Below are positions 1 to 24,298 of a DNA stretch of 24,298 bases, piece after piece; position 1 is the stretch's first letter, and the number at the start of each line of letters is the position of its first letter. The notes beneath the pieces were generated by a model. That model saw nothing but the letters and a program-made list of their open reading frames with translations, made no database searches and was not told the origin of the DNA. The stretch comes from a virus: IMG/VR virus record IMGVR_UViG_3300013137_002098, positions 1-24,298 of that record; one strand, 5' to 3'. The translations under genes were made by a program, and so were the position numbers.

Positions 1-1085
1 ATAAGAGCGTTAGTGTCGTCGATTGACATTTTGCTCACAGGTATTTTGGTCATGTTGGATACCACATCATATACCTGTTCCACTGAAATAGGAATACGAG
101 TGGTTGCAGACTCCTCTTCGAACTTCTTTTTCTCGGCTTCGAGTTTTGCCAAGATTTTGCGTTCTTTATCACGAAGGGCGGCAGCCTCCTCGTAGTTTTG
201 TTTCTTTACCACATCCATCTTCTGTTGTTTGATTTCTGTGGCCTTTTGTTTGAGGTCTTCGATGACTTCAGAAACCTTTTGTTCGGTCTGACTGCGAGCA
301 CCCACTTCATCTAAGATGTCAAATGCTTTATCGGGGAATTCTCGGTCGGTGATGTATCGGTCTGCGAGCTTTACACAGAGTTCGATAACCTCTTGAGAGT
401 AAGCCACTTTATGAAAGGCTTCGTAACGGTCTTTGATGTTGGTTAGAATTTGGATGGTCTCCTCAACAGTGGATGGGTCAACAATTACCTTTTGGAATCT
501 ACGCTCCAATGCCCCGTCCTTCTCGAAGGACTTTCGGTATTCATCCAATGTGGTTGCTCCGATGCATTGAATTTCTCCACGAGCAAGTGCGGGTTTGAAG
601 ATATTGGAACCATCCAAACTACCAGATGAATTACCTGAACCAATTAGGGTATGGATTTCATCAATGAAGACAATGATATTCGGGTTGCTTGAGAGTTCTT
701 CCAAGATTACTTTGAGACGCTCCTCGAACTGACCACGATACTTTGTTCCTGCAACCACTGCGGTAAGGTCCAAGTTAACGATACGTTTATCGAGGAGGTT
801 TTTGGGACATTCTCCCGCAACAATTAACATTGCCAAACCTTCAACCAAAGCGGTTTTACCTGAACCTGGTTCCCCCAAGATAATTGGATTATTCTTTTTT
901 CTACGAGAGAGAATCTGTGCGATGCGGACGATTTCTTTTTCTCTACCGATGACAGGGTCAAGTTTGCCTTGTTCGGCCAACTTATTTAAGTCTCGGGAAA
1001 AGTTATCCAATACGGGTGTTCCCGAATCTGAAGAAGGTTTCTTCCGTGATAGTGTCTTATCGTCGTCGTCTACTGTGTCGTTCAT
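1..1085 (-). CDS. clpC: ClpC-type AAA+ unfoldase lacking the N-terminal domain (partial, 3' end off window)
   Basis: This is the first 361 codons of a Clp/Hsp100 ATPase, which unfolds proteins and usually feeds them to ClpP. After about 22 charged residues it enters the ClpC linker and D1 domain (TPVLDNFSRDLNKLAEQG, residues 23-40). Walker A GEPGSGKT is at 71-78, pore-loop region KYRGQFEERL at 115-124, Walker B VFIDEIH at 139-145, sensor GATTLDEY at 176-183 and an arginine finger in LERRFQ at 193-198. A UVR-type middle segment (KKQNYEEAAALRDKE) at about 294-308 marks it as ClpC rather than ClpA or ClpB. The start is the ATG at 1085. The roughly 150-residue Clp N-domain that normally binds adaptors is absent, and no upstream ORF supplies it. 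From memory the wording is closest to Bacteroidota ClpC. It is divergent from the UVR-motif gene at 1284. The D2 domain, if present, lies outside the window. Confidence 0.92.
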   Translation of the reverse strand, partial: MNDTVDDDDKTLSRKKPSSDSGTPVLDNFSRDLNKLAEQGKLDPVIGREKEIVRIAQILSRRKKNNPIILGEPGSGKTALVEGLAMLIVAGECPKNLLDKRIVNLDLTAVVAGTKYRGQFEERLKVILEELSSNPNIIVFIDEIHTLIGSGNSSGSLDGSNIFKPALARGEIQCIGATTLDEYRKSFEKDGALERRFQKVIVDPSTVEETIQILTNIKDRYEAFHKVAYSQEVIELCVKLADRYITDREFPDKAFDILDEVGARSQTEQKVSEVIEDLKQKATEIKQQKMDVVKKQNYEEAAALRDKERKILAKLEAEKKKFEEESATTRIPISVEQVYDVVSNMTKIPVSKMSIDDTNAL

Positions 1086-1163
1086 AATAAGTAAAATTGA
1101 TTTGTACAAAGGTTAATCAAAAAAAGGACAATTCCAAACCCGTGTCAGATTTTTTTCTTTATT

Positions 1164-1217
1164 TGACAATATGTCAGGTATTTATTTTTCAATACAACAA
1201 ATTATGACATTTTGTCA
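1164..1217. promoter_or_regulatory. Twin TGACA-N3-TGTCA palindromes, putative operators
   Basis: Two 13-bp palindromes, TGACAATATGTCA (1164-1176) and TGACATTTTGTCA (1205-1217), share the same 5-bp arms and 3-bp spacer. Their centres are 41 bp apart, about four helical turns, so both would face the same side of the DNA. A further half-site TGTCA is at 1143-1147. They lie in the only divergent spacer of this end of the window, between clpC and the UVR-motif gene, and bracket the TATTTAT box at 1179. This is the layout expected for a dimeric regulator acting on one or both genes. The binding protein is unknown. Confidence 0.5.
1179..1185 (+). promoter_or_regulatory. TATTTAT box, putative late promoter
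   Basis: A copy of the recurrent TATTTAT box lies about 98 nt upstream of the UVR-motif gene and between the two palindromes. The distance to the ATG is longer than for other copies, so this assignment is weaker. Confidence 0.3.
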
Positions 1218-1283
1218 GTAATACTCGTTTGGTACGGGGATTGACTAAAACAGGTCAAATAAACAAATTAAAATTAAAAAAAA

Positions 1284-1709
1284 ATGTTTAGAAGAAGATT
1301 ATTTGATGAATTCGACAACCTATTTAACTCACTGTTAAACCAAGACCCATTTGTCTTGAAAGGAAAAACCCAAAAGGAATCGGGAAAAGATGAAAAGGGA
1401 GATTGGTCGAAAGAAACTTTTACCTCTGAAGATGGAATGATTCAATTCACAACAATCTTCAGGTCCACCCAAGGAACCAACCAACCCGCTAAAGAACTCA
1501 CCAATTTAGAGAAACTCAGAAAGGAACTCCAAAAAGCGGTTGACCAACAAGAATTTGAAAAAGCGGTAGAACTTCGTGACAAAATCAAAAACTTGGAAGA
1601 TAACAAAGTCAAACTCGAAGACCTTAACTTTCAACTAATGAAATCAGTCGACCAACAAGACTTTGAAAAAGCAATAGAACTCAGAGATGAAATAAAGAAA
1701 CTTTCCTAA
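1284..1709 (+). CDS. Tandem UVR-motif protein, possible ClpC adaptor
   Basis: This 141-residue protein has a short N-terminal region of no recognised fold (FRRRLFDEFDNLFNSLL, then a polar stretch to about residue 70). Two consecutive UVR (UvrB/UvrC-type) helical hairpins follow: AVDQQEFEKAVELRDKIKNL at about 85-104 and SVDQQDFEKAIELRDEIKKL at about 121-140. In known biology UVR motifs mediate UvrB-UvrC contact, occur in the ClpC middle region and occur in McsA, a ClpC partner. The divergent neighbour is a ClpC with its own UVR segment, so a ClpC-binding adaptor is the best functional guess. No McsA-type zinc-binding cysteine pairs are present. The start is the ATG after an A-rich leader (AAATTAAAAAAAA) with no Shine-Dalgarno. 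An intrinsic terminator follows. Confidence 0.8.
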   Translation: MFRRRLFDEFDNLFNSLLNQDPFVLKGKTQKESGKDEKGDWSKETFTSEDGMIQFTTIFRSTQGTNQPAKELTNLEKLRKELQKAVDQQEFEKAVELRDKIKNLEDNKVKLEDLNFQLMKSVDQQDFEKAIELRDEIKKLS

Positions 1710-1730
1710 TAATTAATGACCATGATTTTT

Positions 1731-1758
1731 CACCCTCAGCGTAAGTTGGGGGTTTTTT
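1731..1758 (+). terminator. Intrinsic terminator after the UVR-motif gene
   Basis: ACCCTCA (1732-1738) pairs with TGGGGGT (1747-1753), with one G-U pair and an 8-nt loop. A T-run at 1753-1758 follows. It ends the 1284-1709 transcript just before the TATTTATA box of the next gene. Confidence 0.7.
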
Positions 1759-1759
1759 G

Positions 1760-1767
1760 TATTTATA
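1760..1767 (+). promoter_or_regulatory. TATTTATA box, putative late promoter of the KTSC gene
   Basis: A full TATTTATA lies immediately after the terminator T-run and 47 nt before the ATG at 1815. A promoter directly behind a terminator is a logical transcription-unit boundary. Confidence 0.5.
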
Positions 1768-1814
1768 AATCAACAATACACTGATAACCTAAATTATTAA
1801 AAAAACTTTTTACC

Positions 1815-2063
1815 ATGGCAGTAAAAAAAGAAACAATCGACGGAACCAAAATTATCAACGAAATTGATTCATCAACAATTGTCAAAACAACCTACGATAC
1901 CGAATCAAAAGATTTGGTTGTTGAGTTCAAAGGTGGTATGAAATATCGCTACGATGAAGTACCTCATGCAGTGTACACCAAGTTCAGAATGTCAGAATCT
2001 CAAGGGAAATATTTCTCCACGGATATTGCTAAGAAATTCAAATATACTAAACTCGAAAACTAG
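1815..2063 (+). CDS. KTSC-domain small protein
   Basis: This 82-residue protein matches the KTSC domain pattern almost end to end. It has an SSTIVKTTYD strand, LVVEFKGGMKYRYDEVP in the middle and an SQGKYFSTDI segment before a final FKYTKL. KTSC domains are small beta-rich modules found alone or fused to other proteins in bacteria and phages. Their molecular role is not established, though nucleic-acid or lysyl-tRNA-synthetase-associated roles have been suggested. It follows a TATTTATA box. The next gene, a nucleotidyltransferase, starts 14 nt after its stop. The start has the form ACCATGGCA with no Shine-Dalgarno. Confidence 0.82.
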   Translation: MAVKKETIDGTKIINEIDSSTIVKTTYDTESKDLVVEFKGGMKYRYDEVPHAVYTKFRMSESQGKYFSTDIAKKFKYTKLEN

Positions 2064-2065
2064 GG

Positions 2066-2072
2066 TATTTAT
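2066..2072 (+). promoter_or_regulatory. TATTTAT box 5 nt before the nucleotidyltransferase ATG
   Basis: TATTTAT ends at 2072 and the ATG is at 2078. If this is the -10 element of a promoter with T4-like geometry, transcription would begin at about the start codon and the mRNA would be leaderless. Confidence 0.4.
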
Positions 2073-2077
2073 CAAGA

Positions 2078-2830
2078 ATGGGCGATGTATCCACAATTTT
2101 ACAGAGTTTTGTTGTCAGAGACACCTTGAACCCTAAGGTTTGGGAAAACCCTGACGACGCAAAAAAATCTGTAATGAAGCCCAAAGTAAGAGAAGCCCTC
2201 TTAAAAATCGCAAAAAACTTCGAGGACACCTTAGTTGATGATTTGGAAGTCAAAGACATAATCCTCACCGGAAGTCTATCAAATTACAATTGGTCTGAAT
2301 TTTCAGATTTTGATTTACACTTAGTTATCGATTTCAAACAGTTTGGAAAACAAGCACAACTTTACAAAGATTTGTTTGGATTGAAAAAACAAATTTTTAA
2401 CGACAAACACATAATCAAAATTTACGGATACGAAGTGGAGTTGTATCCACAAGACGCAGAAGAAGCCCACTTTGCAACGGGTGTGTATTCGGTGAAAAAT
2501 GACAAGTGGATTAACACACCATCCAAAGAAAAACCACAACTCGAAAGAGAGGTTTTAACAAAGAAAATTGACTCTTGGGTAGAGAAAATCGAAAGTTTGA
2601 TAAAAAACATCAAAAGTGAAGGTCTTAAGAAAAACGAAAAGCGAGTTGAGAATTTGAAAGATAAACTTAAACACTATCGTCAATCAGGACTCGAAAAAGA
2701 GGGGGAATATTCCTATGAGAATTTGGTGTTCAAATACCTCAGAAGGTCTGGACTTTTGGAAAAACTATACAATACTATTAGTCGACAAACCGACAAAGAA
2801 CTTTCAGTTGAGGTAAAATTGGTGGATTAA
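2078..2830 (+). CDS. Predicted nucleotidyltransferase (Pol beta superfamily)
   Basis: This is a 250-residue protein. The nucleotidyltransferase signature is visible as LTGSLSNYNWSEFSDFDLHLV (helix turn G65-S66, then D77-x-D79), and a likely third carboxylate strand, GYEVELYPQD, follows near residue 124. The C-terminal half is Lys/Glu-rich helix, ending in a segment (LEKEGEYSYENLVFKYLRR) that I recognise from many phage and environmental viral nucleotidyltransferase-like proteins. The substrate is unknown; tRNA, protein AMPylation or a small molecule are all possible. An N-terminal LNPKVWE segment upstream of the next Met also looks conserved in such proteins and supports the ATG at 2078. The gene follows the KTSC gene closely, suggesting one unit plus its own box. 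Confidence 0.75.
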   Translation: MGDVSTILQSFVVRDTLNPKVWENPDDAKKSVMKPKVREALLKIAKNFEDTLVDDLEVKDIILTGSLSNYNWSEFSDFDLHLVIDFKQFGKQAQLYKDLFGLKKQIFNDKHIIKIYGYEVELYPQDAEEAHFATGVYSVKNDKWINTPSKEKPQLEREVLTKKIDSWVEKIESLIKNIKSEGLKKNEKRVENLKDKLKHYRQSGLEKEGEYSYENLVFKYLRRSGLLEKLYNTISRQTDKELSVEVKLVD

Positions 2831-2841
2831 TACCTTTTTGA

Positions 2842-2848
2842 TATTTAT
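2842..2848 (+). promoter_or_regulatory. TATTTAT box (distal copy) before the TPTQ-repeat gene
   Basis: TATTTAT within GATATTTATTTATTAAGG, 48 nt upstream of the ATG at 2897. A second copy lies closer, at 2876. Confidence 0.3.
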
Positions 2849-2875
2849 TTATTAAGGTTATTATAAAAGGAGCAA

Positions 2876-2883
2876 TATTTATA
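2876..2883 (+). promoter_or_regulatory. TATTTATA box of the TPTQ-repeat gene
   Basis: TATTTATA ends 13 nt before the ATG at 2897, followed by GAGAAAAAAGTCC. With T4-like geometry the leader would be about 8 nt. The AAAGGAG at 2866-2872 lies upstream of this box and too far from the ATG to act as a Shine-Dalgarno. Confidence 0.5.
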
Positions 2884-2896
2884 GAGAAAAAAGTCC

Positions 2897-3877
2897 ATGG
2901 CATTGAATTATTTTATTGGAACTTCTTGTACGGGACAACCGTCAAGATTCTTTGAAACTGAAGCAACTATTGTTTCAGGTAAAATTTACGAACTAATAGC
3001 CGGTTCCACAAACATTGGTTGTTGGACTTTGAACTCTTTTGATGAAACCCCTCTTGCCCAATTAGTAACAGTATTCAACGGTCCTTGGGAAAATTGCGTT
3101 GACTGTTTAGGAGACTTAACACCAACTCCAACCGCATCGGTAACACCAACTCCAACTCAAACACCAACTAACACCCCAACTCAAACCCAAACACCAACTA
3201 ATACTTCAACTCCGACACAAACACCAACACAAACCCAAACACAAACCTCAACCCAAACTCAAACTCAAACTCAAACCCAAACACCAACTAATACTTCAAC
3301 TCCGACACAAACACCAACTCAGACACAGACTCCGAGCGCTACAGCATCTAATACCCCCACACCTAGTATTACCCCCTCACCCACGGAAACGCAAACTTCA
3401 ACACCAACTAATACTCCAACACCAACTCAGACACCAACTCAGACACAAACACAAACACCAACTAATACCTCAACACCAACTCAGACACCAACTCAGACAC
3501 AAACACCAACCAATACTTCAACTCCAACCCAAACACCAACCAATACTTCAACTCCAACCCAAACACCAACCAATACTTCAACTCCAACCCAAACACCAAC
3601 ACAAACCGCAACTAACACTTCAAGTCCAACACAAACGCCAACCCAAACCTCAACAAGTACATCAACCCCGACCCCAACACCAACTCAGTTTGGAGTATTT
3701 GATGTCAACCAGCAATATGAGGCAGAAGCATGTATAACTTGTAGTGGTGTAACTTACACCGAAGCGTATCCACACCCTCAGGATTGGGTTCCTGTCGGCC
3801 CTGATGGAGGAAGACAAGGAACTGTAGTTGATTTAAGTGCTGTTGAACTTGGAGGTATGCACGGCCTTAACAATTAA
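2897..3877 (+). CDS. Thr/Pro/Gln-repeat protein, probable virion surface or fibre component
   Basis: This 326-residue protein has three parts. The N-terminal module (about 1-75) contains four cysteines, in TSCTG, GCWTL and NCVDCL. I recall similar small Cys-containing modules as recurring in phages of Bacteroidota. Residues 76-265 are an extended low-complexity region built of [16 protein letters not shown] and TQTQTQ. The C-terminal module (about 266-326) has an EACITCSG pair and ends in GGMHGLNN. Such Thr/Pro stalks usually space a binding head from its anchor and are targets for glycosylation, so a decoration or fibre role is plausible but not shown. There is no signal peptide or membrane helix. 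It has its own TATTTATA box and a CCATGGCA start. Confidence 0.6.
3118..3690 (+). repeat. Degenerate C/A-rich tandem repeats encoding [10 protein letters not shown]
   Basis: The coding strand is built of CCAACTCAAACA-like units, nearly devoid of G over more than 500 nt. It includes three exact head-to-tail copies of a 30-bp unit at 3511-3540, 3541-3570 and 3571-3600, starting CAATACTTCAACTCC. Unit length is a multiple of three, so copy-number changes by slippage or recombination keep the frame. Confidence 0.9.
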
Positions 3878-3894
3878 AATCAAAAAATAAAACC

Positions 3895-5073
3895 ATGGCA
3901 AAATTAAAACCTATCGGTAGTGAAAAGTTAGAAGGTACCGAAAAACTCAAAAGAATTATGGAAATCGCCACTTATAGAATGCCACTATCTGGTATTCAAG
4001 AAGGTAATAGCGAATATTCCATCAATTTGGCGGACGGTAACAACTACCACATCGTAAAAGAAAAACAAGGATATATTATCAAAAGAGGGATTAACGAATC
4101 CGCTTTGGATTATATGGAGCCAATGAAAAATAGGAAGTACTACTCTTCTTATTCTCAAGCTCTCAAAAAATTGAACTTGATTATCAAAGAAACTAACGAA
4201 CTCAATGGTGAGTCGGATGAAGTTAGATTATTTGGTGAACAGAAAAAATTTGTTCTCAAAACACCTACACCCCCCGCACCAGCTCCCGCACCAGCACCTG
4301 AGGTTCCTGCAGAGCCGTTAGCTCTACCTGAGCCTGAATTACCTGTTGATGATGCAACAACAGATGTTGACATGGGTATGGAGATGGATGTAGAAGCTCC
4401 CCTAAAACCAATGGATATGGCTGACGAGATGGGTCAAGACATGGAAGAAAAAGTTTCTTTCAAGGTCATTCAAAAGTTGACGGGTAAATTAACTCAGAAA
4501 ATGAGAGCTCTTGAAGAGCAAGACGGAATGTCATCTGAAGATATCAAATATGTTATCAATATGGTTCTTTCAGCTTTGGACCTAACTAAGTTGGAGCCCG
4601 AAGATATGGAAGATATCATGGCGAAATTTGAAGACGTTGAGGCTGATGCTGAGATGGATATGTCTTCTGACATGACAGAACCTGAAATGGATTTAGGTAT
4701 GGATGTTGACACAGAAGTTTCAATGGAAGAACCTATGGAAGGAATGGGGTCTGAAGATTATGATTTCAACGCCTCTATAGGAGAAAGTAAAATTGATAAA
4801 GTTTTGAGTAAGTACTTTGAGGTTTCTGATTCGGAAATTGAATTGTCAAAAAAACTTCATGAAGAAAGACAAATGGAGAACAAAAAGAAGTTCAAATCAT
4901 TTGTATCTCAAATTGAAAACTTGTCAGAGACCATTGAACAAGAATTATCGGGAAAGAAATTTTTGGAAGAAAATTCAGATTTCGAATTTGTTGGAAGAAC
5001 TAACAAAAAAAATCTTGTATTTGAAAACAAAAATAAACAAGTTAGAATTTCTATCGAAGGTATTGTTCTATGA
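3895..5073 (+). CDS. Conserved-looking acidic phage protein of unknown function
   Basis: This 392-residue protein is not assigned to a known family. Residues 1-110 are a mixed, probably folded region (EIATYRMPLSGIQEG, YSSYSQALKKLNLII). Residues 122-145 are a Pro/Ala linker (PTPPAPAPAPAPEVP). A Met/Asp/Glu-rich segment follows (DMGMEMDVEAPL and later MDLGMDVDTEVSMEE), flanking a helical block at about 185-245. The C-terminal 100 residues are coiled-coil-like and end in a small beta segment. GSEDYDF at 285-291 resembles GSDSEDYDL of the scaffold and is followed by I-G-E/S (E297), a possible prohead-protease site. This suggests an internal head or core protein, by inference only. It starts at CCATGGCA 17 nt after the repeat gene and overlaps the next gene by ATGA. 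Confidence 0.6.
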   Translation: MAKLKPIGSEKLEGTEKLKRIMEIATYRMPLSGIQEGNSEYSINLADGNNYHIVKEKQGYIIKRGINESALDYMEPMKNRKYYSSYSQALKKLNLIIKETNELNGESDEVRLFGEQKKFVLKTPTPPAPAPAPAPEVPAEPLALPEPELPVDDATTDVDMGMEMDVEAPLKPMDMADEMGQDMEEKVSFKVIQKLTGKLTQKMRALEEQDGMSSEDIKYVINMVLSALDLTKLEPEDMEDIMAKFEDVEADAEMDMSSDMTEPEMDLGMDVDTEVSMEEPMEGMGSEDYDFNASIGESKIDKVLSKYFEVSDSEIELSKKLHEERQMENKKKFKSFVSQIENLSETIEQELSGKKFLEENSDFEFVGRTNKKNLVFENKNKQVRISIEGIVL

Positions 5074-5468
5074 AGAAACATCTAACTTATATCAATGGAC
5101 TCGGTCCTGATTATAAGGGAGATAATCTCTATGAATTTGTTTTTTCTGAAACTTTAGATGTGTGGGGTCCCTCTTGGGACTCTTCACCATCAAATGGATA
5201 TCCCACGGCACCTGATTTGGAATTTATCAATAAGGTAGGTGTCTTGAGAAATTCAAACATCAAAATGGAACTTATACAAAATTCCGACTACTTCAATATG
5301 TCCGATGCCATGGACGGAGTTGTTGCCTTAGGTTGGGAGATTGAGGATTACGAAGAGGGTAATCGTTTAGTTTTTCGTTTTGGGGAGGAAGAAACATCAG
5401 TAAAAGATAAATTGTACGCAAGAGACTTGATTCTCGAATTTGAAAAAAACGTTGTCTATGAAAACTAA
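5070..5468 (+). CDS. Conserved hypothetical phage protein
   Basis: This 132-residue protein begins YINGLGPDYKGDNLYEFVFS, with DVWGPSWDSSPSNG, then FINKVGVLRN and MDGVVALGWEIEDYE. The pattern matches small proteins I recall from uncultured marine T4-like phages; no function is known. It is acidic, aromatic-rich and soluble, with no membrane segment. Translation is probably coupled to the upstream gene: its ATG overlaps the previous TGA (ATGA at 5070-5073). Its own 3' end overlaps the next gene start by 11 nt. Confidence 0.65.
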   Translation: MKKHLTYINGLGPDYKGDNLYEFVFSETLDVWGPSWDSSPSNGYPTAPDLEFINKVGVLRNSNIKMELIQNSDYFNMSDAMDGVVALGWEIEDYEEGNRLVFRFGEEETSVKDKLYARDLILEFEKNVVYEN

Positions 5469-6333
5469 AGATAAAATTATCGCGTTAGTGGAGATGGGAT
5501 TATCACCATCAACGGTGGCTAAACTTGATGAAGGTCAAATGGACGTGTTGTTGAATAAGATTAACCTTATTGAGCAAGGTGCTGTGATGATTAGTGCGGA
5601 CAAGGCAACAAGAGAACCTCAAAAAATTAAAGACCTTACTTCAAGGGGAATTAATGTTCGTATAGAAGGGGAAGTTCAAGAAGACAACGTAGATGTAACA
5701 GGTTCTGCAATGGGTGGTATGACAACCCAAGCACCACACCAGATTATGTCACCCGATGGAATGGATGACGAAAGTGATGCTAAAATCGACAAATATGAAG
5801 ACATGACAGAACAATCGGAGGAAGAAAATAACCCTTGGGCAATCTGTCACGCTCAATTGGGTCCGAAGAAAAATGCTAAATTTGAAAGATGCGTAAGACA
5901 AGTTAAAAAAAGTCTTAGTGAAGGAAAATCACCTTTTGATTTTTTTGTTGAGGAAAAAATCGTATCTTTGGTTGAGAATTTTTTAGAACCAAAAATGACA
6001 AAGTCAGAATTTTTACAAGCAGTCCAAGAACAAGGTGTGATTCGTCGCTCTGTTTATAAACCCAAATCCAAAAAAGGTAAGTCGGTTAAGATAAGCCGTC
6101 CAATTGGTGATTTAGGTATGTTACAATCTATGAGTGAGGCCGATACTGAAACCGCACCTACAAAACCCACGACCAAACCCGATACAAAACCGTCAACACG
6201 CCCTTCGCATCCAGGTAAAAAACCTTTTGAGGGTCCGAATCCAGCTCCCAAAGCAAGTAAGAGAGAAATGGAGCAAGCTAAAAAAGATGTTTTGAGTATT
6301 ATAAAACACATTTTGGGTGATGGCAAAAAGTAG
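5458..6333 (+). CDS. NPWAIC-motif phage protein, unknown function
   Basis: This 291-residue protein contains NPWAICHAQLGPKKNAKFER at 125-144 followed by C145. I recall this Trp/Cys motif (NPWAIC...ERCV) as widespread at the ends of phage structural and accessory proteins, without an assigned role. The N-terminus (KDKIIALVEMGLSPSTVAKL) looks like a short helical motif. Residues 210-270 contain Pro/Thr/Lys low-complexity sequence (TKPTTKPDTKPSTRP). The C-terminus is basic helix. L-S-E/G at about 152-155 fits the T4-type prohead-protease consensus, so packaging in the head is conceivable. ATG 5458 is preferred over the TTG at 5440. It overlaps the previous gene by 11 nt and the next by 14 nt. 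Confidence 0.62.
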   Translation: MKTKDKIIALVEMGLSPSTVAKLDEGQMDVLLNKINLIEQGAVMISADKATREPQKIKDLTSRGINVRIEGEVQEDNVDVTGSAMGGMTTQAPHQIMSPDGMDDESDAKIDKYEDMTEQSEEENNPWAICHAQLGPKKNAKFERCVRQVKKSLSEGKSPFDFFVEEKIVSLVENFLEPKMTKSEFLQAVQEQGVIRRSVYKPKSKKGKSVKISRPIGDLGMLQSMSEADTETAPTKPTTKPDTKPSTRPSHPGKKPFEGPNPAPKASKREMEQAKKDVLSIIKHILGDGKK

Positions 6334-7603
6334 AAAACTCCAAGAACAAATCGATTACGGAGATTATCCCGAAAGAATGGACCCAAGTCTCGAGAGAAAA
6401 CTCAGAGACCCTGAAAGTCCATATGCCGAAAATCCCGCACTTCAGAGAGGTAGTGAGGATGTTCAGAAACTTGTTACAAATCGTTTTAAGCAAGTTGTTG
6501 ATAAAGTTCGGGAAGTTTCAGGGAGAGAATCTATAAATTCACCCATGTTGGCCAGAATGTTAATTGGTCAAATGTATCAAAAACTCCCTTCAATTATCAA
6601 CATGGAGGCTCGACACAAGGATGCTTTGGAAAATTTGGCCATCGAATCATGTTTGGAGGATGCTCAAGTTCCCTCAGATTGGTTTGTTGTAGAAGCCTAC
6701 TTAAATCGTGAACCTATCGATGTAAGTAATTTCAGACTCGAAGCCGAAGACCTTGACGAAGAAAATGAGGAAGAGGCAAAAAAATTGATGATTGATGCGG
6801 GTTTTGATATTGATGAATTGACTCCGAAAGAGATTATAGAACTCGAAAAACACAAAAGAAATATCATCAACGCTATTATTCAAGGCTCCGCGAAAAAAGG
6901 ACATTACTTATTCCAAAAACCTGAAGTTCGTGCTAAACTCGATGAAATTGACCCACGCCTTTATCCCGCGTATTTAGAGGTTATGTCATTGAATGACTTC
7001 ATGTATTTTACTATGGAAGACCTTATCGATATGATGAGTGCTACGGGACAAGGTGTCGCGGGTAAGGTTGAACTTGGTGATAGTGAATCACAGGAAGAGG
7101 GAGGTGAAGAAAGTGATGCACCCGACACAGTCATTCGTGCATATGGATTGTTATTTCCAATTGTCTGCCACGAAATTATAAAAGGATTGGAAGAGGCGAA
7201 GGGTCGTTATGGATTACCTGAAGACCCCTCTGTCCGTGAGAAAGTCATGGGACAGACCGATACCTTACCCATGGAATCATGGTCATTAAGAATTGGACCA
7301 CAAATAGTCGAAAAAATCAGACTCTCCCTACCGGATGAAATGTATGATGAAGACAACAAAGGTCTAATCAATTGGTTTCAAATTGAACTTTATAAACTCC
7401 CTGCTGAGGAATTTTTAGAAATAATTGGTAACGCAATATCTGAAGACACGGCAAAAAATTCGAAAGCGACAGAAGACTTCAAGGAATTGATTAAAGTTGC
7501 GAAAAAGAACAAGGAGGAATACGATAGTTTCAAATCAGATGAAGAATCTGATGAAGATGGTTTAGATTTCTTAGCAGGATTGGGAATTTCCCGACCTGAC
7601 TAA
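6320..7603 (+). CDS. Hypothetical protein immediately upstream of terminase
   Basis: This is a 427-residue acidic protein not recognised by family. It begins with a polar segment (LEEQ-type helix, PERMDPSLERKLRDPESP), then mainly alpha-helical sequence (SPMLARMLIGQMYQKLPSII; YPAYLEVMSLNDFMYFTMED). There are acidic clusters at about 150-160 and 255-270 and a C-terminal SDEESDEDGLDFL tail. There are no catalytic signatures and no membrane helix. It overlaps the previous gene by 14 nt, and terminase begins 6 nt after its stop, so it is translated with terminase. A packaging or head-completion role (for example in the place of a small terminase) is possible from position only. ATG 6320 is taken over the adjacent GTG 6317. 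Confidence 0.6.
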   Translation: MAKSRKLQEQIDYGDYPERMDPSLERKLRDPESPYAENPALQRGSEDVQKLVTNRFKQVVDKVREVSGRESINSPMLARMLIGQMYQKLPSIINMEARHKDALENLAIESCLEDAQVPSDWFVVEAYLNREPIDVSNFRLEAEDLDEENEEEAKKLMIDAGFDIDELTPKEIIELEKHKRNIINAIIQGSAKKGHYLFQKPEVRAKLDEIDPRLYPAYLEVMSLNDFMYFTMEDLIDMMSATGQGVAGKVELGDSESQEEGGEESDAPDTVIRAYGLLFPIVCHEIIKGLEEAKGRYGLPEDPSVREKVMGQTDTLPMESWSLRIGPQIVEKIRLSLPDEMYDEDNKGLINWFQIELYKLPAEEFLEIIGNAISEDTAKNSKATEDFKELIKVAKKNKEEYDSFKSDEESDEDGLDFLAGLGISRPD

Positions 7604-7609
7604 GAAATT

Positions 7610-9370
7610 ATGACAAAAGAACAAGTCATTATTGAATACAAGAAGTGCATGAAAAGCACTCCTTATGCCCTGAAAACATATCTACAAACCTACGACAACA
7701 CAGTTTCGAGATATGTTCCCTTGGAATTATTTCAAGACCAAGTCCAATTGGTTGAGGATTATGAGGAACACAATGAAAATATTGCCTTAAAGTACAGACA
7801 AGCTGGTGTGTCTACCGTGACCGCCGCTTGGGCGAGTAAACGATTAGCTTTTGCAAGAAAAGAAAAACCTGAAAAAATTCTTATCATTGCAAACAAACTC
7901 GACACCTCAGTTGAATTTGCAAACAAAATTCGTGGTTTTACCGAACAATGGCCATCTTGGGTTGGTATAGGATTTGCACCCGAAAAAAACTCGGCTAGAC
8001 ACTTCAAATTGTCTAATGGTTGTGAAGTCAAGGCGGTTGCAACTTCAAAAGACGCACTCAGAGGTTATACACCAACAACCTTGATTTTTGACGAAGCGGC
8101 ATTTATTGAAGCCGATAGTGATTTCTGGGCGGCTTGTATGGCCTCACTTTCTACTGGTGGTAAAGTCGTTGTTATCTCAACACCAAACGGATATGACCCC
8201 ATTTACTATGAGATTTACGACCAATCACTACGTGGGATGAATGATTTCAAAATCACGGAAATGTATTGGTATCGAGACCCAAGATACACAAAAGACTTGT
8301 ACATGGTAAAAACTTCTGATATCGTTCATTTTTTGTTGAACAAAGAGGAATATCCCAAAGATGCTATTTTGGATTTATCAAACGAGGACAGAAAAACGCG
8401 TCAATTAACAACTCTACACAAATACATTGAGGATGGCTACAAACCATGTTCTTCTTGGTTTGAAAGTATGGTAAAAAAATTGAAGTACGACAAACGTAAA
8501 GTTGCTCAAGAATTGGAATGTAATTTCTTAGGCTCGGGAGACAACGTCTTTGATTCTCAAATGCTTCAAACCATACAAAAAAATGACGTGAAAGAACCCG
8601 AAGCTAAACTTGTGGGTGGACAACTATGGATTTGGAAAGAGCCCGAAAACGGTCACAAGTATGTAATGGGTGTTGATGTCTCTCGTGGAGATTCTGAAGA
8701 TTTTTCTTCAATCGAAATAATCGATTTTGATGCACGAGAACAAGTTTTGGAATTCGTAGGAAAAATTCCGCCCGACACTTTAGCGGAAATCGCATATAAA
8801 TGGGGTATGATGTATAATGCTCTTTGTGTTACTGATTTGACTGGAGGTATGGGTGTTGCGACATCAAGAAAACTCCAAGAGTTAGGGTATGAAAATTTCT
8901 ATTACGACGGGGTAGACATGGCAAATAAATGGAAATATGACCCGAGGATAAAAGAAAAAATTCCTGGTATAAATTTTAACAACAAAAGGGTCCAAATTAT
9001 TGCATCTTTTGAAGAGGCCATGAGACACGATTTCAAGATTAGGTCTACAAGACTCGTCAATGAAATGGGTACTTTTGTATACATAAACGGCCGACCTGAC
9101 CACCAAAAAGGACATCATGATGACTGTATTATGGCAATATCAATTGCAATGTATGTTGCCGAAGCTGCGTTCCCTTCTTTAGTAAAAGTGGTGAACCACA
9201 CAAAGGCAATGTTGAATTCTTGGTCTACTGTTGTAACGGAAAACAAGGATAAATCTGAATATTTCAACCCTGCAATTCCAATATCCAATCCTAGTGGACA
9301 GAATCAATTCAAAAACTATAGTGCAACAAGAAATGATTATGAGAAGTACGGTTGGTTATTTGGAAGGTAA
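7610..9370 (+). CDS. 17: Terminase large subunit (T4 gp17-like packaging ATPase/nuclease)
   Basis: The motor ATPase and headful nuclease that drives DNA into the prohead through the portal. At 586 residues it is close to T4 gp17 (610). The ATPase domain has a deviant Walker A, KYRQAGVST near 61-69, with the lysine at the front as in many terminases rather than GKT. Walker B is TLIFDEAAFIE (DE near 161-162), and a coupling motif VISTPNG follows. The RNase H-like nuclease has acidic residues in MGVDVSRGD (D near 356), CVTDLTGG (D near 408) and GHHDDCIMA (D504/D505). The start ATG lies 6 nt after the upstream stop, without a Shine-Dalgarno. The next gene is the portal, with no tail sheath or tail tube genes between, unlike T4. 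Confidence 0.95.
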   Translation: MTKEQVIIEYKKCMKSTPYALKTYLQTYDNTVSRYVPLELFQDQVQLVEDYEEHNENIALKYRQAGVSTVTAAWASKRLAFARKEKPEKILIIANKLDTSVEFANKIRGFTEQWPSWVGIGFAPEKNSARHFKLSNGCEVKAVATSKDALRGYTPTTLIFDEAAFIEADSDFWAACMASLSTGGKVVVISTPNGYDPIYYEIYDQSLRGMNDFKITEMYWYRDPRYTKDLYMVKTSDIVHFLLNKEEYPKDAILDLSNEDRKTRQLTTLHKYIEDGYKPCSSWFESMVKKLKYDKRKVAQELECNFLGSGDNVFDSQMLQTIQKNDVKEPEAKLVGGQLWIWKEPENGHKYVMGVDVSRGDSEDFSSIEIIDFDAREQVLEFVGKIPPDTLAEIAYKWGMMYNALCVTDLTGGMGVATSRKLQELGYENFYYDGVDMANKWKYDPRIKEKIPGINFNNKRVQIIASFEEAMRHDFKIRSTRLVNEMGTFVYINGRPDHQKGHHDDCIMAISIAMYVAEAAFPSLVKVVNHTKAMLNSWSTVVTENKDKSEYFNPAIPISNPSGQNQFKNYSATRNDYEKYGWLFGR

Positions 9371-9396
9371 AACTATTTATATTAAACTATAGTTTT
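9369..9396 (+). promoter_or_regulatory. TATTTATA box within an AAACTAT repeat cluster before the portal gene
   Basis: AAACTATTTATA (9370-9381) contains the box and is identical over 12 nt to the box before the scaffold gene. AAACTAT recurs at 9384-9390 within a perfect 12-bp palindrome AAACTATAGTTT (9384-9395). AAAACTAT/ATAGTTTT can also form an 8-bp AT-only stem ending in T's. The element may combine a promoter for gene 20 with a weak stop for the terminase transcript. Confidence 0.5.
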
Positions 9397-9412
9397 TTAA
9401 GTTTAGTCGAGA

Positions 9413-11284
9413 ATGGATAATAGAAGTCTAACGGTTTGGCAAAGGTTAACAAGAGCCTTGGGTCCTGACGCATTAATGAATCAGGATTTTCCTGTTTACA
9501 AGTTAGATAAAAAAGAACTTCTCAGAACTACCGACAAGGCAGAATACGAGAGAGAAAAGCTTCAAGCCAAACAATCTTTTTACTTAGCAAATCAATTTGC
9601 TAAAGTTGAAAACAACCTATACACTCAAGCAATTTATTATGAGCCAAACCGTTTGGCATCATATTATGATTATGAGTCGATGGAGTATACTCCCGAAATT
9701 TCTGCGGCACTTGATATCTATGCCGAAGAAAGTACAACCCCCAACGAGGACGGTACTATCCTTCAAATTTATTCTGAATCTAAAAGAATAAAATCAGTTC
9801 TTGAGGATTTATTTTACAATTCTTTGGATATCAACACTAACTTACCAATGTGGACTAGAAACACTTGTAAGTACGGTGATGATTTTGTATACATGAGATT
9901 AGACCCTGAAAAGGGTATCATCGGCTGTCAACAACTTCCTAACATCGAAATCGAAAGATACGAGCAGGGGTTATCTACCCGTAATGCTTCGGTTGGTGTT
10001 CCAAATAAATCTGACGACAAAGGTCTTCGATTTACTTGGAAAACACAAAACATGGAATTCCAACCTTGGGAAATAGCCCACTTTAGATTGTTAGGTGATG
10101 ACAGAAAACTCCCTTACGGCACATCTATGTTGGAGAAATCTCGTCGTATTTGGAAACAACTTTTGTTGTCCGAGGATGCGATGTTAATCTACCGTACATC
10201 TCGAGCTCCTGAAAGAAGAATCTTCAAGGTTTACGTTGGAAACATGAATGATGATGATGTAGAGGCTTATGTACAGCGTGTTGCCAACAAGTTCAAAAGA
10301 GAACAAATTGTGGATTCTAAGACGGGTAATGTTGATATGAGATTCAACCAAATGGCGGTTGACCAAGATTATTTCATTCCGGTAAGAGACCCAGCACAAC
10401 CGAGTCCAATTGACACTTTACCAGGTGCACAAAACTTATCGGAGATTGCCGATATCGAATATATTCAGAAAAAATTGGTTACCGCACTGAGAATTCCTAA
10501 AGCGTTTTTGGGATTTGAGGAAACTGTGGGTGATGGAAAAACTTTAGCACTCCAAGACATTAGATTTGTAAGAACTATTAACAGAATTCAGAAATCTATG
10601 ATTCAGGAGTTGAACAAGATTGCTATTGTTCATTTGTTCTTGTTGGGATTCGAAGAGGAAATTTCTAACTTTACCTTAGGTCTTACCAATCCTTCGACTC
10701 AAGCCGACTTATTGAAAGTCGATATTTGGAAAGAAAAAGTTTTACTTTATCGTGATTTGGTTTCAGACCCTGGTAATGGAATTCAACCAGCATCATCTAC
10801 GTGGGCTAAGAAACACATATTTAACTGGTCGGATGATGAAATCCGTACAGATTTACTACAACAAAGAATGGAGAGAGCAATCGGTGAAGAACTCAAGAAT
10901 ACACCTACAGTTATCAGTAAAACGGGATTATTTGACCAATTAGATGCGTTGTACGGAAACAAACCTGGTGAAGGTGCCCCACAAGCCCCTCCAGGTGAAA
11001 CTACTGAACCAGCAGCCGCTGCGTTTGGCGGTGGAGGAGGTTTCGATTTGGGAGGTCCTGAATTGGGTGGTGAGTTGGCAGGTGGTGCACCTGAAGCTCC
11101 ACCGTTAGAGGGTGAAGAAACTCCACCAGCTCCTGAGGAAATCACACCCGAATCGGTAAAAAACAAAGATATGAATCTCTTAATTGAGAATGATTTGTAT
11201 GGGAACAAATATTTGAATTTGGGAGTTGCTCAACAAAAATTGGGTAAAATAGAAGAAGAGTTAGACAAGTTGTTGAATTCCTAA
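9413..11284 (+). CDS. 20: Portal vertex protein (T4 gp20-like)
   Basis: The portal ring through which DNA is packaged; it also nucleates prohead assembly. The 623-residue protein has the gp20-type core: EYTPEISAALDIYAEESTTP near 85-104, NTCKYGDDFVYMRLD, WEIAHFRLLGDDRKLPYGTS, DAMLIYRTSRAPERRIF and RIPKAFLGFEETVGDGKTLA. T4 gp20 is 524 residues. The excess is mostly a Gly/Pro/Ala/Glu-rich linker at about 517-578 (APQAPPGETTEP, FGGGGGFDLGG) followed by a short helical tail (LGVAQQKLGKIEEELDKLL). That tail could dock a partner in the core. Its own TATTTATA box lies 31 nt upstream of the ATG. Confidence 0.95.
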   Translation: MDNRSLTVWQRLTRALGPDALMNQDFPVYKLDKKELLRTTDKAEYEREKLQAKQSFYLANQFAKVENNLYTQAIYYEPNRLASYYDYESMEYTPEISAALDIYAEESTTPNEDGTILQIYSESKRIKSVLEDLFYNSLDINTNLPMWTRNTCKYGDDFVYMRLDPEKGIIGCQQLPNIEIERYEQGLSTRNASVGVPNKSDDKGLRFTWKTQNMEFQPWEIAHFRLLGDDRKLPYGTSMLEKSRRIWKQLLLSEDAMLIYRTSRAPERRIFKVYVGNMNDDDVEAYVQRVANKFKREQIVDSKTGNVDMRFNQMAVDQDYFIPVRDPAQPSPIDTLPGAQNLSEIADIEYIQKKLVTALRIPKAFLGFEETVGDGKTLALQDIRFVRTINRIQKSMIQELNKIAIVHLFLLGFEEEISNFTLGLTNPSTQADLLKVDIWKEKVLLYRDLVSDPGNGIQPASSTWAKKHIFNWSDDEIRTDLLQQRMERAIGEELKNTPTVISKTGLFDQLDALYGNKPGEGAPQAPPGETTEPAAAAFGGGGGFDLGGPELGGELAGGAPEAPPLEGEETPPAPEEITPESVKNKDMNLLIENDLYGNKYLNLGVAQQKLGKIEEELDKLLNS

Positions 11285-11304
11285 TATTTATTAGTGAATA
11301 AATA
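11285..11304 (+). promoter_or_regulatory. TATTTAT box forming a perfect 8-bp inverted repeat
   Basis: TATTTATT (11285-11292) and AATAAATA (11297-11304) are exact inverted copies around AGTG. The left arm is a plus-strand TATTTAT box 20 nt before the ATG at 11312, and the right arm is the same box on the minus strand. It starts right after the portal stop codon. Confidence 0.45.
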
Positions 11305-11311
11305 TGACCAC

Positions 11312-12019
11312 ATGACCTTCGGACAAATCAAATCAATCATCGAAAAAAATTTGGTAGAATCCTACAAAGATTCCTCTACCTTCAGAAAAACTCTCAAAGA
11401 GTTCAAACACAATGTACTTAAAGATAAGTCTTTTTCAAAGATTTACTCAATCTATGACGACCTTTCTACCCCTCAGAATTTATCTGAGAGTGATGCCAGA
11501 GAATTCTTAGATGAATCACTCACTGTTATCAGACATTTTTTGAAGACAAGTAACCTTCCGAAAAACGGTCAACAAGGAAAAAATTTATACGAGGACATTG
11601 ATAATTTGGTATACTTTGACAAAGTGGATATTAAAGAAAGAGTCGAGTCAAAAAAGAGAATTATCAACACACTTATTAGTGGAAAGAAAGGGGTTAATGA
11701 AGCCCCAAAAATTTCACTAAAGTCAATGGTTTCAATTGCAAACAAAACACTCAATAACTACATCGAGAACTTGGACGAATCAACCAAAAAAGATTTGTTT
11801 CATGTTATCGCATCCAAGAATGAAGAATTAGAAACAGAGTTCGAAAGTCTCAAAGAGTCGACTGTTTCTAAATTGAAAGATGTTTTGTCAAAAGAAGAAG
11901 ATTCAAGTATCAAATCAAAAATTACAGAAACAATAGAAAAAATTGAATCTGAAAAGTTTGACCAAATCAATTATGTAAGGTTGAAAAAATTAGAGGAATC
12001 TATTCTTCTTGATTCTTGA
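11312..12019 (+). CDS. Hypothetical helical protein between portal and protease
   Basis: This 235-residue, Lys/Glu/Ser-rich protein is predicted almost wholly alpha-helical. It has coiled-coil-like stretches (MTFGQIKSIIEKNLVESYKD at the start; FESLKESTVSKLKDVLSKEE near 180) and no recognisable domain. Several L-x-E or V-N-E sites followed by A or S (LSE/S, VNE/A, LKE/S) fit the T4 prohead-protease pattern, so an internal or core protein is possible. ATG 11312 is preferred over the in-frame GTG 11294, which lies inside the palindromic promoter element. The 3' end overlaps the convergent bS21 gene by 20 nt. Confidence 0.6.
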   Translation: MTFGQIKSIIEKNLVESYKDSSTFRKTLKEFKHNVLKDKSFSKIYSIYDDLSTPQNLSESDAREFLDESLTVIRHFLKTSNLPKNGQQGKNLYEDIDNLVYFDKVDIKERVESKKRIINTLISGKKGVNEAPKISLKSMVSIANKTLNNYIENLDESTKKDLFHVIASKNEELETEFESLKESTVSKLKDVLSKEEDSSIKSKITETIEKIESEKFDQINYVRLKKLEESILLDS

Positions 12020-12185
12020 ATTTTTCAACGTACTTAGCTTTGAGTTTTTGAGCACGTCTAGCAACTGATTTTTTGACAAATTCTTTCTTAGAATTTAATT
12101 TCTGATTCTGTCGAGTTTTGATAACTTTTGACTTTAGAATCTTCAGTGCTTTTTCAATGTTTTTGTCTACTTCAACTATTAGCAT
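12000..12185 (-). CDS. rpsU: Phage-encoded ribosomal protein bS21 homologue
   Basis: This 61-residue, strongly basic protein reads as small-subunit protein bS21. It has an N-terminal MLIVEVDKNIEKALKILKSK segment (the bS21 strand plus first helix), a basic middle and a C-terminal SVARRAQKLKAKYVEKFKNQ helix ending in QEE. As I recall, Bacteroidota bS21 also starts MLI, ends in EE and is about 64 residues. In Bacteroidota bS21 lies beside the 16S 3' end and helps mask the anti-Shine-Dalgarno. A viral copy could enter host ribosomes and bias initiation. It is the only minus-strand gene within the head block and overlaps the convergent 11312 gene by 20 nt. It has no Shine-Dalgarno; a near-match box (TATTTCT) lies about 8 nt upstream. 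Confidence 0.8.
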   Translation of the reverse strand: MLIVEVDKNIEKALKILKSKVIKTRQNQKLNSKKEFVKKSVARRAQKLKAKYVEKFKNQEE

Positions 12186-12261
12186 ATAATAGAAATATTT
12201 GGAATTGGTAAAAAAGTTTATTATTCTTTAATAAAATAAAAAGATACCAATCAGTATATTA

Positions 12262-12714
12262 ATGAAAAAAGGTAAAACGGTTAAAGTTAGCCAATATGAA
12301 TCAATTAAAACATTATACGGAACAGTCGACTCAAAGGATTTGAAATCTCTGTACATAAATCTACAAACATGGGTTTGTCCTAAAAAAGAAAGTGATAATT
12401 GGGATTCTGTGGTTGGGAAACTCACAAGAAATATCAAACATAGTGTTTATGAAAGTATCGATAGAGAAATGTTTTCTGATAAGTTCATCGTGGACTTGGA
12501 CCTTAGAACAAGCGGCATTCAAATTAACAAAAAATCGTTCATGAATTTGGAAATAAATCTATACACAACAATAGACATTGATTTCAAAGGTTCACGACTC
12601 AAAAAAAGTATCAAAAAAATCATCCGAGAAATTTACAAAGATTGTGTCATAAAAAATGATTATTTCACATTTACTCTAACCAAAGAAAAAGAAAAAATAA
12701 AAACTACGGACTAA
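12262..12714 (+). CDS. Hypothetical protein upstream of prohead protease
   Basis: This 150-residue basic protein has alternating strand-like segments (KFIVDLDLRTSGIQINKKSF, MNLEINLYTTIDIDF) and helices (LKKSIKKIIREIYKD). No family is recognised. It is soluble with no Cys cluster, and a small alpha/beta fold is likely. It is divergent from the bS21 gene, with a 76-nt AT-rich spacer that should hold both promoters; no full TATTTAT box is visible there. The protease starts 26 nt downstream behind its own box. Confidence 0.6.
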   Translation: MKKGKTVKVSQYESIKTLYGTVDSKDLKSLYINLQTWVCPKKESDNWDSVVGKLTRNIKHSVYESIDREMFSDKFIVDLDLRTSGIQINKKSFMNLEINLYTTIDIDFKGSRLKKSIKKIIREIYKDCVIKNDYFTFTLTKEKEKIKTTD

Positions 12715-12719
12715 CATTA

Positions 12720-12726
12720 TATTTAT
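12720..12726 (+). promoter_or_regulatory. TATTTAT box of the prohead protease gene
   Basis: TATTTAT ends 14 nt before the ATG at 12741, predicting a leader of about 8 nt (CTTAAAAGATTATA follows the box). Confidence 0.5.
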
Positions 12727-12740
12727 CTTAAAAGATTATA

Positions 12741-13457
12741 ATGAAAGATTTACGTATTCTTGGTCCTCGAGAAAGTGGTAAGGGTATTCTAATAGAGATG
12801 GACGCGGGGTTTGTTTCCCCTAAAGACCCTCTTAACGAAGAAGTACTTAGAGAAAGAAAAGAATTGGATTATAGAAATCCATTTGAATTTTATGCCGTAC
12901 TCCAAAAATATGGTGTACCAAATAGAAACGGCAGAGTCTACCCTGAAAAAATTCTCAAAAGAGAAGCTGACAGATACAAGACCGCAATCAAAAAAGGTTT
13001 ATCAACATCTGAACTAAACCACCCTGAATCTTCATTAATTGATTTGGACCGTGTAGCACACATCATCACCGACATTTGGTGGGATGGGCACATTTTGATG
13101 GGTAAATTGAAATTACTCACCTCACCAGGGTTTCACGAAAGTGGAATAGTTTCAACCAAAGGTGACATTGCGGCTAACCTTATGAGACAAGGTGTAACCA
13201 TGGGTGTATCCTCTCGTGGTGTTGGGTCACTTAAAAAAGTCGGAGAACAAAATGAGGTACAAGATGACTTTGAACTCATCTGTTTCGACTTGGTTTCTTC
13301 ACCCTCAACCCCTGGTGCTTACCTATTTAACGAACCCGAAGAGAGAAGCATGTACGAAGAAAACCTCGATGAAGAAAGAAAACAAAAAATTTCTGACTCT
13401 GGAATGGGCGCGTCTGTTGATTTAATGAAAAAATTAACCGATTATTTAAGTCGTTAA
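12741..13457 (+). CDS. 21: Prohead core protease (T4 gp21-like)
   Basis: The serine protease that digests scaffold and trims capsid proteins after prohead assembly. At 238 residues it compares with T4 gp21 at 212. The fold signature is clear: YAVLQKYGVPNRNGRVYPEK near 51-70, the catalytic His in SELNHPE (H94), a strand block VAHIITDIWWDGHILMGKL, and the Ser in MGVSSRGVG (S157/S158). FELICFDLVSSPSTPGAYLF follows, as in gp21 homologues. It precedes the scaffold and capsid genes as in T4, but a small gene and two terminators separate it from the scaffold. Confidence 0.92.
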   Translation: MKDLRILGPRESGKGILIEMDAGFVSPKDPLNEEVLRERKELDYRNPFEFYAVLQKYGVPNRNGRVYPEKILKREADRYKTAIKKGLSTSELNHPESSLIDLDRVAHIITDIWWDGHILMGKLKLLTSPGFHESGIVSTKGDIAANLMRQGVTMGVSSRGVGSLKKVGEQNEVQDDFELICFDLVSSPSTPGAYLFNEPEERSMYEENLDEERKQKISDSGMGASVDLMKKLTDYLSR

Positions 13458-13475
13458 TTTTTAATTTAATTTATT

Positions 13476-13685
13476 ATGGATGAAAAATTCTTTGTAGCTA
13501 AGATTGTATATGACCTTCCCGATGAAAACACAGGCAGAGTCAAGAAAATCAGAGAAGAAAAACTTGTAAACGGTTTCTCAGTCACAGACGTTGAGGCGAA
13601 AGTAACCAAAAAATATACAGGGTTTCAACACGATTGGAGAATAGTCTCAGTGGTAGAAAGCAAAATCGATGAAGTAATCGATTAA
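13476..13685 (+). CDS. Small DUF4494-like protein
   Basis: This 69-residue protein starts FFVAKIVYDLPDENTGRVKK, then EEKLVNGFSVTDVEAKVTKK and WRIVSVVESKI. The layout (strand, turn, strand, helix with A/E-rich VEA, strand) resembles DUF4494, a small domain I associate with Bacteroidota; the match is from memory and partial. Function is unknown. It lies 18 nt after the protease gene, so is probably cotranscribed with it, and is closed by tandem terminators. Confidence 0.6.
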   Translation: MDEKFFVAKIVYDLPDENTGRVKKIREEKLVNGFSVTDVEAKVTKKYTGFQHDWRIVSVVESKIDEVID

Positions 13686-13690
13686 TTATA

Positions 13691-13716
13691 AGGTGGGGTT
13701 TCCCACCTTTTTTTTG
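13691..13716 (+). terminator. Intrinsic terminator 1 after the protease operon
   Basis: AGGTGGG (13691-13697), loop GTTT, CCCACCT (13702-13708), then T8. A perfect 7-bp GC-rich stem with a strong T-run. Confidence 0.9.
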
Positions 13717-13717
13717 T

Positions 13718-13766
13718 CCCGTATCTAACCTTTTTTTGGAATGGGGGGTTAGAAACGGGATTTTTT
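13718..13766 (+). terminator. Intrinsic terminator 2, in tandem
   Basis: CCCGTATCTAACC (13718-13730) pairs with GGTTAGAAACGGG (13747-13759) with one mismatch, around a 16-nt loop, followed by ATTTTTTATTTT. It directly backs up the first terminator, insulating the protease unit from the scaffold-capsid unit. Confidence 0.75.
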
Positions 13767-13778
13767 ATTTTAAGAAAC

Positions 13779-13786
13779 TATTTATA
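13779..13786 (+). promoter_or_regulatory. TATTTATA box of the scaffold-capsid unit
   Basis: AAACTATTTATA at 13775-13786 is identical over 12 nt to the portal box. It ends 22 nt before the scaffold ATG and directly follows the tandem terminators, as expected for an independent, strongly expressed late unit. Confidence 0.6.
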
Positions 13787-13808
13787 AGGTAAATTAAACA
13801 CAATTTAC

Positions 13809-15353
13809 ATGCAAGAAACTAAAAATTTAGTTGAAGAGGCGCTCATTCAAATGAAAAATGTTGAGGAGGTAATTGCCGAAAACGCAAAAGGAATACTTGC
13901 TTCTACAATGAAGGAAGAAATCAGTCAATTAGTAAAGGAATCTCTTTCTGAACAAGAGGAAGATGAGGTTGAAATGGATATGGAGTTGGAAATGCCCGAT
14001 ATGGACATTGAAGACGACATGGATAATATGGAGGATGAATTGGAAATGGATTTCGATGACTCCGAAGAAACTGTCGACATGACGACTATGTCTGATGAAG
14101 AAGTTGTTAAAGCTTTCAAAGCAATGGGACCTGAAGATGGTATCATTGTGGTAAAAGATGATAACGAAGTTCACATCACCGACGAAAACGAAGACGTTGA
14201 ATACATCGTAAAACTTGATGAATCTGAAATGGATGAAGAGGATGATATGATGGAAGAAATGGATGAAGAGATGGAAGAAGAAATAGATGAAGAGATGGAT
14301 TTTGCTGAACTTGATGTTCAGGAAGATGCTGACCTTAATGCTGTTTTGGATTCACTCTACAAAAGAGATTCAATGTCAGAAGAAGAAGACGAAGATGACA
14401 TGGATGAAGAAGTTATGTATGAGATAGAAATGGACGAGGAAGATATGGAAGAAGAGCTTGAAGAGGGTTCTGATTCTGAAGATTATGACCTCACCGAAGC
14501 TAAAATGACTGTAAAACCAAAAGGCGTTGGAATGGGTCACCCTAAGTTTAAGTACGATAGTACTTTACCTAAGAAAGGGTTTAACGACCATAAAAAGGCT
14601 GGACCTAAAGCGATGGGAACTGGTAAAGCTAAGTTCGAGTTCAAGGAAGGTGAAATGGAAGAAGGCAAGGATAAAAATTTCGGCTCTAACAAGCACGAGT
14701 ACAAACGTAAGGATGTAAAAGGTGTGGAGAAGAAAGCTGGTGACAAAGACGGACACTACAAAGACTACGAAGGAAAATTTGGTGGTAACAAAGGTGATAA
14801 GTCAAAGACACATCCTGGCAAGAAAGACTACGAAACCAAAGAAGAAACGAAAGAAGCTGCTAGAACTTATGGTATGGGTTCGAAAGAAGGTAGAGGATTG
14901 AGAAAAGGTATCACAAACAATAGAAATTATGTTTATGGTAATAATGGTGTAAAAGTAGAATCAATCGATGTAGAATTAAAAATGTTAAGAGAAAAGAACG
15001 AAGAGTACAGAAAAGCACTTAACGTTTTTAGAGAGAAACTCAACGAAGTTGCTGTTTTTAACTCGAATCTTGCATATGCAACAAGATTGTTTACTGAACA
15101 CTCCACTACCAAGAAAGAAAAAATCAATATATTGAGAAGATTTGATTCTGTAGAAAGTTTGAAAGAATCAAAACAACTCTATAAAACTGTCAAGGATGAA
15201 CTTTCAACTGTTGAAACAAAAAACATTTCTGAAAGTGTTGAAAGACAATTGAACACGAATAAAACTTCGGGTTCATCTGCAACTTTGATAGAATCTAAGA
15301 CTTATGAGAATCCTCAATTCATGAGAATTAAGGACTTGATGTCTAAGATGTAA
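13809..15353 (+). CDS. 22: Prohead core scaffold protein (gp22-like position)
   Basis: A 514-residue internal scaffold candidate, assigned from position between protease and capsid protein and from composition. Residues 1-55 are helical (NLVEEALIQMKNVEEVIAEN). Residues 55-230 are extremely acidic and Met-rich (MDMELEMPDMDIEDDMD; MDEEMEEEIDEEMD). Residues 231-365 switch to Lys/Gly-rich (HPKFKYDSTLPKKGFNDHKK; GNKGDKSKTHPGKKDY). The last 140 residues form a coiled coil (LREKNEEYRKALNVFREKLN) of the kind I recall in environmental T4-like phages. L-T-E/A at E230, exactly at the acidic-to-basic junction, fits the gp21 cleavage pattern. T4 gp22 is only 269 residues, so this is about twice as long. 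Confidence 0.75.
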   Translation: MQETKNLVEEALIQMKNVEEVIAENAKGILASTMKEEISQLVKESLSEQEEDEVEMDMELEMPDMDIEDDMDNMEDELEMDFDDSEETVDMTTMSDEEVVKAFKAMGPEDGIIVVKDDNEVHITDENEDVEYIVKLDESEMDEEDDMMEEMDEEMEEEIDEEMDFAELDVQEDADLNAVLDSLYKRDSMSEEEDEDDMDEEVMYEIEMDEEDMEEELEEGSDSEDYDLTEAKMTVKPKGVGMGHPKFKYDSTLPKKGFNDHKKAGPKAMGTGKAKFEFKEGEMEEGKDKNFGSNKHEYKRKDVKGVEKKAGDKDGHYKDYEGKFGGNKGDKSKTHPGKKDYETKEETKEAARTYGMGSKEGRGLRKGITNNRNYVYGNNGVKVESIDVELKMLREKNEEYRKALNVFREKLNEVAVFNSNLAYATRLFTEHSTTKKEKINILRRFDSVESLKESKQLYKTVKDELSTVETKNISESVERQLNTNKTSGSSATLIESKTYENPQFMRIKDLMSKM

Positions 15354-15386
15354 AAAAAAATAAAATTCCTTAAACAAAAATTAAAA

Positions 15387-17204
15387 ATGGGAGCATTATT
15401 AGAAAGTGGTCTTGTTGGTAACATCGGTCTTAAGCACCTTAAGGTTATCAAAGAAGATACAATCAACAAATGGGACAAGTTAGGTTTCCTCGAGGGACTT
15501 AATGGACACCTTAAAGAGAACATCGCTCAGTTGTATGAAAACCAAGCGTCATATCTCATTAACGAAGCAGCATCAACTGCAGATACAGGTTCATTCGAAA
15601 CTGTTGTTTTCCCAATCGTAAGAAGAGTATTCTCTAAACTTTTGGCTAACGACATCGTTTCTGTACAAGCAATGAACCTTCCTATCGGTAAGTTGTTCTA
15701 CTTTGTACCAAACATTCAGTCATACACTGGGGCAAATGATAACGAGCACTGGGCACCTTTTGGAGCGCCTAACGCAGCTGCGGGTCAAACTCCAACTAGT
15801 GGATACGACTATAACACTCAAAAAGACCTTTACGATAGATTCTACGAAGGTAACGAACCCGCTTTGGACCCACCAGGTCTTTACGACTACTCTAAAGGTT
15901 CATTCTCAGCTATTACACCTGGTGTTACTGCTGGTGCTACAGGGGGTGTTGCTACTGTTGTATGGGCAGGTTCTGAATTAATAGTTTCAGGTTACGGCGA
16001 GGACAACTACAGAAAAGTACTTATTCTTTTATCAGGTTTTGCATCTGCTGGTGCGGGTCAATTGATTGGACCTAACGGTCAACCAATGGATACCGAAGAG
16101 TTTTTGACGGACCTTCAAATTAGAGGTGTTGCTGGAAACGTAAATACCGCTGCTAATGTAAACAACAACTACTTGTTCAGAGTTGTTACTCAAAGATACG
16201 GTAAAGGTATTGTTCAATACGGTCAGAACGAAACTCTAGCATTCCCAAATAGTTTAACTGACGGTGGTTCTTACTATGATGTTTGTGACGCTGAAGGTAA
16301 AATTTACCTCGAAGTTGACCTTCAAGTTCCTGTTTGTATTTCTTGTGGTGATTCATCACTTGACGGGTACACGGGTTCAACGTTCTCTTCTTCTACGGCT
16401 ACTAACAACGCGTTCTTAGCGACTTACAGAATCTACAAGAATCTCGAATTCGAAGATAAAATTGGTGAAGTTTCTTTTGACCTTCAGTCTGTGACTGTTT
16501 CGGTTACTGAAAGAAAACTTAGAGCTCAATGGTCACCTGAAATGGCTCAGGACGTAGCTGCGTTCCACAACATCGACGCTGAAGCTGAATTGACAGCTTT
16601 ATTGTCAGAACAAGTAGCTGCGGAAATTGACCGTGAAATCTTAAGAGATTTGAGAAAAGCAGCATCTTGGAACCTTCGTTGGGACTACAACGGATGGAAG
16701 AGATTCTCTGCTGGTACTACTCCTTACACTCAAAAGGACTGGAACCAAACTCTTATCACAGCAATCAACCAAATCTCAGCACAAATCCACAAATCTACTT
16801 TAAGAGGTGGAGCAAACTGGATTGTTGTATCTTCTGAGGTATCTGCAATCTTTGATGACTTGGAGTACTTCCACGTATCAAACGCAGCTCCTGAGCAAGA
16901 CCAATACAACATGGGTATTGAGAGAGTTGGAACATTGGCAGGTAGATATCAAGTTTACCGTGACCCATACTTCCCAGCAAACCAAGTTTTGTTAGGACAC
17001 AAGGGTACTTCGTTACTTGATACAGGTTACATCTACGCACCGTATGTACCTTTACAACTCACTCCAACAATGTACAACCCATTCAACTTCACACCAATCA
17101 AGGGTATCATGACCAGATACGCTAAGAAGGTGGTGAACAACCGTTTCTACGGACGTATCACAGTTGATGGTGTAAGAACATTCGACTTAAGAGAATTGAG
17201 ATAA
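15387..17204 (+). CDS. 23: Major capsid protein (T4 gp23-like)
   Basis: The HK97-fold shell protein. The N-terminus matches gp23 precursors: NKWDKLGFLEGLNGHLKENI, ENQASYLINEAASTADTGSF, then FPIVRRVFSKLLANDIVSVQ and AMNLPIGKLFYFVPN. The gp21 cleavage site (I/L-x-E/A) is visible as L-I-N-E/A, after E60 (T4 cuts after E65). Later landmarks are RKLRAQWSPEMAQDVAAFHN, LSEQVAAEIDREILRDLR, the GGANWIVVSSEVSAI strand and YVPLQLTPTMYNPFNFTPIK near the end. At 605 residues it exceeds T4 gp23 (521), mainly through extra sequence at about 110-330, a likely surface insertion. Leader AACAAAAATTAAAA with no Shine-Dalgarno; no box in the 33-nt gap, so it is probably transcribed with the scaffold gene. Confidence 0.95.
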   Translation: MGALLESGLVGNIGLKHLKVIKEDTINKWDKLGFLEGLNGHLKENIAQLYENQASYLINEAASTADTGSFETVVFPIVRRVFSKLLANDIVSVQAMNLPIGKLFYFVPNIQSYTGANDNEHWAPFGAPNAAAGQTPTSGYDYNTQKDLYDRFYEGNEPALDPPGLYDYSKGSFSAITPGVTAGATGGVATVVWAGSELIVSGYGEDNYRKVLILLSGFASAGAGQLIGPNGQPMDTEEFLTDLQIRGVAGNVNTAANVNNNYLFRVVTQRYGKGIVQYGQNETLAFPNSLTDGGSYYDVCDAEGKIYLEVDLQVPVCISCGDSSLDGYTGSTFSSSTATNNAFLATYRIYKNLEFEDKIGEVSFDLQSVTVSVTERKLRAQWSPEMAQDVAAFHNIDAEAELTALLSEQVAAEIDREILRDLRKAASWNLRWDYNGWKRFSAGTTPYTQKDWNQTLITAINQISAQIHKSTLRGGANWIVVSSEVSAIFDDLEYFHVSNAAPEQDQYNMGIERVGTLAGRYQVYRDPYFPANQVLLGHKGTSLLDTGYIYAPYVPLQLTPTMYNPFNFTPIKGIMTRYAKKVVNNRFYGRITVDGVRTFDLRELR

Positions 17205-17223
17205 TATCTCGATTACCAAAAAG

Positions 17224-17248
17224 AAAGGGGACTTCGGTCCCCTTTTTT
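17224..17248. terminator. Bidirectional intrinsic terminator with UUCG loop
   Basis: AAAGGGGAC, loop TTCG, GTCCCCTTT, then T's on the plus strand and A's before the stem (T's on the minus strand). It ends the capsid transcript. The minus-strand gene at 17247-17480 stops inside its edge, so it can serve both strands. Confidence 0.9.
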
Positions 17249-17480
17249 ATTTTGTTTTCTTTTCCTGAGGTTTTTTTGTTTTCGAAAATAATCTCAGAGA
17301 CTTGGAAAGTAATTCAGATTCACTCAAAGAGTAAATTCCATTTGTATACGCCTTCTCCAAGGCAATTTTTATAATAAAGATTGATTGTTCTTCATTGAGA
17401 TTATCAACGAAATTTTCAAAATCTTCAGAATTTAGAATATCTATTCTATCAAAAAGTGGAATTGACTGTTGTGATTGCAT
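17247..17480 (-). CDS. Small hypothetical protein
   Basis: A 77-residue protein starting MQSQQSIPLFDRIDILNSED and ending in a Lys-rich tail (KTKKPQEKKTK). The middle (NLNEEQSIFIIKIALEKAYT) is helical and the whole looks like a small helical protein. No family is recognised. The ATG at 17480 is chosen because the longer reading upstream runs through the divergent gene at 17512 and looks like its antisense shadow. The stop abuts the bidirectional terminator. Confidence 0.6.
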   Translation of the reverse strand: MQSQQSIPLFDRIDILNSEDFENFVDNLNEEQSIFIIKIALEKAYTNGIYSLSESELLSKSLRLFSKTKKPQEKKTK

Positions 17481-17490
17481 ATCTTCAAAA

Positions 17491-17497
17491 TATTTAT
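17491..17497 (+). promoter_or_regulatory. TATTTAT box of the 17512 gene
   Basis: TATTTAT ends 14 nt before the ATG at 17512, inside the 31-nt spacer between two divergent start codons. It also supports choosing 17512 over any upstream in-frame start. Confidence 0.5.
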
Positions 17498-17511
17498 TAA
17501 ATAATAAGAGT

Positions 17512-18135
17512 ATGAATAAAAAAATCAACGAGAGTACCACTTCCTCAAGTGATGGTGCATTCAAAGGTAAATTGAATATTACCCCACGAATTTGGAAGGA
17601 TGAACAACTTAAGCCATACACCGAAAAAGTTTCGGGATATGTCAATAATGGAACTGCGTTTGACTCATATGATGGTGAAATAAAAAAAACAAGACAACAA
17701 ATTGCCAAGGATGAAAATCAAACTAAAAAAAATGTAAAAAAAGTAGATGCGATGAGAAAAAAAATTTTCAAAGAGGATATTCTGAAAGAAGACTTAGCAG
17801 TTTGGTTTGGTACCAAGAAAAAACCGAAAGGAAGTAAACAACCTAAAGGTCCTTGGGTAAACATCTGTAGAAAAAAAGAGGGTGGTGGACATCCCCCTTG
17901 TGGAAGACCTGAGGGTGAATCAAAAGGTTATCCCAAATGTCGTGCTGCGGGAGTTGCTTCTAGAATGACTGATGCACAAAAGAAAGCCGCTTGTGCACAA
18001 AAAAGAGCCGCGGAAAAAAAGGACCCCAAAGTCGGGAAAGGTAATAAACCAACAATGACTTCTTACAAACCCAAGAAAAAAAATGAAGGGTTAAGGGACT
18101 TGATTCAAAAAGTTCTCAAAGAATCTATAAGGTAG
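17512..18135 (+). CDS. Basic Cys-containing phage protein, unknown function
   Basis: This 207-residue protein is rich in Lys and Gly. The N-terminal half is polar (MNKKINESTTSSSDGAFKGK; then a Lys-rich helix). From about residue 90 it carries a distinctive module: DLAVWFGTKKKPKG, GPWVNICRKKEGGGHPPCGR, GYPKCRAAGVASRMTDAQKK and AACAQKRAAEKK. It includes four regularly placed cysteines (ICR, PCG, KCR, ACA). I recall this WVNIC/PCGR/YPKCR module from cyanophage-like myoviruses and some giant algal viruses as a DUF without function. The charge pattern suggests DNA or core binding. The C-terminus is helix (LRDLIQKVLKESIR). Its 3' end overlaps the convergent 18125 gene by 11 nt. Confidence 0.68.
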   Translation: MNKKINESTTSSSDGAFKGKLNITPRIWKDEQLKPYTEKVSGYVNNGTAFDSYDGEIKKTRQQIAKDENQTKKNVKKVDAMRKKIFKEDILKEDLAVWFGTKKKPKGSKQPKGPWVNICRKKEGGGHPPCGRPEGESKGYPKCRAAGVASRMTDAQKKAACAQKRAAEKKDPKVGKGNKPTMTSYKPKKKNEGLRDLIQKVLKESIR

Positions 18136-18475
18136 TATCTCCACTCTTTTGAGTAGTATCTAAGTTGTTTACAGTATTAGGTGTTTCACTATTCATGTTA
18201 TTTCGAATACTATCAGTGTTCAATTTTGGTTTTTCAGTTTCAGTAATCTCTTTTTTTTCTACTTTGGGACTATTCAACTCAACAAATGGTTTAGGTGTTG
18301 GAGTTTTCAACACCATAGGATTTAATATAACATTTGTTTGAATCTTAGGCGTTTTGTCTTTTGGTATAAGGTCAATGATATTAGAAAGATTGGAAATCAA
18401 TAATCCACTAAAAAGTAAAAAGAAAACCAAAAAGGCTAATCCTGTATAATAGAGGGTGTAGAAAGGGTGTTTCAT
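18125..18475 (-). CDS. Single-pass membrane protein with Pro/Thr-rich exterior
   Basis: A 116-residue protein. After a short N-terminus (MKHPFYTLYY) there is one hydrophobic helix at about 12-31 (GLAFLVFFLLFSGLLISNLS). A Lys/Pro/Thr-rich extended region follows (LKTPTPKPFVELNSPK, KKEITETEKPKL) with an Asn/Thr-rich tail. This suits an inner-membrane anchor with a periplasm-spanning arm, as in TonB-like proteins or inner-membrane spanins, but no coiled coil or lysis neighbour confirms a spanin. Its ATG overlaps the TGA of the upstream gene (18472-18475), so the two are probably translationally coupled. Confidence 0.6.
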   Translation of the reverse strand: MKHPFYTLYYTGLAFLVFFLLFSGLLISNLSNIIDLIPKDKTPKIQTNVILNPMVLKTPTPKPFVELNSPKVEKKEITETEKPKLNTDSIRNNMNSETPNTVNNLDTTQKSGDTTL

Positions 18476-18873
18476 TTTTCGTGAATTATTTTTTGAAGTG
18501 AGCTCTTAATATTTGATGTTATCTGTTTTTCAAATTCTTCTCTACGTTTTTCTACTTCGTTATCAAATAATCTAACGATTTGATTCCATGACCTATCATT
18601 CATCAAAACGTCATAAGCGTACACGTGATTTATAATTTTGACTCTATGTGAATCTAAAATAATAAAGATTTCGTTTTTTTCATTTCTGATATACCTTTTA
18701 CCTGTTATTGGTGTCAACAACATGATGGAATCAGATTGATAAATAAATTTTTTACAAATTGCAATACAATCTCTTTCGTAGATTGATTTTTCTTGTTCGG
18801 TATTCAAATACCGAAACAATTTGAGTGTCTGTTTTTGTAAAAACCGACGAAAAGTGTGATTCAAATTTTTCAT
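18472..18873 (-). CDS. Hypothetical protein coupled to the membrane protein
   Basis: A 133-residue basic protein beginning MKNLNHTFRRFLQKQTLKLF. It has a strand-rich middle (DSIMLLTPITGKRYIRNEKN, IFIILDSHRVKIINHVYAYD) and a C-terminal helix (NEVEKRREEFEKQITSNIKS). No family is recognised. The start is uncertain: Met codons at 18882, 18879 and 18873 are clustered and a TTG is at 18894. The 18873 start is chosen because MKNLNH looks like a natural N-terminus. It is coupled by ATGA to the membrane protein. Confidence 0.55.
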   Translation of the reverse strand: MKNLNHTFRRFLQKQTLKLFRYLNTEQEKSIYERDCIAICKKFIYQSDSIMLLTPITGKRYIRNEKNEIFIILDSHRVKIINHVYAYDVLMNDRSWNQIVRLFDNEVEKRREEFEKQITSNIKSSLQKIIHEK

Positions 18874-18910
18874 TACCATCATCTTGGACGACAAAGGTAA
18901 AACAAAAAAT

Positions 18911-19387
18911 TCAAATTAACAACATGTCCAAAAACTTTTTCCAAGTATCTAAATTGTTTTCGTTTCGCCCTATATTCGCCGCGTAACAAGACAACACAAC
19001 ATTGTCTTTAGTATAACCTTTACTCGTATCTAACCTATCCAATGAGGGTTGTTGAGGGTGTTTCTTATCTTTTGAGGGTATCAAAGGAATTTTGAACCAA
19101 TAACATAATCCATTTTGTTTGGAAAACATTTCGTTAATATCCTGAACCGTTAGGGTATTTTCCAATTTCCGATTTTTTGAATCGTGTATTAAGGTGTTTT
19201 GCCAAAGTCTAACTCTTCGTTCTTTTTGTTTTTCACCCTCACTTCTTCGGTGTTCAGGGTTTAATCTTAGATTTCTTTTGTAGTCTCTCGTCTCAATTAA
19301 AAAACATTTCTTACATTTACTACCCCTTTGTGATTTGTAAAATTCTTCTTCAGATTTTATAATACCACATTTACTACATTGTTTATA
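18911..19387 (-). pseudogene. HNH-like endonuclease ORF with N-terminal zinc finger and no canonical start codon
   Basis: Reading back from the TGA at 18911, the frame stays open for 158 codons to a TAG at 19388-19390. The translated segment has a CSKC...CKKC zinc finger (C4, C7, C25, C28), a basic linker with HRRSEGEKQKERR, and an HNH-type core (KQNGLCYWFKIPLIPSK, then PSLDRLDTSKGYTKDNVVLS and CYAANIGRN). This matches small free-standing phage HNH endonucleases. No ATG, GTG or TTG lies before the zinc finger; the only TTG (19165) would remove it. An ATG at 19410 is in another frame and would need a frameshift. It is either a recently broken homing endonuclease or one using a rare start. A TATTTAT box abuts the TAG. 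Confidence 0.65.
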
Positions 19388-19390
19388 CTA

Positions 19391-19397
19391 ATAAATA
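19391..19397 (-). promoter_or_regulatory. TATTTAT box before the HNH-like ORF
   Basis: TATTTAT on the minus strand (ATAAATA on plus) directly abuts the TAG that opens the endonuclease frame, at the place a promoter is expected. Confidence 0.4.
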
Positions 19398-19414
19398 TAC
19401 GGATAAACATAAGA

Positions 19415-19444
19415 AAACAAAAAAAGAGACATTAAATCTCTTTT
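19415..19444 (-). terminator. Intrinsic terminator after the 19450 gene
   Basis: On the minus strand AAAAGAGA, loop TTTAATG, TCTCTTTT, then a T-run with one G. It starts just after the stop at 19450 and separates this unit from the endonuclease box. Confidence 0.75.
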
Positions 19445-19449
19445 AATCT

Positions 19450-19926
19450 TTAACAATAAGGTGGTGAACACCTTTTTTTTCCATCAAGTCCTTTGATTTT
19501 TCCTTTACACACCTGAACGGCATGACCATTACTATATGCACTAGGGTAGACATCGTATTTAGCCTTTGCGGATGCTTTTCCTCGTGCGCATAACTTAGTG
19601 CCTGTTTTTTTTCTTCCCTCCACCACCGTGAGGTCATCCATCATTACCATATCATCGTCAGAATCCTGAGTTTCGTTCATCAAAAAATCAAAAACTTGGT
19701 CCAAATTTTCCTTGGCAACTGTGATGTGGTCATCAGCCCAATCATGTCCATTTTCTAAAATTTGATGAATCATGTCATCGTCCAACTCTAAAAGCAATTC
19801 TGCTTGTCTTTTGATTTGTTCAAGATTACTGAAGAACATATATCTATTGTTCTCGTGTTCTGCCTCAATGATTGCTTTACGTACTATTCTTTGAATGTCC
19901 GTCTCAGTTAATTTTACGATTTTCAT
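19450..19926 (-). CDS. Phage protein with LTE helix and basic Cys C-terminal module
   Basis: A 158-residue protein. The N-terminus MKIVKLTETDIQRIVRKAII is a short helical motif I recall at the start of many environmental phage proteins, meaning unknown. An acidic helical middle follows (LLELDDDMIHQILENGHDWA; DSDDDMVMMDD). The C-terminal 50 residues switch to basic: GTKLCARGKASAKAKYDVYP, SAYSNGHAVQVCKGKIKG and RCSPPYC, with four cysteines. The KAKYDVYPSAYSN wording is another recurrent phage and giant-virus module of unknown role. A charge switch and cysteines also occur in the 17512 protein. It overlaps the upstream structural gene by ATGA (19923-19926), so is coupled to it, and also has a box 34 nt upstream. 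Confidence 0.65.
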   Translation of the reverse strand: MKIVKLTETDIQRIVRKAIIEAEHENNRYMFFSNLEQIKRQAELLLELDDDMIHQILENGHDWADDHITVAKENLDQVFDFLMNETQDSDDDMVMMDDLTVVEGRKKTGTKLCARGKASAKAKYDVYPSAYSNGHAVQVCKGKIKGLDGKKRCSPPYC

Positions 19927-21437
19927 TTTTTGTTAACTATTTGGAATTGTAATGTGTCTTTATAAATATCTTTCTCCCCGCTAGTATTAACTCGAATATC
20001 AACAAAATACTCATTAGGTATTTTATCTCTCATATCGAAGATGAAATAATATTCATTAGGTGTTCTGTTTACAGGTGTCCAATTTTGGACCTGCACCTCT
20101 GTGGTCCCCTCCATTACATACACTCGGTAATATATGTCGATGTTTTGAAGTAGGGTTTGTGCCGTCCATTGTTTTTTAGCAACTACCCCCACTTTTCGAA
20201 TTTCGGTGTTAAGGATTTTTTCGTTTTGAAGAATTCCGTAGAAACTAAATCCGAATTTTTCAGGTTCTCTTGAAAGGCTTCCGATGTTGATACCAGCTGT
20301 ATAGGCTTGAAGTATAAACTGATTTTGTACATTAGGAAGTGATTGACCATTGATTGTCAATCCTGTCCACACATCATAGAATAAACAAGGTACTGGTTGA
20401 GCGGTGAATATATTAGGTACTGTCACTTCATAAACACCTTTTGTAACCTGACACGTTGTAAGTCCCGAACCCCCCGTTACAACATCACCATTTTGGTCTT
20501 CGATATTAACACCAGGTAGATTATCTAAATTGGCGAAGTCACCGTTTTGGTAAACATACAAATAAAGTTTGTTAGTTTGATTTTTCAAAAATACGTTTCT
20601 GTCATCTTGAATCAAATCATTGTAGTCGGTAAGAAGATAAGGTTGGTAGAAGGTTTGGGTGTATTTTCCAAAAAATCCTACGGAGTAGGAGTCTGTTAAT
20701 CCTGTGATATTTTCAATATCGGGTTTGTAGGCAATTCCCCATCCTGTAACACCTGTAATCGAACCGTTAAGTATTCCGTTGATTTCGTTGGTCATATCGA
20801 ACTGAATGTCTTCGTTACCCAATTCAAAGTGTTGTTCATCAACTATTGTCAGTGCAGAATAGTTTAACCCTGTAATGGACAGTTGATTGTTTCTATTATC
20901 GTAGATACCAGGGTAGGACCAATTTTTGACGGTTGTTGTTTGATACCAGTTGGATGGTCTTAATGAAAACATTTTGTCATTGAATTGTTCCAAGGCACTT
21001 AGTTGTCCTGACAATCCGTTCTTGGTGGTTCCAAAATCATTGTAGTCATATCCTACACCCTCATCCCAAAATTGTGGTTCACCTGTTGTTCCCGAAAATT
21101 TCGGAATTCTGAAAAGTATCAAATCAAATGATGTGGCTCTTTTTCTTCCGTTACTCATACTTGTGTTGAGCAGGTCGTCGTCAAATGATGATGTGTTGGT
21201 CATCATCAATGTATGTGTCATTCCTGTTGTACATCCCGTTGAAATGACCTTATCAGCAATCATTTCTTCAAGACCAATTAAGTCCAAATCGAAAATAAAT
21301 CTCGTGAATCCAAAGTTTGGAACAATTAAGTTCGAACTACCAAAGTTCAACTCTACGACAGGGTTTCTGCCTGTATTTGTATACAAATTCGAAATTAAAG
21401 TATTGTTTCGACTAAAATAAGACCTATAAATTGACAT
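19923..21437 (-). CDS. Probable virion structural protein
   Basis: A 504-residue protein, Asn/Thr/Gly/Tyr-rich and predicted mostly beta, with no catalytic signature. The N-terminus (MSIYRSYFSRNNTLISNLYT, then NPVVELNFGS and FTRFIFDLDLIGLEEMIADK) resembles, from memory, structural proteins of environmental T4-like phages. The C-terminal part looks like one or two immunoglobulin-like units (YYRVYVMEGTTEVQVQNWTP; NEYFVDIRVNTSGEKDIYKD). It lies next to the baseplate candidate in one transcription direction and has its own TATTTATA box 12 nt before the ATG. A neck, tail or baseplate-peripheral role is inferred from context only. Confidence 0.55.
   Translation of the reverse strand: MSIYRSYFSRNNTLISNLYTNTGRNPVVELNFGSSNLIVPNFGFTRFIFDLDLIGLEEMIADKVISTGCTTGMTHTLMMTNTSSFDDDLLNTSMSNGRKRATSFDLILFRIPKFSGTTGEPQFWDEGVGYDYNDFGTTKNGLSGQLSALEQFNDKMFSLRPSNWYQTTTVKNWSYPGIYDNRNNQLSITGLNYSALTIVDEQHFELGNEDIQFDMTNEINGILNGSITGVTGWGIAYKPDIENITGLTDSYSVGFFGKYTQTFYQPYLLTDYNDLIQDDRNVFLKNQTNKLYLYVYQNGDFANLDNLPGVNIEDQNGDVVTGGSGLTTCQVTKGVYEVTVPNIFTAQPVPCLFYDVWTGLTINGQSLPNVQNQFILQAYTAGINIGSLSREPEKFGFSFYGILQNEKILNTEIRKVGVVAKKQWTAQTLLQNIDIYYRVYVMEGTTEVQVQNWTPVNRTPNEYYFIFDMRDKIPNEYFVDIRVNTSGEKDIYKDTLQFQIVNKK
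19961..19968 (-). promoter_or_regulatory. TATTTATA box inside the end of the 19923 gene
   Basis: Minus-strand TATTTATA ends 34 nt before the 19926 start, within the upstream coding sequence. It could give the small basic gene its own transcript. Confidence 0.4.
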
Positions 21438-21449
21438 TTAGTTTTTCTT

Positions 21450-21457
21450 TATAAATA
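21450..21457 (-). promoter_or_regulatory. TATTTATA box of the 19923-21437 structural gene
   Basis: Minus-strand GATATTTATAAAGAAAAAC; the box ends 12 nt before the ATG at 21437, giving a predicted leader of about 7 nt. It lies in the 20-nt gap after the stop of the upstream gene. Confidence 0.5.
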
Positions 21458-22957
21458 TCAATTCAAACGAATATATTGATTCAATACTTTTTGGTAGGCG
21501 TCATTTAGTTGTTGGACTAAATTTTGAACGGAAGAGCCGTCTTCAGTAATAGAAATGGGGGGTTCACCAGGAAATCCGTGGGTGTGTGAAACTAAAAATC
21601 TAACTATAACATTAAGGAGTTCAAGGAGTTCTTCACCCCTTACTGAACTCGATGTATTTGGCATGATTTGGAGAGCGAAGGTTTGTTCATCAATCCCATA
21701 CAAATTGTTGTCGAAATTAATTTTTGCCTTACCAGGTATTTGTGAAAGTTGTGATAAAAGAAAGACGTGTTGGGCTGCCATGGCACCATAGGTTTCAGGA
21801 AGTGAGTTAGTTTCAATTTTTCTGAAACTTTTTGGTTTGAACTGCACGGGGTCTCCAACCCTATCTTGTTGATAAATTAGTCCATAACCCCCAATTTTAT
21901 CTGTTGGAATCAATTTGATACTTGAAAAAACCTTGGTAAGGTTTTGTCTAACCACAGTAAGACCTGTGGTTTGCATTGTTTGATAGAAGTTGAGAGATGG
22001 TCTGTAAAAAATTGGGAATTTTTCATCCAATACATTAAACAAGATTGTACCTTCACCAGTTTTCAACTTCGAATTACACTCACTAACGAAGTTATTTATG
22101 TATTTGATAACATTGTCCAATGACAACATAGTAAAGGTCTGAGAAGCTCTAATAAACTTATAATCCTCAACATTTGTGTCAACTTTCAAGTTCTGAGATG
22201 TTGTAATTCTATTCGGTAAAAGTTTATAGAGTCTTACACTCCCATTGAATAAATCGAATGTGTTTTCGGGATTAACAATTTCATACTCAATAAGGTAATT
22301 AACCTGTACATTCTGTATTTTTGCCTCTGCTTGTTTTACAGTACCCCCAACAGTTGTTTTTGTTTGAAATTTACTAAGTTGAATAAAGGCTCGGTTTTTA
22401 TTTCCTACAGGGTCTCTGTCAGAAATTAATTCCCCATTGTATTTTCCCGCCCTCAGTAACACTTCATTTTCCTTGAGAACAACGTCCGTTGACCCACGAC
22501 CCAAAATAGCAACATCTCCAGGGTCAGGAAATACTCCATTGGGGTCAGGGTTTTTGTAAGTTCCATCGGGATTTCTCAAATTTTTAGCACCAATTATTTG
22601 AACACCCGAAATGTCGGTATATTTTTGAGACTCGTTGAAATTTTCTTGGACTATATTCTGAATTCGGTTAAACGGTCCTTGAATGTAATATGCGTTCAAG
22701 AACTGAGCACCATTTGGTTCGTGATAATATATTTGAACTAATTCATCTACTTTCGGGACTGCCCAAATATAAAGTGGTAAAAGAGAATTAAATACGAAAG
22801 GGTCCTTGTCCGTCCAATAATCTTGTGGACCAAAACCTTGATAACTCTTTTGAATTGCAGAAATATCATCTGTAAGCACTTGAGCTCTTACCCTACCTAA
22901 GTTAAGTGGGTCTTGGTTGTCAACAACCACAGCGTAAAACCAAATTCTAGACTGCAT
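21458..22957 (-). CDS. Baseplate hub candidate with gp5/VgrG-type OB fold
   Basis: A 499-residue protein. The first 95 residues fit the OB-fold domain of tail-spike hubs: MQSRIWFYAVVVDNQDPLNL with GRVRAQVL next, then LPLYIWAVPKVDELVQIYYH and ANGAQ-type glycine turn (EPNGAQFLNAYYIQG). In T4 gp5 and related VgrG or gpV proteins this domain joins the hub to the central spike. No lysozyme domain is present. A loop with RGSTDVVLKENEVLLRAGKY resembles the start of beta-helix-type spike sequence. Near the C-terminus is SHTHGFPGEPP (H458, H460), then an amphipathic helix ending QYIRLN. Its ATG overlaps the 69-residue gene upstream by 11 nt. It could alternatively be another OB-fold tail protein. Confidence 0.62.
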   Translation of the reverse strand: MQSRIWFYAVVVDNQDPLNLGRVRAQVLTDDISAIQKSYQGFGPQDYWTDKDPFVFNSLLPLYIWAVPKVDELVQIYYHEPNGAQFLNAYYIQGPFNRIQNIVQENFNESQKYTDISGVQIIGAKNLRNPDGTYKNPDPNGVFPDPGDVAILGRGSTDVVLKENEVLLRAGKYNGELISDRDPVGNKNRAFIQLSKFQTKTTVGGTVKQAEAKIQNVQVNYLIEYEIVNPENTFDLFNGSVRLYKLLPNRITTSQNLKVDTNVEDYKFIRASQTFTMLSLDNVIKYINNFVSECNSKLKTGEGTILFNVLDEKFPIFYRPSLNFYQTMQTTGLTVVRQNLTKVFSSIKLIPTDKIGGYGLIYQQDRVGDPVQFKPKSFRKIETNSLPETYGAMAAQHVFLLSQLSQIPGKAKINFDNNLYGIDEQTFALQIMPNTSSSVRGEELLELLNVIVRFLVSHTHGFPGEPPISITEDGSSVQNLVQQLNDAYQKVLNQYIRLN

Positions 22958-23156
22958 TTCTGTTTTGATATTCTTTAAGGATTGTATTATAAAGTTCCTC
23001 TACTTTGTCCAAGTATAAGCTTAAACCTAAAATATTTTGTTTGGTAGTTTCAAATTCTTCGGCTAACTTGTCCATGGTCTGTTCCAATCTATTATTAGGG
23101 ACATTTTTAACATCTTTGGCAACTTCTACCATTACCTTTAATTCTTCTTGTGTCAT
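22947..23156 (-). CDS. Small coiled-coil protein
   Basis: A 69-residue, all-helical, acidic protein (MTQEELKVMVEVAKDVKNVP; KLAEEFETTKQNILGLSLYL) with heptad-like spacing of Leu, Val and Ile. No family is recognised. It starts 1 nt inside the upstream gene's stop (TAATG) and overlaps the OB-fold gene by 11 nt, so the three are probably made together. It could be a chaperone or a small structural part of the baseplate. Confidence 0.6.
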   Translation of the reverse strand: MTQEELKVMVEVAKDVKNVPNNRLEQTMDKLAEEFETTKQNILGLSLYLDKVEELYNTILKEYQNRNAV

Positions 23157-24298
23157 TACTTTCCTTTTGCAAAAACTTTTATTACTCCCCCCGTTAAAGG
23201 TGGTACAATTGCGGTTCCTTCCACTTTTCCATTACGTGTAAATTCATCATATCCCCCTCTTTGAAGAGCGTCCGTAAACCTCACCATTCTATTTGGACTT
23301 CCATCGGGTAATGTACCTGTTTTTAGTCCGTAGGCTTGCATGTATTCAATAGTATTAAGAATACCTTTCTCTGGTGAAACACCCGGAAGAAACTCCGTCA
23401 AAAACAATAGCGCATCGGACAAAGGATTTGGGAGTCGTGGATTTCCGGCAATCAAACTAAGAACTCTTTGAATTTGTTTGATAAGGGACTTACATTCTCG
23501 GTAATTTATAAAACCTTGTAATAAGGGTTCGGCATAGTCTAATATACTGTTAATTGCCTTTAGTTGTGCTGACTTAGTTGTCTTGGCAATGTCCCGAAGA
23601 ATATTTCTTAGAAGTAATAATAAGTTCTTTTTGAGAAGATTGAAAAGAAGTTCCAAAAAACGGTTGGCAATCCTACCAACAACTCTAAACACAAACTTTC
23701 TATTACGTTTGATAAAATCTACTCCATCCGCAATAAGGGGGGACACAAGTTGATTTATTGTGTTTGCCGAGTTTATCAGGGTATTTCCCGAAGAAATAAT
23801 ACTGTTACCTGAAGTAATTAATTGATTTGCAAATCCGACTACTTGATTGTTCAAGTATTGACTAAATACAGGAATAGGTAATAGAACTTTTGGGGACAAA
23901 ACAGACGATACAAGTGCTAAGAATATTTTTTTTAAGAGACTCTCATTAAAAGGGTTCGACAAATCAAATCCCACACCACCAAAACCTGTTTGAGAAAATT
24001 GTTGTGGTATGGAATCCAAAATACGTTCTATCTCAGCTAATTGTTGTTCGACAGTTGCGTTCGGGTCCAAGTTTTGAGCTTGTTGGAGTAAATTACTGTT
24101 ATTAACAGGAAGTCGGATGTTGTCACAATCAATAAATTCAATTACACCTTGTTTTTGATTGTTGGACACTGAGTTTATGTCATTCAATTCTATTTCTGTA
24201 AATTCGAAGAAAGAATCGTCGAGATTGTCAGTTTCAGACAATTTAGCAACCCCTGATACATCAATTTCGTTTGAACCTGGTTCACATATACCTAAAAT
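23156..24298 (-). CDS. Unknown protein, 5' end off window
   Basis: The frame is open to the right edge, giving at least 380 residues; the TTG at 24241 is not a convincing start because the reading continues upstream (ICEPGSNEIDVSGVAK). The visible part has an acidic start (SETDNLDDSFFEFTEIELND), a Gln-rich stretch, and a long hydrophobic and amphipathic helical region at about 115-250 of the visible part (IFLALVSSVLSPKVLLPIPV; ELLFNLLKKNLLLLLRNILR). It ends with YDEFTRNGKVEGTAIVPPLT. I recall similar long amphipathic proteins beside baseplate genes in environmental T4-like phages. A tail or baseplate part or a membrane-interacting ejected protein are both possible; no firm function. Confidence 0.55.
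   Translation of the reverse strand: MLGICEPGSNEIDVSGVAKLSETDNLDDSFFEFTEIELNDINSVSNNQKQGVIEFIDCDNIRLPVNNSNLLQQAQNLDPNATVEQQLAEIERILDSIPQQFSQTGFGGVGFDLSNPFNESLLKKIFLALVSSVLSPKVLLPIPVFSQYLNNQVVGFANQLITSGNSIISSGNTLINSANTINQLVSPLIADGVDFIKRNRKFVFRVVGRIANRFLELLFNLLKKNLLLLLRNILRDIAKTTKSAQLKAINSILDYAEPLLQGFINYRECKSLIKQIQRVLSLIAGNPRLPNPLSDALLFLTEFLPGVSPEKGILNTIEYMQAYGLKTGTLPDGSPNRMVRFTDALQRGGYDEFTRNGKVEGTAIVPPLTGGVIKVFAKGK

Follow-up and report, generated by a model that had tools for sequence, protein, structure and literature searches.

The window analysed here is the whole of a virus fragment of 24,298 bases, and it carries a head module of the T4 type in which genes for gp20-, gp21-, gp23- and gp17-like proteins lie together (PF07230, PF03420, PF07068 and PF03237). 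Between the portal and prohead protease genes of this module, a gene for a 61-residue homologue of ribosomal protein bS21 runs on the opposite strand. Both of its flanking genes are on the plus strand; the bS21 gene converges with the first, their 3' ends overlapping by 20 nt, and diverges from the second. The features are summarized in Table 1. Elsewhere in the window, the left end (3-2063) encodes a ClpA/B-like ATPase, a UvrB/C-motif protein and a KTSC-domain protein, and a 326-amino-acid open reading frame at 2897-3877, consisting largely of PTxTPTQT-type repeats and strongly C-skewed, probably specifies a structural or fibre protein.

Table 1. Features of the head module and of the antisense bS21 gene in the 24,298-base window.
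Feature	Position	Strand	Evidence or remark
Terminase large subunit (TerL)	7610..9370	+	PF03237, phrog_2
Portal protein, gp20-like	9413..11284	+	PF07230, 260 bits
Helical protein, convergent neighbour of bS21	11294..12019	+	Start may be ATG 11312; model pLDDT 71
bS21 homologue, 61 aa, ATG start	12000..12185	-	PF01165, PDB 7jil, dN/dS, synteny
Codon of Tyr52, equivalent of F. johnsoniae Tyr54, anti-SD masking residue	12030..12032	-	Alignments
Phage-only block, residues 16-28 ILKSKVIKTRQNQ, end of helix 1 and linker	12102..12140	-	Pattern K[SGNR]KV[IV][KR]T[KR]Q
TATTTCTATTAT, putative promoter -10-like element abutting ATG	12186..12197	-	Phased motif, conserved in relatives
Alpha/beta protein, divergent neighbour of bS21	12262..12714	+	Model pLDDT 89
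Prohead protease, gp21-like	12741..13457	+	PF03420, 87 bits
Major capsid protein (MCP), gp23-like	15387..17204	+	PF07068, 249 bits

The first-pass annotation had read the antisense frame as a bS21 homologue of Bacteroidota type and had named a profile search as the check that could overturn this. The search returned the Pfam family Ribosomal_S21 (PF01165) at 29.1 bits (E 8e-7), above the gathering cutoff of 27, and the best PDB match by phmmer is the bS21 of Flavobacterium johnsoniae (7jil, E 8e-7). Identity to two Bacteroidota structural bS21 proteins, the closest solved relatives, is 40-42% in the alignment made here. The protein misses the NCBIfam S21 equivalog TIGR00030 (16.3 bits against a cutoff of 28.95), and a PHROGs search with it returned no S21 family. 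Judged by its sequence, it is a divergent bS21 homologue that is filed outside the TIGR00030 equivalog, and the miss fits the divergent helix-1 and linker block described below. The frame is not a chance one, because comparison with its nearest relative (L002) gives 12 synonymous changes and 1 nonsynonymous change, and dN/dS against more distant phages is approximately 0.05-0.15 where it can be estimated. The gene is thus under strong purifying selection.

For a comparison of synteny, 80 IMG/VR loci with the bS21 protein were collected. The antisense placement noted in the first-pass annotation is a property of the group, as in 79/80 of these loci bS21 lies on the strand opposite to every detected homologue of TerL, portal, protease, scaffold, MCP and the neighbouring genes. 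The exception (L031, in the 46-kb record G015) has a bS21 that bears the family signature but lies outside the syntenic setting, and no match to a T4-type portal was obtained in that record. The layout agrees with that of Bacteroidetes phages, their hosts predicted, in which bS21 has been found on the reverse strand among capsid genes (Chen et al., 2022; PMC9723584): in the window and in the same 79 of 80 relatives, bS21 is antisense within the TerL-portal-protease-MCP region. In two of the relatives (L020 and L021) the portal frame is approximately 330 residues longer than in the others (948 aa in L021) and is uninterrupted; the extra length may be due to an intein or to another insertion in frame. 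Fold predictions and searches on the two neighbours of bS21 found no function, the single strong structural match of the divergent neighbour being an uncharacterised phage protein. The convergent neighbour is kept beside bS21 in relatives. Either gene was considered as an obligate partner of bS21 (the bS21_CN of Chen et al.) and rejected for these phages, since both are also present in relatives that lack bS21.

Alignment with host bS21 proteins, a check proposed with the first-pass annotation, divides the phage protein into two parts. Phage and host sequences (33 distinct phage and 98 host) overlap well over much of the C-terminal half, and the ribosome-binding residues are kept. In F. johnsoniae, bS21 masks the anti-Shine-Dalgarno (anti-SD) sequence and Tyr54 has a role in this (McNutt et al., 2023; PMC9976891). 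The equivalent position is Tyr52 in the window protein, giving it the aromatic residue that stacks on A1534 in bS21 of the Bacteroidia type, and Tyr, His or Phe in 81/81 phage sequences; the Bacteroidota character proposed at first reading is thereby borne out. At most positions of residues 16-28, the residues used in the same phage and host sets are nearly non-overlapping. The pattern K[SGNR]KV[IV][KR]T[KR]Q is shared by all distinct phage copies (33/33 in the first set and 48/48 in a set anchored on the protease), and 156 distinct host proteins include no instance of it. The location of this block near the mRNA path comes from Chen et al. (2022; PMC9723584). In a tree of the short alignment, which has few informative columns, the phage proteins form one group apart from the hosts (SH-aLRT 98). 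Assignment of a host from this tree was attempted and abandoned, as the phage copies group apart, informative columns are few and no host order can be named.

The upstream region of the bS21 gene resembles those of other genes of the phage family. In 450 upstream regions from seven phage records, with genes called by a simple open reading frame rule, TATTTAT occurs 125 times in the sense and 37 times in the antisense orientation, with peaks before the ATG at -12/-11 (25 sense versus 0 antisense) and at -23 to -19 (44 versus 2). The oriented form TATTTAT(A) is seen in the upstream regions of the window and of L192-L211 at the same phases, and from its sequence and position it looks like the promoter -10 element of the phage family. 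A literature search for the TATTTAT string gave nothing relevant. Before the bS21 gene, the variant TATTTNTANTAT occupies positions -12 to -1 exactly, and 75% of 69 distinct bS21 leaders, versus 1.5% of shuffles, agree with it at 8 or more of its 10 fixed positions; in these leaders, an TGTCAAAATTTT element often lies approximately 25 nt further upstream. Since transcription directed by a -10-type element at position -12 relative to the ATG would begin on the start codon or immediately beside it, the bS21 transcript is predicted to be leaderless and free of a Shine-Dalgarno (SD) sequence. In F. johnsoniae, 87% of leaders are longer than 10 nt, with a mean of 33 nt (PMC6847099). The Bacteroidota housekeeping promoter TAnnTTTG was considered for the window gene and is absent upstream of it. 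Some relatives carry TATATTTG approximately 22 nt upstream of the bS21 ATG, for which a -33/-7 spacing is unconvincing, and scans of the surroundings of the bS21 gene for sigma-70 and terminator consensus sequences performed no better than shuffles.

Host and phage bS21 genes differ in their use of SD sequences. In F. johnsoniae, ribosomes that lack bS21 read the extended SD of rpsU, the bS21 gene, which amounts to autoregulation, and rpsU of many other Bacteroidota likewise has an extended SD translated in this way (McNutt et al., 2023; PMC9976891). An SD core is present in 21/87 sampled Bacteroidia rpsU leaders and in 0/27 phage bS21 leaders (Fisher P 0.003, uncorrected for relatedness and only indicative). 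The window leader lacks the pairing expected of a host-type, SD-autoregulated rpsU, its computed duplex with the anti-SD having an energy of +1.9 kcal/mol, and pairing of -6 kcal/mol or stronger is reached in 4/69 phage bS21 leaders. Because the phage leader is without an extended SD, autoregulation of this kind is not expected for the phage gene. The other genes of the window phage are also mostly without SD, which together with the phased promoter motif bears out the earlier description of SD-poor phage genes with short leaders, the leaders being predicted ones.

A search anchored on the protease instead of bS21, among loci with enough upstream sequence, found 60 loci with bS21 and 6 without, and L318 is a seventh without (the others being L319, L322, L327, L338, L346 and L350). 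These loci keep both neighbouring genes, and the gap between the neighbours is 126-130 nt versus a median of 264. In the copy folded, from L346/L350, the gap contains a terminator-like feature, a hairpin (-17.7 kcal/mol, z -5.9) with a T-run after it. Searches of the rest of the 309-kb (G177) and 152-kb bS21-less records gave no bS21. The phages without bS21 form one group in the protease tree (97/83) and in the portal tree with outgroups (SH-aLRT 99). As this group is nested inside phages with bS21, a single secondary loss of the gene is implied, with moderate support at the intermediate nodes. The phased promoter motif recurs in the 309-kb record, where SDs are equally weak, and SD use does not differ between phages with and without bS21.

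These comparisons bear on how a phage bS21 could act. The reading proposed here, which we hold to be probable though only just, is that the phage protein would load onto the host 30S subunit late in infection, replacing or supplementing the host bS21 and escaping host feedback. Its C-terminal half with Tyr52 would keep the 3' tail of 16S rRNA masked as the host protein does, and the helix-1 and linker block would be the part able to alter mRNA handling or retention on the 30S subunit. Its own promoter on the antisense strand, of the kind general in this phage, would yield a leaderless mRNA without SD, and on the evidence of the leader the phage gene would bypass the SD-based feedback acting on host rpsU; filling of 30S subunits by phage bS21 may lower translation of host rpsU as well. 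Support for replacement comes from the family match, the selection, the conserved antisense placement, the host-like C-terminus joined to a phage-only block, the single phage group, the SD contrast with rpsU and the promoter-like elements at fixed distance. It also comes from the autoregulation and Tyr54 results of McNutt et al., from late transcription of bS21 alongside structural genes (Chen et al., 2022; PMC9723584) and from the physical incorporation of the viral bS21 of phage HTVC008M into E. coli 70S ribosomes (Mizuno et al., 2019; PMC6375957). Counting against it are the TIGR00030 miss, the 4/69 leaders with the stronger anti-SD pairing, the approximately 5% in vitro activity of those E. 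coli ribosomes (Mizuno et al., 2019; PMC6375957) and the clade of close relatives that lives without bS21. Feedback escape would be relevant in some hosts only, because approximately one quarter of the sampled Bacteroidia rpsU leaders have an extended SD, and the absence of an SD need not have been selected for escape, because it is the rule in the phage's other genes.

The main alternatives differ in whether the phage protein would choose among messages. Chen et al. (2022; PMC9723584) hypothesized preferential translation of phage transcripts, an idea that the first-pass annotation shares; a phage bS21 would replace the host copy, and the preference would come from the divergent N-terminal part beside the mRNA path. 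A block that every sampled phage copy has and that host copies lack favours such specialised ribosomes, as does late expression with structural genes, and a discriminating feature does exist in phage leaders predicted to be very short or absent versus the F. johnsoniae mean of 33 nt. The argument made at first reading, that viral bS21 favours phage mRNAs since they are SD-less, is not supported in that form, although the homologue, its Bacteroidota type, its antisense position and the SD-poor genes all are. Bacteroidota host mRNAs are SD-less as well (PMC6847099; PMC9976891), so SD-lessness cannot explain selectivity; masking of the anti-SD alone is non-discriminating because the phage protein keeps the masking residue; and SD-poor, short-leader genes do not require a phage bS21, because the bS21-less sister phages share these features. 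Selective translation through the phage-only block and leader length is possible from the sequences, and the specialised ribosome as a whole is rather doubtful. Simple supply fares a little better while still falling on the unlikely side: bS21, essential in F. johnsoniae (McNutt et al., 2023; PMC9976891), may become limiting once host expression stops, and the phage would top it up without selectivity, keeping 30S subunits complete during heavy late synthesis. The dynamic, exchangeable ribosomal proteins are those that viruses tend to encode (Mizuno et al., 2019; PMC6375957), and bS21 is among the late genes with a putative promoter of its own, but supply alone gives no reason for a phage-only block to be fixed and to differ from all the host copies sampled.

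An extension of the feedback idea is that a leaderless, SD-free message would be readable by bS21-replete ribosomes, so that filling of 30S subunits would switch off SD-dependent host rpsU and lock the ribosome pool in the phage form, the phage-only block tuning initiation towards mRNAs with very short leaders; we regard this as improbable. It is very unlikely that the protein is a host shut-off factor whose ribosomes are largely inactive or poor on host messages and so lower host translation. The low activity of ribosomes with HTVC008M bS21 would suit such a factor, but that test used an alien host, and expression late, when the phage needs ribosomes, speaks against a general poison. The least probable of the readings takes bS21 out of the ribosome altogether, as an RNA-binding or virion protein or as an antisense transcript controlling the convergent neighbour. 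The 20-nt overlap of 3' ends, the conserved convergent position and the possible packaging of bS21 suggested by Chen et al. (2022; PMC9723584) are consistent with it, but the protein sequence is under purifying selection and keeps the residues that bind the ribosome, both signs of a ribosomal protein.

The bS21 phages are a good system in which to ask whether viruses build specialised ribosomes, because a ribosome structure and bS21 genetics exist for F. johnsoniae, relatives with and without bS21 are available, and the phage-only residues are few enough for one-by-one swaps. The locus adds one member to a published group; it is genuine and well conserved, and by the standard of the literature it is unremarkable. 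A sharper test is gained, in that the features to measure are leader length and SD autoregulation rather than SD-lessness.

Among known systems, the viral bS21 of Pelagibacter phage HTVC008M is alike in being under purifying selection and in the proposed replacement of host bS21; it differs in host phylum and in that its incorporation has been shown in E. coli, whereas the window protein is known from sequence. The host bS21 of F. johnsoniae (7jil) shares the length and the C-terminal anti-SD-masking residues including Tyr54. The phage protein is 40% identical to it, with the helix-1 and linker block replaced, and the phage leader lacks the extended SD of rpsU; McNutt et al. (2023; PMC9976891) also speculated on bS21 phages. 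The cultured Microcystis phage Mel-JY01 (PP395634.1) has RpsU in its head module, and of the annotated relatives found its portal comes closest to that of the window (37%); its rpsU (L362:8162-8389) lies downstream of the prohead protease on the same strand and has neither the phage-only block nor a Tyr54 equivalent. A 735-kb phage (L358, LR756501.1) has a bS21 gene with a strong SD, AAAGGAGGATAAATG, unlike the family of the window. The closest system is the bS21 phages of Chen et al. (clades a-e), which have the same TerL, portal, protease and MCP setting, a reverse-strand bS21, an aromatic residue at the Tyr54 position and an N-terminal part that diverges in a phage-specific way (Chen et al., 2022; PMC9723584). 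No clear functional difference was seen between them and the window, a 24-kb fragment beside genomes of 293-331 kb. The antisense layout and the idea of ribosome retuning were already published in 2022; this analysis adds a wider sampling of the phage-only block, a conserved putative promoter of leaderless type, the difference from host rpsU in SD use, and one loss of bS21, with a hairpin resembling a terminator where the gene would lie.
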